Positions 1 to 64,000 of a stretch of 64,000 nucleotides of DNA are shown in pieces. The notes beneath the pieces are model-generated. The model was not told the DNA's origin. It saw nothing but the letters and a program-made list of their open reading frames with translations, and made no database searches. Made by a program: the position numbers and the translations under genes. Source of the DNA: Prochlorococcus sp. AG-363-P01 (GTDB lineage: Bacteria > Cyanobacteriota > Cyanobacteriia > PCC-6307 > Cyanobiaceae). Every line of letters starts with the position of its first letter. Within the stretch, counting starts at the first letter, position 1. The DNA is taken from assembly GCA_003278225.1 (NCBI GenBank), contig QCGC01000006.1, positions 20,333-84,332 on the forward strand. The letters are read 5' to 3'.

Positions 1-415
1 AATCTATGGGCCAGGTAGATCAGCAATAGAAACACTCCAAACAGGCAAAGCAAAAATGATTGATAAGCCAGGACAAGTTTTTTCTAGAATTCATATAGAC
101 GATATTGCTGGGGCAATATTTCACCTCATCAAGTTAAGCGCCAAAGGTCAAAGACCAAGCATAGTCAACCTGGCTGACAACCATCCATCTACAAATTTAG
201 AAGTATTAACTTATGCCGCCTCTCTAATGAATTGTTCTCTACCTGAAATAGAGCCCTTTGAAAAGGCATCACAACAAATGAGTCCAATGGCTTTATCTTT
301 TTGGCAAGAAAATCGTAGAGTAAGCAACCAAATGCTTTGCAATAAACTTGGATACAAACTAATTCACCAAGATTATCAATCTGGTCTCGAAGATTGTTTT
401 TTACAAGCCAATTAA
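1..415 (+). CDS. NAD-dependent epimerase/dehydratase (SDR) family protein, C-terminal part; 5' end lies outside window
   Basis: Frame is open from base 2 (IYGPGRSAIETLQTGKAKMIDKPGQVFSRIHIDDIAGAIFHLI), typical SDR nucleotide-sugar epimerase C-terminal motif. Confidence 0.8.
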   Translation, partial: IYGPGRSAIETLQTGKAKMIDKPGQVFSRIHIDDIAGAIFHLIKLSAKGQRPSIVNLADNHPSTNLEVLTYAASLMNCSLPEIEPFEKASQQMSPMALSFWQENRRVSNQMLCNKLGYKLIHQDYQSGLEDCFLQAN

Positions 416-579
416 TGTTTAATTTAAAATTTGAGCCGGCAAAAAATTAATTTAACAAACAAAGAAACAAACTCTATGCTATTAAAAAATAAAAATGATA
501 AATTGAATCTATAAAGTCTTTTATACTTAAATATATCAACAATGCATCATTTTTCCATCTGGATATACACTAAAATGAT

Positions 580-1629
580 TTGATGAAGCCAAAAAATATG
601 ACATACAGCAAACAACCTTACTCCAATAAACTTCGGATTGTAATAGCTATAGGAGATCCTTCTGGTATTGGCCCAGAAATAATACTGAAAGCACTATGTT
701 CTCAAGAACTACCAAAAGAAATGCAACCATTGTTAGTTGGTTGCAAGAAAACTCTTGAGATAATTCACTCGAGATTGAAATTACAAGGTGTCAATTCTTT
801 AATCAACCCAAAAAATCTAATCATAGAAGATTTACCTATTAGTTATAAAGTTAATCCTGGGCAACCAAATGCAAAAACAGGTGCAGCAAGCTTTTATTGG
901 TTAACCTATGCAACCAATCTACTAATAAGCAATAAAGCTAGAGCTCTTGTAACAGCTCCTATTTCAAAGAAATTCTGGCATAAAGCAGGACATATTTATC
1001 CAGGGCAAACAGAACGCTTAGCAGAATTAACAGGAGCGAAAGAACCTGCGATGCTATTCACTGCAGTATCTAAAAAAAATGGTTGGAGGTTGAATACCTT
1101 GCTTGCCACAACACATATACCTCTGACAAGTGTTCCTAATGCACTTACACCTGACCTGATTGAATCCAAACTAAATACACTTTTCACCTTCTGCAAAAGA
1201 TTCAAAACTAATCCAAGAATTGTTGTAGCAGGTCTAAATCCGCATGCAGGGGAAGATGGAAATCTTGGAACAGAAGAAATTCAATGGATTAGCCCTCTTC
1301 TCAATCAATGGCAAGTTAATCATCCAGAAGTAAAGCTAATTGGACCAGTTCCCCCAGATACTTGTTGGCTGTCTACTGTTAAAGCTTGGGAGGAACAACC
1401 AAATGAGCAAAGTCCGGATGGGATTTTGGCTTTGTATCACGATCAAGGATTAATTCCTATGAAATTAATTGCCTTCGATGAAGCCGTAAACACAACATTG
1501 GGTCTTCCCTTTATTCGCACTTCACCTGATCATGGAACGGCCTTTGATATCGCAGACAAGGGACTTGCAAGGCCAAACAGCATGATCGCTGCAATAAAAG
1601 CTGCGTGGGATCTCTCCTCTAATAAATAA
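580..1629 (+). CDS. pdxA: 4-hydroxythreonine-4-phosphate dehydrogenase
   Basis: GDPSGIGPEI, ALYHDQGLIPMKL, FIRTSPDHGTAFDIA motifs of PdxA. Confidence 0.96.
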   Translation: MMKPKNMTYSKQPYSNKLRIVIAIGDPSGIGPEIILKALCSQELPKEMQPLLVGCKKTLEIIHSRLKLQGVNSLINPKNLIIEDLPISYKVNPGQPNAKTGAASFYWLTYATNLLISNKARALVTAPISKKFWHKAGHIYPGQTERLAELTGAKEPAMLFTAVSKKNGWRLNTLLATTHIPLTSVPNALTPDLIESKLNTLFTFCKRFKTNPRIVVAGLNPHAGEDGNLGTEEIQWISPLLNQWQVNHPEVKLIGPVPPDTCWLSTVKAWEEQPNEQSPDGILALYHDQGLIPMKLIAFDEAVNTTLGLPFIRTSPDHGTAFDIADKGLARPNSMIAAIKAAWDLSSNK

Positions 1630-2127
1630 TCAAGCTGGCTTTACTCTCATTAAAACTTCACCAAACTCTACGGGAGTTCCATTCTCAACAAGAATTTCAA
1701 TAATTTCACCACTAACTTCTGATTCCAATTCATTCATCAACTTCATTGCCTCAAGAATGCAAACCGTTTGTCCAACCCCTATTCTATTTCCCACTTCAAC
1801 GAAATTTGGTTCGCCAGGTGCTGGTGCCCTGTAGAAAGTACCAACCATTGGGGCTGTAACGTCAACCAGATCAGCCCTTACAGCGGGTACAGCTGGCGGA
1901 GGATTACTTGGAGCGGGAAGCTCAGTCTTAACTTGTGATACTTGTTGTACCTGCAAGTCGGAACCAGAAGCAACAGGTACAGCAGCAGCTACTGCAGATG
2001 CAATAGGCAAATTCCGTCTGACTTCTAAACGAAAGTCTTCTCCTTCCAAACGAAATTCTTGTATATCACTGTCAGCCAGAGCAGCTAACAAGCGATGTAG
2101 TTCGTCGTGATCAAGTTGTATGGACAT
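1630..2127 (-). CDS. accB: Acetyl-CoA carboxylase biotin carboxyl carrier protein
   Basis: C-terminal biotinyl domain with ILEAMKLMNELESEVSG. Confidence 0.96.
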   Translation of the reverse strand: MSIQLDHDELHRLLAALADSDIQEFRLEGEDFRLEVRRNLPIASAVAAAVPVASGSDLQVQQVSQVKTELPAPSNPPPAVPAVRADLVDVTAPMVGTFYRAPAPGEPNFVEVGNRIGVGQTVCILEAMKLMNELESEVSGEIIEILVENGTPVEFGEVLMRVKPA

Positions 2128-2687
2128 TAGTTCTCTCTGCCTAGGTAACTGTCATTTCGTGTATCCACTTTTATTTTCTCACCTATGGAAATAAATAGGG
2201 GCACCATCACCTGAGCACCAGTTTCCAATATGGCAGGCTTTGTACCTCCAGTAGCAGTATCCCCTTTCACTCCAGGATCAGTTTCCTTAACTGAAAGTAC
2301 AACTGAATTTGGCAATTCAACCTCCAAAGGCTTTCCATTCCAAGAAACCACATTGACCTCCATACCTTCTTTGAGATATTTGCGGCTAACACCAATTTGA
2401 TCAGCCGTTAACCTCGTTTCTTCATAACTAGACATGTCCATAAACACATAATCACCTGATTCCATATAAGTGTGTTGCAATGTCGATTTCTCAAGCAAAG
2501 CCTGAGGAAGCATTTCTCCGGCTCGAAATGTTTTTTCAACAACATTGCCACTTTGCACAGCCTTTAATTTGGTCCGAACAAAAGCCGAGCCCTTACCGGG
2601 CTTAACATGTAGAAATTCAACAACACGCCATACAGCTCCATCCAGTTCAATGGTGGTGCCAGTACGGAAGTCGTTACTGGAAATCAT
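2127..2687 (-). CDS. efp: Translation elongation factor P
   Basis: [46 protein letters not shown]-terminus; stop/start overlap with accB (TAATG). Confidence 0.97.
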
Positions 2688-2749
2688 TGCTAAGAGATTT
2701 GTCCCGTGATCATAAGACTGTGCGAAAGTTATTCATCACCTTGAGCCAC

Positions 2750-3832
2750 ATGGTTAATAAGCTTTTCCAACAATCTGTAGTTTTCCTGCTGATCAGCATT
2801 GCGCTAATAGCAACGTTAATCGAGCCTGCTGAAGCTGCACTCCCTCCTGGCAATGCAGTTAAAGATCCCTATGAAATCTTGCGGAATGCCTTGCCCATTC
2901 AGCAAAAAGAACTTCGCGAAATACAACATAAATTAGAAGACACAAATGATGCGGTGCGCCGAAACCAATGGCCAGCTGTTAGTAAAGCAGTATCTTCAGC
3001 ACAATTTCGAGTTAGCAACCAAAAAAATGAAATACTAAACACAATTCCTTCAAACCAAAGGAATAAAGCTGAAAATATCTTAATAGAGTTAAAAACAAGA
3101 CTGAACAATCTTAACGAGCTGGCTAATAATAAAAATAAGGGGAAATTCCTTGATGAAAGAAGTAAAAGTCTCCAGGAAATTGGGGAGTTAGAAGCACTGG
3201 TTTTAGGTGATAAATTCCCTTACACAATTCCCAAAGAGTTTGATAAACTGCCACGACTACTAGGAAGAGCAAGTGTGTCAATTAATACGAGCAAAGGAAA
3301 TATGCAAGCAATAATAGATGGATATAATGCACCTTTAACTGGAGGAGCTTTTATAGATCTTGCTCTAAAAGGCTTTTATGATGAATTACCAATTAATAGA
3401 GCAGAAGAATTTTTTGTACTTCAAACTGGTGATCCTAAAGGTGATCAAACAGGTTATTTAGATCCACAAACCAATGAAGAGCGTCATGTACCTTTAGAAA
3501 TCAGAGTCCGAAACCAAACAGAAACAATTTATAACCATACCTTTGAAGAATTAGGCCTATATACAGAAACTCCTGTTCTTCCATTCTCAACTCCAGGTGC
3601 ACTTGGCTGGTCGCATTCAGGAAATGCTTTAGATGATGGATCCTCACAATTCTTCTTTTTTCTATATGACGCAGAGCTAAACCCAGCGGGGAGAAATCTA
3701 ATTGATGGCAATAATGCAGCTTTTGGTTATGTAGTAGAAGGGACTGAAATTCTCAATAAATTAGATGTAAATGACCAAATTCTATCCATTAAAGTTAACG
3801 ATGGCGCAGATCGACTGCTAGCCAATGGTTGA
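2750..3832 (+). CDS. Cyclophilin-type peptidyl-prolyl isomerase with N-terminal signal peptide and helical domain (CYP38/TLP40-like)
   Basis: ORF 2687-3832; likely start MVNKLFQQS at 2750, hydrophobic signal then EAALPPGNAVKDPYEILRNALPI; C-terminal cyclophilin domain. Confidence 0.88.
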   Translation: MVNKLFQQSVVFLLISIALIATLIEPAEAALPPGNAVKDPYEILRNALPIQQKELREIQHKLEDTNDAVRRNQWPAVSKAVSSAQFRVSNQKNEILNTIPSNQRNKAENILIELKTRLNNLNELANNKNKGKFLDERSKSLQEIGELEALVLGDKFPYTIPKEFDKLPRLLGRASVSINTSKGNMQAIIDGYNAPLTGGAFIDLALKGFYDELPINRAEEFFVLQTGDPKGDQTGYLDPQTNEERHVPLEIRVRNQTETIYNHTFEELGLYTETPVLPFSTPGALGWSHSGNALDDGSSQFFFFLYDAELNPAGRNLIDGNNAAFGYVVEGTEILNKLDVNDQILSIKVNDGADRLLANG

Positions 3833-4827
3833 GGGGAAAAATTTTGATTGAAAGTTTAGAGCAACTTGGTGAAGAAGAACTACTCAAACGTCTGCAAAGG
3901 TTTATGCCTATAGGTCAGACTAAGGACGACACAGCACAAATCAATTCTTATCAAAAAAACCTGCTAGTTAATACAGATGTTCTAGTTGAAGGAGTTCATT
4001 TCAGTAAAGCAACCCTCTCAGCAGAACATGTGGGATGGAAATCAATAACAACTAACATTTCTGACCTTGCCTGTAGTGGAGTAGATCAAATTCTAGGCGT
4101 AACTGTAGGGATGATTGCACCACCTTCTACTCAATGGAGTTGGGTAGAAGGTGTTTATAGAGGCATGGATAAAGCCTTAAACCAATTTGGAGGAGAATTA
4201 ATTGGGGGAGATTGCTCCACTGGCTCAGAAAAAGTTCTAGCAATAACTGCTATTGGCACTCTTGGCAAACTCCGACTTCATAGATCCAATGCATTAGAAG
4301 GTGATTATCTTTTAACCAGTGGACCCCATGGTCTCAGTCGTCTAGGGCTCGCTCTCCTGCTACAAGATTCACAAATCGATGACAAGCAATTAACAGAGGA
4401 ACTAAAAGAAAAAGCAATCACAACTCATCAAAAACCAACTCCCCCTCTTGAAGCTCTTAGAGCACTTGAGACAAGCAAACCCAAAAAGCTCCCTTGGAGA
4501 GCAGCAGGCACTGACAGTAGTGATGGCCTACTCGCTGCTATCCAAAGTATTTGCAATAGTAGTCAATGCCAAGCTGTACTAGACCCAGACAATCTCCCTA
4601 AAGATCCGTCCTGGCCTTTAGGTGAATTATGGGACAAATGGTGCATTAATGGAGGCGAAGATTATGAACTAATAGTTAGTCTTCCACCAAGTTGGGCAGA
4701 AGCATTTTTAGAAAATTTTCCTTACGGTCAAAAAATTGGATTCATAAAATCAGGCCCACCACAAATCATTTGGAACAATGGTGAAAAATTAAATAAATCT
4801 ATCTTTGATGAATTCAAACATTTTTAA
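3829..4827 (+). CDS. thiL: Thiamine-monophosphate kinase
   Basis: TDVLVEGVHF, GGDCSTG, GTDSSDGLLAA motifs; start could be TTG 3829 or TTG 3844. Confidence 0.93.
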   Translation: MRGKILIESLEQLGEEELLKRLQRFMPIGQTKDDTAQINSYQKNLLVNTDVLVEGVHFSKATLSAEHVGWKSITTNISDLACSGVDQILGVTVGMIAPPSTQWSWVEGVYRGMDKALNQFGGELIGGDCSTGSEKVLAITAIGTLGKLRLHRSNALEGDYLLTSGPHGLSRLGLALLLQDSQIDDKQLTEELKEKAITTHQKPTPPLEALRALETSKPKKLPWRAAGTDSSDGLLAAIQSICNSSQCQAVLDPDNLPKDPSWPLGELWDKWCINGGEDYELIVSLPPSWAEAFLENFPYGQKIGFIKSGPPQIIWNNGEKLNKSIFDEFKHF

Positions 4828-4829
4828 AG

Positions 4830-4859
4830 TTAAAGCCATCTAATAAAAGATGGCTTTAA
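4830..4859. terminator. Bidirectional intrinsic terminator between convergent thiL and gap
   Basis: Perfect 12-bp stem TTAAAGCCATCT / AGATGGCTTTAA with 6-nt loop in a convergent intergenic region. Confidence 0.8.
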
Positions 4860-4869
4860 AAATCAATTT

Positions 4870-5892
4870 TTACTTCCAATTCTTTGAAACGATTTCAGCT
4901 AAATCAACAACACGCTGACTATACCCCCACTCATTGTCATACCAAGCAAGAACTTTGATCATGTTTCCACCTATACCCATCGTGAGTGCTTCATCAACAA
5001 TTGTTGATTCATTGGTTCCTGCATAATCAGTCGAAACGAGTGGGAGATCACCATATTTAATGATTCCCTTCATTGAACCCTCAGAAGCAGTTTTTAAAGC
5101 AGAGTTCACTTCTTCGGCAGTTGTGGAGCGACCAGCTTCAAACACCAAATCAACAGCTGAAACATTTGGAGTAGGAACACGCATAGCTATTCCTGTTAGC
5201 TTTCCTTTCATCTGTGGATAAACCAAAGCTACGGCCTTTGCAGCACCTGTTGAAGTAGGCACAATATTCATTGCTGCAGCCCTTGCACGCCTGAGATCCC
5301 TATGACTGTTATCTAAAATTCGTTGATCCCCTGTATAACTATGAATTGTGGTCATTAGACCTTTATTAATTCCAAAAGTCTGATCAAGAACCTTAACAAT
5401 CGGAGCTAAGCAGTTAGTTGTGCAACTTGCGTTGCTCAGGATGTCAAAGTCTTCATGCCGATATTGATCAGCATTAACTCCTACTACAAATGTTCCTACA
5501 CCATCTCCTTTGCCAGGAGCAGTAAGAATCACTTTCTTAGCACCCGCTTGAATATGCTTACTTGCTCCAACATCTGTATTGAAAACACCTGTTGATTCAA
5601 TTACTAAATCTATTCCCCATTCCTTCCAAGGAAGATTTAATGGATTTCTATCTGAAAAACACTTTATGCTCTTGCCATTGATAACGAAAGTGTCATCGGT
5701 ATGACTAATTTCTGCATCTTTGATTTGTCCAAGAATAGAGTCATATTTCAACAAATGAGCACATGTCTTGGGGTCAGAAGTGACATTTATTCCAACAACC
5801 TCAATGCCTGTATTGGAACCTCTGCTCAACCAACAACGCATAAAATTTCGCCCGATTCGGCCAAATCCATTTATCGCAACACGCAAGGTCAT
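4870..5892 (-). CDS. gap: Glyceraldehyde-3-phosphate dehydrogenase, type I
   Basis: [33 protein letters not shown] catalytic motif; start placed at MTLRV inside the longer ORF. Confidence 0.96.
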
Positions 5893-6086
5893 ATGAAAAG
5901 CGGACAAGCCGCAGGGTTCTTGGCCGCTGATCATACAGACATGGGTATCAAAAATAGATTTTTTTATCGTCGATCCGCAAAATTAGATCTCAATCCTCTA
6001 CAAAAAGTCTGAAAAAGCTCGAAAAAATTCAAAAACACGCGATAACAAGACAAGGTGATTTATCTTTTACCCCTAAGCCAAAATCT

Positions 6087-7535
6087 TTGAATAGCCTTCT
6101 CACCACTAAACAACCTGTCCACTTCATAGGAGTCGGTGGTATTGGCATGTCAGCTTTGGCAATGATTTTGTCTAAGCGTGGATATTTCGTTACAGGTTCA
6201 GATCAAAAAAGCAACAGCCAGTTAAACCGTTTATCAGAACATGGAATAAAAGTTTTCAAACAGCAAATCCCAACAAATATTCAGACGATTAGTAGAAATT
6301 CCTTTTGTAAACCCTTGATCGTGATAAGCACAGCCATACCAGAACACAATCCAGAACTCAGAGCGGCTAGGGAAGCAAATTTGAAAATAATTCATCGATC
6401 TGACATCCTTGCTGAGCTTATTAAAAACCAACCTTCCATAGTTGTTGCAGGTAGTCATGGAAAAACAACCACAAGCACATTTATTACGACTTTGCTAGCA
6501 CAAGCAAATCAGGATCCAACAGCCGTAATAGGTGGATTAGTTCCTTGCTACAACTCCAATAGTCATATCGGTTTAGGCGAATTGCTTATTGCAGAAGCGG
6601 ATGAATCTGATGGAAGTCTCGTTAAATTCCAATCTGACCTTGGAATAATCACAAATTTAGAACTTGACCATATTGATCACTACAAAGATCTAAATGAATT
6701 AGCGAATACCATGAAAAAATTTAGTAAGAACTGCAAAGTCTTATTAGCTAATCACGATTGTCCAAATGTTCAGAAAAAAATTAAAGCTTCAGCATGGTGG
6801 TCAATAGAAAAATCTGAAGGTGTCGATTTTGCAGCCATACCAATCAAAGTCAATGGGCAGCAAACAATTGCAGATATCTATGAAAAGGGCCTTAAGATAG
6901 GCCAAATCACATTGCCGATACCAGGGCTGCACAACCTCAGTAATGCCATCTCAGCAATAGCTGCCTGTCGACTGAAAGGGATTCCATATGAAATTTTAGA
7001 GAAAAATATCTCTTATCTCAAAACACCTGGTCGACGTTTTGAGTTCCGTGGCATATGGAAAGGGCGCCAAGTCTTTGATGATTACGCTCATCACCCAAGT
7101 GAAGTCAATGCAACACTAAAAATGGCACGTCTAATAATTGAAAGTAGCAAAAGCAAACTAAATAATCAGCCTAAAAGACTGGTAACAGTCTTTGAACCCC
7201 ACCGTTACAGTCGAGTCCATCAATTCTTAAAAGAGTTTGCTCTTGCACTAAGTGAATCAGATTTAATTTTATTAGCACCAATTTATTCAGCAGGTGAAAA
7301 AATAATTGACGGCATCAATAGCGAGTGTCTTGCAAATTATATAAAAGGAATTCATCCAGATATACCTGTCTTCACAGCTCAAAATTTTAAAGAGCTGCCG
7401 CTATTAGTAGAAACCTATACTAAACAAAATGATCTAATCATAACTATGGGAGCAGGAGATATTAATCAACTTTGGGCAGCCCTTAATGCAAATAAGCCAA
7501 GAGTTCTATGGCAAGCAACAAGACTTGCAGCGTAA
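6087..7535 (+). CDS. murC: UDP-N-acetylmuramate--L-alanine ligase
   Basis: [42 protein letters not shown] motifs. Confidence 0.97.
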
Positions 7536-8434
7536 CCCCTTTGGCGTCACTAAATATTGAAGGAGGCAAAACTCTTTCAAAATTTACAACTCTCAGAGTA
7601 GGAGGAATTGCTCAATGGTTTGCGGAACCTAAAAATATAAAAGAAATACAGTTTTTACTCTTATGGGCAAAAGCAAAAAAAATTCCTTGTCAAATTATTG
7701 GAGCTGGGTCCAATCTTTTAATAAGTGATTCTGAATTGAAAGGACTAAGTATTTGCACTAAGAAAATGCATAAAAACACTCTAAATATTAAAAGTGGCAT
7801 ATTAGAAGCAGAAAGCGGAGCACACCTTCCAACACTTGCTCGTCAAGTCGCTCAAGCCGGCCTAGGAGGCCTAGAATGGGCTGTAGGAATCCCTGGCACA
7901 GTTGGCGGAGCTGTGTCTATGAATGCTGGCGCTGAAGGGAGTTGTGTAGCCGAATGGCTCCAATCAATCCAAGTGCTTCCTATCAATGGTGGAAAACCAT
8001 TTGAAATTGTCAAAAAAGACTTAGATTTTTCCTATAGGCATAGTCTTCTTCAAAAAGAGAAGTTAATTGTTTTATCAGCTCGTTTTCTTCTAGAACCAGG
8101 CCATAATCCAAAAGAAATCAGTGAGATCACTAATCAGAATCTACAAAAGCGCACAAATAGTCAGCCATATCATTTACCAAGTTGTGGAAGTGTGTTCAGA
8201 AATCCTGAACCCTTAAAAGCAGGGCGACTCATAGAAGAGCTAGGTCTAAAAGGACACAGGATTGGTGGAGCAGCAATCTCTACAAGACATGCGAATTTCA
8301 TAGTTAACACAGGGCAAGCAACTGCAAATGACATATATCAACTAATTACTTTTATACAAAAAAAAGTACAAGACTCTCATGGAGTTTTACTGCATCCAGA
8401 AGTAAAGCAAGTAGGTTTTGATATAAGCGATTAA
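7508..8434 (+). CDS. murB: UDP-N-acetylenolpyruvoylglucosamine reductase
   Basis: [39 protein letters not shown] motifs; overlaps murC 3' end. Confidence 0.97.
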
Positions 8435-8457
8435 TTTGCCCATTCATACAAAAAAAT

Positions 8458-8805
8458 ATGGCAGCATTCGGACTCCCAAATTTCGGACAACTGACAGAGG
8501 CTTTTCGAAAAGCCCAACAAATACAACAGGATGCCCAAAAGCTCCAAGAGGAGCTAGAAACGTTAGAGTTAAAAGGAAGCAGCAGCAATGGGAAAGCATC
8601 TGTTTGGCTCTCTGGGAATCAAGAGCCTTTACGAGTCCAAATCGACCCATCTCTTCTCAGAGATGGACAAGAAGCTACTGAAAAAGCTCTTCTAGAAGCC
8701 CTTCAAGCAGCCTATGAGCATTCCACAACAACAATGAAAAATAAAATGGAAGAACTAACCGGAGGACTAAACCTTAATCTCCCTGGCATAGGCGACGAAA
8801 AGTGA
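8458..8805 (+). CDS. ybaB: YbaB/EbfC family nucleoid-associated protein
   Basis: Small YbaB-like protein ([25 protein letters not shown]), [10 protein letters not shown]-terminus. Confidence 0.88.
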
Positions 8806-9715
8806 TCATTTCTTCAGTAATCTTCCGATATTGTGTATATCTTTCCCAACTAGTATCAATATCGCAACCAGGTTCATCTAAATGAAGACAATTACGAAAC
8901 TTGCAAGATGCTTTTGGTAATTGTGAACGAATCTCAGGAAACAATAACTGCAATTCTATAGGGTCAATTCTTACATCAGGTCTATTAAATCCTGGAGTAT
9001 CCGCTACGCGAGTATTGGTACCTAAAGAATATAATTCTACATTCCGAGTTGTATTTCTTCCTCGTTTTAATTTTACTGACAGATGACCAGTCAAAATTGA
9101 TTCTTTTGGTAAAAGACAATTCAGTAAGCTACTTTTACCCACTCCTGAAGGCCCGCATAAAACAGCAAGGTTAGTTAGTTTGATTTGGTCCAAAAGAATA
9201 TCAAGTCCTTTCCCATTTTTTGTTGAAACTGGTAAAGGATTATAACCCCAGCCTTTTAAACGTCTTACCTGATGAAAAAGTTGGGTAGAAGTAATTAAAT
9301 CAATCTTAGTTAATAGTAAAAAAATATCTAATCCAGTTTGTTCCGCTGTCAATAAAAAGCGACTTGCTTGATCAAAATCAAAAAGTGGTTCCTTAACTGA
9401 AAGAGCAACAATTATTTCAGTTACATTGGCAACAGGAGGTTTACTTAGAAAAGTTTTACGTGAGTGCAACTTGGTAATTATTGCTCGCGCACTATTCCAA
9501 TCAATCGACTCTACAGATACTCTATCCCCAACATTAATAGATAGTCCATGATGAATTAAACGCTGCCGAATAGTACAAAGTAGCCTATTATGATTATTTT
9601 TAGATTGATAATCTAATGAGTCATTAAAAACATCACACTCTATTTCTACAATATAATAATTTGCTTTCTTTGCGACAACTATACCTTTTGCTGAAGACAA
9701 GTTAACCAATACCAC
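8774..9715 (-). CDS. rsgA: Ribosome small subunit-dependent GTPase A
   Basis: Circularly permuted GTPase: [39 protein letters not shown] zinc motif. Confidence 0.93.
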
Positions 9716-9947
9716 AAATAATATTCAATTTGATCCAACTAGAATATTTCTGAATAATTTCTACGTGATGACCGTCCCTCTGAAGTCCTGAAATAACCAT
9801 CTCCTCAGGCTCCCCTTGATCAAGATAAACTTGTAAGCAATCTTTTGGAGATAACTCTTCAATAGCAAGTCTACAACGAACAAAATTAACAGGACAAGGC
9901 GTACCCCGTAGATCAATTAATAATTTAGAACTGTGTTCTAGTGTCAT
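9702..9947 (-). CDS. TusA/SirA-like sulfurtransferase family protein
   Basis: [24 protein letters not shown]: CPxP-type motif of TusA family. Confidence 0.82.
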
Positions 9948-11077
9948 TCATTCTGTCCAAAAAGCCTCGAAAATAATCCACTCTTATGATGATGGTTTTG
10001 AACTCCTCTAGCTGAATGATGAGTTGCTAACTTCTCTAGTAACATACGTTCCTCCTCTGAAAATCTTTTTGGTAAGCTAACATTTACCACAATACATTGA
10101 TTACCTCTAGCGACTGGATTACCTAACTTAGGAATACCTTTATTTTCTAAAGTCAGCACAGTATTTGGTTGTGTTCCTATTGGAATTTCTAAAGTCGCAG
10201 GACCATCTACAGTGTCAACTTCTATTGTGTCTCCAAGAATTGCTTGTAAATAGCTCACATTGACTTCTGTGTGAATCGTTAAGCCATCTCGTTTTAATTT
10301 TGAATGACTTTTTACTTTCAAAAAAACATAAAGGTCGCCGGATGGTCCCCCTCTTAAACCTGCATTACCCTCACCAGAAACTCTCAAACGTGTACCAGTA
10401 TCTACTCCAGCAGGGATGTTTATACGCAATTTTTTTCGAACTTGTTTCACACCTTGTCCACCACATGAATTGCATGGATTTGCAATCACTTGACCTGTCC
10501 CTCCACAAGCTGGACATTCTGCAACCTGAGTAAAACTACCGAATGGTGTCCTTGTTGCTCGTCTGACTTGACCAGCTCCTCCACATGTTGAACAAGTTGT
10601 GGGACCACTTCCTGGTTTAGCGCCCCCTCCTCCACAGGTATCACAAACTTCTAAATGAGGTATTTTAATTTCTCTTTCTTGACCAAATACAGCCTGCTTA
10701 AATTCTATTGTTAAGTCATATCGAAGATCATCACCCTGTTGTGGACCTTTTCGTTGGGCTCTTCCACTGCCAGACCCTTGTCCGCCAAAACCACTGAAAA
10801 AAGTTTCAAAAAGATCTGCAAATCCACCCATATCTCCCATATCAGGCATTCCAGCTCCACCTAATCCGGCTTCTCCAAACTGGTCATAACGAGCACGAGT
10901 CTGCGGATCACCCAGTACTTCATAGGCACGACCTATTTCCTTAAACCGGTCTTCAGCTCCTGGATCCTTATTTATATCAGGATGATACTGTCTGGCCAAA
11001 CGGCGATAAGCACTCTTAAGAGTATCACTATCAGCATCTCTACTGACACCTAAAAGGTCGTAATAATCAGCCATCAA
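9944..11077 (-). CDS. dnaJ: Chaperone DnaJ
   Basis: J-domain [30 protein letters not shown], Gly/Phe region, four CxxCxGxG repeats. Confidence 0.97.
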
Positions 11078-11113
11078 ATTTGGTATGCAATGTCAACAGA
11101 GGTGCCAATAGCA

Positions 11114-11875
11114 TTACTTAGCCTCCTCATTTAGCGAGTTTTCAACATTACTTTTTGACACTTCTTCTTTCGGGTTCTCGCCGTTAGGTCCTGGACCCAT
11201 AGAGACCTTTACTAAAGCATGACGTAATACACGACCATTTAAATGATAACCACGCTGCAACTCTTCAATAACTACATCTTCAGGCTGTTCTTCACTAGGT
11301 TCTCTAAGAACTGCTTCATGGAGAGTGGGGTCAAATAATTGGCCAACTACTCGCATTGGTGCTACTCCTAATTGTTTAAGAACATCTACAAGTTGCTTAT
11401 AAAGACCTTGATAACTTCTATGAAGAGTTTGAGCTTCCTCACCTTGAGGATCTAATTGTTGTCTAGCTCTATCAAAATTATCAACAACTGGAAGGATAGA
11501 ACTTAAAGTAGAGCAAGTGAGTTGTAACCTTAAATCATCTTGATCACGTGTTTGACGCTTCCTAAAATTATCAAAATCTGCCGCAATTCTTACGTACTGA
11601 CTTCGCAACGTCTCATGTTCCTTTTCTAGTTGCTGCAAGCGTGCTTCGTTATCTGGTGTATTACTAATCTCTGTAGCAGAACTCTCTATATCATTATCAT
11701 TGCTTATTGACTCTTGAATGTCCTTATTGAATGCATGGACCTCTTTTGGCAACTCAGAATCGATTGCTGAAGTAACCTCTGGATTCGATGGAGCGTTATT
11801 TGTATCTTTTGAGAGTGAGGGATCTGAATCAACATTAGGAGATTCTTGAGAGGAGGTAGCGATTTCTTCACTCAT
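11114..11875 (-). CDS. grpE: Nucleotide exchange factor GrpE with long acidic N-terminal extension
   Basis: [61 protein letters not shown]; start placed at MSEEIATSS (11875). Confidence 0.93.
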
Positions 11876-12079
11876 AAAAAACCAGTCAAGCAATCTTATT
11901 AATGCATATTGCAGGGCAAAATGGTCTGCCCACAAGCTACGGAAGCCCGCACCTCCCAGGTCATGTTTCTAAAAAATTTACCCGGGAAGGACAAAATGAT
12001 AAAAAATCATTCTTTGATGAGAAATCTCCTTCGAAGAAAAAAATTGGATTAGAAAAAAATTTCCAAAGAAAAAATATAT

Positions 12080-13351
12080 TCAATTCTCAGACAAATAAGG
12101 ATTCAAACTATTTGCAATTGCTTTTCCAGCAAGCCAGCCACTGCTCCAACAATGTTGGAAATTAAATCCACCAGTAATTCCATCAATATCTAACAGTTCT
12201 CCAGCAAAATATAATCCTGGAACTACAAGACTTTCCATTGTGGTCATATTAATTTCATCTAATCTAACTCCACCTGCTGTAACAAATTCTTCTCCATAAG
12301 GACCCTTCCCGAAAACATTATAAGAATTTGATATCAAGATATTTAACAAACGTTTCTCATTTACAGAAGACAATTCAGCCCAACGAATATAAGGATCAAC
12401 TTTAGCCTGTTTTATAATTTCTAGCCAAAATCGTTTAGGAAACTTAGAAAAAGGATTGGAATTTACTAGCCTACTGCGCGATGAAGTATAACGAAAATTA
12501 TTCAATTGACTTCTTGCTGAGTCATAATTACTGTCAATCCAATTAACACTTAAACGAGCTTTATAGTTTAGTTTAGACAAGTGGCGAGCCGCAAATGCAG
12601 TCAAGCGCAAAACTGCAGGCCCACTTAAACCCTGATGTGTAATTAAAACTCTACCAATCTCCTGAAAAGATTTATCATCTGTAAAAAGAGTTATTTTAAC
12701 ATTGTCTAAAGCCACGCCAGAACAAATACTTAATGAAAAAGAATCCAACTTTAATGAAAAAAGAGAAGGTACTGGATTCACAATTGAATGGCCTAATGCT
12801 TGAGCGATTTTTCTCCCACTTGAGTGGGACCCTGTAGCAAGTAAAACTTTTTTTGATTCAAAAGGTTTAGAGCCTTTAGAAGAAATAAAAAATCGATTTT
12901 TTTGCATGCTATCAACACGATTTACAGCTTGTTTAGTCAAAAAATGTACCCCAGAAGCTTTTGCCGCATTCCTCAAACATGTCACAACATCCGAAGATGA
13001 ATTGGATACTGGAAAGATTCGTCCATCTTGCTCTGCAATCAATCTCAACCCCTTGTCCTCGAACCAATTCACTGCATCACCAGCAGCGAAACGACTAAAA
13101 GCTGACATTAAAGCCAATCTTCCACGTGGATAGTTCGTGACTAACTCACCCGGATCCCAACAAGCATGCGTCACATTGCATCTCCCCCCTCCGCTAATCC
13201 TCACCTTTTCAAGTGTTTTGGCATTCGACTCAAGTAAAACAACAGAAGCCACACCACTTTGAGCTGCTGTTATTGCAGCCATAAAGCCAGCAGGGCCTCC
13301 GCCAACAACAGTCAAATCAACTTGTTGATTGAAAAATAAGGGCAACTCCAT
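12080..13351 (-). CDS. HI0933/BaiN-type NAD(P)/FAD-dependent oxidoreductase
   Basis: VVGGGPAGFMAAITAAQSG, RISGGGRCNVTHACWDP, TAGGVRLDEINMTTMES, FAGELLDIDGITGGFNFQ; start placed at MELPLF. Confidence 0.88.
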   Translation of the reverse strand: MELPLFFNQQVDLTVVGGGPAGFMAAITAAQSGVASVVLLESNAKTLEKVRISGGGRCNVTHACWDPGELVTNYPRGRLALMSAFSRFAAGDAVNWFEDKGLRLIAEQDGRIFPVSNSSSDVVTCLRNAAKASGVHFLTKQAVNRVDSMQKNRFFISSKGSKPFESKKVLLATGSHSSGRKIAQALGHSIVNPVPSLFSLKLDSFSLSICSGVALDNVKITLFTDDKSFQEIGRVLITHQGLSGPAVLRLTAFAARHLSKLNYKARLSVNWIDSNYDSARSQLNNFRYTSSRSRLVNSNPFSKFPKRFWLEIIKQAKVDPYIRWAELSSVNEKRLLNILISNSYNVFGKGPYGEEFVTAGGVRLDEINMTTMESLVVPGLYFAGELLDIDGITGGFNFQHCWSSGWLAGKAIANSLNPYLSEN

Positions 13352-13823
13352 TGTTGCAATAACGTTTACCTGTAGGCCTGGGTCCATCGTTAAAAACATG
13401 ACCCTGATGACCGCCACAACGACGGCAGTGATATTCCGTGCGAGGAACAATCAATTTGTAATCTACTTTTGTTTCAATAGCTCCATCTAAAGATTCCCAA
13501 AAACTAGGCCAACCAGTACCACTATCAAATTTCTTCGATGATGAAAATAATGGTGCTTCACATCCTGCGCAAAGAAAAACTCCCTCTCGCTTTTCATCAT
13601 TCAACAGACTAGAAAATGGTGGTTCAGTCCCTTCATCTCTTAGAACTTTGTAGACTTCAGGGGCTAAACGCTTACGCCATTCTTCATTACTTAAAGACCA
13701 AGCATCATCACCTGCCTTAGAAGCAGCTAAAACTGAGATAGGCCTAGAAAAAATCGCAAAAATGCCTGTTAATAAGCCCATAAAAAAAGAGCGGCGGGTA
13801 AAAAGCAAAAAAGCGCTTTGCAT
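13317..13823 (-). CDS. msrB: Peptide-methionine (R)-S-oxide reductase with putative Tat signal
   Basis: GVFLCAGCEAPLF, SGTGWPSFW, EYHCRRCGGHQGHVFNDGP...KRYCNNGVAL; N-terminal TRRSFFMGLLTGIF. Confidence 0.94.
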   Translation of the reverse strand: MQSAFLLFTRRSFFMGLLTGIFAIFSRPISVLAASKAGDDAWSLSNEEWRKRLAPEVYKVLRDEGTEPPFSSLLNDEKREGVFLCAGCEAPLFSSSKKFDSGTGWPSFWESLDGAIETKVDYKLIVPRTEYHCRRCGGHQGHVFNDGPRPTGKRYCNNGVALIFQSTS

Positions 13824-13891
13824 AACGGGAAAAGATTCCTATAGAGCTTTTCTAACTAAGAATTAGTCCACTTTGCGAACAGCATGAAGAG

Positions 13892-14896
13892 ATGGTTGCT
13901 AAATCACCACCACCCATAAATCAAGCCTATCTATTTAGTGTTGCCCCAATGATGGACTGCACAGATAAACACTTCAGAGTTTTAATGAGGCAAATTAGCC
14001 GCCGTGCATTGTTATATACAGAGATGGTTGTAGCAAAAGCTTTAATTCATAATCCAAATAAAGGCTATTTTTTAGACTTCAGCCCAATAGAAAGTCCCAT
14101 TGCACTCCAAATTGGTGGAGACGATCCAAAACTTTTATCTGAGGCTGTAAAACTTGCTGAAGAGTGGGGTTATGACGAAGTTAACCTCAACATTGGCTGC
14201 CCTAGTCCAAAAGTAAAAGCAGGAAATTTTGGTGCTTCTTTGATGGCCAAGCCTGATCATGTTGCAAGATGCATTGAAGCCATGACAAGCAGAAGTACTC
14301 TTCCAGTCACAGTAAAACATCGCCTAGGAATTGATAATCTTGATACCGATGAATTACTTCTAAAATTTGTTGATCAAGTTGCCTCTGTAGGAGCAAAAAG
14401 ATTTGTTATACATGCAAGAAAAGCTTGGTTAGAAGGTCTTAACCCAAAACAAAACCGAACTGTTCCACCACTGCAATATGAACGAGTTGCAATTTTAAAA
14501 AAAGAACGACCTCACCTCAAAATAGAATTAAATGGTGGACTGAATTATCCGAATGATTGTTTTAAAGCTCTAGAAACTTTTGATGGTGCAATGGTTGGGA
14601 GAGCTGCTTACTCTCATCCGTTACGTTGGCAGCAAATTGATGAAATTATCTATGGAGAAAAAACTCAATTCATCAATGCTTCAAAAGTAATTAGAGGATT
14701 AATTCCTCATGCACAAAAACACATTGATGAAGGGGGAAAAGTTTGGGATTTTTGCAGACATGCCTTGCAATTAGTAGAAGGTGTGCCTGGCGCTCGCTTA
14801 TGGAGAAAAAATCTTTGTTCTGCAGCCCAACAAAAAAATAAAGAAATCAATGTTTTAGAAGCCGCAGCCCGACAACTTGAAGATGCCGGGCTTTAA
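13892..14896 (+). CDS. dusA: tRNA-dihydrouridine synthase A
   Basis: SVAPMMDCTDKHFR, NLNIGCPSPKVKAGNFGASLM, VTVKHRLGID motifs. Confidence 0.95.
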   Translation: MVAKSPPPINQAYLFSVAPMMDCTDKHFRVLMRQISRRALLYTEMVVAKALIHNPNKGYFLDFSPIESPIALQIGGDDPKLLSEAVKLAEEWGYDEVNLNIGCPSPKVKAGNFGASLMAKPDHVARCIEAMTSRSTLPVTVKHRLGIDNLDTDELLLKFVDQVASVGAKRFVIHARKAWLEGLNPKQNRTVPPLQYERVAILKKERPHLKIELNGGLNYPNDCFKALETFDGAMVGRAAYSHPLRWQQIDEIIYGEKTQFINASKVIRGLIPHAQKHIDEGGKVWDFCRHALQLVEGVPGARLWRKNLCSAAQQKNKEINVLEAAARQLEDAGL

Positions 14897-14902
14897 AAGT
14901 TT

Positions 14903-15463
14903 TTAATCCTCTGCCCCACCGTAATCACTGTTCTCATCCCCTGAAAATTGATTAACTTCAGGAGCAGTACCCCGTCTACGTCTACTTCGACCGTCCTCTT
15001 TTTCAGAGGAATCAGCAGAAGATCCTCCATAACTGCGATCTTCCCAACCTTTAGCTCCAGAAGTTCGCTCAGAAGGGGCTTGGCCACCGCCGCCATAGCC
15101 ACCGCCGCCATAGCCACCTTGGCCGCCGCCGCCATAGCCACCTTGGCCACCGCCGCCATAGCCACCTTGGCCACCGCCGCCATAGCCGCCGCCGCCATAG
15201 CCACCACGACGCGGTGCACTACCTCTTGGCTCTGCTTTGTTAATCCTTAATGGACGACCCATCATTTCTGAGCCTTGAAGAGCCTCAATGGCAGCTGCTT
15301 CAGCCGCCTCATCAGCCATTTCAACAAATGCGAAACCCCTTTTGCGCCCGGTGTCGCGTTCTAAAGGGAGAGAACAGTTTGCAACCTCTCCGAAAGGTGC
15401 AAACAATTGAGCGACATCTTCCTGCTCAGCGCGGAAAGGCAAATTGCCAACAAAAATACTCAC
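14903..15463 (-). CDS. RRM-type RNA-binding protein with glycine-rich C-terminal repeats
   Basis: MSIFVGNLPFRAEQEDVAQLFAPFG...RGFAFVEM (RNP2/RNP1) followed by (GYGGGG[Q]G)n. Confidence 0.93.
   Translation of the reverse strand: MSIFVGNLPFRAEQEDVAQLFAPFGEVANCSLPLERDTGRKRGFAFVEMADEAAEAAAIEALQGSEMMGRPLRINKAEPRGSAPRRGGYGGGGYGGGGQGGYGGGGQGGYGGGGQGGYGGGGYGGGGQAPSERTSGAKGWEDRSYGGSSADSSEKEDGRSRRRRGTAPEVNQFSGDENSDYGGAED
15079..15207 (-). repeat. In-gene tandem repeat encoding YGGGGQGGYGGGG modules
   Basis: Repeated unit ccgccgccatagccaccttggcca visible several times in tandem on + strand. Confidence 0.9.
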
Positions 15464-15592
15464 TTGACTTTTGGACCGAAAATAAATGGACCTAATTGGG
15501 CCAATAAAAACCTTCAGAGTTTATAACTCCAAGAAGAATCATTTCACCTCTGAATAAGTAGGGTAAACCCGCCAAAGCATTTTACCAATTTT

Positions 15593-16972
15593 TCAAGCTT
15601 CAATTCTTCTACGCCACTCAAGCAATTGTTCTTGAACTCGATCAAAGCCAGTGCCTCCTTCACTGAGCCTTGAGGCAACCACTTGTTCAGGAGCAAGTTT
15701 TGCGAAAATATCCTCATCAAAAGCAGAATCAATTTCACGCCATTGTTCAAGAGTTAAATCCCTCAACAAAATTCCTTTTTCCAAAGATTCCTTAACTAAT
15801 TGTCCAACTTTTTGATAAGCCTCCCTAAAAGGCAAGCCTTTTGCAACTAAATAATCTGCAACATCTGTTGCATTTGAAAAATCTGTCTTAACTGCACTCG
15901 CCAATCTTTCAGGACAAAACTCTAAGCCTTCCTCCATCAAAATTGACATTGCCTCCAAAGAGTTTCTTACAGTTAAAACCGTATCAAAAAGAGCCTCTTT
16001 ATCTTCTTGAAAATCCTTATTATATGAAAGTGGAAGACCCTTAATCATAGTCAATAAACCTTGCAAATGTCCAAAAACTCTGCCGCATTTACCTCGTACC
16101 AACTCAGGGACATCAGGATTCTTCTTCTGGGGCATTAAACTACTACCAGTAGCACAACGATCTGTTAAACGAACAAAAGCAAATTCCTCAGAAGCCCAAA
16201 AAATTACTTCCTCAGCTAAACGACTCAAATGCGCCATCAACAATGACATCGCAGCCGCAAATTCAACTGTAAAATCACGATCACTAACTGCATCTAAACT
16301 ATTTGCATATATTTTTGAAAACCCTAATATTTTTGCTGTTTGACGTCGATCAATGGGAATTGATGTTCCCGCCAAAGCTGCAGCTCCTAGAGGACAAATA
16401 TCAACTCTTTTCCTTACATCTTTTAAACGTTCTCGATCTCTTTGACTCATCTCTACATAAGCAAGTAAATGATGAGCAAGAGACAAAGGTTGTGCACGTT
16501 GTAAATGTGTATAGCCAGGAATAAGCGTATGCAAATGTTCTTCAGCCTGATTCAAAAGTGCACTTTGAAACCGTTTTAAATAAGAGTCAAATTCATCTAT
16601 TTGTCTTCGCAACCATAACCTTAAATCAGTACCTACTTGATCATTACGACTTCGTCCAGTATGAAGTTTTTTAGCAACAGATCCTAACAATTCTATTAAG
16701 CGTCTTTCAACAGCAAAGTGAACATCTTCATCTAGCAAATTTCCTTTAAAAATCCCATTAGATGCCTCACTACGAATTTTTTCTAAACCATCTACAAGTT
16801 GTTTCGCTTCTTTTTTAGTGATTACTCCACATTGTCCAAGCATATTTGCATGGGCAATAGAACCGTCTAAATCTTCCTGCAAAAGATTTATATCAAATTC
16901 AATGGAAGCGTTAAAGCGCTGAATGACAGGATTTAATCCTTTTTCAAACCGATTACTCCAGACTTTTGACAA
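15593..16972 (-). CDS. argH: Argininosuccinate lyase
   Basis: [44 protein letters not shown] signature. Confidence 0.97.
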
Positions 16973-17031
16973 TTCACTATTCCAGCTATTTACCTAATAA
17001 AGCAGCTTAAGAAGAACTTGTCAGGAAAAAC

Positions 17032-18429
17032 CTAATTTACAGTAGGAAGTTTCAACCCATCATCGACTTTTAAAAGAACCATCGAGGCATCATCTTCCAA
17101 ATGGTGATCAATACCAACAAAATGATCTAAACGAGAAAAAAGCTGATCCAAAATTGCTTGTGCACCAATACCACTTCTACAAGACTCTTCCAAAATCTTG
17201 ATTAAACGGGCTTCATTAAAACGCTCTCCTGTCATGCCAGGGGCTTCTGTCACGCCATCTGTGTAATACAAAAGAACATCACCAGGCTGCAACTCAATCG
17301 AACCACAGCCATAATTCGCATCAAATTGCAATCCAATCAAAAGGCCAGGAGCATCCAAACGTGAAATGCTTCTTTGTTCTGCTCGCCATAACAAAGGGGG
17401 GTTATGTGCTGCATTTGCATATCGCAACCTCTTTGTACGAGGATCAAAATCTGAATAAAAAAGAGTAATAAAACGATGAGAATGTTCCAAATCTACTTGG
17501 GCTAATTGATTGAGATCATGCAAAATTCGATCAGGTGGTAATCCACTCAAAACTTCAGCACGCAACATCCCTCGAAGCATTGTCATTAAAAGCCCAGCAG
17601 GGACCCCTTTTCCCATCACATCACCAATTACTAAAGCCCAACGACCTTTTTCTCGACTCTTACCAATCAGCTCTGGACGTGTACACATAAAGTCGTAATA
17701 ATCTCCTCCTACTTGAAAAGCAGGCCTACATCGAGCTGCCAACTCAATACCATCAATCACAGGACACCGATCAGGAAGCAACTGAGCCTGTATTTCAGCA
17801 CCAATACTTAATTGCTGATCAACTCTTTCATGATTACGAATTGCTTGCAGAGTCTGATCATTTTCAATAGCAACACCAGTGAGATCTGCTACTAATTGCA
17901 AATGACTTCGATGGACATCACTGAAAGAAAAAGTACTTTCAGAATCAAAAACATATAAGCGTCCTCTTTGTTGTCCTCTAACAATGATTGAGGTTGAAAC
18001 AATACTAGCTTTAACCAAATAACGCTGAATCAAACGATCCATAGCAACTAACTGCATTGGATCCGCTCCAAAACCAACCGTTAAGCCTTGCTGAAAAGAA
18101 GATATTTTCCTAAGAAGTTCCTCATGCTGGTCAAGGGGAATTGCTTGAATCTGCTCTCGCCAAATACGTCCATCTGAATGAAAAGGCACCAACAAAGACC
18201 CCTGCACCCCTACCAAACGAGAAATTACTACTGGAACCAACTCAAGAAATCGTGCAACATTGGTGAAGCTTCGTAATGCGAAGCTCAATGAAGCCAACAG
18301 ATCCTGATTAGACCGTTGTTCTATAGACAAACTCTCAAATAATTCTCTAAAAGCATCAGCAGTAGAGTGAGATTGCTGACTACTTTGTAATGAGGCCAGA
18401 TTCTGAGGCCTTGGTGGTTTATTGCTCAC
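17032..18429 (-). CDS. SpoIIE/RsbU-type PP2C protein phosphatase with N-terminal GAF-like domain
   Basis: VGGDYYDF, IGDVMGKGVPAGLLM, YANAAHNPPLL, LLYYTDGVTEA motifs. Confidence 0.88.
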   Translation of the reverse strand: MSNKPPRPQNLASLQSSQQSHSTADAFRELFESLSIEQRSNQDLLASLSFALRSFTNVARFLELVPVVISRLVGVQGSLLVPFHSDGRIWREQIQAIPLDQHEELLRKISSFQQGLTVGFGADPMQLVAMDRLIQRYLVKASIVSTSIIVRGQQRGRLYVFDSESTFSFSDVHRSHLQLVADLTGVAIENDQTLQAIRNHERVDQQLSIGAEIQAQLLPDRCPVIDGIELAARCRPAFQVGGDYYDFMCTRPELIGKSREKGRWALVIGDVMGKGVPAGLLMTMLRGMLRAEVLSGLPPDRILHDLNQLAQVDLEHSHRFITLFYSDFDPRTKRLRYANAAHNPPLLWRAEQRSISRLDAPGLLIGLQFDANYGCGSIELQPGDVLLYYTDGVTEAPGMTGERFNEARLIKILEESCRSGIGAQAILDQLFSRLDHFVGIDHHLEDDASMVLLKVDDGLKLPTVN

Positions 18430-18490
18430 AGCAAAACCACAGAAGCGTTTAAAAACTTAGCAAAATCTACAAAAATAGTTATTAAAAAGT

Positions 18491-19828
18491 TCACCTTTTT
18501 GCTAAAAGAGCTTCAACAAATTCAAAACTTTTAAAAGGTCTTAAGTCTCGAATACCTTCACCAGCACCGATAAATCGAATAGGTAAATTAGTTTCTGAGG
18601 CAACAGCCAAAGCAACTCCACCTCTAGAGGTCCCATCCAATTTGGTAATAACAACCCCAGTTAAACTTGCAGATTTAGCAAATGCCATGGCCTGGCGCAA
18701 GCCATTTTGGCCTTGACTGGAATCAAGAACCAATAAAGATTCCACTCGCGCTTCTGGTGCAAGGCGATCGATAATTTTCCGAACCTTTTGCAATTCCTCC
18801 ATCAAATTATGTTTTGTTTGTAATCGCCCGGCTGTATCAACCAACAATAAATCGACTCCCTTAGATTGTGCAGCACCAATTGCATCAAAAACAACAGCTG
18901 CCGGATCAGCATTAGCACTCTCATTTGCAATAACTGAAATACCACTCCTGTCACCCCAAATTTTTACTTGCTGGACTGCAGCAGCTCTAAAAGTATCTGC
19001 AGCAGCTATCAAAGCTGAATACCCACTCCTAACTGCAAGATTTGCCAGCTTTCCAAGAGTTGTTGTTTTTCCAACACCATTCACCCCAACAAGCAACCAG
19101 ATATTTAAACAACCCTTTTCAGGGGAAAGAAGTTCAGACCCTGTCGATTTAATTGGAGCATCCAAAACCTCTACTAATTTTTCTTTAAGAAAACGCAATC
19201 CTTCATTAGCATCGACAACTTCCAGATTTAAACGCTGGCGTAAAGCATCCAGTATTTGATCCGTTGCAGCAACTCCTGCATCAGCCCTTAAAAGTAAAGT
19301 TTCCAAATCATCAACTTCTTCAGTTGTTAAAGGATCATCTCCGAGTTTTTCTAATAAGCCAGTAACAAAATTTTGACGTGATTTTTCAAGGCCTTTTCTT
19401 AAGCGAGTCAACCAATCTATTTCCTCTATAGAAACTTCTTTTGCTTTCAAGCCTTGAGCAGAAAGAACCTCAGACGACCAAGTAAACGCATCATCAAAAT
19501 CTCCAAGCACATTATCCTCCCCTTGAGAAAAACTAGAAGATTTATCAGGATATTTATCTGACTTTAAATTTTTCTCAGTATTAATAGTTTCGGCTTCATT
19601 ATTCCTTTCGTTCTCATTGTTTTCCTCCTGCTTAGATTCAGAAATGTCTTTAAGACTTTGCTGTTCTTTTAATTTTGCATATGCTTCTTTTGCCCATTTC
19701 AATGGATCTTCTTCACCAGGTGAACTGTCAATATCCTTTTCTTGATCATTAAGAATACCATCCTGTTCAACTAGTCCCTTATTCTCCAAGGACTGAACAT
19801 TTTGTCGCTTAAATTCATCGTATACCAT
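18491..19828 (-). CDS. ftsY: Signal recognition particle receptor FtsY
   Basis: GVNGVGKTTTLGKLA, DTFRAAAVQQ, DTAGRLQTK, TKLDGTSRGG; acidic N-terminal A domain. Confidence 0.97.
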   Translation of the reverse strand: MVYDEFKRQNVQSLENKGLVEQDGILNDQEKDIDSSPGEEDPLKWAKEAYAKLKEQQSLKDISESKQEENNENERNNEAETINTEKNLKSDKYPDKSSSFSQGEDNVLGDFDDAFTWSSEVLSAQGLKAKEVSIEEIDWLTRLRKGLEKSRQNFVTGLLEKLGDDPLTTEEVDDLETLLLRADAGVAATDQILDALRQRLNLEVVDANEGLRFLKEKLVEVLDAPIKSTGSELLSPEKGCLNIWLLVGVNGVGKTTTLGKLANLAVRSGYSALIAAADTFRAAAVQQVKIWGDRSGISVIANESANADPAAVVFDAIGAAQSKGVDLLLVDTAGRLQTKHNLMEELQKVRKIIDRLAPEARVESLLVLDSSQGQNGLRQAMAFAKSASLTGVVITKLDGTSRGGVALAVASETNLPIRFIGAGEGIRDLRPFKSFEFVEALLAKR

Positions 19829-20466
19829 TAGCTAATAGTTGAATTATATGAATTTTGCAATCTTCTCAAAACCCCATTAATCATGCGTCGACCTTGCTCA
19901 TCGCTATAACGATGAGCAAGGTCGACAGCTTCGTTACAAGCAACTGCAACAGGTGTTTCAAAGTCAAATAAATCAACAAATGCCAATCTCAATATATCCC
20001 TATCAATACGAGGTAATCGTTTTAATCTCCAACCTTCCATGACTGAATCAATACGAGCATCAATATTAATCCTTTGCTGAAAAACTAAAGTTACACGTTT
20101 CATTGCTCCTTGTCGTATTTCTTCTTGATCACTAAGAACTAACAGATGAGGCAATTCCAAACTTGCTGAAAGAGCATTTAAAACATTTTCTGCTTCAACC
20201 AAAGAAGAATTTAAATATTTTCGAATACTTTGAAGAGAATTTTTATCAAGATCTTGTAATTCCGTTTCTATTAAATGTTGGTGAGCAGTTTCTAATTTTT
20301 CAGCAGAGCTATCAAGACCTTCACGACAATGATCCATCAAACTTTGGATGGCCTGATTTAAAAGACCTTCCAAGGACATTGATTCTATGTCTTTAATATG
20401 ATTCTCAGAAATTTGACCCAATATCAAAAGAGCCAACTCACGCGAAATAGATCTAGACTGAATCAT
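19828..20466 (-). CDS. nusB: Transcription antitermination protein NusB
   Basis: SRELALLILGQI..., RIDRDILRLAFVDLF, NEAVDLAHRYSDEQGRRMINGVL. Confidence 0.93.
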   Translation of the reverse strand: MIQSRSISRELALLILGQISENHIKDIESMSLEGLLNQAIQSLMDHCREGLDSSAEKLETAHQHLIETELQDLDKNSLQSIRKYLNSSLVEAENVLNALSASLELPHLLVLSDQEEIRQGAMKRVTLVFQQRINIDARIDSVMEGWRLKRLPRIDRDILRLAFVDLFDFETPVAVACNEAVDLAHRYSDEQGRRMINGVLRRLQNSYNSTIS

Positions 20467-20489
20467 CTCAACAAGCTAATTAAAAATTT

Positions 20490-21299
20490 TCAACTCTGAG
20501 AGGAAGCTGAAGAAGTTGCTGGAGTGGTTGACCTTAATTGTGCAAAAAGGCTTGAAAAGCTGCGATTAGCTGTAACCTCACGCTCATCTGGATTAACTAT
20601 TCCTGCAGAGATAATAGTTCTAAAAGCATCCTCAACCGAAATATTTAAATCCTTCACAGAAGATTCAGGAACAAGTGTATACCAACCAGTTGTTGGATTT
20701 GGAGCAGTTGGAATAAATACACTTAACAAGGGTTCATTCAACTCTGGCTGTAAAGAAGGGCCTACCAAGCCAGTTACAAAGCCAACACTAAATAAACCTT
20801 CACGTGGATATTCCACCAAAACAACCCTCCTAAATCTAGTCGAGTTATCTCTGAGAAAAGTTTCCAAAAGTTGCTTCAGAGTTTTATAAACTGAACCAGC
20901 AAAAGGAATACGAGACAAAGTTCCTTCCCCAAATTCCAACAACCAACGACCTACAAAATTACGCGCCATTAAACCAATCAACAGTATTCCTAATAGAGGA
21001 ACCGTCAAACCCAAAGCAAGATTGATCAAATCTTGCAAAAGAGGATTCAGAGTTATAAAAGGGTTTAATTGCTTTGGAATAGATGTAAGAAAAGCCAGAA
21101 CAAAGCGACTAACAACCGTAGAAAGCCAAATAGTTGTGGCCAATGGAATTACAACTAGCAATCCTGCTATCAGGTCATTCTTAAGATCTTGCTGAAGCCT
21201 TGAGGCTAAAGGAAGATCAGGTCTGGGAGTTGACTGAACCAAGAACCTTTTTTTCCTGTCTCTATTTATTTCACTAAGGATACAATTTTTCTTTACCAA
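20490..21299 (-). CDS. DUF502 family membrane protein
   Basis: LIAGLLVVIPLATTIWLS, SRIPFAGSVYKTLKQLLETF, TAPNPTTGWYTLVPES conserved DUF502 signatures. Confidence 0.85.
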   Translation of the reverse strand: MVKKNCILSEINRDRKKRFLVQSTPRPDLPLASRLQQDLKNDLIAGLLVVIPLATTIWLSTVVSRFVLAFLTSIPKQLNPFITLNPLLQDLINLALGLTVPLLGILLIGLMARNFVGRWLLEFGEGTLSRIPFAGSVYKTLKQLLETFLRDNSTRFRRVVLVEYPREGLFSVGFVTGLVGPSLQPELNEPLLSVFIPTAPNPTTGWYTLVPESSVKDLNISVEDAFRTIISAGIVNPDEREVTANRSFSSLFAQLRSTTPATSSASSQS

Positions 21300-21461
21300 A
21301 AAAGTGATAAAAGGACACTAGTAAAGCCAGTTCACACAAAAATCAAAGAATATGGCTGGAAACTACCTTTAAAAGGTGATTTGAAACCAGGAAAGCAGAA
21401 AAAATCAACTGATTTTTTGAGTAAGCAGGGTAACAATGCAGATATCTAGCGATATTTTGTT

Positions 21462-22436
21462 TTGAAAAGCATCAAAACACAAAAGCAATTATCACAAAAA
21501 CTCAAAGAAGAAGCGTTCAAACAAGGCTTCAACGCAGTTGGAATTGCCAAGGTTCCAGGAAGTGAGCTAATAGAGCTTCGAACAGCCGCTCTACAACGTT
21601 GGCTAGAAGCTGGACATCAAGGCGAAATGCATTGGATGGCTGCACCACGCAGACAAAAAATTGAAAGTCTTCTAAAAGGAGTTAAAAGTCTTTTAGCAGT
21701 AGGTCTTAATTACTATGTTGAAGCAGATAAAAATCCCAAAGCTTTATCAATAGCTCGTTACGCATGGGGTAAGGATTACCACAAAATTATCAAAAAAAGA
21801 CTAAAGCATGTTGGAGAATGGCTGACAAATGAAAGACCTGATTGTGAATGGAAAATTTGTGTTGATTCAGAACCCTTATTAGATAAAGCTTGGGCAGAGG
21901 AAGCTGGTCTCGGATGGATTAGTAAAAATAGTAATCTAATAAACAAAGAATTTGGCTCATGGCTTTTTTTAGGACATCTATTGTGCACTGAACCATTAGA
22001 AGCAGATAAACCAGCTAAACCTCTATGTGGAAGATGCAAAGCTTGTCTAGAAGCATGTCCTACAAAAGCTATAAAGGAACCATTCGTAATCAATTCCCAA
22101 CTTTGCCTTGCTTATCACACGCTTGAAAACCGAACATTAAAACTACCTACACAAATCACTAAATCATTAAATCCATGGATTGCTGGTTGTGATATATGTC
22201 AAGAAGTTTGTCCATGGAATCACAGAAAACAAAAAAGCAGTCAAGATCGAGATGTACAACCACAAAATTGGATATTTGAAATAACCAAAAAGAACATTTT
22301 CAGTTGGAATGAACAAACCTGGAATCAAAACCTTAAAGACTCTACTCTTAAGAGAGTTAAACCTTGGATGTGGCGACGAAACGCTCAAGCAATAGAAGAT
22401 GCAATTTCTTTCAATAAAAAACAACTAAAGCAATGA
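21462..22436 (+). CDS. queG: Epoxyqueuosine reductase
   Basis: Two 4Fe-4S clusters: CGRCKACLEACPTKAI and CDICQEVCPWN; QueG N-terminus. Confidence 0.94.
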   Translation: MKSIKTQKQLSQKLKEEAFKQGFNAVGIAKVPGSELIELRTAALQRWLEAGHQGEMHWMAAPRRQKIESLLKGVKSLLAVGLNYYVEADKNPKALSIARYAWGKDYHKIIKKRLKHVGEWLTNERPDCEWKICVDSEPLLDKAWAEEAGLGWISKNSNLINKEFGSWLFLGHLLCTEPLEADKPAKPLCGRCKACLEACPTKAIKEPFVINSQLCLAYHTLENRTLKLPTQITKSLNPWIAGCDICQEVCPWNHRKQKSSQDRDVQPQNWIFEITKKNIFSWNEQTWNQNLKDSTLKRVKPWMWRRNAQAIEDAISFNKKQLKQ

Positions 22437-22437
22437 A

Positions 22438-23316
22438 ATGACAAAAAACTCTCGAGGAAATTATCTATTTAAATATTGGTCTATTATTACTGGAATTGGA
22501 ATAAGTATTTTTCTTAATAATCCTGCAATTGCTTTTGTTCCTTATGTTTTTGAACCTAATCAAGAAAATTTAGAGAAAACAAGCATTGAGATTGGAAAAA
22601 CCGCAGCAAAGTTAATTTATTTTAGTCAGCTAAAAGAAGCTAACCAGTTGGCAGAATTAGCAGTAAAAATCAACCCAAACGATGAAAGGCTCTGGTCAAT
22701 TCTTGCTGAAGCACAAATTAAAAGCGGTTTATTAAAAGAAGCTAGCTTTTCACTTGCAAAAGCAAAAACACTTAACCCTAAGAACGCAAAGCTTTGGTTT
22801 GCCGAAGGAACTTTAAAGTTACAACAAAATAAACTTAAAAAAGCAATTGCATTAATTGAAAAAGGATTAAGTATTGAACCTAAAAATGCCTATGCTTACT
22901 TTCAGCTAGGAAATGCAAGAATAATGGAATTTAATCTTAGACTTGCATTAGAAGCATTTGAAAGAGCTATAAGTTTAGAATCTACTTTTTGGGAAGCTAT
23001 TAATAATAAAGGCATTGTTCTTTTTGAAATGGGAAGTCCACAGAAAGCGATTATTTCTTGGCGTAATGCTCTCTATATAACCAAAAATCCAGAGCCAATG
23101 CTTGCACTTGCAGCGGCACTCTATCAAATAAAAAATAACAACCAAGAGTCACTAGAACTAGCAAAAGAAGCTCTTAGTCAAAACCCTAATTATGTCTCTT
23201 CAAAGTATCAAAAAGAACAGCTTTGGGGGTATAAACTGCAACAAGCAACTAAAGAACTCTTAGAAAGTCCTGACTTGAAGTATGACGTAAGCAGAGCATT
23301 AGAAAACTCTAACTAA
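22438..23316 (+). CDS. TPR repeat protein with N-terminal signal/anchor
   Basis: Multiple TPR units (AYFQLGNARIMEFNLRLALEAFERAISLE) after hydrophobic N-terminus. Confidence 0.85.
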   Translation: MTKNSRGNYLFKYWSIITGIGISIFLNNPAIAFVPYVFEPNQENLEKTSIEIGKTAAKLIYFSQLKEANQLAELAVKINPNDERLWSILAEAQIKSGLLKEASFSLAKAKTLNPKNAKLWFAEGTLKLQQNKLKKAIALIEKGLSIEPKNAYAYFQLGNARIMEFNLRLALEAFERAISLESTFWEAINNKGIVLFEMGSPQKAIISWRNALYITKNPEPMLALAAALYQIKNNNQESLELAKEALSQNPNYVSSKYQKEQLWGYKLQQATKELLESPDLKYDVSRALENSN

Positions 23317-23400
23317 AAGATTGAATCATGAAAAAAAGACTTGTAAGAATCCAATAGCTAAGTAGGCTGTTCCCTATTCGCCCTCTAATCCCTAACTTGG

Positions 23401-25881
23401 ATGGCCGAGGAGCGCCTACAACCTATTTCCCTGCATCAAGAGATGCAGCGCTCTTATCTCGAATACGCAATGAGCGTAATCGTTGGGAGAGCTTTGCCTG
23501 ATGTGCGAGATGGTCTCAAGCCTGTTCAGAGACGCATTCTTTTCGCAATGTATGAACTTGGTCTAACTCCAGATCGACCTTATAGAAAATGTGCCCGAGT
23601 TGTAGGAGATGTATTAGGTAAATACCATCCTCACGGCGATCAGGCTGTTTATGATGCACTAGTACGTTTAGTCCAAACTTTTTCAAGTCGTTATCCCATT
23701 CTTGATGGGCATGGAAATTTTGGATCAGTAGATGATGATCCACCTGCAGCAATGCGATATACAGAAACACGCTTAGCGCCAATCGCTCATCAAGCTTTAT
23801 TGAATGAAATTGGATATAAAACAGTTACTTTTTCCCCAAACTTTGATGGTTCACAGCAAGAACCATCAGTTCTTCCAGCACAATTACCATTTTTACTATT
23901 AAACGGATGTTCAGGAATTGCAGTAGGAATGGCAACAAATATTCCACCGCATAATCTTAATGAAGTCGTAGATGGAGTTATCGCTTTAATAAAAAAACCA
24001 GACTTATCAGACCAAGAACTAATGAGAATTATTCCTGGTCCTGACTTTCCTACAGGAGGTGAAATTCTTTTAGGAAGTGGAATAAAAGAAACATATATAA
24101 AAGGTAAAGGAAGTATTCCAATGCGCGGTTTAGCTCATATAGAAGAAATTCAACCTGGTAAAGGAAAGCATAAAAGAAATGCAATTATTGTTACTGAATT
24201 ACCTTTTCAACTTAGTAAGGCTGGATGGATAGAAAAATTAGCCGAATTAGTTAATGGTGGGAAAATAAATGGTATTGCAGATATTAGAGATGAAAGTGAT
24301 CGAGATGGCATGAGAGTTGTTGTTGAGCTCAGAAGAGATGCAATGTCTGAACAAATCTTAAAAGAATTACAAAGAAAAACTTCTTTACAAAGCAATTTTG
24401 GAGCGACCCTATTGGCTCTTGTTGACGGACAGCCAAAACAACTTTCATTAAAATTTTTATTAAAAGAATTTATTGAATATAGAGAATTAACATTGATAAA
24501 AAGAACAAGATTCTTGCTTAAAAAAACATTAGATCGCTTAGAAATAGTTGATGGCTTAATCAAGGGATTGAAAAATCTAAGAGCAACTATTCAAATGATC
24601 GAAACTGCAAAAGATGCTCACGAAGCAAAAACAAAACTAATTAGCAAATTAAACATAACTGACACACAAGCTGAAGCAATATTAGCAATGCCCCTCAGAC
24701 GTTTAACAAGTCTTGAGCAAGAAAGTTTGCATAAAGAAGTAAAAGATCTAACTTTAACAAAAATAAAGCTTGAACTATTAATTCAAAATAGAGATAAATT
24801 GCTAAATACTTTAATTAAAGAATTAAAAGAAATAAAAAAACAATTCGGAAATAAGCGAAGAACTAAACTCATAGAAGGTGGAGATCAACTTTTAGCAGAG
24901 AAAATTGCCCTGCAAAGACCAAATGCTGAATTACAAAGACAACAGGCTTTCGATGCATTACCTAGTGAAGGCAAGTTACTAATACAAAGTAATAATCAAG
25001 TCAAAATTATTAGTCCACAAACACTAGGAAGATTGCATTTAGATAAAAGTTCTCAGTTAGAAAAAGACAGTTCTCCACCAATATTAGTTTGGCCTATTGA
25101 AGAAAAGCCAAAAATATTAGCAATAACAACAACTGGTCGTGTAGCATTAGTAAAATGGGAATTTGCAGGACAACAACCTGGTTTACTAGAAAAATTTCTT
25201 CCAGGAGGTCTTGAAGGCGAAAAAATACTAAATTTAATTCGACTGCCCAGTAATGAAAAACTTAGTTTAGGCTTATTAAGCACTGATGGAAGGTTTAAAA
25301 GACTTCCAATTGAAGAAGTAATGGAACTTTCTGGAAGAGCAGCAACAATACTCAAGCTAAAGGAAGGAGTCACACTAAATACAGCCTTACTTTGTGATCC
25401 TGAAGGAGAAGTAGCAATAATAAGTTCTTATGGAAGGATTTTACGACTTCAAGTGAATAACGAGTCGATCCCGGTCATGGGAAAACTTGCACAAGGTCCT
25501 TTAATAATGAGAGTATTTCCAGGTGAACTCATAATAAGAGCAATATCAACCTGCAAAGATGAAGAGAATGATTTAATCATTATGACGAAAAATGGTTTAA
25601 TAAAAAAAATTAATTTAAAAAGAATTAGAAAGTGCTTAAAAGGTGATTTTGGTCAAATGTTAATAAATCTAGATAATTCAAAAAGGTATTTTGATAGAGT
25701 AATTGATATGTTTAAAAGTAATTCAGTAGGGAGTGTAATGACAACAGAAAATAGAAGCGCTAGAATTTGTTTAGATGAGTTTAAACAATTAACAGTCGGA
25801 GAAGTCACTACAGATTTATTAACTTTAAAAGAAAATGAATATGTTGAAAAAGTTATACCACTAATTAGTCAAGAATCTTAG
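23401..25881 (+). CDS. Type IIA DNA topoisomerase subunit A (GyrA/ParC family)
   Basis: [55 protein letters not shown] active-site region. Confidence 0.93.
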
Positions 25882-27339
25882 TTATGATAAATATTCCTTC
25901 TCAACCCAGTTCAAATATTCATTCGTTACTTTTCCAGTAACATATTTGCCAGTAAAGCAGGATAAATCAAGTTCTTTAATAAGTGATTGATCAATAATTG
26001 AATTCTTTAAATCATCAACTTCTTGATATATCATTTGGTCAATAGAAAGGATCTTCTCAATCTCAGCTATAGATCTATTATAAGCAATTAATTCATGTCG
26101 ACTAGGCATATTAATGCCATATACATGGGGAAAACGAACTGGGGGAGCAGCCGAAGTAAATGTCACCTTATTGGCACCAGCAAATTTTGCCATTTGCACA
26201 ATTTGTTGAGAAGTCGTTCCACGAACGACAGAGTCATCAACAATTAAAATATTTTTGTTTTTAAATTCTGTTCCCATAGCATTTAACTTCTGACGCACAG
26301 AATTTTTTCTTTTTTGTTGTCCTGGCATAATAAAAGTTCTTCCTACATATCGATTTTTAAAAAAGCCTTCTCTATATTCAATCCCCAATTGTCGTGCAAC
26401 TTGCATCGCTGCAGGTCTAGAAGAATCAGGTATTGGCATAACAACATCTATATCTCCTAAAGAAATCTGTTTTTTAATTGTTTCAGCAAGTAAGTCACCC
26501 ATTCGTAAACGAGCTTCATAAACGGAAATTCCATTCATTATTGAATCAGGCCTGGCCAAATAAACATATTCAAACGAACAAGGAAATAATTGGGGATTAT
26601 CTGAACATTGTTTGGAAAACATTTCACCTTCTGAAGTTATAAAGATAGCTTCGCCAGGATTCACATCTCTTACAATCTCATAATCATTATTTTCTATGAC
26701 CAAAGATTCGCTTGCAAGAATCCAATCATAGCTATTAGATGAATTTAATCTTCTTCCAATCACTAATGGTCTAATCCCAAAAGGATCTCTAAAAGCTAAG
26801 ACTCCATGCCCTGCTATTAAAGCAATGGCAGCATATGATCCTTCTATTCTTTGATGCATAGATCTAACTCCTGCAAAAATAGAGTCAGGTGAAAATTCGC
26901 TTCCAGATATTTGAAATTGCAACTCAGTAGCTAATACATTTAAAAGCATTTCTGTATCACTACTTGAGTTTGTATGTCGACGATCCTTAATAAAAAGCTC
27001 TTTTTCAAGTTCTCTAGTATTTGTTAAGTTTCCATTATGTACAAGAATAATTCCATAAGGAGCATTTACATAAAACGGTTGTGCTTCTTCTTCCCTATTA
27101 GCAGCTCCTTTAGTCGCATACCTTACATGACCTAATCCTACACTACCTTTAAGAGCCCTCATATCTCGTGTTCTATAAGCTTCTCTAACTTGTCCTTTCG
27201 CTTTCCTTAAGTGAAAAACACTTCCATCCATCGTGGCAAGTCCTGTGGAGTCTTGACCACGATGTTGGAGTAATAGCAAACTGTCATAAATTTGCTGATT
27301 TATTTGGTCTTTAGAAACAATACCTACAATGCCACACAT
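25882..27339 (-). CDS. purF: Amidophosphoribosyltransferase
   Basis: MCGIVGIVSKD, LLLQHRGQDSTGLATMDG, DDSVVRGTTSQQIV. Confidence 0.97.
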   Translation of the reverse strand: MCGIVGIVSKDQINQQIYDSLLLLQHRGQDSTGLATMDGSVFHLRKAKGQVREAYRTRDMRALKGSVGLGHVRYATKGAANREEEAQPFYVNAPYGIILVHNGNLTNTRELEKELFIKDRRHTNSSSDTEMLLNVLATELQFQISGSEFSPDSIFAGVRSMHQRIEGSYAAIALIAGHGVLAFRDPFGIRPLVIGRRLNSSNSYDWILASESLVIENNDYEIVRDVNPGEAIFITSEGEMFSKQCSDNPQLFPCSFEYVYLARPDSIMNGISVYEARLRMGDLLAETIKKQISLGDIDVVMPIPDSSRPAAMQVARQLGIEYREGFFKNRYVGRTFIMPGQQKRKNSVRQKLNAMGTEFKNKNILIVDDSVVRGTTSQQIVQMAKFAGANKVTFTSAAPPVRFPHVYGINMPSRHELIAYNRSIAEIEKILSIDQMIYQEVDDLKNSIIDQSLIKELDLSCFTGKYVTGKVTNEYLNWVEKEYLS

Positions 27340-27404
27340 TAGAAAATATTATTCTTTATTAATATACTAAAAAGATCTAATCTTGGAAAGAAATAAAAAG
27401 AAAT

Positions 27405-29831
27405 TTATTTTTTTATATCTAAACGGCGAGAAATAGCATTATCAAAAATTTCTTTTAAATCAAATAAGCTTAAATTAATTATAGTTGCTTCACTCTGAGT
27501 AATTAATAATTCCTTTTCAGCTTTTACAATGCCTATTTTAGATAATGAAAGAGAAGAAGAGTTTTGATAGTTAAATTCTTTTAGAAAATCTAACCAAATC
27601 AATTCATCTTCGGCCGAAATACTTACAATTACTCGAGCACCACCTTCAGCAAAAAGAAGGCGGTCCAAACGTATTAAGCTATTAGGTAATTCCCAATGCG
27701 CTCCTAAATCTGAAGCAATAGAGCATTCAGCTATAGCAACTGCTAGTCCTCCATCAGAAACATCATGAGCAGAGCGAACATAACCTTCTCTAATTGATTT
27801 ACGTAAAAAAGTTTGAACTTCTTTCTCTAACTTTAAATCAACTTCAGGAGGCCTACCTGTTACAAGTCCATGAAAGACTTCTAAATAACTACTGCCACCT
27901 ATACTGATACGATCATCAGAGTAATTATCTATTTCCAAGGGTATACCTAATAACCAAATTGAATCATTAGGTTGAATCCAACCTTGCCCAGAAACGTGAT
28001 CTAAATTATCAACTAATCCAACCATTCCTATCACAGGGGTTGGATGAATTGGTTGCAAATCACCGCTTGCAGATCTGGTCTCATTATATAGAGAAACATT
28101 TCCACCAGTAACAGGCGTTTCAAAGTATTCGCAAGCCTTAGACAAACCTTCACACGATGAAGCTAATTGCCAATAACCAATTGGATTATCTGGCGAAGCA
28201 AAATTAAGGTTATTAGTTATCGCTAAAGGTTGAGCACCAACACAACTAATATTACGTGCAGCTTCGACAACAGCTGCCATGCTACCTCTCTCAGGATCAA
28301 GAGAAACCCAACGATTATTGCAATCAACTACTGCTGCAATTCCTCTTTTTGAAGAAGACATAGCGTTATCTCCTTCTTGAGGTCTAAGTCTAATTACTGC
28401 TGCATCAGATAAACCTGGAATCAATACGGTATTGCCTTGTACTTGATAATCATATTGACGGTAGATCCACTTTTTTGATGCAATTGTTGGGTTATCTAAA
28501 AGAATCCTAATTACTTGATTCCAGGAAAACTTTTCACAATTATCATTTTTAATTAAAGAATTAATTCCGGTGATATCACAATCAGGTAAATTTTGTTCTG
28601 TCCATCTCCAATGATTTTTAATAAAATCAGGAGGGCTTTCAATTAATTTGTGTTGAGTAATTGGAGTATCTTCAGCTAAAGCACTGGCAGGAAGCTCCGC
28701 AGCAATTTCACCTTTATGTAAAACACGTACAACATTATCTTCTAAAACTTTTCCTACTACAGCAACTCTCAAACCCCATTTTCTAAAAATATCCATTAAT
28801 TTATTTTGAGCTGTGGGATTAACAACAAACAACATTCTTTCCTGAGATTCTGACAGTAAAAACTCATAAGCAGTCATGTTTTCTTCACGAGCAGGTACTA
28901 AATCAAGGTCAAGTTCTATACCGAGACCACCTTTTGCAGCCATCTCAGAACAACTACATGTAAGACCTGCTGCACCCATATCTTGAGCTGCTATAACATG
29001 TCCTTCCTTAAAGGCTTGTAAACAAGCTTCTATTAAACCTTTCTCCAAAAAAGGATCACCTACTTGAACTGCAGGGCGATCATCTAAAGAAGAATTAGTA
29101 AGTTCAGCACTTGCAAAACTTGCTCCACCCATACCATCTCGACCAGTTGTACTTCCTACATAAATGACTGAATAGCCAATACCCTTCGCTCCTGAACAAA
29201 CAATTTCTTTTGTTTCCATTAATCCAAGAGCCATAGCATTCACTAAAGGATTACCTGAATAACTTTTATCAAAAGAGACTTCACCACCAACAGTTGGGAC
29301 ACCTATACAATTTCCATAATGAGCAATTCCAGCAACAACTCCCTTCATAAGAGAGATGTTTTTTTTATCTTCAAGAGGTCCAAATCTCAAAGCATTTAAT
29401 AAGGCAACTGGCCTTGCACCCATAGTAAAAATATCTCGAAGTATTCCACCAACACCAGTTGCAGCTCCTTGAAATGGCTCTAAAGCTGAAGGATGATTAT
29501 GACTCTCGATTTTAAAAGCAAGTCGTTGACCTTTTCCTAAATCAACAACACCTGCATTTTCTCCCGGTCCAACAATAACATTAGGACCTTTAGTAGGTAG
29601 GTTTTGAAGTAAAGTCTTTGAATTCCTATAACAACAATGTTCTGACCACATGACTCCAAACATACCTAATTCTGTACGGTTTGGTGGTCTACTTAAACGA
29701 CGACAAATTTCTAAATAATCTTCTTTTTTTAAACCTTCTTCTGATAAGGCAAGATTAACATCATAATTAACAGAAAAATCTTTAGACTTTAAAAGTCTAT
29801 CAAAATCATTAATAGAAGTGTTTAGAGACAT
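27405..29831 (-). CDS. purL: Phosphoribosylformylglycinamidine synthase subunit PurL
   Basis: [52 protein letters not shown]. Confidence 0.97.
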
Positions 29832-29834
29832 GTT

Positions 29835-30617
29835 TTAAATCCATGGATCTTCATCATAATTAGAGTTTAAATTTTCTTTTTCAGAATATTGGATTTGATC
29901 CCTAAAGTCTAGTTCATTAATACGTTGTGACTGATTAGATTCATCAGGCCAATTATCCAATGGGTCAGCATCATAATTTATCCTTGGTGATCTATAAGTT
30001 CTTTCTTCCCAAGGTGGTTCTTCCAACCATCCTTCTAAACGACCACTAGCTTCTTGAGTAATTTCTTGAATTTGAGATCGCCAATTTCGCGAACGTCGCA
30101 AAAAATCTTGTCTTAAACTTGCTCTAGCCAAAGGCAATTCTTCTAAGGAAGTCACCCCAACTGAAACCATACCAGGTTGTTGATCTTGAATACGATCAAT
30201 AGCTAATAGCCATCTACTTGTTCCTGGGAGCCTTGGATCACTTCTAGAAATTAGATATTTAATTATTTGACCTGTTATTGGTTCGAAAATAAAATCAACT
30301 AAGAAGCCAATCTTATCTCCATTTAAATTTAAAATATCAGAATCTAATAATGTTGGTAATCTATTTAAAGTGATCTGATCTGTAGAAAAAAATTTACCTT
30401 TTACATATATAAAATCACTACCAATTCCTTTTAATTGGTCTAACTTCCAAACAGCTCTTGTTAATTTAAAAGATGAAGGTTTAGTTGACCAGCCTAATAA
30501 ACGATGTACAGGTGGATGCATCCAAGCACATAGTCCAGATCCATGGTCTAAACCACTATCACATTTGACATGATGCTTTAAAAAATCACTTAATAAATAT
30601 TTTGAAGGTAAAGTCAA
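29835..30617 (-). CDS. PRC-barrel domain-containing protein
   Basis: Two PRC-barrel-like segments (LPTLLDSDILNLNGDKIGFLVDFIFEPITGQIIKYLIS); located between dnaN and purL. Confidence 0.78.
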   Translation of the reverse strand: MTLPSKYLLSDFLKHHVKCDSGLDHGSGLCAWMHPPVHRLLGWSTKPSSFKLTRAVWKLDQLKGIGSDFIYVKGKFFSTDQITLNRLPTLLDSDILNLNGDKIGFLVDFIFEPITGQIIKYLISRSDPRLPGTSRWLLAIDRIQDQQPGMVSVGVTSLEELPLARASLRQDFLRRSRNWRSQIQEITQEASGRLEGWLEEPPWEERTYRSPRINYDADPLDNWPDESNQSQRINELDFRDQIQYSEKENLNSNYDEDPWI

Positions 30618-31777
30618 TTTTCTGAACGTACTTGGACAGGCATAACTAAATAAATAAAGCCAAGATTATTATCCTTTGGTAAAAAAACAGCTGGCGTAGT
30701 AGAAGAATTACAACATAAACTAATTTCATCTGAATCAATAGCTTTTAAACCATCTAATAAATAACGAACATTAAATGCTATTTGAATATCATCAGAATCA
30801 AATTTAGCTGATATAGATTCAGAGCCACTACCAACATCTTGAGCATCTGCACTAATAAAAACTTCTTGAGTAGAAATATTTGTATTTATTTTAATTACAT
30901 TATTATGTTGATCAGCTAAAACCGCTATTCTTTCAAGTGCTGAAATAAAAATTCGCCTATTTAAAAGTATTGATTTAGAAAAATTATCTGGAATTAATTG
31001 ATCATAATTTGGATATGTTCCATCTAAAGTTCTACTGGTAACAACTTGATTAGCAGCTAGAAAAACAACTTGGCCTTTTTCACAAAATAATGTAATAAGG
31101 TCATCACCTTTCCAAGCTGATATTAACCTTTCAACTTCTTTTAAAGAACGAGAAGGAAGTGTGACATTAAAAAATTCTTGTTGGTTTAAATTTAAATCAT
31201 CATCATTTTTAATTGCATTTTTTATATTTAAAACTGCTAAACGATGCCCATCTGTAGCGGCACTTTTTAAATCATTATCACTGAAGTTCAAATGAACACC
31301 TGTTAATAGTTGTTTGGCTTCATCAGTACTACTAGCAAAAAGTGTTGCACGTAAAGATTGAACTAAAGATTGAGCATCGACTTTAAATGATCTACCATTT
31401 TCAACCAAAGGTAATTCTGGAAATTCATCAGCAGACATTCCTCGCATCTGATAACTACCACCCTTACTCGTAAGTTCTATTTGTTCGCTGATTCCATCAA
31501 AAAATATTGAAATAGGTGAGTCAGTAGATAATTTGGCTACTATCTCACAAAATAATTTGGAAGGTAAGGTAATAGCACCACTTTTTTCAACAGAAGCTGA
31601 AAAAGATGTTTGAATCCCTAAATTAAGATCGAAGCCTGTAAGGCTTAATCGATTCGTACCTTCATCAGCTGTTAATAAAACATTTGCCAATACAGGGTGA
31701 GTCGGACGCGATGCTACAGCTCTACTCACAAGTTGAAGAGCTGTATTGAGTTCTGATTGTGAGCAGACTAGTTTCAT
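30614..31777 (-). CDS. dnaN: DNA polymerase III subunit beta (sliding clamp)
   Basis: MKLVCSQSELNTALQLVSRAVASRPTHPVLANVLL; C-terminal YLVMPVQVRSEN. Confidence 0.97.
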   Translation of the reverse strand: MKLVCSQSELNTALQLVSRAVASRPTHPVLANVLLTADEGTNRLSLTGFDLNLGIQTSFSASVEKSGAITLPSKLFCEIVAKLSTDSPISIFFDGISEQIELTSKGGSYQMRGMSADEFPELPLVENGRSFKVDAQSLVQSLRATLFASSTDEAKQLLTGVHLNFSDNDLKSAATDGHRLAVLNIKNAIKNDDDLNLNQQEFFNVTLPSRSLKEVERLISAWKGDDLITLFCEKGQVVFLAANQVVTSRTLDGTYPNYDQLIPDNFSKSILLNRRIFISALERIAVLADQHNNVIKINTNISTQEVFISADAQDVGSGSESISAKFDSDDIQIAFNVRYLLDGLKAIDSDEISLCCNSSTTPAVFLPKDNNLGFIYLVMPVQVRSEN

Positions 31778-32164
31778 CTAGTCAACCTAACGGCTAATTG
31801 AAGAAAGAGTAGACCGAGATTTTCATAAGAACTATAAAAGTGCAATATTTTTTCAGATAATTTCTTTTTACTGTCTTTTTTCAATTTTAAATAAAAAAAA
31901 ATAAAATTAGTAGTAGTAGAGCCTGAGGATTTTATGGAAATTGTCAATAATCCTGATTACGACACGAAAAATTTTATTTTTTCTTGTGGAAAGAAATTAA
32001 AAAAAGTGGAAAACTTAGGGGTTTTTTTGAATTAAAAAAAAATCCCCTAAAAATTAAATATATCTTTGTAAGTTTTCTTGAGTTTTCCCCAGCAAAATTT
32101 CTATTAAAAGATCTTTTTTCCCGAGCCAGTAATTTATTTGGCCGTGAATAGTTTGTTACTAATC
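31778..32164. other. Candidate chromosomal replication origin (oriC)
   Basis: Non-coding, strongly AT-rich gap next to dnaN; DnaA-box-like 9-mers at 31933-31941 (ATTTCCATA, - strand), 31985-31993 (CTTTCCACA, -), 32005-32013 (TTTTCCACT, -), 32083-32091 (TTTTCCCCA, +); (TAG)4 at 31908-31919; AT tract 31871-31907; hairpin 32015-32050. Confidence 0.7.
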
Positions 32165-33241
32165 TTAAAATCCCATTTTATTAGCAACCGTTTTTATATT
32201 TGGATTTACTCCAGAGTAAAAAACTGCGTCATTATTTTTGATTGCACAATCAGGATCTTTTAGTCCATTTCCAGTTAAGACACATACTATTGTTGATTTA
32301 TTTGGAACTTCATTCTGACGTTTTAATAGTCCAGCAACAGAAGCAGCACTGGCTGGCTCACAGAAAATTCCTTCTTCTTTTCCTAATAAATTATATGCAT
32401 TAATTATTTCTGCATCTGTAACATCTAAAAAAGAACCGTTGCTTTTTTCTTTTGCTATTACTGCTTTTTTTCTATTTACTGGGTTGCCAATTCTAATAGC
32501 AGTAGCAATTGTTTGAGGATTATCTACGTTTTTTCCTAAAACTAAAGGAGCTGATCCACTTGCTTGAAAACCCATCATTTTAGGTAATTTATTAGATTTT
32601 TTTGCTTCAAAAAATTCTTGAAAACCCATCCAATAGGCACTAATATTTCCTGCATTTCCCATTGGAATACATAACCAATCGGGTGATTCTCCTAAAGCTT
32701 CAATAATTTCAAAGGCCGCGGTTTTTTGTCCTTGTAGACGAAAAGGATTAACAGAATTTACCAACTTCACTGGGTAATTTAATGCCATTTCTTGAACAAT
32801 ATCTAGAGCATCATCGAAATTTCCTTTGATTGCTATTATTTCGGCTCCATAAACGAGTGCTTGGGCTAATTTTCCTTGTGCTACGTATCCATCAGGTATT
32901 AAGACAAAAGCCCGCATTCCAGCTCTACGAGCATAAGCAGCGGCTGAGGCTGAAGTATTTCCTGTACTTGCACAAATAACTGCTTTACAGCCGTCTTCTT
33001 TCGCTTTGCTAATAGCCATTGTCATTCCTCTATCTTTGAATGAGCCAGTAGGGTTTAAACCATCGTATTTTGCGTAAACTTTTACACCTTTACCTATACG
33101 TTGACTGATAGATTTTATTGGTATTAAAGGTGTACCTCCTTCTTGAAGGGTAATCACAGGTGTTTTTGCTGTGACGGGTAGCCAATCTTTATAAACCTCT
33201 ATTAATCCTGGCCAGCCTGATTTAGTTGAGCTGGAGGTCAT
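32165..33241 (-). CDS. thrC: Threonine synthase
   Basis: [29 protein letters not shown] (PLP lysine), [17 protein letters not shown]. Confidence 0.96.
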
Positions 33242-33295
33242 ATTTAATAGGAATGTTTTACTATTACATTCTGATAATAAGGCTTTAAAGGTAAT

Positions 33296-33877
33296 TTATA
33301 GGTTTATCTTGTTTTTCTTAATCCCTTCTAAGGGTGATTTGGCGAAGAATTCTACTAATTCTGACATTGAATCGATTTTGTCTAATACTTGTAATAATGC
33401 TGGGATGTCAATTGTGAGTTTTTTATTTGGATAAGATTTAAAAAATTCAATCAACGTTAAACTTCCATTTCCTTTTACTGTGGCGTCAATAATTGCTGAC
33501 CTAATAGCAGGAATTGTGATTTTTTTGTCTTTTATTTTTGTTGGGTGTATTATTGTGGCTGCTCTTAATATGAAGACTTCACCGATAGAGCTATATATTA
33601 ACTTACTTGTAACTATTAATGGTAATTCAAACCTTTGATTAAGTAGCTTTGATAATTCTTCTGGATCTTGCTTTGTAATTTGTATTAGATTTTTTAATGT
33701 TCCTTCAACCTTATTATCTTTTGACAACGTCTCAAACGATCTAACAGGAATAGTTCTGCTTAATATGCCACTTTTAAATGAAATATAATCTGCTGATTTG
33801 ACATGCGCTGGGAAAATTAAAACATTTCCTAAGAAACTTAGAATCACTCCATTAATCATTAAGAGTTCTCTTTTCAT
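33296..33877 (-). CDS. DUF1400-like protein without a visible alpha/beta hydrolase domain
   Basis: ADYISFKSGILSRTIPVRSFETLSKDNKVEGTLKNLIQI resembles cyanobacterial DUF1400; start placed at MKRELLM (33877); signal-like N-terminus. Confidence 0.65.
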   Translation of the reverse strand: MKRELLMINGVILSFLGNVLIFPAHVKSADYISFKSGILSRTIPVRSFETLSKDNKVEGTLKNLIQITKQDPEELSKLLNQRFELPLIVTSKLIYSSIGEVFILRAATIIHPTKIKDKKITIPAIRSAIIDATVKGNGSLTLIEFFKSYPNKKLTIDIPALLQVLDKIDSMSELVEFFAKSPLEGIKKNKINL

Positions 33878-33878
33878 G

Positions 33879-35753
33879 TTACTGAGGCACTCCTGCAAAA
33901 AATTTGATGACTCTTATAAGACTTTTTTCTGTCATTCTTTTGACTATTTCAACTCCCATTTTTCTTCCCTCTGGTTCAAACATTAATCTAGGTAGGCGTT
34001 TTAAGATAATCTGTACTTTAAATCCAGGTATATTTTTTGCAATATTTATAATATTGTTTCTTTTTTTATTCTCTAATTTAACTTGATTATTCTTTTTTGC
34101 TTTTAAAGGTAAGTTAATTCTTTTTGATCTAAGTTTTTTTGGTAGAGAGTTATTTGTTTTTTGGATGACTTTCCAACTGAAATTATCTAATTTCCTAACC
34201 ATTGTCTCTATTAATTCGTTTCGTATAATGGTACCTTTTTTTGAAAGAATAAAATCCAAGCTTTGATCTATTAACAATTCAATATTGAATTCATTTTGAC
34301 TGCCGGCACTTTCTAATAATCCTTTTAATTTATGCCAGCTCAATGCTTTTCCATCATGAATCATTTCTTTTAAACTATTACGTAATTGAGGATCTGGATC
34401 TTCCATTAGGCGTTTTGCAAAATATGGGTATGCTGTTCCAAGAATTTTAAAATCAGGGTCTACATTCAATGCTATTCCTTCTAGAGTAATTAATGATCTG
34501 ATAATTAATGCATAATAAGGAGGAACTCGAAATGGAAGTTTGTACATTACTCCCGATAAATCATCAGTGACACTTTTAAAGTCCATTTTATTTACACCAA
34601 TTTCTAAAGTGCTGTTAAATACTTTTTCAAATGCAGGTATGATTGGCTCAAGATCAATATCTTCTGATAAAAAACCTAATTGAACAAAATCTTTCGACAA
34701 TTTTTTAAAATTTCTATTAACTAAATGAACCACTGCTTGTATAAGTCCAGTTCTAGACTCTCTTGTTATTTCACTCATCATTCCAAAATCAAGGTAACAT
34801 AAACGTCCATCTGATAAAGCTAATAGATTGCCTGGATGGGGATCTGCATGGAAAAAACCATGTTCCAAAAGTTGTTGCAGACTACAATTCACTCCTGTTT
34901 CTACCATTTTATCTGGATCTATTCCTAATTGTTTAACTGCCTCTAAATTTGTTAACTTGACGCCTTCAATCCATTCCATCGTCAGTACTCTTTTACTTGT
35001 CGCTTCTTTATAAATAATTGGAACAGCTATTTGTGGATTATGTTTATGTAACTTACGAAAGCGTTCAGCATTTTTTGCTTCATTTTGGTAGTCCATTTCT
35101 TCAAATATTCTTTTACCTAATTCATCTATTAGTGCAACTAAATCACTTCTGATTAATTTAATATTTTTATTTAACCAAATTGCTATATTGCGAACTATAT
35201 AAAGGTCTAAAGTGATTTGTTCTCTTAGACCTGGACGTTGAACTTTTACAGCGACCTTTTTTCCATTTTTTAAAACTCCTTTATGGACTTGTCCTAATGA
35301 TGCAGCTGAAATTGGTTCTTTATCTAATTCTAAAAAAATATTTTTAATAGGCTGACCTAAATCTTCTTCAATACATGCCATTGCTAATTCGCAATCAAAT
35401 CCTGGCAGTTGATCTTGTAATTGTGAAAGTTCATCTAGAACTTTTGGAGGGATAATATCTGGTCTTGTTGATAAAGCTTGTCCAGCTTTAATAAAAGCCG
35501 GACCTAATTGGACTAGCAGCTCTGTAAATTCTTTTGCTCTTGTTTTTGATTGGTTTTCATCTTTTAGATGGCCTGTGATTTTGTCGATACCGACGCTTAA
35601 TAAAAATAAAGCTATAGGAATTAATGTCTGCCATAACCTTCGTAGCAGACGTAAGGGATGCCCCTTGTAGATTTTTGTAATGGCTTGAGGATCATATTCG
35701 AGTAGCCCAGCGGCCTCGATAAAGTCACCTAGCTCTTTTGCCACAGGAATCAT
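33879..35753 (-). CDS. ABC1/UbiB-family atypical kinase
   Basis: LGPAFIKAGQALSTRPDIIPPKVLDELSQLQDQLP, AASLGQVHKG, FFHADPHPGNLLAL. Confidence 0.92.
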   Translation of the reverse strand: MIPVAKELGDFIEAAGLLEYDPQAITKIYKGHPLRLLRRLWQTLIPIALFLLSVGIDKITGHLKDENQSKTRAKEFTELLVQLGPAFIKAGQALSTRPDIIPPKVLDELSQLQDQLPGFDCELAMACIEEDLGQPIKNIFLELDKEPISAASLGQVHKGVLKNGKKVAVKVQRPGLREQITLDLYIVRNIAIWLNKNIKLIRSDLVALIDELGKRIFEEMDYQNEAKNAERFRKLHKHNPQIAVPIIYKEATSKRVLTMEWIEGVKLTNLEAVKQLGIDPDKMVETGVNCSLQQLLEHGFFHADPHPGNLLALSDGRLCYLDFGMMSEITRESRTGLIQAVVHLVNRNFKKLSKDFVQLGFLSEDIDLEPIIPAFEKVFNSTLEIGVNKMDFKSVTDDLSGVMYKLPFRVPPYYALIIRSLITLEGIALNVDPDFKILGTAYPYFAKRLMEDPDPQLRNSLKEMIHDGKALSWHKLKGLLESAGSQNEFNIELLIDQSLDFILSKKGTIIRNELIETMVRKLDNFSWKVIQKTNNSLPKKLRSKRINLPLKAKKNNQVKLENKKRNNIINIAKNIPGFKVQIILKRLPRLMFEPEGRKMGVEIVKRMTEKSLIRVIKFFAGVPQ

Positions 35754-35825
35754 GGCGTTCGATTTAGCACCCCTTCTATTCCACCGTAAGTCCCGCTAGT
35801 CTTTATTTGGTTATGAGTTAGTTCT

Positions 35826-37514
35826 GTGTTGGTTGGATTGAGACTTGAGAACATTGCTTTACTGGATAGTCTTGAATTGAATTTTGAAGAAGGATTAACT
35901 GTTTTTACAGGAGAGACAGGAGCTGGTAAGTCAATTCTTTTAGATGCTTTAGATGTTTTATTCGGTGGTGATCAAGTGACTCCTGCCTCTCGCTTATTAA
36001 GTCACGGGGAAAAGAGAGGTCAAATTGAAGCAAGTTTCTTAACCAATTTGGCTGTAGATACTTGGTTGAATGAACAAGGTTATGATCTTGAAGATAAAGA
36101 TCTTTTGATTAGTAGAGAATTACGTTTGAAAGATGATCGTTTAATTAATCGATGCAGGATCAACGGAATTCTAGTTAATCGTTCTCAAATAGCTAATTTG
36201 CGTCCTTTATTATTGGATTTTACAGTTCAGGGACAATTATATCAATTAGCGTCTCCCAACAAACAGCTACAATGGTTAGACTCTTATGGAAAAGATCTGA
36301 TTCAAGAAAAGTTAATAGAAGTTCAATCTAGTTGGTGCTTATGGAATAAAGCTTTTATTAATTTGCATAATGCAAAACAAGAACAAGAGCAGAGCAGAAA
36401 AAAATTTCAGGAATTTAAAAATATTCTGGAAGAACTGGAAATGGCAAAATTAAATGATCCTTTCGAAGATAAAAAGTTACAATTGGAAGAAGATCGATTA
36501 GTTAATGCTGTTAGATTACAACAAGGATTGGCACTTTTATTTGACCGCTTACAAGAAAATAGTGATCAATTGCCATCTGTATTAGATCATTTTTCCTTTT
36601 GCATGCAGGAATTAAGAGTCATTACTAAATTAGACTCTACCCTAGATATATATGAGAATCAGTTGTTTGAAATACAAGCGAATTTGGAGGAATTAATATC
36701 AAACCTTAATAAGTATGCTATGAATTTAGAGTGTAACTCTTCACGCCTAGAGGAAGCACAAGAAAGGCTTGTATATTTAAAAAAATTACAAAAAGTATAT
36801 AATTCTGATTTGCCACATTTGTTAAAACGTCGTGATGAATTACGTGCTTCGTTATCATCCAATAATATTAATCAAGAAATTGAAGAATTAGAGAAAAATG
36901 AAAAACTTGCACGAAATCAGATGGAGCAGAATAATTGTGCCTTAACAAAAGCTCGTCAGGATGTTGCTTTAGAGTTTGAAAAGGATCTAATTCAATATTT
37001 ACGGCCTTTAGGTCTTTTAAATATTCGCTTTAAAGTACAACTTAGCCCATTAAAACCTAATGAGAATGGGGCAGATTTGATTACATTTTTATTTTCAGCA
37101 AATCCAGGAAACGCTCTCGCTCCTCTAGGAGAGGTTGCGTCAGGTGGAGAAATGTCTCGTTTTTTACTTGCGCTAAAAACGGTTTTATCTAATCTTGATG
37201 GTTCAAAGACTTTATTTTTTGATGAGATCGATTCAGGAGTCAGTGGACGTGTTAGTGGGGCTGTAGCTGCCATGCTTAAAGATTTGTCCATTAACCGTCA
37301 GGTTTTTTGTGTTACTCATCAACCATTGATTGCAGCAGTTGCTGATCATCATTTTCGGGTTGGCAAGTCTGTTGAATCAGGAAGAACAAAATCTGATGTA
37401 ATACACCTTTGTGATTTAAAAGATCGTCAACTTGAATTGGCTGAGCTAGCTGGTGGAGATTTTGCAGAAGCAAGGGCGTATGCAGCAAGTTTGTTGGACC
37501 ATAAAGCTGCCTAA
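35826..37514 (+). CDS. recN: DNA repair protein RecN
   Basis: VGLRLENIALLDSLELNFEEGLTVFTGETGAGKSILLDAL, ASGGEMSRFLLALK, LFFDEIDSGVSG. Confidence 0.96.
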   Translation: MLVGLRLENIALLDSLELNFEEGLTVFTGETGAGKSILLDALDVLFGGDQVTPASRLLSHGEKRGQIEASFLTNLAVDTWLNEQGYDLEDKDLLISRELRLKDDRLINRCRINGILVNRSQIANLRPLLLDFTVQGQLYQLASPNKQLQWLDSYGKDLIQEKLIEVQSSWCLWNKAFINLHNAKQEQEQSRKKFQEFKNILEELEMAKLNDPFEDKKLQLEEDRLVNAVRLQQGLALLFDRLQENSDQLPSVLDHFSFCMQELRVITKLDSTLDIYENQLFEIQANLEELISNLNKYAMNLECNSSRLEEAQERLVYLKKLQKVYNSDLPHLLKRRDELRASLSSNNINQEIEELEKNEKLARNQMEQNNCALTKARQDVALEFEKDLIQYLRPLGLLNIRFKVQLSPLKPNENGADLITFLFSANPGNALAPLGEVASGGEMSRFLLALKTVLSNLDGSKTLFFDEIDSGVSGRVSGAVAAMLKDLSINRQVFCVTHQPLIAAVADHHFRVGKSVESGRTKSDVIHLCDLKDRQLELAELAGGDFAEARAYAASLLDHKAA

Positions 37515-37559
37515 AGGGAGGGTTTTTCTTTAAAGTGATTAGTCAACTCTTTCTCTTAT

Positions 37560-40535
37560 ATGGGTCGCCCTAAAGCAAAGGCTATAGATAAGCGCTTGGG
37601 TGCTACGACTTCTCTGAGTGGTGAGTCGCTAGAAGAGGTGATTCAAGTTCGTGGAGCTCGTCAACATAATCTCAAAAATGTTGATCTCACATTGCCCAGA
37701 AATAAATTTGTTGTCTTTACAGGAGTGAGTGGAAGTGGTAAGAGCTCATTAGCTTTTGATACGATTTTTGCAGAAGGTCAGCGGCGTTACGTTGAAAGTC
37801 TTTCTGCTTATGCCAGACAGTTTTTAGGTCAAGTTGATAAGCCTGATGTTGACGCAATTGAAGGATTATCTCCGGCAATTTCTATTGATCAGAAATCAAC
37901 AAGTAATAATCCACGATCAACAGTTGGAACTGTTACAGAAATCCAAGATTATTTGCGTTTGTTATTTGGTAGAGCTGGAGAGCCGCATTGTCCTGTATGT
38001 CATAGGCCTATTAAGCCGCAAACCATTGATGAGATGGTTGATCAGATTATGACTCTTCCTGAAGGTACTCGTTATCAGTTACTTTCTCCAGTGGTACGTG
38101 GCAAAAAAGGTACTCATTCCAAGTTATTAAGAGGATTGGCTGCTGAAGGTTTTGCTCGTGTTCGTATTAATAAAGAAGTTCGAGAATTATCTGACAATAT
38201 TGAACTAGATAAAAATCAATCTCATTTGATTGATGTTGTTGTTGATCGCTTAATTGCACGTGATGGGATTCAAGAACGATTGACTGATTCTTTACGTACT
38301 GCTCTTAAGCGGGGTGAAGGATTAGCTTCTGTTGAAGTAGTTCCTAAAGCTAATGAAAGTTTGCCTGATGAAATAGAAAGAGAAAGATTGTATTCAGAAA
38401 ATTTTGCTTGTCCTGAGCATGGAGCCGTCATTGAAGAGCTTTCACCTAGATTATTTTCTTTTAATAGTCCATATGGTGCTTGTCCAGACTGTCATGGGAT
38501 TGGTCATCTGAGAAAGTTCACATTAGATAGAGTTATTCCAGAACCTTCGTTGCCTGTTTATTCTGCTGTTGCACCTTGGAGTGATAAAGAAAATTCTTAT
38601 TACTTTTCTCTACTTTATTCAGTGGGCGAAGCTTTTGGCTTTGAAATTAAAACACCTTGGAATCAATTAACTAAAGAACAACAAGATATTTTATTAAATG
38701 GTAGTTTGGAACCAATTCTTATACAGGCTGATAGTAGATATAATAAAACAAGTGGATATAAGAAGCGCTTTGAAGGTATTCTTCCAATTTTAGAAAGACA
38801 ATTATCTGAATCGAATGGTGAGGCCGTTCGTAAAAAACTTGAAAAATATTTAGATTTGGTACCATGCGCTACTTGTGAAGGTAAAAGATTGCGTCCAGAA
38901 GCACTTGCAGTAAAAGTAGGTCCTTATAGTATTACTGACTTAACTTCGATTAGTGTTGACCAAACCCTTCATTCGATAGAGAGGTTAATGGGGGTTGGTG
39001 TTGCAAAGGGATCTCCACCTCAATTATCTTCTAGGCAAATACAGATTGGTGATCTAGTTTTAAAAGAAATAAATTTACGACTCAGATTTCTTTTAGATGT
39101 AGGTCTTGATTATTTAACTTTGGACAGACCTGCTATGACATTGTCAGGAGGAGAGGCACAAAGAATAAGGCTTGCAACTCAAATTGGTGCGGGTTTAACG
39201 GGAGTTCTTTATGTTTTAGATGAGCCAAGTATTGGCCTGCATCAAAGAGATAATGATCGCTTATTAGGAACCCTTAAACGTTTGCGGGATCTTGGTAATA
39301 CTTTGATTGTTGTTGAACATGACGAAGAAACAATTAGAGCTGCGGATTATTTAGTAGATATTGGCCCTGGTGCAGGTGTTCATGGTGGTGAAATTGTTGC
39401 ACAAGGTGTTTTTAAAGATTTAATTGAGGTTAAAGATTCTCTCACTGGTCAATATTTAAGTGGAAAGAGATTTATACCAACCCCAAAGAAAAGAAGAATA
39501 GGAGGCAATAGAAAGCTCAGATTAATCAATTGTGATTTGAATAACCTTAAAAATATTTCTGTTGATTTACCCTTAGGTAAGTTGATTTCTGTTACTGGTG
39601 TAAGTGGAAGTGGCAAAAGCACATTAATCAATGAATTGTTGCACCCTGCTTTAAATCATTCTTTGGGCTTGAAAGTTCCTTTTCCTAAAGGATTAGGGGA
39701 ATTAAAAGGTATTCAAGCAATAGACAAAGTAATTGTTATTGATCAATCGCCTATCGGTAGAACACCTCGTTCTAACCCTGCTACTTATACAGGTGCATTT
39801 GACCCTATAAGACAAATTTTTGCTGCTTCTATTGAAGCCAAGGCACGTGGGTATCAAGTTGGACAATTTAGTTTTAATGTAAAGGGAGGAAGATGTGAAG
39901 CGTGTAAAGGTCAAGGTGTGAATGTAATAGAAATGAATTTTTTACCTGATGTATATGTTCAGTGTGATATTTGTAAAGGTGCACGTTTTAATCGAGAAAC
40001 ATTACAAGTTAAATATAAAGGATATTCTATTTCAGAAGTCTTAGAGATGACTGTTGAACAGGCTGCTGAAATTTTTAATGCTATTCCACAAGCGGCTGAT
40101 CGTTTAAATACTTTGGTTGATGTAGGTCTTGGTTATGTGAAATTAGGTCAACCGGCGCCTACTCTCTCTGGTGGAGAGGCCCAGAGAGTCAAACTTGCTA
40201 CTGAGTTATCTCGAAGAGCAACTGGAAAAACACTTTATTTAATTGATGAACCCACTACTGGATTAAGTTTTTACGATGTGCATAAATTGATGGATGTCAT
40301 TCAACGTTTAGTTGACAAAGGTAATTCAGTTATTGTGATTGAACATAATCTTGATGTTATTAGATGCTCGGATTGGATAATTGACTTAGGACCAGAAGGC
40401 GGTGATCGGGGTGGTGAAATTATTGTTTATGGCACACCTGAAGAAGTTGCTAATCATCCAACTAGTTATACAGGTCACTATCTTAAAAAAGCTTTAGAAC
40501 ATCATTTATCGGGTACGTCTACGATTGCTGCATAA
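37560..40535 (+). CDS. uvrA: Excinuclease ABC subunit A
   Basis: Two Walker A/ABC signatures, zinc fingers, VFTGVSGSGKSSLAFDTIFAEGQRRYVESLSAYARQFL. Confidence 0.98.
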   Translation: MGRPKAKAIDKRLGATTSLSGESLEEVIQVRGARQHNLKNVDLTLPRNKFVVFTGVSGSGKSSLAFDTIFAEGQRRYVESLSAYARQFLGQVDKPDVDAIEGLSPAISIDQKSTSNNPRSTVGTVTEIQDYLRLLFGRAGEPHCPVCHRPIKPQTIDEMVDQIMTLPEGTRYQLLSPVVRGKKGTHSKLLRGLAAEGFARVRINKEVRELSDNIELDKNQSHLIDVVVDRLIARDGIQERLTDSLRTALKRGEGLASVEVVPKANESLPDEIERERLYSENFACPEHGAVIEELSPRLFSFNSPYGACPDCHGIGHLRKFTLDRVIPEPSLPVYSAVAPWSDKENSYYFSLLYSVGEAFGFEIKTPWNQLTKEQQDILLNGSLEPILIQADSRYNKTSGYKKRFEGILPILERQLSESNGEAVRKKLEKYLDLVPCATCEGKRLRPEALAVKVGPYSITDLTSISVDQTLHSIERLMGVGVAKGSPPQLSSRQIQIGDLVLKEINLRLRFLLDVGLDYLTLDRPAMTLSGGEAQRIRLATQIGAGLTGVLYVLDEPSIGLHQRDNDRLLGTLKRLRDLGNTLIVVEHDEETIRAADYLVDIGPGAGVHGGEIVAQGVFKDLIEVKDSLTGQYLSGKRFIPTPKKRRIGGNRKLRLINCDLNNLKNISVDLPLGKLISVTGVSGSGKSTLINELLHPALNHSLGLKVPFPKGLGELKGIQAIDKVIVIDQSPIGRTPRSNPATYTGAFDPIRQIFAASIEAKARGYQVGQFSFNVKGGRCEACKGQGVNVIEMNFLPDVYVQCDICKGARFNRETLQVKYKGYSISEVLEMTVEQAAEIFNAIPQAADRLNTLVDVGLGYVKLGQPAPTLSGGEAQRVKLATELSRRATGKTLYLIDEPTTGLSFYDVHKLMDVIQRLVDKGNSVIVIEHNLDVIRCSDWIIDLGPEGGDRGGEIIVYGTPEEVANHPTSYTGHYLKKALEHHLSGTSTIAA

Positions 40536-40809
40536 TTATTTTTTAAATTTTGATTTGTGCTAACCACTGGAGTTGTTTTGAAAGTATTTATTGTTAATGT
40601 TTTGTTTATATTCAGCATTTTTCGGTTTTTTGTTTGCATTTCTCTATGAATAATTAAAAATTGGCTTGTTCAAAGAATCTTCTATCCCCTTGTACTGCAA
40701 TAGATAAGAGCAATGCTTAAGGAATAATTTTTCTTTTGTTATGCTTTCTTTAGGTTTAAAAGGGTCAAAATCAATTAGATAAACCCAACTCGCAAAAGGA
40801 GATGTTGCG

Positions 40810-42930
40810 ATGGGTTTAAAACTTTTACATTTAAATCTCCATGGATTAATTCGTTCTCATGATCTTGAGTTAGGTCGTGATTCGGATACGGGAGGTCAAA
40901 CACTCTATGTATTAGAGCTAGTTAAAGGTTTGGCTGAGCGTCCAGAAGTAGAGCAGGTGCAACTGGTTACACGTTTGATTCAAGATCGTCGAATTTCCTC
41001 TGATTATTCGCAGAAAGAAGAGTTTATTGCTCCTAATGCAACTATTATCAGATTCCCATTTGGTCCAAAACGTTATCTGCGTAAAGAGTTGCTTTGGCCG
41101 TTTTTAGATGATTTAGCAGATCAGTTAGTTACTAAGCTGCAATTTCAAGAGCAATTGCCGGATTGGATCCATGCTCATTACGCAGATGCAGGTTATGTAG
41201 GTTCTCTAGTTAGTAGTCGTTTAGGTATACCTTTGGTTTTTACTGGTCATTCTTTAGGGAGGGAGAAACAACGGCGTTTGCTTGCGGCCGGTGTAGATCA
41301 TGAACATATCGAACAAACCTATTCTATTAGCCGTAGAATCGATGCTGAAGAGTTGGCACTTGCTCATGCCAATTTAGTAATTACTAGTACTAGACAGGAA
41401 GCAGAAGAGCAATATTTACGTTATGGCAATTATGTTTCATCAAAAGCCGAAGTAGTTCCTCCTGGTGTAGATGCATCTCGATTCCATTCTCTTCAGTCTG
41501 TTGAGGAAGAGAAACTTGTTCAAGGCTTGTTGACTCCATTTCTTCGACAAGTTGATTTACCACCTTTATTAACTATTGCTCGGGCTGTTCGAAGAAAAAA
41601 TATTCCTGCATTGGTAGAGGCGTATGGTCGTTCACCTGTCTTACGCCAAAGACATAACCTTGTGCTTTTTTTGGGTTGTAGAAATGATCCTCGGCAGCTT
41701 GATAAACAACAACGTGATGTCTTTCAACAAGTATTTGATCTAGTTGATCGTTATGATTTGTATGGGCAGATTGCATATCCAAAACATCATCGCAGAGACC
41801 AGATTCCTGCAATATATAGGTGGGCAGCAAATCGACGAGGATTATTTGTAAATTCTGCACTTACTGAACCATTCGGTTTGACTTTGTTAGAAGCAGCGGC
41901 TTGTGGCCTACCTATGGTTGCAACTGATGATGGGGGTCCAAGAGATATTTTGGCACGTTGTCAAAATGGTTTATTGACAGATGTGACTGATTTGGAGTCG
42001 CTTCAAGATTCTCTTGAGGAAGCTGGCTCAGACCTCAATCAGTGGAATCGCTGGAGTGAGAATGGAGTCGAAGCTGTTAGTAGAAGTTTTAGTTGGGATG
42101 CTCATGTATGTAATTATCTTGGCTTTATGCAAAAGAGATTAAAGTCGGTTCAAACTTCTAAATTAGTAGTTAAAGAACAATCAGTTAATAGTCCATTTGG
42201 TGAACGTTTATTACTTTTAGACTTGGATAGTGAATTAGAAAATATTGGCAAAGAGAGTTTATTAAATTTAAGGCAGAACTTGAAACATTTTGGTCCAAAA
42301 TTAGATAATAAATTAGGTGTTATAACTGGACGTTCAGTGAAAGTTGCTCGTCAACGTTATAAGGAATTATATTTGCCACAATCTAGTGTTTGGATTTGTC
42401 GAGCTGGAACAGAAATTTATTATGGCAAAGATGATCAAAATGATTATTTTTGGCAATCTTCCATAGGTGTTGACTGGGACCGTGCTGCTGTTGAAGATGC
42501 TCTTTCTTCCTTGAAGGACCATTTAAAACTGCAAGATGCAGTCCAACAGAGTCCTTATAAAGTTAGTTATTTATTGAGAAAAGCTGATAAATCTATATTA
42601 CCCTTGGTTAGAAAAAGATTGAGACAAAAAGGTCAAGCCGCTTTACCTTTTTTAAGGTGTCATTGGTATTTAGATGTTTTACCTTTACGTGCTTCTCGTG
42701 TGGAAGCAATTCGACATCTTTCTCTTCGCTGGGGATTGACTTTGGATCAAATTTTGGTTGTTGCAAGTCAGCAAGGGGATGCTGAATTAATTAGAGGATT
42801 AACTTCTACTGTTGTTCCTGCTGATCATGATTCTTCTTTGGACTCTATGCGATCTCATCAAAGGGTTTTCTTTGCTTTAGGCTCACAAAATGGTCTTAGA
42901 GAAGGTTTAAAACATTTTAGAATTCATTGA
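40810..42930 (+). CDS. sps: Sucrose-phosphate synthase with C-terminal HAD (SPP-like) domain
   Basis: LNLHGLIRSHDLELGRDSDTGGQTLYVLEL, FTGHSLGREK, NSALTEPFGLTLLEAAACGLPMVATDDGGP; C-terminal LLLDLDSELE and ITGRSVK segments. Confidence 0.92.
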   Translation: MGLKLLHLNLHGLIRSHDLELGRDSDTGGQTLYVLELVKGLAERPEVEQVQLVTRLIQDRRISSDYSQKEEFIAPNATIIRFPFGPKRYLRKELLWPFLDDLADQLVTKLQFQEQLPDWIHAHYADAGYVGSLVSSRLGIPLVFTGHSLGREKQRRLLAAGVDHEHIEQTYSISRRIDAEELALAHANLVITSTRQEAEEQYLRYGNYVSSKAEVVPPGVDASRFHSLQSVEEEKLVQGLLTPFLRQVDLPPLLTIARAVRRKNIPALVEAYGRSPVLRQRHNLVLFLGCRNDPRQLDKQQRDVFQQVFDLVDRYDLYGQIAYPKHHRRDQIPAIYRWAANRRGLFVNSALTEPFGLTLLEAAACGLPMVATDDGGPRDILARCQNGLLTDVTDLESLQDSLEEAGSDLNQWNRWSENGVEAVSRSFSWDAHVCNYLGFMQKRLKSVQTSKLVVKEQSVNSPFGERLLLLDLDSELENIGKESLLNLRQNLKHFGPKLDNKLGVITGRSVKVARQRYKELYLPQSSVWICRAGTEIYYGKDDQNDYFWQSSIGVDWDRAAVEDALSSLKDHLKLQDAVQQSPYKVSYLLRKADKSILPLVRKRLRQKGQAALPFLRCHWYLDVLPLRASRVEAIRHLSLRWGLTLDQILVVASQQGDAELIRGLTSTVVPADHDSSLDSMRSHQRVFFALGSQNGLREGLKHFRIH

Positions 42931-42934
42931 TAAG

Positions 42935-44110
42935 TTAAGGCATTATTCCTTGAATGACTTCAACCTCAGCAGCAGCTTTATCAGCTTTATATCTTGCTTT
43001 TTCAATAGTTTTATCTAGGGCTAAGGCAACTCCCATGCGCCGACCTTTTTTTGCATTAGGCTTTCCAAAAAGTAATAATTTAGTGTCTTTTTCTAATAAT
43101 GCTTTATCAACACCCGTATAACCAACTTTTGAAAAATTATCTTTAGCTAAAATTACTCTACTAGCAGAAGGATTCTCATTATATATTGATGGTATTGGAA
43201 GCTCTAGAATAGCTCTTAAATGTAGTTCAAATTCACTCATATTTTGACTAATTAGCGTGACCAAACCAGTGTCATGTGGCCTAGGTGATAATTCTGAAAA
43301 AATAACCTCATCATGACAAATGAAAAACTCTACGCCAAACAATCCAACACCACCAAGATTATCAGTCACTATTTTTGCTATTTTTTGTGCTTTATCGAGA
43401 TTCTCTTGACTGAGTTGTGCAGGTTGCCAGCTGCATTGGTAATCTCCTCCCGCTTGCTCGTGTCCAATTGGAGGACAAAATAAAATTGAACCATCTTTTT
43501 GCCTAATTGTTAATAGAGTAATTTCTAGATCGAAATTAAGAAATTCTTCTAAAATTACTAATTTGGATTCACCTCTAGCACCTTCTAAAGCTCTATTCAA
43601 TGCAGCTTCTAGTTCATTTTCTTTTTTGACTAGACTTTGACCTTTCCCAGAAGAACTCATTGCAGGTTTGATTAGTATTGGATATTTCAGCCTTTTAGAT
43701 GCTTCAAGTAGTTCGTTTTTATTTGAGGCATATGAAAATTTAGCTGTTTTTATATTTAGTTCTTCAGCTGCTAAGTTTCTTATTTTGTCTCTATTCATAG
43801 TGATTACTGTTGCCCTTGCATTAGGAATAATATTTATTCCTTCGTTTTCTAGTTCAATTAAGGCCTCGACTGCTAATGCTTCAATCTCAGGAATAACAGC
43901 ATCTGGTTGATGTTTGTGAATAATAGCTTTAAGTTCTTTCATATTACTCATATCGAGAACTTCTGATAAATCAGCAATTTGCATTGCGGGTGCATTTGCA
44001 TAACGATCACAAGCAATGACTTGGCAACCTAATCTTTTAGCTGCAACTGCAACTTCTTTGCCAAGTTCTCCGCTTCCTAGGAGAATTAGTTTTTTAGGAA
44101 AAATGTTCAT
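42935..44110 (-). CDS. purT: Formate-dependent phosphoribosylglycinamide formyltransferase
   Basis: ILLGSGELGKEVAVAAKRLGCQVIACDRY, ATP-grasp region, ELSPRPHDTGLVTLIS. Confidence 0.95.
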   Translation of the reverse strand: MNIFPKKLILLGSGELGKEVAVAAKRLGCQVIACDRYANAPAMQIADLSEVLDMSNMKELKAIIHKHQPDAVIPEIEALAVEALIELENEGINIIPNARATVITMNRDKIRNLAAEELNIKTAKFSYASNKNELLEASKRLKYPILIKPAMSSSGKGQSLVKKENELEAALNRALEGARGESKLVILEEFLNFDLEITLLTIRQKDGSILFCPPIGHEQAGGDYQCSWQPAQLSQENLDKAQKIAKIVTDNLGGVGLFGVEFFICHDEVIFSELSPRPHDTGLVTLISQNMSEFELHLRAILELPIPSIYNENPSASRVILAKDNFSKVGYTGVDKALLEKDTKLLLFGKPNAKKGRRMGVALALDKTIEKARYKADKAAAEVEVIQGIMP

Positions 44111-44189
44111 GAGAAGTAATAATTAGTTGACCAGATTAGAAAGTGTGTACTTAAGCTGGTGTAAATTTTATATATCTGCTTTAGCAAGT

Positions 44190-44450
44190 TTAAATTGGAT
44201 GATTTATATTTTCATCAATAATTAAAGTCAATTGCTTAAAAGGACCTTCTTCATTGATAAATCCCCATGAGTCAAATATTGCAGGATCTTCATGAATAAT
44301 AAGTTGAACTTTTTTCTCCCTTTTTAGTTTAAACCCTTTTTCTGCCATTCTTCTCATAAGCTTTGCTGACTCTTCAAATCTAGAAGCCATAGCTTCTAAA
44401 CTTGTGCAGTCACTAGTGAGACCAGTTTCCTTCCAGCTGAAGTAACTCAT
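44190..44450 (-). CDS. Conserved hypothetical protein (86 aa)
   Basis: Intact ORF on same strand as mraY, directly downstream; no clear domain. Confidence 0.7.
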   Translation of the reverse strand: MSYFSWKETGLTSDCTSLEAMASRFEESAKLMRRMAEKGFKLKREKKVQLIIHEDPAIFDSWGFINEEGPFKQLTLIIDENINHPI

Positions 44451-44451
44451 G

Positions 44452-45573
44452 TTAAGAGGTAGGTCGAACTATTATCCCTAGGATTACTAAGACTAGAGTT
44501 GTTATCCAAAAGTTTTTCACTATTGCCTCCTCGTTATGACCCGTTAACTCGAAATGATGATGAATTGGTGCCATTTTAAAGACTCGTTTTCCTTCACCAT
44601 ATATTTTTTTGGTGATTTTAAAGACCCATACTTGAATAATGACAGAAAGTGACTCAGCAAAAAAGACACCTCCCATTATTAATAGCGGCCAAAGACTATT
44701 GGAGATTAATGCTATTCCAGATAAGCCTGCTCCCATAGCTAATGAACCAGTATCTCCCATGAAAATTTTTGCTGGCTTTCGATTATGTACAAGAAAACCA
44801 AGCCAAGTGCCTGCCATTGCCATACAAAAAATTGAAAGCATTGGATCGATTGAGTCTTGTCGAAGCATTATTTGAATTGCAAGACCAGTAAACACCAAGG
44901 CTCCACATCCACTTGCTAAACCATCTAAACCATCAGTGAGATTGGTGGCGTTACTTTCCGCTAGTAATACAAATAATGCAAGAGGCCAAATAAAGAATCC
45001 AATATCTATTGACCTTTCAGCAAAGAGATAAATTTGAGTGCTTATTAATTGCTGCCAAGCTGCCCAACTAATAAAGATAATGCCAGAAATACTTTGTAGG
45101 ATTAGTTTTTCTTTCGCACTCAAACCTTTGTTTATATTTAATGAGAAACTTTTCAAGTCATCAATCATACCGATCAACATGTATGAAAGCATAAGAAAAC
45201 TTATTGCTAGGATCTCTTCTCTGTTGGTATTGGGGAGTATTGCTAAATTGCCAATTAAAAGACCTATTGGAACTATAAATAACCCACCCATAGTTGGGGT
45301 TCCAGCTTTTTTATAATGTTCTATTGGTCCTTCTTTCCTGATGACTTGCTTAAACTTTAGATTTTTTAATTTAGGAATTGCCCAATGAGTTATTATTCCT
45401 GACAAAGAAATTGATAATATTGTGGCAAGTGTAAATAAGCTTCCTGAGTTTAAATAATCTAATATAAAGCTTATTATGATTATAAAAATTATTAGGATGA
45501 TTGCTATAAACTTCCCATGCAAATAATTGATTAAATTCTTCTCTTTATTGTTAGCTTTTTTTGATTTCCTCAA
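44452..45573 (-). CDS. mraY: Phospho-N-acetylmuramoyl-pentapeptide-transferase
   Basis: KAGTPTMGGL, ESNATNLTDGLDGLASG, FMGDTGSLAMGA, APIHHHFEL. Confidence 0.97.
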   Translation of the reverse strand: MRKSKKANNKEKNLINYLHGKFIAIILIIFIIIISFILDYLNSGSLFTLATILSISLSGIITHWAIPKLKNLKFKQVIRKEGPIEHYKKAGTPTMGGLFIVPIGLLIGNLAILPNTNREEILAISFLMLSYMLIGMIDDLKSFSLNINKGLSAKEKLILQSISGIIFISWAAWQQLISTQIYLFAERSIDIGFFIWPLALFVLLAESNATNLTDGLDGLASGCGALVFTGLAIQIMLRQDSIDPMLSIFCMAMAGTWLGFLVHNRKPAKIFMGDTGSLAMGAGLSGIALISNSLWPLLIMGGVFFAESLSVIIQVWVFKITKKIYGEGKRVFKMAPIHHHFELTGHNEEAIVKNFWITTLVLVILGIIVRPTS

Positions 45574-45595
45574 GGATTATTTAAAAAATTGTTGA

Positions 45596-45871
45596 TTAAT
45601 CTTCCCAATCTTCTTCTGTTACTTCATCTTCTGTCTTGTAGTCCTCTTTTTCTCCCATCAATGCAGACAGTTCTTCTTCTTCTACAGTGCTGATTTCTTG
45701 AGATCCTGAGTCTTCATCGGCAATAAGCCTGCCACTTGCTTCTAACCATGTGAGGAGATCTGGCTCTTCTCTTAAGGGCAAGATGGGTGCAGGCTCTTTC
45801 CTTCCATAACGGGTGAGGGCAGGGTTGATGCCGTCGAGTGAGCTGAGATCCACCTTTTCGAGGGCGCTCAT
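45596..45871 (-). CDS. DUF3134-like small acidic protein
   Basis: NPALTRYGRKEPAPILPLREEPDLLTWLEASGRLI; recognised as cyanobacterial DUF3134-like. Confidence 0.72.
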   Translation of the reverse strand: MSALEKVDLSSLDGINPALTRYGRKEPAPILPLREEPDLLTWLEASGRLIADEDSGSQEISTVEEEELSALMGEKEDYKTEDEVTEEDWED

Positions 45872-45920
45872 TTGAGATGATGAAAAACCAATAATTCAAC
45901 ATAATGCATTATGAACTGTT

Positions 45921-46133
45921 TTGAATTTTGTGTTTGTTTCTAAGTGGTTTGTTTTGACTCTTACATGGGTTTTTGCTTTGTTGTTGAGCTTGGGTTTTCG
46001 TTTTTGGGGTTTTCAGCATCCAGAACCTTTTCATATTCGACCGCTTTTGCTTTTTGCTTTGCTTTTTGGGCCTTCTTTTTTGATGGGGGCTTGGTTACTT
46101 TTGATTAGATTTCAAACGGTTGAGACAAAATAA
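45921..46133 (+). CDS. Small membrane protein, conserved hypothetical
   Basis: 70-aa ORF with two hydrophobic stretches, followed by strong terminator at 46185-46228. Confidence 0.55.
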   Translation: MNFVFVSKWFVLTLTWVFALLLSLGFRFWGFQHPEPFHIRPLLLFALLFGPSFLMGAWLLLIRFQTVETK

Positions 46134-46184
46134 TTTTTTTGATGCTTGAAATTTTATAAATACATCTCTTTAGAGAGCAAAATT

Positions 46185-46228
46185 TTCCATAAAAAAGCCG
46201 ATCAAAAAAGATCGGCTTTTTTATGGAA
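46185..46228. terminator. Strong bidirectional intrinsic terminator
   Basis: Perfect 19-bp stem TTCCATAAAAAAGCCGATC / GATCGGCTTTTTTATGGAA, 6-nt loop, T/A tracts on both sides. Confidence 0.9.
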
Positions 46229-46249
46229 TTTATGAAGCGCCTGAAATTG

Positions 46250-46560
46250 ACTTCTGGGGCCAGCTTAATAGGTGTTTGGCTTTATCTTCTTTAAGGGCAC
46301 CTAAGACGATGCAGAGAAGAGTCGACTAACTCGACATACCGACTGGTCTTGTTAGACGAGCAGCCCACGATTAGGTTAAGACTGTTGGAGCAGGAGTCGC
46401 AATCATATTGCTTCTATGAATGCTCAGGTGGTGTGTCGTCCATCTGGACACCTCCAAGTTCTATGTCATAAGGATGGGTCTATTAGGGGCATCTAGCAAT
46501 CAGTTTTTACACGCATTGCTTTTGGAGGTGCTTTGTGCAAAGTAAAGGTAATTTGCTTTT
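46250..46560. ncRNA. Candidate structured non-coding RNA, strand and family undetermined
   Basis: No credible ORF; GC-richer than surroundings; hairpins TAGGTG(46269-46274)/CACCTA(46298-46303), GTCGA-CTAAC-TCGAC (46321-46335), GAGCA..GCAAT-CAT-ATTGC..TGCTC (46388-46424), AGGTG/CACCT (46426-46453); adjacent terminator. Confidence 0.45.
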
Positions 46561-46954
46561 CAAAACAACTACTTGTTGTTCTAGGCCTTGTTGCGGGTAT
46601 CAGAAAGTCTTTTGTTTGCTAGGTTTACAGATAATTTTTTGGTATTAAGTCAATGTGATTTACCCGGCTTTTAGATCTGTTGAAAAGCTGAGAAAAGTTT
46701 TTTAGCACCAAACGCATATTTAAAAGCTTTTTATCCTTTGTTCAATTATTTAAGGAAATAATCTTTGCATTCACTTGTTTTCATATTCCTACCTAAAAAT
46801 GTTTTGAGATTCAATGAATTGATTCGATATTCCTATGCTTGCTTTAATTTAAGTACTGCCATAGTGATCCTTTCTCTGGATTGGGATTCCATCCTTATTT
46901 TCTGAGGATTACAGTTAATGACAGAACTGAAACCTTGTTATTTGGAGTTGCCTG

Positions 46955-48160
46955 ATGGGACGCGCTAAAAAAGTTGTTCTTGCTTATTCTGGTGGTGTTG
47001 ATACAAGTGTGTGTATCCCATATCTCATTAAAGAATACGGTGTAGAAGAGGTAGTAACTTTTGCGGCTGATCTTGGTCAAGGAGATGAACTGGCGCCAAT
47101 TCAAAAAAAAGCAATTGAGGCAGGTGCAACTAGATCTTTAGTAGGGGACTTAATTCAGCCTTTTATTGAGAAGTTTGCATTTCCTGCAATTCGTGCCAAT
47201 GCGTTATACGAAGGCCGTTATCCACTCTCTACTGCATTGGCTAGGCCATTAATCGCAAGTCGGTTGGTTGAGATAGCCAGAGAGGTTGATGCTGATGCTG
47301 TTGCTCATGGATGTACTGGAAAGGGTAATGACCAAGTTCGTTTTGATGTGGCTATAGGTGCTCTTGCTCCAGACCTAAAGGTTTTAACTCCTGCTCGGGA
47401 ATGGGGCATGAGCCGTGAGGAGACAATTGCTTATGGAGAACGATTTGGTATTCCTGCTCCTGTAAGTAAGAAAGCTCCTTATTCTATTGATCTCAATTTA
47501 TTGGGTAGAAGTGTCGAAGCTGGTTCATTGGAAGATCCATTTTTACCACCACCAGAAGAAGTTTTTGAGATGACTTCTTCGATTGATAATGCACCTAATA
47601 CGCCACAAGATATTGAAATTAGTTTTGAAGATGGTAATCCAGTAGCTATTGATGGAGAACGACTAGATCCTGTAACGTTGATTCGAAAGGCTAATTTTTT
47701 AGCTGGTCACCATGGATTTGGTCGTTTGGATATTATTGAAAATCGAGTAGTTGGAATAAAAAGTAGAGAGATCTATGAAACACCTGGCTTACTTCTTCTT
47801 ATAAGAGCCCATCAGGAGCTTGAAAGCTTAACTTTGTCAGCTGATGTTCTGCGTTTAAAAAATCAATTAGAGAGAGAATGGGCAGATTTGGTTTATCAAG
47901 GTTTTTGGTTTAGCCCTTTAAAAGATGCACTAGATGGTTTTTTTGAGCCTACTCAAAACCAAGTAAATGGTTGTGTGAGAATTCGATTGCATAAAGGTAA
48001 TGCAATTATTCTTGGTCGCAATTCAAATACAAATAGTCTTTATATGCCTACTATGGCTACATATAGTAGTGATGATATATTTGATCATCAATCTGCCGAA
48101 GGTTTTATCTATATTTGGGGGTTGCCTAGTCGAATTTGGGCAGCAGTTAAAAAAGAGTGA
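46955..48160 (+). CDS. argG: Argininosuccinate synthase
   Basis: [49 protein letters not shown]. Confidence 0.98.
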
Positions 48161-48184
48161 TCAGTATTTAATTAAATGCCGACG

Positions 48185-48583
48185 TTAATCATTCTTTTTT
48201 TCTTGTGCTTTCTCATCAGTGGTTTCTTTCTTTTCAGCCTCTTCTTTTGGTTGTTCGTTGCTAGCTGGTGTTCTAGGTGTAGGCAGTGGACCATCTTGCT
48301 TCACAGTTAGGTAACGAATGACATCTTCACTCAGCCTCATGGCTTTTTCTAAAGTTTCAACATGTTGTCCGTTTCCGTTGTGGCTTAGTTGCACATATAT
48401 ACCTTCTTTATGTTTAGCAATAGGGTAAGCCAGCCTACGCTTTCCACGCATCTGGCTGTCTAAGACTTCAGCGCCAGATTTTGTTATTAGTTCACTGTAT
48501 TTGGTTAAATGACTTTCTACTTCCTCTTCCGGGATATCCGGACGAAGGATATACATGGTTTCGTAGTAAGGCTGATGTGTCAT
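48185..48583 (-). CDS. rpsF: 30S ribosomal protein S6
   Basis: [41 protein letters not shown]. Confidence 0.95.
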
Positions 48584-48664
48584 GAGTGTTTCCGACTAGG
48601 ACTGAGGGCTCAACGAAAAGAGCGACGGAACTACCACAATATCTCCTTAGAGGTTAATCAGTCA

Positions 48665-49132
48665 TCAAAGTTGCATTCTGACAGCTTCACTAATGCCTGG
48701 GAGATCAGGCTCTTTGCCTTGTAGGCACTCTCCAAAAGTAAAAATTATTATTGTCAGAATTGCTATAAAGATAGTGCTAGAAAGAGTGCTTATTATTAAT
48801 TGGCCACCTAGTGGTTGAATGAAAATTACGAATGCATAACTTAATAAGAAGATTCCAATATTGATTAGTAGGGCTTGTAAGGCATTGAAACGAAGAAAAT
48901 AAGGCACTTTTGGGTTTCTGGCTACTGCTAAAAAGATGACTAGAAATAGAATAAGACTACCTAGTCCTAACGGTATCATTTGCTCAATAAACCATATAGG
49001 TAAAGCCAAGTATTTAAGCCATTCAAGAAATGGGAAATCTTGAAACAAATACCTGCCAAAATTAATAGCATCACTCCAAGGCAGCAAATATAGAAAACAA
49101 CCTAATAATTTTTGCCAGCTAGGAATAATCAT
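48665..49132 (-). CDS. Tic20 family membrane protein
   Basis: LGCFLYLLPWSDAINFG, YFLRFNALQALLINIGIFL: Tic20/Ycf60-like. Confidence 0.85.
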   Translation of the reverse strand: MIIPSWQKLLGCFLYLLPWSDAINFGRYLFQDFPFLEWLKYLALPIWFIEQMIPLGLGSLILFLVIFLAVARNPKVPYFLRFNALQALLINIGIFLLSYAFVIFIQPLGGQLIISTLSSTIFIAILTIIIFTFGECLQGKEPDLPGISEAVRMQL

Positions 49133-49156
49133 TCGATTTTGTGGTTTAAGGAAATT

Positions 49157-50062
49157 TTAAGATGTTAGATGTTTTTTTGCGGCAGCTCTCATTACATCGA
49201 TTGGGATGTCTTTGGTTTGGCTCCATAGTCTTAAAGAAGCAGCTGCTTGCTGGATTAACATTTCTAACCCATCAATCGGTGTGCAACCTTTTTGGGCTCC
49301 TAAAGTTAACCAAGCAGTTGGTCTTGGTGTATAAATCAAATCATAAAGTATTGTTTTTGCTTCGAGGTTTTGCCAAATCGTTTCACCTAGAGGCATTTCA
49401 TGGGATAGACCAGCCTGTGTATTTTCCTTAGACATTCCTATTGGAGTTGCATTGATTATTAAATCAGCTTTTTTGATCTGATTACTAATCTGATCATCTT
49501 CGCTTAACAAGCCTTCCAAATGTATTTTATTTTTTTGTAAGTTTAAGTTCTGTGGAGTTAGGTCTTTAAGAAAACAATTTAAAGAATTCTTATTGCGACC
49601 TATAACTAATATATCTTTTATATCTAGATTTTCTAATCCAGCCATTACAGCTCTTGCACTACCTCCACACCCTATGATAATTGCTTTTTTGCCTTTCCAT
49701 TCTTTTACTTTAAGTGGAGCTAAAAACCCTTCTACATCAGTATTGTCTCCAGTCCATCCTTCTTCTTGATTAGGAATTAAAGTGTTAACTGCTCCTAATT
49801 TTTTAGCTAGTGGACTAATGGTTTTGCAAATATTCAAAGCACTCTGTTTATGGGGAATTGTTATATTTAAGCCTTTGCAATTAAGATTAAGTAATGCTTT
49901 TGTGACGATATTTAAATTTTTGGATTCGCATGGCATTGCTAAATAGCACCAGTCCAGTCCCATTTCTTGCATTGCTGCGTTATGGATTACAGGAGACAAT
50001 GAATGATTTACTGGTTGTCCTAGCAAGCCCACCAAACTGGTTTTTCCGCTAATCATTTCCAT
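49157..50062 (-). CDS. aroE: Shikimate dehydrogenase
   Basis: GLLGQPVNHSLSPVIHNAAMQEMGLDW, GLNITIPHKQ, GCGGSARAVMAGL, ATPIGM. Confidence 0.95.
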   Translation of the reverse strand: MEMISGKTSLVGLLGQPVNHSLSPVIHNAAMQEMGLDWCYLAMPCESKNLNIVTKALLNLNCKGLNITIPHKQSALNICKTISPLAKKLGAVNTLIPNQEEGWTGDNTDVEGFLAPLKVKEWKGKKAIIIGCGGSARAVMAGLENLDIKDILVIGRNKNSLNCFLKDLTPQNLNLQKNKIHLEGLLSEDDQISNQIKKADLIINATPIGMSKENTQAGLSHEMPLGETIWQNLEAKTILYDLIYTPRPTAWLTLGAQKGCTPIDGLEMLIQQAAASLRLWSQTKDIPIDVMRAAAKKHLTS

Positions 50063-50187
50063 CTTCAGCTTGTTTCATATATAAGGGTGCCTCTCCATCT
50101 GTTCGGGAACCACCCCTCGCCTCTAAGTGGGCTAACTGCCGAGGATGCATCTATTAAAAAAAGACGCATTTCAGGAGTTAGGTATCC

Positions 50188-52083
50188 ATGGGGAAGGTTG
50201 TTGGAATTGATCTTGGCACTACTAACAGTTGTGTTGCGGTAATGGAGGGTGGAAAGCCAATTGTCATTGCTAATGCGGAAGGATTTCGTACAACTCCTTC
50301 TGTTGTTGCCTATACCAAAAACCAGGATCAGCTTGTAGGTCAAATTGCGAAGCGTCAGGCTGTTATGAATCCTGAGAATACTTTTTATTCAGCCAAGCGA
50401 TTTGTTGGTCGGCGAGTAGATGAGGTGAATGAAGAGTCAAAGGAAGTCAGTTATGGGGTTGAAAAAGCTGGTTCGAGCGTGAAGTTAAAATGTCCAATTC
50501 TTGATAAGCAATTTTCGCCTGAGGAAGTCAGCGCTCAAGTTTTGCGGAAACTTTCTGAAGATGCAGGCAAATATTTGGGTGAAAATGTAACGCAAGCTGT
50601 GATTACTGTGCCTGCGTATTTCAATGATTCTCAGAGACAAGCTACTAAGGATGCCGGCAAGATTGCTGGTTTAGAAGTACTCAGGATTATCAATGAACCA
50701 ACAGCAGCAGCATTGGCATATGGTCTTGATCGGAAAAGTAATGAGCGTATTTTGGTTTTTGATTTAGGTGGTGGAACTTTTGATGTATCTGTTTTGGAGG
50801 TAGGGGATGGAGTTTTTGAGGTGTTATCCACTTCAGGTGATACACATCTTGGTGGTGATGATTTTGACAAAGTAATTGTTGATCATCTTGCAGAAACCTT
50901 TAAGAGCAATGAAGGCATTGATCTTCGTCAAGATAAACAAGCTCTGCAACGTCTGACGGAGTCTGCTGAGAAGGCCAAGATAGAGCTTTCTAATGCCACT
51001 CAAAGTGAAATTAATTTGCCATTCATTACGGCAACTCCTGAAGGTCCCAAACATCTTGATCTCACCCTTACTCGTCTTAAATTTGAGGAATTAGCTTCTA
51101 AATTGATTGATCGATGTCGAGTTCCTGTTGAGCAGGCATTAAAAGATGCGAAGCTTTCTTCTGGGGAACTTGATGAGATAGTCATGGTTGGGGGGTCAAC
51201 TCGTATGCCTTCAGTGCAGGAGTTGGTAAAACGGGTTACTGGAAAAGATCCAAATCAAACTGTTAACCCAGACGAGGTGGTTGCTGTAGGGGCGGCTATT
51301 CAAGGGGGTGTTCTAGCAGGAGAAGTGAAGGATATTTTGTTACTTGACGTCACGCCACTTTCTTTAGGGGTTGAGACTCTTGGTGGTGTGATGACCAAAA
51401 TGATTCCACGTAATACAACTGTGCCTACTAAAAAGGCAGAGACCTATTCAACTGCTGTGGATGGTCAGACAAATGTTGAAATTCACGTACTTCAAGGTGA
51501 ACGTGAAATGGCTTCTGATAATAAAAGTTTAGGAACTTTTCGCCTTGATGGAATTCCTCCAGCTCCTAGAGGAGTTCCTCAAATTGAGGTTACTTTTGAT
51601 ATTGATGCGAATGGGATTTTGAGTGTTACAGCTAAAGATAAAGGTAGTGGCAAAGAGCAGAGCATTTCTATTACTGGAGCTTCTACTTTGTCTGATAAAG
51701 AAGTAGAGACAATGGTGAAAGATGCTGAGGCAAATGCTTCAGCTGATAAGGATAAGCGTGAGCGAATAGATGTAAAAAATCAAGCAGAGACTTTGGTTTA
51801 TCAGACCGAGAAGCAGCTTGGAGAGTTAGGTGACAAGGTAGATGCTGATGCAAAAGCGAAGGTAGAAGAAAAGCGCATCAAATTGAAAGAAGCTATAGAC
51901 AAAGATGATTTTGAAATTATGAAGTCTTTATTGGAACAATTGCAACAAGAGCTTTATGCCTTGGGAGCTGCTGTATATCAGCAAGCAGGTGCATCAAATG
52001 CTGCTGCAGAAGAAGGTAATTCTGATACTGCTACTAATGATGGTGATGATGTAATAGATGCCGAGTTTACTGAAACGAAGTAA
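50188..52083 (+). CDS. dnaK: Chaperone DnaK (Hsp70)
   Basis: [24 protein letters not shown], Hsp70 signatures, acidic tail [14 protein letters not shown]. Confidence 0.98.
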
Positions 52084-52114
52084 AACGCCAAAAATCTTTT
52101 GAATTATTCTTATA

Positions 52115-52146
52115 AATAAGAGGCCAATTAGGCCTCTTATTTTTTA
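52115..52146 (+). terminator. Intrinsic terminator downstream of dnaK
   Basis: Perfect 11-bp stem AATAAGAGGCC-aatta-GGCCTCTTATT followed by TTTT. Confidence 0.9.
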
Positions 52147-52156
52147 GTGATTAAAT

Positions 52157-53257
52157 TTAATTTGACAAATCTGTTTCTTCTTTTGTTATTTCTTTTTCTA
52201 CCCATTCTGCACTAGCTGGAGCAAGTAATATTCCATTACGGTAGTGTCCTGTAGAAATTATTAGACCAGGTTCTAATTTTTTAAGGACAGGGGCAAATGT
52301 GTTGCTTGGTCTTGCTCGAAGACCTGACCAAGAGTTTAAAACGGATGCATTTTTTAGCCAATCTGGTGCATTATCATACAAATTTTGCATGTGCTTCAAG
52401 GCTTGATGATTTGCGTCAGTACCTGGTTCTACCGTAGCTCCTAGAATTAGACGATTCCTTGCATATGGGATTAAATTGGTCTTCTGACTGATTAGCACTG
52501 CAGGCCAATGCTCCCAATTATGACCGTCTTCTTTTAATTCTAGATCTATTACTTGGCCAAGGACAGGTGTTATAGGAAGACTATGGCCTAGGGGCTTTAG
52601 TAATGCTTCTGTTCCTAGTGCGGTGCAAAGGACAATGATTTCTTTCTTATAGCTTTTACCGTTAGAGAGATATATTTTCCATTGTCTTTTTTGGGTAGTT
52701 GATATTTTTTCTAAACCTATAACTTTTTCGTTGATTTTAGATACTTGCTTTTTCTCTAAGGCGCTGATGAGACATTTTTGAAGTTGTAGTGGATTGATGC
52801 GGCCATCATTATTAGAGAGTAATCCTCCATACAGATTGTTAGGCCATGATCGCGCTTGGCTTATGGCTGCATCTGGAGCTATAAAATCGAGTCCTAAATC
52901 TTTGCGGTTTTTAGTTAGTTCTTTCATGAAAGATGCTTCTTCTAGCGAACTAGCCACTTGCACGAGAGGACCATCTAAAGAAAGAGGGTTTTCATGTGAA
53001 TTCAGTATGGGGATCCATTCTTTCCAGAGTCTCATGCTTCTTTGTCTAAGCCTCCATCCACGTCCACTAGATCGTCTATAGACATTGCCCATTAGTACAC
53101 CAAGTGATGCGGTGGTTCCGTTAAGGATGCCTGTTCGATTTATAGGTTGATCAATGAGAGGGTCAATGAGAATTACTTCATGTTCATGAGCGGCCAAATA
53201 CCATGCAGTGCTGCTTCCAATTACGCCCCCACCAATTATGGCAATTTCTTTTCCCAA
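52157..53257 (-). CDS. FAD-dependent amino acid/glycine oxidase (ThiO/DadA-like)
   Basis: IAIIGGGVIGSSTAWYLAAHEHEVILID, GLRARPSNTFAPVL, STGHYRNGILLAPASAEWV. Confidence 0.85.
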   Translation of the reverse strand: MGKEIAIIGGGVIGSSTAWYLAAHEHEVILIDPLIDQPINRTGILNGTTASLGVLMGNVYRRSSGRGWRLRQRSMRLWKEWIPILNSHENPLSLDGPLVQVASSLEEASFMKELTKNRKDLGLDFIAPDAAISQARSWPNNLYGGLLSNNDGRINPLQLQKCLISALEKKQVSKINEKVIGLEKISTTQKRQWKIYLSNGKSYKKEIIVLCTALGTEALLKPLGHSLPITPVLGQVIDLELKEDGHNWEHWPAVLISQKTNLIPYARNRLILGATVEPGTDANHQALKHMQNLYDNAPDWLKNASVLNSWSGLRARPSNTFAPVLKKLEPGLIISTGHYRNGILLAPASAEWVEKEITKEETDLSN

Positions 53258-53469
53258 TTTAAGAACCTAGATTATTATTTGATTAGCACTTTATTATGTC
53301 TAGCATAGTTGCCTTTGCCTACTTTCCTTACATTAATCGTCTCTCAATTACTTCAGATTGCTTGCGATGTGATCATAACTTATTTTAAGCAGTACAATTA
53401 GCCTATTATCGTTCTAATTTAGGACCTTTTAAAGGTATAAGTTAATCATTAACTACTTATTTTAGTCAT

Positions 53470-55125
53470 TTAATTCTTTTGAGTATCTTCAGTTGCTTGA
53501 TTTAAAGAATCTTTGTGGTGTTTGATAAGAGATTCTTTTTTGAGAGGCCCGTGAAGATGCTCCCAAGGCAAGACTCGTGAGGTATCCCAGTTTTGATGAA
53601 TGACTTCTTCCCAGTGAGGAGGTTTGGGTAATGATAATAGTGGATTTGCATGGTTGGAAATATCCGCTTCTTGTATTGCTTTGTAGGCTTTTTTCCAGCT
53701 TCCAAGGCTATTTTGGGATCCTCTGACTAAAGCAATGACTGGGGCTACTCTTCTATCACTTCTGGAAAGAAGTGTTTGTATAATGCTCCATCCGTAGCTT
53801 TCAGGTCTGACTTGGATACCGTTTGGCTTGAGCTTCTTAGCTAATAGCTTTAAATGTTTTTTGGATTCTGGACATACACCATTCCATTGGAATGGTGTAT
53901 GAGCTTTAGGTACGAATGTGCTAACGCCTAGAGTTATACGAAGTCCTGAGGTTCGTTTTTTGAGACGTAATAGTAGATCTGCTGTTTGGTTAATATCGGA
54001 TAGATCTTCTTTAGGTAGTCCAACCATTCCGTAAAGCTTTAAACCAATTAATCCAGCTTCTTTGGCATATTGAGCGGAATTTATTATTTCTTCCTCGGAT
54101 AATTTCTTATTAACTAAATTTCGAATCTTTTCACTACCACTTTCGATAGCGATTGTTAGTGATTTGCATCCACGACGTGCCAACATTTTTGCCATGATGG
54201 AGCTCACTGTTGATGCACGCACTGAACTGACACTAAGGTGTAAATCTTCAAAACGATCATGATTGAGCCAATTTAGTAAATCCAGGAATTCTGGGTGTTG
54301 TGTTACAGAGGCGCCAAGTAGTCCTAATCGTTTGGTAACAGTAAGGCCTTTTTCTACCGCAGGAATGAGTCCCTCTTGTAGAGATGGGCTCCGAAATGGA
54401 AGAGTTAAATAGCTAGCGAGACAGAAACGACATAGTTCTGGACAGCTTCGAACAACCTCAACCATGTGAATATTGGGCCAAACTGCATCTGGTGTGATTA
54501 CAGTTGAATGGCTCAATGTATTACCTTTCCAAGTTTGCTTGGTTATTGATGTTGGTATATCCGACCCGATTGTCTTTATGGCAACTAGTTGTCCATCAGA
54601 TGAATATATAGGTGTATATAGACTTGGTATGTAGACCCCTTCAATTTGGGCCAAAATCTGAAATTTTTCAATTCGTGGTAGTTGCTTTATCTCTATTAAT
54701 GTGTCGATAAATTGCGGGAGCAAATTTTCACCATCTCCTAAAAGGACTACATCTAGGAAAGGAGCAAGGGGCTCAGGATTGGCAGTCAGGACTGGGCCAC
54801 CGCCAAATACAATCGGATCACTATCTTTACGTTGATGACTCCATATGGGGATGTTTTGCTGCTCTAAAAGATCTAATAGAACAGGTCCATCTAACTCCCA
54901 ACTTAGAGATAAACCAAAAAGATCGGAGGTTTGAGGAAGTGGATCTTTTTGATCTGTAAATAAACGACGTACGTCAACATCTTCTCTTTCTGCAAGACAT
55001 GTCCAGATGGTTTGATAACCAAGGCTTGTAATACCTACAGAATAAGTATTAGGAAAAGCTAGAACTGTTTTAAGTGCACCATGTGATGGTGCTGAAGGTG
55101 TAAAAAGTAGAGTTTCGTTTTTCAG
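53470..55125 (-). CDS. Radical SAM protein with N-terminal B12-binding-like domain; ORF track start (54723) is too short
   Basis: Radical SAM CxxxCxxC-like VRSCPELCRFCLASY; upstream in-frame sequence 54724-55125 encodes HGALKTVLAFPNTYSVGITSLGYQTIWTCLAEREDVDVRRLFTD...SDPIVFGGGPVLTANPEPLAPFLDVVLLGDGENL; exact start unresolved. Confidence 0.8.
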   Translation of the reverse strand: MKNETLLFTPSAPSHGALKTVLAFPNTYSVGITSLGYQTIWTCLAEREDVDVRRLFTDQKDPLPQTSDLFGLSLSWELDGPVLLDLLEQQNIPIWSHQRKDSDPIVFGGGPVLTANPEPLAPFLDVVLLGDGENLLPQFIDTLIEIKQLPRIEKFQILAQIEGVYIPSLYTPIYSSDGQLVAIKTIGSDIPTSITKQTWKGNTLSHSTVITPDAVWPNIHMVEVVRSCPELCRFCLASYLTLPFRSPSLQEGLIPAVEKGLTVTKRLGLLGASVTQHPEFLDLLNWLNHDRFEDLHLSVSSVRASTVSSIMAKMLARRGCKSLTIAIESGSEKIRNLVNKKLSEEEIINSAQYAKEAGLIGLKLYGMVGLPKEDLSDINQTADLLLRLKKRTSGLRITLGVSTFVPKAHTPFQWNGVCPESKKHLKLLAKKLKPNGIQVRPESYGWSIIQTLLSRSDRRVAPVIALVRGSQNSLGSWKKAYKAIQEADISNHANPLLSLPKPPHWEEVIHQNWDTSRVLPWEHLHGPLKKESLIKHHKDSLNQATEDTQKN

Positions 55126-55202
55126 TTTGTATTCTTGATTAGTGGAGATGAAAAAGACCGATCTATGAAAAGAGCTTTGCTTAAGCTTAAGTATTTTTTG
55201 TT

Positions 55203-56579
55203 TTAGAGCAATGTTGGTTTTTTTTGTAGATCCAGATCTATTTGACGTTCATATATTGAATGTTCGTTAAATAAACGTGAGACTAAAAAACTAGTAATAC
55301 AAGCGATTAAAAGTGGTTTAAGAATTAAGAGGTTTTTTGTCAATGCAAATGCTAGAAACATTGCGGTGATTGGTGTTCGTGAACAGGCAGAGACAAAAGC
55401 TCCCATTCCAGCAAAGACATATGTGTTGGGCACATAGTCTGTGATTGCCATTGCCCACTGATCACATACCAATCCAAGTGATCCTCCTAAAATTAACATC
55501 GGGTAAAACAAACCTCCAGGAGCTCCGGAAGCAGCTGCTAATCCTGTTGTAATGAATACCACTATAAAAATAGTGATTGCCATGGACATATCAATACTTT
55601 CCTCTGCAATGAGCTTTTTTAATCCAGTGATTTGATGAAACTCACTAGGAAGAGAGGCATAGATCCCACCTAAGATGACGCCACATAAACTCATTTTCAG
55701 GATCAATTTCTTTCCGAACCACTTTTTTCCAATTTGTTGCATCTTTAAAACATATTGGGAATATAGCTCTGCTATACACCCAACAATGATTCCGAGAATA
55801 ATTAAATATCCAAGATCTATCGGTAAAAATTCTATTGAAGGTGTGTATTCACGTTGAACTTGAAAACCTAAGTTGCTATCAAAACCACCAGCACTAGGGT
55901 CTAATCCTATTGCTTGTAGTACATCAGCCCAAGTATCTGCCCAAAATGTTGTTACTACTACTAATAGCAGTACTACTGGCCTCGCTGAATTCAGCAATTC
56001 TTCTATGGCATATATAAAGCCGCCGATCGGTGCACTGAAGATGGCAGCCAGTCCCGCTCCTCCTCCAGCTGCAACAATTACTCGTCGAAAAGCTATAGGT
56101 GCCTTCAGCAATTGGGCCATTTTCCACGCGACTGAGCCTCCCATTTGTACTGCTGGACCTTCTGGTCCAAGTGGGAAACCACTACCAATTGCAATTATTC
56201 CTGTCATTAACTTGACTAGACCTACTCGAAGTCCCATGGGAACTGAACGATGTCTTAGAAAAGCCATAATGTGAGTTACACCGGAACCACTAGCTTCGGG
56301 TGAAAGTTTTGTAATTAAATAACCAGAAATTAGACCTCCTAAACCTCCTAGTGTTGGTAAAACGAACCATGGTGGTATTTCTTTGAGTAGAGTTAATCTC
56401 CAACCATCTAGTTGATAAACAGCTGTTTTAAATAATACGCCTGTTAGAGCAGCTCCTAGCCCTGTAAGTGCAAGAGCAAAAACGACTATTACTGAGCTTT
56501 TTCGTAGCAAGTTGCGGATGCTACGACTAGAGCTGTTAATTTGTAGATTAGCTGGCTCTAAACTCGTGTTGTTTCTCAT
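55203..56579 (-). CDS. ClC-type chloride channel/transporter
   Basis: EASGSGVTHIMAFL (GSGIP-like), GPEGPAVQMGGSVAWK, multiple TM segments. Confidence 0.92.
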   Translation of the reverse strand: MRNNTSLEPANLQINSSSRSIRNLLRKSSVIVVFALALTGLGAALTGVLFKTAVYQLDGWRLTLLKEIPPWFVLPTLGGLGGLISGYLITKLSPEASGSGVTHIMAFLRHRSVPMGLRVGLVKLMTGIIAIGSGFPLGPEGPAVQMGGSVAWKMAQLLKAPIAFRRVIVAAGGGAGLAAIFSAPIGGFIYAIEELLNSARPVVLLLVVVTTFWADTWADVLQAIGLDPSAGGFDSNLGFQVQREYTPSIEFLPIDLGYLIILGIIVGCIAELYSQYVLKMQQIGKKWFGKKLILKMSLCGVILGGIYASLPSEFHQITGLKKLIAEESIDMSMAITIFIVVFITTGLAAASGAPGGLFYPMLILGGSLGLVCDQWAMAITDYVPNTYVFAGMGAFVSACSRTPITAMFLAFALTKNLLILKPLLIACITSFLVSRLFNEHSIYERQIDLDLQKKPTLL

Positions 56580-56588
56580 AAACCTTAT

Positions 56589-59174
56589 TTAGTATCTGTT
56601 GAGAGTTGTGCTTTCTTGTTCTTTTTTAATTACTTGACCTTGATTTTCAAAACCTTGGATTTCATTGAAATTTAAATAACGATATAGTTCGTTTGCAATA
56701 GGAGTGATTTTTTTTGCTGCAATTGATTGATATTCATCGGGTGATGGAATTTTTCCTAAAAGAGCACATACTGATGCCAGTTCTGCGCTGCCAAGAAACA
56801 CCTGTGCTCCTTTTCCCAGCCGATTATCAAAGTTACGTGTGCTTGTAGAAAATACATTTGAATTGTCTTTTACTCGTGCTTGGTTGCCCATGCAAAGAGA
56901 ACATCCTGGCATTTCCATACGACTACCTGCTTCTTCAAAAGTCTTGTAATAACCTTCTTGTTTGAGTATCTCTTCATCCATACGGGTTGGAGGACATACC
57001 CAGAGTCTTGCTTTGTTAGTGCCTTCTTTTTCTAGTACTTTGGCAGCAGCTCTGTAATGACCAATATTAGTCATGCATGAGCCAATGAAAACCTCTTCAA
57101 TGGAATTACCTGCAACTTCGCTTAGAAGTTTGACGTTGTCTGGATCATTTGGACAAGCTAAGACTGGCTCAGTTAGTTCATTGAGATTGATATCTATTGT
57201 TTCAGCATAAATTGCATCAGAATCCGAAGAAAGTAATTCAGGTTTAGCCAACCAAGCCTTCATTGCATTGATCCTTCTTTCAAGTGTTCTTGAGTCTTGG
57301 TATCCCCTTGCGATCATATTTTTTAGTAGGGAGATGTTGCTTTTGAGGTATTCGGTAATGGTTTCCTCAGAAAGTTGGATTGTGCATCCTGCGCATGAAC
57401 GTTCAGCACTAGCGTCAGTTAATTCAAATGCTTGTTCTAGCTTGAGATTAGGTAATCCTTCTATCTCCATAATTCGTCCATTAAAGACATTGATTTTGTT
57501 AGCTTTTTCGACAGTCAGTAAACCTTTTTGGATTGCCATCCAAGGGATAGCATTCACTACATCTCTAAGTGTGATTCCTGGTTGTAAAGACCCACTAAAT
57601 TTAACTAACACAGACTCAGGCATGTCTAGTGGCATTGCTCCTATTGCTGCGGCAAATGCCACTAAACCAGAGCCGCCTGGAAAGGAAATACCCAGTGGGA
57701 AGCGCGTATGACTATCGCCTCCAGTTCCAACAGTATCTGGTAGCAACATGCGGTTCAACCAGCTATGAATAATTCCATCACCTGGACGAAGCGCTACGCC
57801 ACCTCGCTCTGAAAAGAAACTTGGTAATTCTTTTTGGGTTTTAAGATCAATGGGCTTTGGATAAGCTGCTGTATGACAGAAACTTTGCATGACAAGATCA
57901 GCAGAGAAACCTAGACAGGCAAGCTCTTTCATCTCATCTCTTGTCATTGGTCCTGTTGTGTCTTGGCTACCAACAGTTGTCATTAATGGTTCACAGCTTG
58001 TTCCAGGCCTAACACCTCGGAGACCACAGGCTCGACCAACTATTTTCTGTGCTTGGGTAAAGCCTTTCTTAGATTCTGATCGTGCACTTGGGCGAATAAA
58101 TAAATCTGAAGGTTGTAAATCTAATTTTGCTCTTACTTTGTCAGTCAGTGCTCTACCTATCATTAATGGTATGCGACCTCCTGCACGGACTTCATCTTTA
58201 ATAGTTGTTGGTTTGAGGTCGAATTTACTAATGACTTTGCCGTCAGCTTTAGTAATAAGGCCTTTATGAGGGTGGATAGTAATAATATCACCGGTGTTTA
58301 AGTTGCTAACATCACATTCAATTGGTAGTGAACCAGAGTCTTCGGCAGTATTAAAGAAAATTGGTGCGAGTTTTCCTCCTAAGATGACCCCACCTGCTCG
58401 CTTATTGGGCACATAAGGAATATCTTTTCCTATATGCCAAAGTACAGAATTAATTGCAGATTTACGCGAACTACCTGTTCCAACAACATCTCCTACATAA
58501 GCAATTGGATATCCTTTTTGCTTTAATGACTCAATGGTTTGAATTCCTTCTGGGTAACGAGTTTCGAGCATTGCTAGAGCATGTAGCGGAATATCTGGCC
58601 TTGTCGTTGCATGAGTAGCAGGCGATAGGTCATCAGTATTTGTTTCTCCGCTTACTTTAAAAATAGTGACAGTAATTTCTTTAGATAGAGCTTTTTTGGA
58701 GGTGAACCATTCTCCGTTAGACCAGCTTTTTATAACTTGTGAGGCAAAAGAGTTAGTTTTTGAAAGTTCCATGACGTCATTGACTGCGTCATATACCAAA
58801 AGTGTGTGACTTAACCCATTGGCTGCACATTCTGCAAGGGTTAAGTTTTTACTCTCAAGAATTTCAATTAGAGCTGCTACGTTAAACCCTCCTATCATGG
58901 TGCCTAGAAGCCTTGTTGCTTCTAGAGGACTTACTAAAGGACTTTTGACTTTTTCATTAGCTATTGCGTGCAGCCAGTTTGCTTTGACGTATGCAGCGTC
59001 ATCTACACCAGGCGGGACTCTTTGGCTGAGAAGATGTAAAAGCTCTTCGCTCTGATGAACAGGAGGATTCTCGAGCAGCTTTGTTAGGGCTTCTACTTGC
59101 TCTGCATTTAAAGGAAGAGCAGGAATGCCTTGGGCTTCACGTTCTGCGGCAAGCTGACGATAGGCGCTTAGCAT
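56589..59174 (-). CDS. acnB: Bifunctional aconitate hydratase 2/2-methylisocitrate dehydratase
   Basis: [73 protein letters not shown]. Confidence 0.97.
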
Positions 59175-59322
59175 TAAACAATCTCCTTAAAGTATGGAAG
59201 AATTCTCCATGAATCTTTCCCACTTTCCCATGTTGAGGGAAGACCAATACTGATATATAAGATCTTGATGCTTGGATCTTCTCATTTCTCTAGTTTTTCA
59301 CTCATGCTGACTAAGGAGTTCA

Positions 59323-60369
59323 ATGACGACTACATCTGATTTACATGTGGTGGAGACTAGGCCATTGGTTTCACCTGGCTTGCTTCATCGAGATTTCCCG
59401 ATCGATTCTCATGCAGCTAATACTGTCTTCCTTGCACGCAAAACAATTCAAGGAATTCTTAAAGGCCAAGATCCACGATTATTGGTAATTGTTGGTCCTT
59501 GTTCTGTTCATGATGTTGATGCAGCGAAGGATTATGCAACTCAATTAAAGCCTTTGAGAAAAAAATATGCAGATCGACTTGAGATTGTTATGCGTGTTTA
59601 TTTTGAGAAGCCTAGAACAACTGTTGGCTGGAAAGGACTGATTAATGATCCTCATCTAGATGGGTCATATGATATTAATACTGGATTAAGGCAAGCCCGT
59701 TCATTATTATTAAATTTAGCTTCTGAGGGCATACCAACAGCAACAGAACTTTTAGACCCTGTTGTTCCTCAGTACATTGCTGATTTGATTAGTTGGACAG
59801 CTATCGGTGCGCGAACAACTGAGAGTCAAACTCATCGAGAAATGGCATCTGGATTGTCTATGCCAATAGGATTTAAAAATGGTACTGATGGAACAGCGAC
59901 GATTGCAATTAATGCCATGCAGTCTGCTTCACGACCACATCATTTTTTAGGCATTAATCGAGAAGGTAAGGCTTCAATAGTTAGCACTACTGGCAACCCT
60001 GATGGACATATGGTTTTAAGAGGTGGCAAGTGTGGAACTAATTATCATAAAGAAGCTGTCATGGCTGTTGCTCAAGAGCTTTCTAAAGTTGGTCTAACTG
60101 ATCGATTGATGATTGATTGTAGTCATGACAATTCAAATAAAGATTATAAGAAACAAGCAGACGTTCTCAAAGATGTTATAAATCAGGTTAGCCAAGGTTC
60201 AACTCACATCATGGGTGTAATGCTTGAGAGTCATCTTATCGAAGGGAATCAAAAGCTTTCTAATGATTTATCTAAACTAACTTATGGTCAGAGTATTACT
60301 GATGCTTGTATTGATATTAATACCACGGCTAATTTGCTTGATAAATTGGCAGAAGTAGTAGCTGTATAG
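59323..60369 (+). CDS. 3-deoxy-7-phosphoheptulonate synthase (class I DAHP synthase)
   Basis: LLVIVGPCSVHDVDAAKDYA, VMRVYFEKPRTTVGWKGLINDPHLDGSYDI, MIDCSHDNSNKD. Confidence 0.96.
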   Translation: MTTTSDLHVVETRPLVSPGLLHRDFPIDSHAANTVFLARKTIQGILKGQDPRLLVIVGPCSVHDVDAAKDYATQLKPLRKKYADRLEIVMRVYFEKPRTTVGWKGLINDPHLDGSYDINTGLRQARSLLLNLASEGIPTATELLDPVVPQYIADLISWTAIGARTTESQTHREMASGLSMPIGFKNGTDGTATIAINAMQSASRPHHFLGINREGKASIVSTTGNPDGHMVLRGGKCGTNYHKEAVMAVAQELSKVGLTDRLMIDCSHDNSNKDYKKQADVLKDVINQVSQGSTHIMGVMLESHLIEGNQKLSNDLSKLTYGQSITDACIDINTTANLLDKLAEVVAV

Positions 60370-60398
60370 CTTTTGAATTTGTATTTTCTTACTTATTT

Positions 60399-61049
60399 CT
60401 ACGTAATCAACCATAACCATCCATATGCAACTCCTATTGGCACAGTTAGGTTGTCAATACCCCAAGGCCCTATTTGTTCAAGGCTTACTGCTAATAATGT
60501 AATTACTAGTAAAAGTAGTGGTTGTAAGCCAACTCCACTCACTGCAGCTAGGATTATGAGCATGCAAAATACTGATAAGGCCATTGTTAGTGTGCCTCCG
60601 ATTGATTTTTTTTGGTCAAAAATAGTCCAAGACGGAGTATTCAATTGTCGACCTATTAATCCTGCGAAACCATCTCCAAAAGACATTGCGAGGACCCCAG
60701 CACATACTGAGGAAGCATTATCCGGCCATAAAAAAATTAGTAGGAAAGTAATACTGAATGCGTATGCAACGGTTCCATAACTTTCACGATTTACTTCTTC
60801 AATAGCAGATATTAATTTCAGGCGATGATTTAGAAATAAAGCGATAGTGATAATTGCAGCACAGCTGATTGCAAGGCTTGATGGGACTTTTAATGTCCAA
60901 GCCAATGGAATAACTGGTCCGGTCCCAATATGTACAATTTTTCGACTGATTTCCTTTTGCTCAGGGAAATAGCGTCTACAAATTATTGCAGCCAGTAAAA
61001 TGCTGCTTATCCAGCCCAGAATAATTAATATTGCTCTAATACTGTTCAA
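60399..61049 (-). CDS. Phytol/dolichol kinase-like CTP-dependent membrane kinase
   Basis: SRKIVHIGTGPVIPLAW, MSFGDGFAGLIGRQLN, DQKKSIGGTLTM: VTE5-like family features. Confidence 0.82.
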   Translation of the reverse strand: MNSIRAILIILGWISSILLAAIICRRYFPEQKEISRKIVHIGTGPVIPLAWTLKVPSSLAISCAAIITIALFLNHRLKLISAIEEVNRESYGTVAYAFSITFLLIFLWPDNASSVCAGVLAMSFGDGFAGLIGRQLNTPSWTIFDQKKSIGGTLTMALSVFCMLIILAAVSGVGLQPLLLLVITLLAVSLEQIGPWGIDNLTVPIGVAYGWLWLIT

Positions 61050-61056
61050 CTAGGTC

Positions 61057-62085
61057 TTAGGCTGCTTGTTGTTGAGTAGTCATTACACGCAGTTTGAGAA
61101 TAGCTTTTGCTTCTAGTTGTCTTACTCGCTCTCTAGAGACGTTGATCTGTCTTCCAATTTCAGCAAGGGTTAATGGCTCTTCTCCATCTAAACCAAATCT
61201 TAGCCTAAGAATTTTTTGCTCTCTTTCATTTAATTGAGAAAGCCATCCTCCTAAATGTTCTTTTTGAATACTGCGGTCCATCCCTTCCATAGGCTCATCA
61301 AAATTTGGATCAGGAATCAGTTCACCTAGAGTACTTCGATCTTCTTCACCTCGTGCATGTGCATCTAAAGATGTGCATGGTGCACTTTGAGCGACTAGAT
61401 CTTCAAGATCTTGTGGATTTATCCCCATTGCATGGGCCAGTTCCAAACGATTTGGTTGGCGACCAAATCGATGAGAAAGCTCTCTAGAAATGCGCCGCAT
61501 TTTAGACAGTTTTTCACTGATGTGAATTGGAAGGCGGATAGTACGAGCACTATTGTCGATCGCTCGTGTCATTCCTTGACGGATCCACCAATAGGCATAT
61601 GTAGAGAATTTATAACCCATAGCAGGATCAAATTTATCCACTGCTCTTTCAAGGCCAATAGCTCCTTCTTGAACAAGATCAAGAAGTTCTAAGCCTTGAT
61701 TTTGGTATTTTTTAGCAACACTAACCACAAGACGAAGATTCGCGGCCATCATGCGATCTCGAGCGCGCTTCCCCATACGAATTTGATGACGTTGACGAGC
61801 AGATTGCTCGCTTATTGGCACATCCAATAAGCTTTTCATTGCTTGAACGTGGTGTGCCAATTCAATTTCTTCTGCTGGTGTGAGCAGTGGAACTCTTCCG
61901 ATACTGCTTAGATAGAAACCAATAGCGTCAGTCCCCAATCGTCCACTACTACGATGATTTCCGCGGGAGTTGTTTCCCGTTCGATTACTTTTTCCGCCAC
62001 GTTGCTTCTTGTTTGATGGCAACACAGTTTCTGATGACTTCTCATCAGAGATTGTCTGTGAAGCTTCCAGAGAGATCCCCATCAC
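61057..62085 (-). CDS. RNA polymerase sigma factor, sigma70 family
   Basis: AANLRLVVSVAKKYQNQGLELLDLVQEGAIGLERAVDKFDP, YAYWWIRQGMTRAI, region 4 NVSRERVRQLEAKAILKLR. Confidence 0.94.
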   Translation of the reverse strand: MMGISLEASQTISDEKSSETVLPSNKKQRGGKSNRTGNNSRGNHRSSGRLGTDAIGFYLSSIGRVPLLTPAEEIELAHHVQAMKSLLDVPISEQSARQRHQIRMGKRARDRMMAANLRLVVSVAKKYQNQGLELLDLVQEGAIGLERAVDKFDPAMGYKFSTYAYWWIRQGMTRAIDNSARTIRLPIHISEKLSKMRRISRELSHRFGRQPNRLELAHAMGINPQDLEDLVAQSAPCTSLDAHARGEEDRSTLGELIPDPNFDEPMEGMDRSIQKEHLGGWLSQLNEREQKILRLRFGLDGEEPLTLAEIGRQINVSRERVRQLEAKAILKLRVMTTQQQAA

Positions 62086-62235
62086 CCTGGCCTCCTATAT
62101 TTAGATTTGGCCGGAATTTAGCACTTTTAAAGCATAGTAGACATCGTAAATTGGAAATCTTTCAGTAACCTTGAAAAATAACCAAAATCTTTTTTACTAA
62201 ATAAAAAGCGGTAGCATTAATAATACGGAGAAGGA

Positions 62236-64000
62236 TTAAGTATTTCTACTTTCCTCTTTTTGCCAAAGCTCAATTAAATCATTTTGTGTAGACCGTGGCT
62301 TTGTATCTGAGTCTCTTTTAATAAAACTTCCATCCCTTTGCATTTCCCATGCTTCTCTATTGTCCTTTAAGTAAAGGTTTAGCAGTTTTTCTAAACGTTT
62401 TCTAAGCTTTGCAGAATCAATAGGTGTCACTGCCTCTATTCGTCGATCAAGATTGCGTCTCATCCAATCAGCACTTCCTAAATAAGCTTCGGGTGATCCG
62501 TCATTTGCGAACCAGAAAATACGTGAGTGTTCAAGAAATCTACCTATAATGCTAATGACTGTAATGTTTTCACTCAGCCCCTTTCTTTTGGGATATAGAC
62601 AACACATACCTCTTACTATCAGTTCAATTTTCACACCAGCATTAGAAGCTTCGTACAATAATTGAATAATATTGGGGTCAACAAGTGAATTCATCTTTGC
62701 TTTAATTGCACCTACCTTTCCTTTTTTAGCGTATTTAATTTCTCTTTTGATTAGTGATTCGAATCCTTTGCGAAGACTTACAGGAGCTACTAGTAATTTG
62801 CGATATGATTGTTGTTTTGAAAAGCCAGTTAGATAATTAAATAGCTCTACTAAATCTTGCCCTAACTCTGGCTGTGTAGATAACAAACCTAGATCAGTAT
62901 AAATCTTTGATGTTTTTGAGTTATAATTTCCTGTGCCAATATGAAAATAACTACGAAGCCGCTCTTTTTCTTTGCGTATCACTAAAGCAATTTTTGTATG
63001 TGTTTTAAGTCCCAGAACACCGTAGACAACATGAACACCAGATCGTTCTAGATGCTTAGCCCATTGAATATTATTGTCTTCATCAAAACGTGCTTTTAGC
63101 TCCACAAGTGCCATAACTTGCTTACCATTTTCTGAGGCTCTTATTAAGGCGGAGATAATAGGAGAATCTTTTGATATTCGGTATAAAGTCATTTTTATAC
63201 CCATAACGAGAGGATCATCAGCGGCCTGATTTATAAACTCTTCAACAGATGTCGAAAATAGATCATAAGGGTGATGAAGAAGCAGATCTTTTTGGCGAAT
63301 AATTGAGAAGATGTTTTGAAACTCTTCGATTTTGATTGAACCATCCTCTAATAAATTACGTTGACTATTTTTCAGAGCTCGATGCGTTAAACCATGGTGA
63401 GACTTACTTTTGAGATGTGGGAGATTAATTTTTGACAAAGCAAATAGCTCATCTAACCCTAATAAACCTTGAACGCGATAGAGGTCTTCTTCATTTACAG
63501 CCATTCCTTCCATGAGTAAGTTTAGAGTTTGCTCTGGCATATTTTCTGAGACTTCTAGTCTCACTATTTCTCCACCTATTCGTCGTTTACGCAGTCCTTC
63601 TTCTAGTGCAATCATTAGATCATCAGCTTCAATGTCTCTTAGTTCCAGATCAGCATCCCTGGTTACTCTAAAAAAATGATGATCTTCGATTTCCATACCT
63701 GGAAAGAGGACCTTTAAATTGAATGCAACGACTTGTTCGATTGGTATTGCAATGTGTATAGGCTGATTTAGTTGTTCACTTAGATAGGTGGGGATAGATA
63801 TAAACCTGTCCATGGTTTTTTGAGGTACTTTTACTCTTGCGAATTGCCTTTCTTGGGTTCTGGGGTCGATAAGCATTGCTGCTATGTTGAGGCTTAGATT
63901 GCTTACAAATGGGAATGGATGTGCGGGATCAACGGCTAAGGGAGTAAGGATTGGAAAAATTGCTGTTAAAAAATAGTTGTTTACCCATGCCTCTTGACGA
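62236..64000 (-). CDS. ppk: Polyphosphate kinase (N-terminus truncated by window end)
   Basis: Frame stays open past the track start to the window edge: RQEAWVNNYFLTAIFPILTPLAVDPAHPFPFVSNLSLNIAAMLIDPRT; HIGTGNYNSKTSKIYTDLGL. Confidence 0.95.
   Translation of the reverse strand, partial: RQEAWVNNYFLTAIFPILTPLAVDPAHPFPFVSNLSLNIAAMLIDPRTQERQFARVKVPQKTMDRFISIPTYLSEQLNQPIHIAIPIEQVVAFNLKVLFPGMEIEDHHFFRVTRDADLELRDIEADDLMIALEEGLRKRRIGGEIVRLEVSENMPEQTLNLLMEGMAVNEEDLYRVQGLLGLDELFALSKINLPHLKSKSHHGLTHRALKNSQRNLLEDGSIKIEEFQNIFSIIRQKDLLLHHPYDLFSTSVEEFINQAADDPLVMGIKMTLYRISKDSPIISALIRASENGKQVMALVELKARFDEDNNIQWAKHLERSGVHVVYGVLGLKTHTKIALVIRKEKERLRSYFHIGTGNYNSKTSKIYTDLGLLSTQPELGQDLVELFNYLTGFSKQQSYRKLLVAPVSLRKGFESLIKREIKYAKKGKVGAIKAKMNSLVDPNIIQLLYEASNAGVKIELIVRGMCCLYPKRKGLSENITVISIIGRFLEHSRIFWFANDGSPEAYLGSADWMRRNLDRRIEAVTPIDSAKLRKRLEKLLNLYLKDNREAWEMQRDGSFIKRDSDTKPRSTQNDLIELWQKEESRNT

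Follow-up and report, generated by a model that had tools for sequence, protein, structure and literature searches.

A probable chromosome origin with a basal unwinding system upstream of dnaN in Prochlorococcus, and A/C exchange at DnaA-trio centres in its GC-rich relatives

Introduction

In the chromosome origin oriC of Bacillus subtilis, the basal unwinding system (BUS) consists of tandem, co-oriented DnaA boxes, a short spacer, an array of 3'-GAT-5' DnaA-trios and an A/T tract (EMBO J 2019, PMC6669920; Pelliciari 2023, PMC10721633). Boxes and trios are required for replication in vivo in B. subtilis and in H. pylori. A BUS was predicted in 1755 of 2070 species, and unwinding of the S. elongatus BUS by its cognate DnaA has been reconstituted in vitro (Pelliciari 2021, PMC8287927). 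Thus, the suggestion in the initial annotation of the locus reported here that DnaA-trios are undescribed in cyanobacteria is wrong, and the element cannot be claimed as novel on this ground.

Two conjectures accompany the 2021 work, i.e. its authors suspected that trios without the middle A exist, and they expected that DnaA-independent bacteria have no trios (PMC8287927). On the first point, experiments in B. subtilis revealed that C, unlike G or T, replaces the central A well in vitro and that in vivo cells with a central C grow faster and show more initiation than cells with G or T; this tolerance works via the cytosine amino group and Asn187 (Pelliciari 2023, PMC10721633). In the open-access papers on DnaA-trios that we consulted, we found no test of trios that lack the middle A or of trio loss with DnaA independence.

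As for cyanobacteria, work from 2016, as relayed in a 2020 paper, indicates that DnaA is not needed for replication in Nostoc PCC 7120 and Synechocystis 6803 but is required in S. elongatus; dnaA is dispensable in Nostocaceae. Cyanobacterial oriC regions with TTTTCCACA boxes have been placed beside dnaN (Huang 2015, PMC4674748; DoriC 10, PMC6323995), and the locus analysed here shares this place and the box motif. The accessible sections of these two sources describe boxes, but the tandem pair, the spacer and the trio array of the present group do not appear in them; DoriC is said there to store predicted trio-like strings for each record (PMC6323995).

Results

The DNA analysed here, referred to as the window, is a stretch of 64,000 nt from Prochlorococcus sp. 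AG-363-P01 (GCA_003278225.1, contig QCGC01000006.1, positions 20,333-84,332, plus strand). The assembly of this genome is 65% complete, and 1.27 Mb of it were searched. The putative origin is bordered by dnaN (30614-31777, minus strand; DNA polymerase III beta subunit, TIGR00663) and by thrC (32165-33241, minus strand; threonine synthase, TIGR00260). Read on the minus strand, the tandem pair of the distal DnaA box 1 (ATTTCCATA, 31933-31941) and the proximal, degenerate DnaA box 2 (AAATCCTCA, 31924-31932) is followed by the GC-containing spacer GGCT (31920-31923), which was delimited from the sequence and the aligned relatives. Then come four DnaA-trios (CTACTACTACTA, 31908-31919), in which four CTA units correspond to four 3'-GAT-5' units on the bound plus strand, and an A/T tract (ATTTTATTTTTTTTTATTTAAAATTG, 31882-31907). 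The latter is positioned relative to the trios as in described BUS and presumably serves as the region of unwinding and helicase entry; the dnaN ATG lies 142 nt past the trio start. Farther upstream are DnaA-box-like sites with one mismatch each, CTTTCCACA (31985-31993) and TTTTCCACT (32005-32013) on the minus strand and TTTTCCCCA (32083-32091) on the plus strand.

All strings listed in the initial annotation, from TTTTCCACT (32013-32005) through ATTTTATTTTTTTTTATTTAAAATTG (31907-31882), were found on the minus strand where it had placed them. The 13-nt stretch AAATCCTCAGGCT (31932-31920) had been taken for a GC spacer; its coordinates are correct, but comparison with relatives revealed that it consists of box 2 and the 4-nt GGCT. 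Similarly, the claim that the boxes share one orientation holds for TTTTCCACT, CTTTCCACA and ATTTCCATA, but not for the additional, inverted site TTTTCCCCA. As judged by eye and without quantification, a string resembling TGGGGAAAA, which may be compared with this inverted site, is seen again in many relatives.

Two observations concern the flanks of the element. A hairpin (TAGGGGATTTTTTT...AAAAAAACCCCTA, 32014-32051, minus strand; -12.8 kcal/mol, z -2.0) separates thrC from the first upstream box and is followed by TTTTCC; it is probably the thrC terminator, although it adjoins the DnaA-box cluster. In the interval between the trios and dnaN (31777-31860, minus strand), the pattern TTGCRC...TRTGRAA is common to many relatives. 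Its Cyanobium version reads CCTGTGGAAGC, i.e. an inverted DnaA-box-like site that overlaps a promoter-like stretch; judging from the sequence, DnaA might possibly control dnaN through a site of this type.

The published BUS rule asks for a better box with at most two mismatches and, optionally, a second one with at most four, a trio start within 16 nt and at least three NAN trios. Relative to the cyanobacterial motif TTTTCCACA, box 1 has two mismatches and box 2 has four (box 1 has three if scored against TTATCCACA instead). The first trio begins 13 bp from box 1, with box 2 and GGCT in between, compared to a limit of 16 bp and a most frequent distance of 10-13 bp, and all four trios have the preferred sequence 3'-GAT-5' among the permitted 3'-NAN-5' sequences. 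As in a BUS at an origin, the element adjoins dnaN, where the skew flips in a complete congener, and the cognate DnaA has the ssDNA-binding ISM, the base-contact residues and the arginine finger.

Individual boxes are common in the window, with 29 matches to TTTTCCACA at up to one mismatch in 64 kb vs 33 expected; three such matches inside 107 bp, by comparison, form a cluster for which 0.05 is expected (P about 2e-5). The trio array occurs once in the 1.27 Mb of the source genome and once in the window, where 0.01 occurrences are expected. As a perfect trinucleotide repeat within an A/T-rich spacer, the array could be a microsatellite generated by slippage or a product of chance. This low expectation argues against that explanation, and so do the single copy per genome, the phase and copy number that are constant across the class, and the excess of substitutions over length changes; conservation in itself already contradicts it, and we regard it as extremely improbable. 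With a model of the core sequence, the source genome has one strong site (41.6 bits). The runner-up, at 14.9 bits on contig C23, was considered as a second origin and rejected, as it has neither DnaA boxes nor dnaN.

GC skew was compared between the window and 20 sampled stretches of the complete congener G052. In G052, where dnaN is located at 1.325 Mb, the sampled skew is -0.125 on one side of the gene (1.29-1.31 Mb) and +0.064 on the other (1.34-1.36 Mb). At the record start, where dnaA is located more than 0.6 Mb from dnaN along the circle, the skew is positive, and it is mostly positive before it, the exception being a single AT-rich sample at 1.84 Mb. A skew minimum elsewhere had been named in advance as evidence against an origin at this site; in the complete congener, the sign flips at dnaN. 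In the window, the cumulative skew reaches its minimum about 3-4 kb away, where gene orientation changes, and therefore the window by itself places the origin only roughly; the skew at four-fold sites in the window has no clean minimum at the site.

DnaA of the source genome (472 aa; TIGR00362) is encoded elsewhere than the oriC locus, and its closest match among solved structures is 8btg, the B. subtilis BUS complex (E 2.5e-124). In B. subtilis numbering, the protein retains E183, N187, I190, I193, R202, K222, E223 and E228 and has D in place of N196. Neither these base-contact residues nor the arginine finger varies among the 30 family DnaA proteins examined. The presence of DnaA with an intact pocket also bears on the idea that the site is a relic in a lineage that is DnaA-independent like Synechocystis or Nostoc, as the degeneracy of the boxes relative to the class consensus might suggest. 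Given this protein, the skew flip at dnaN in the congener and the fact that the known DnaA-independent lineages lack trios whereas all four are perfect here, a relic is very unlikely.

Overall, the locus shares with the B. subtilis BUS the tandem co-oriented boxes, the short spacer, the 3'-GAT-5' trios, the A/T tract and the identity of the DnaA residues in contact with bases; it differs in its degenerate boxes, in the location of oriC at dnaN and far from dnaA, and in the D for N196. With the S. elongatus BUS as described (PMC8287927), it has in common cyanobacterial DnaA-trios and DnaA boxes, a likeness drawn from that description; the window represents another lineage, in which the boxes have decayed.

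To analyse the picocyanobacterial family, we collected dnaN-upstream regions from named genomes and from a genome search and placed 158 unique regions using a matrix of the boxes, the spacer and the first two trio bases, with trios 2-4 ignored; one of these loci has a truncated upstream region and was placed by its CTA string. All 158 regions align without gaps. The offset between box 1 and the trios is constant, while the distance from the trios to the dnaN ATG varies between 118 and 198 nt. Boxes, spacer and CTA-array spacing are, therefore, conserved in close relatives, the absence of which would have spoken against the proposed origin. Trios 1-3 of the 59 low-GC loci have A at every centre (177/177). 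In a large low-GC Prochlorococcus group (L042, L046-L065), the box pair reads TTAACCACA-GAAACCACA and the A-rich AGAA stands in for the GC spacer, with perfect CTA trios. A picocyanobacterial dnaN locus (L021) is also present in a record titled 'Bifidobacterium breve' MAG (CALPNT020000155.1), the title of which is apparently mislabelled.

Unlike B. subtilis, the GC-rich relatives of the window have C in the middle of trios. On the bound strand of 99 such loci, the centre is A in 235 cases, C in 151, T in 8 and G in 2; the first base is G in 381 of 396 trios, and the third is T (240), C (143), A (12) or G (1). The replacement of A by C concerns trios 2-4, as the centre of trio 1 is A in 155 of 158 family loci, a figure that is mildly favoured because the first two bases of this trio were in the placement matrix. 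By parsimony on the dnaN tree, exchanges between A and C account for about 44 (43.7) of about 50 centre changes (~87%), compared to 0.8 for A>G and 1.6 for A>T. In the A/T tract and the upstream flank, they make up 14% of the changes (Fisher p 7e-26 and 4e-31, which are indicative only because parsimony counts are not fully independent). Outside the family, A in trio 4 is replaced by C in 13 and by G in 2 of the listed pattern matches (hand count). The definition (.A.){3,} in the 2021 search program, with its central A, fits the four trios of the window but not the arrays of the GC-rich relatives.

Loci with a higher dnaN GC3 have more C-centred trios (Spearman 0.79), as would be expected if A gave way to C at the centres through mutation under GC pressure and not through selection for a base with an amino group. 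GC pressure, however, predicts A>G at least as often as A>C, and at 85 four-fold dnaN sites A is replaced least often by C (226 changes vs 331 to G and 631 to T). This and the low share of A/C exchange in the flanks relative to the centres make GC pressure an unlikely explanation. We also considered homogenisation of CGA units by slippage as a sufficient cause and rejected it, as trios 2, 3 and 4 are usually unlike within one array. Among the 30 family DnaA proteins, no pocket changes accompanying C-centred trios were found. The natural A/C pattern matches the amino-group rule of B. subtilis, and from the sequences it is likely that this A/C rule applies in the relatives. In GC-rich relatives, the array would drift to 3'-G[A/C][T/C]-5', and the DnaA pocket can presumably read this form without having changed, as cytosine also carries an amino group.

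A change from A to C on the bound strand is equally a change from T to G on the other strand, and the sequence alone therefore leaves undecided on which strand selection acts. Moreover, the element precedes dnaN in sense orientation, and the trios of B. subtilis face a DnaD element on the opposite strand. The CTA array could, accordingly, be kept for a role other than that of trios, i.e. as a helicase-loader signal on the opposite strand, as a dnaN leader or promoter element or as a site for a nucleoid protein. Against such a role, the spacing of the array is fixed to the tandem DnaA boxes and not to the variable dnaN start, the first base and the centre of the units are constrained as the base-capture model demands, and the array is undetected where dnaA is absent; thus, we consider a role of this kind quite unlikely and retain the reading of the array as DnaA-trios.

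For the cyanobacterial class, we searched with a sequence-only model of the 56-nt core trained on one family. Strong sites were found in most cyanobacterial families, and in the top 30 class loci (L246-L275) the retrieved stretch has dnaN downstream in 29 cases. Across the class, the consensus reads TTTTCCACA-[GAT]TTTCCACA-G[GC]CC-CTACTACTACT[AG]-A/T tract, in which [GAT]TTTCCACA is at the position of box 2. A pattern with free trio centres matched 148 of 390 class genomes, at a single site each, and the reversed pattern used as a control matched 0 of 390. This class-wide consensus identifies the copy in the window as an old element with decayed boxes and still perfect trios.

Among class genomes that are at least 90% complete, 239 of 335 have a model match at E <= 1e-3 (hand count). 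Thirteen near-complete genomes in five families have no recognisable dnaA (G703 and G723 in f31; G535 in f35; G695 in f42; G529, G705 and G711 in f32; G541, G663, G681, G701, G707 and G725 in f36). None of the 13 has a BUS model match, i.e. all are among the 96 unmatched genomes, although with a model trained on one family a BUS that is not detected is not thereby proven absent. By chance, this coincidence is expected at about 5e-8, uncorrected for relatedness. Inspection of the dnaN-upstream regions in 11 of the 13 revealed neither a CTA array nor an exact TTTTCCACA box, and 11 named genomes of the Nostocaceae group gave no convincing model match (best 19.1 bits). Most BUS-less genomes keep dnaA, and the link between BUS and dnaA is, therefore, one-way. 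In Nostocaceae and other families (L286-L299), tandem clusters of exact TTTTCCACA lie upstream of dnaN without a trio array, some with GTACAATAGTAC at the trio position.

Discussion

Based on the phase, spacing and position of the element, its conservation, the skew in a congener and a DnaA with the residues for trio contact, the original reading of the locus as oriC with a BUS is upheld, and on these sequence-based grounds the dnaN-thrC element is very probably the chromosome origin with a canonical BUS. In the mechanism that we propose, DnaA would bind the tandem pair (31924-31941) via domain IV, and the oligomer would then extend across the 4-nt spacer onto the plus strand. There, G and A, the first two bases of each 3'-GAT-5' trio, would be captured by neighbouring protomers from one trio to the next, and this capture would open the adjacent A/T tract for helicase loading. 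By analogy with the B. subtilis mechanism and with the unwinding of the cognate BUS by S. elongatus DnaA, we infer that the same mechanism would operate in the source organism.

The oriC element itself is expected in kind, and the comparison among relatives bears on the two published conjectures. We suggest that the natural trio code is 3'-G[A/C][T/C]-5' and not 3'-GAT-5'. In this model, the central A has repeatedly been replaced by C under selection in GC-rich picocyanobacteria while the DnaA pocket stayed unchanged, and trios are lost upon DnaA independence. We consider this model probable.

Our observations add evolutionary evidence to two statements that were hitherto a laboratory result or a conjecture, i.e. 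the A/C centres and the loss of trios. Because trio centres in GC-rich relatives are almost exclusively A or C, origin searches that require NAN will miss or mis-score GC-rich origins. And because trios are not found in lineages without dnaA, the presence of a BUS may be used as a testable predictor of DnaA dependence in cyanobacteria.
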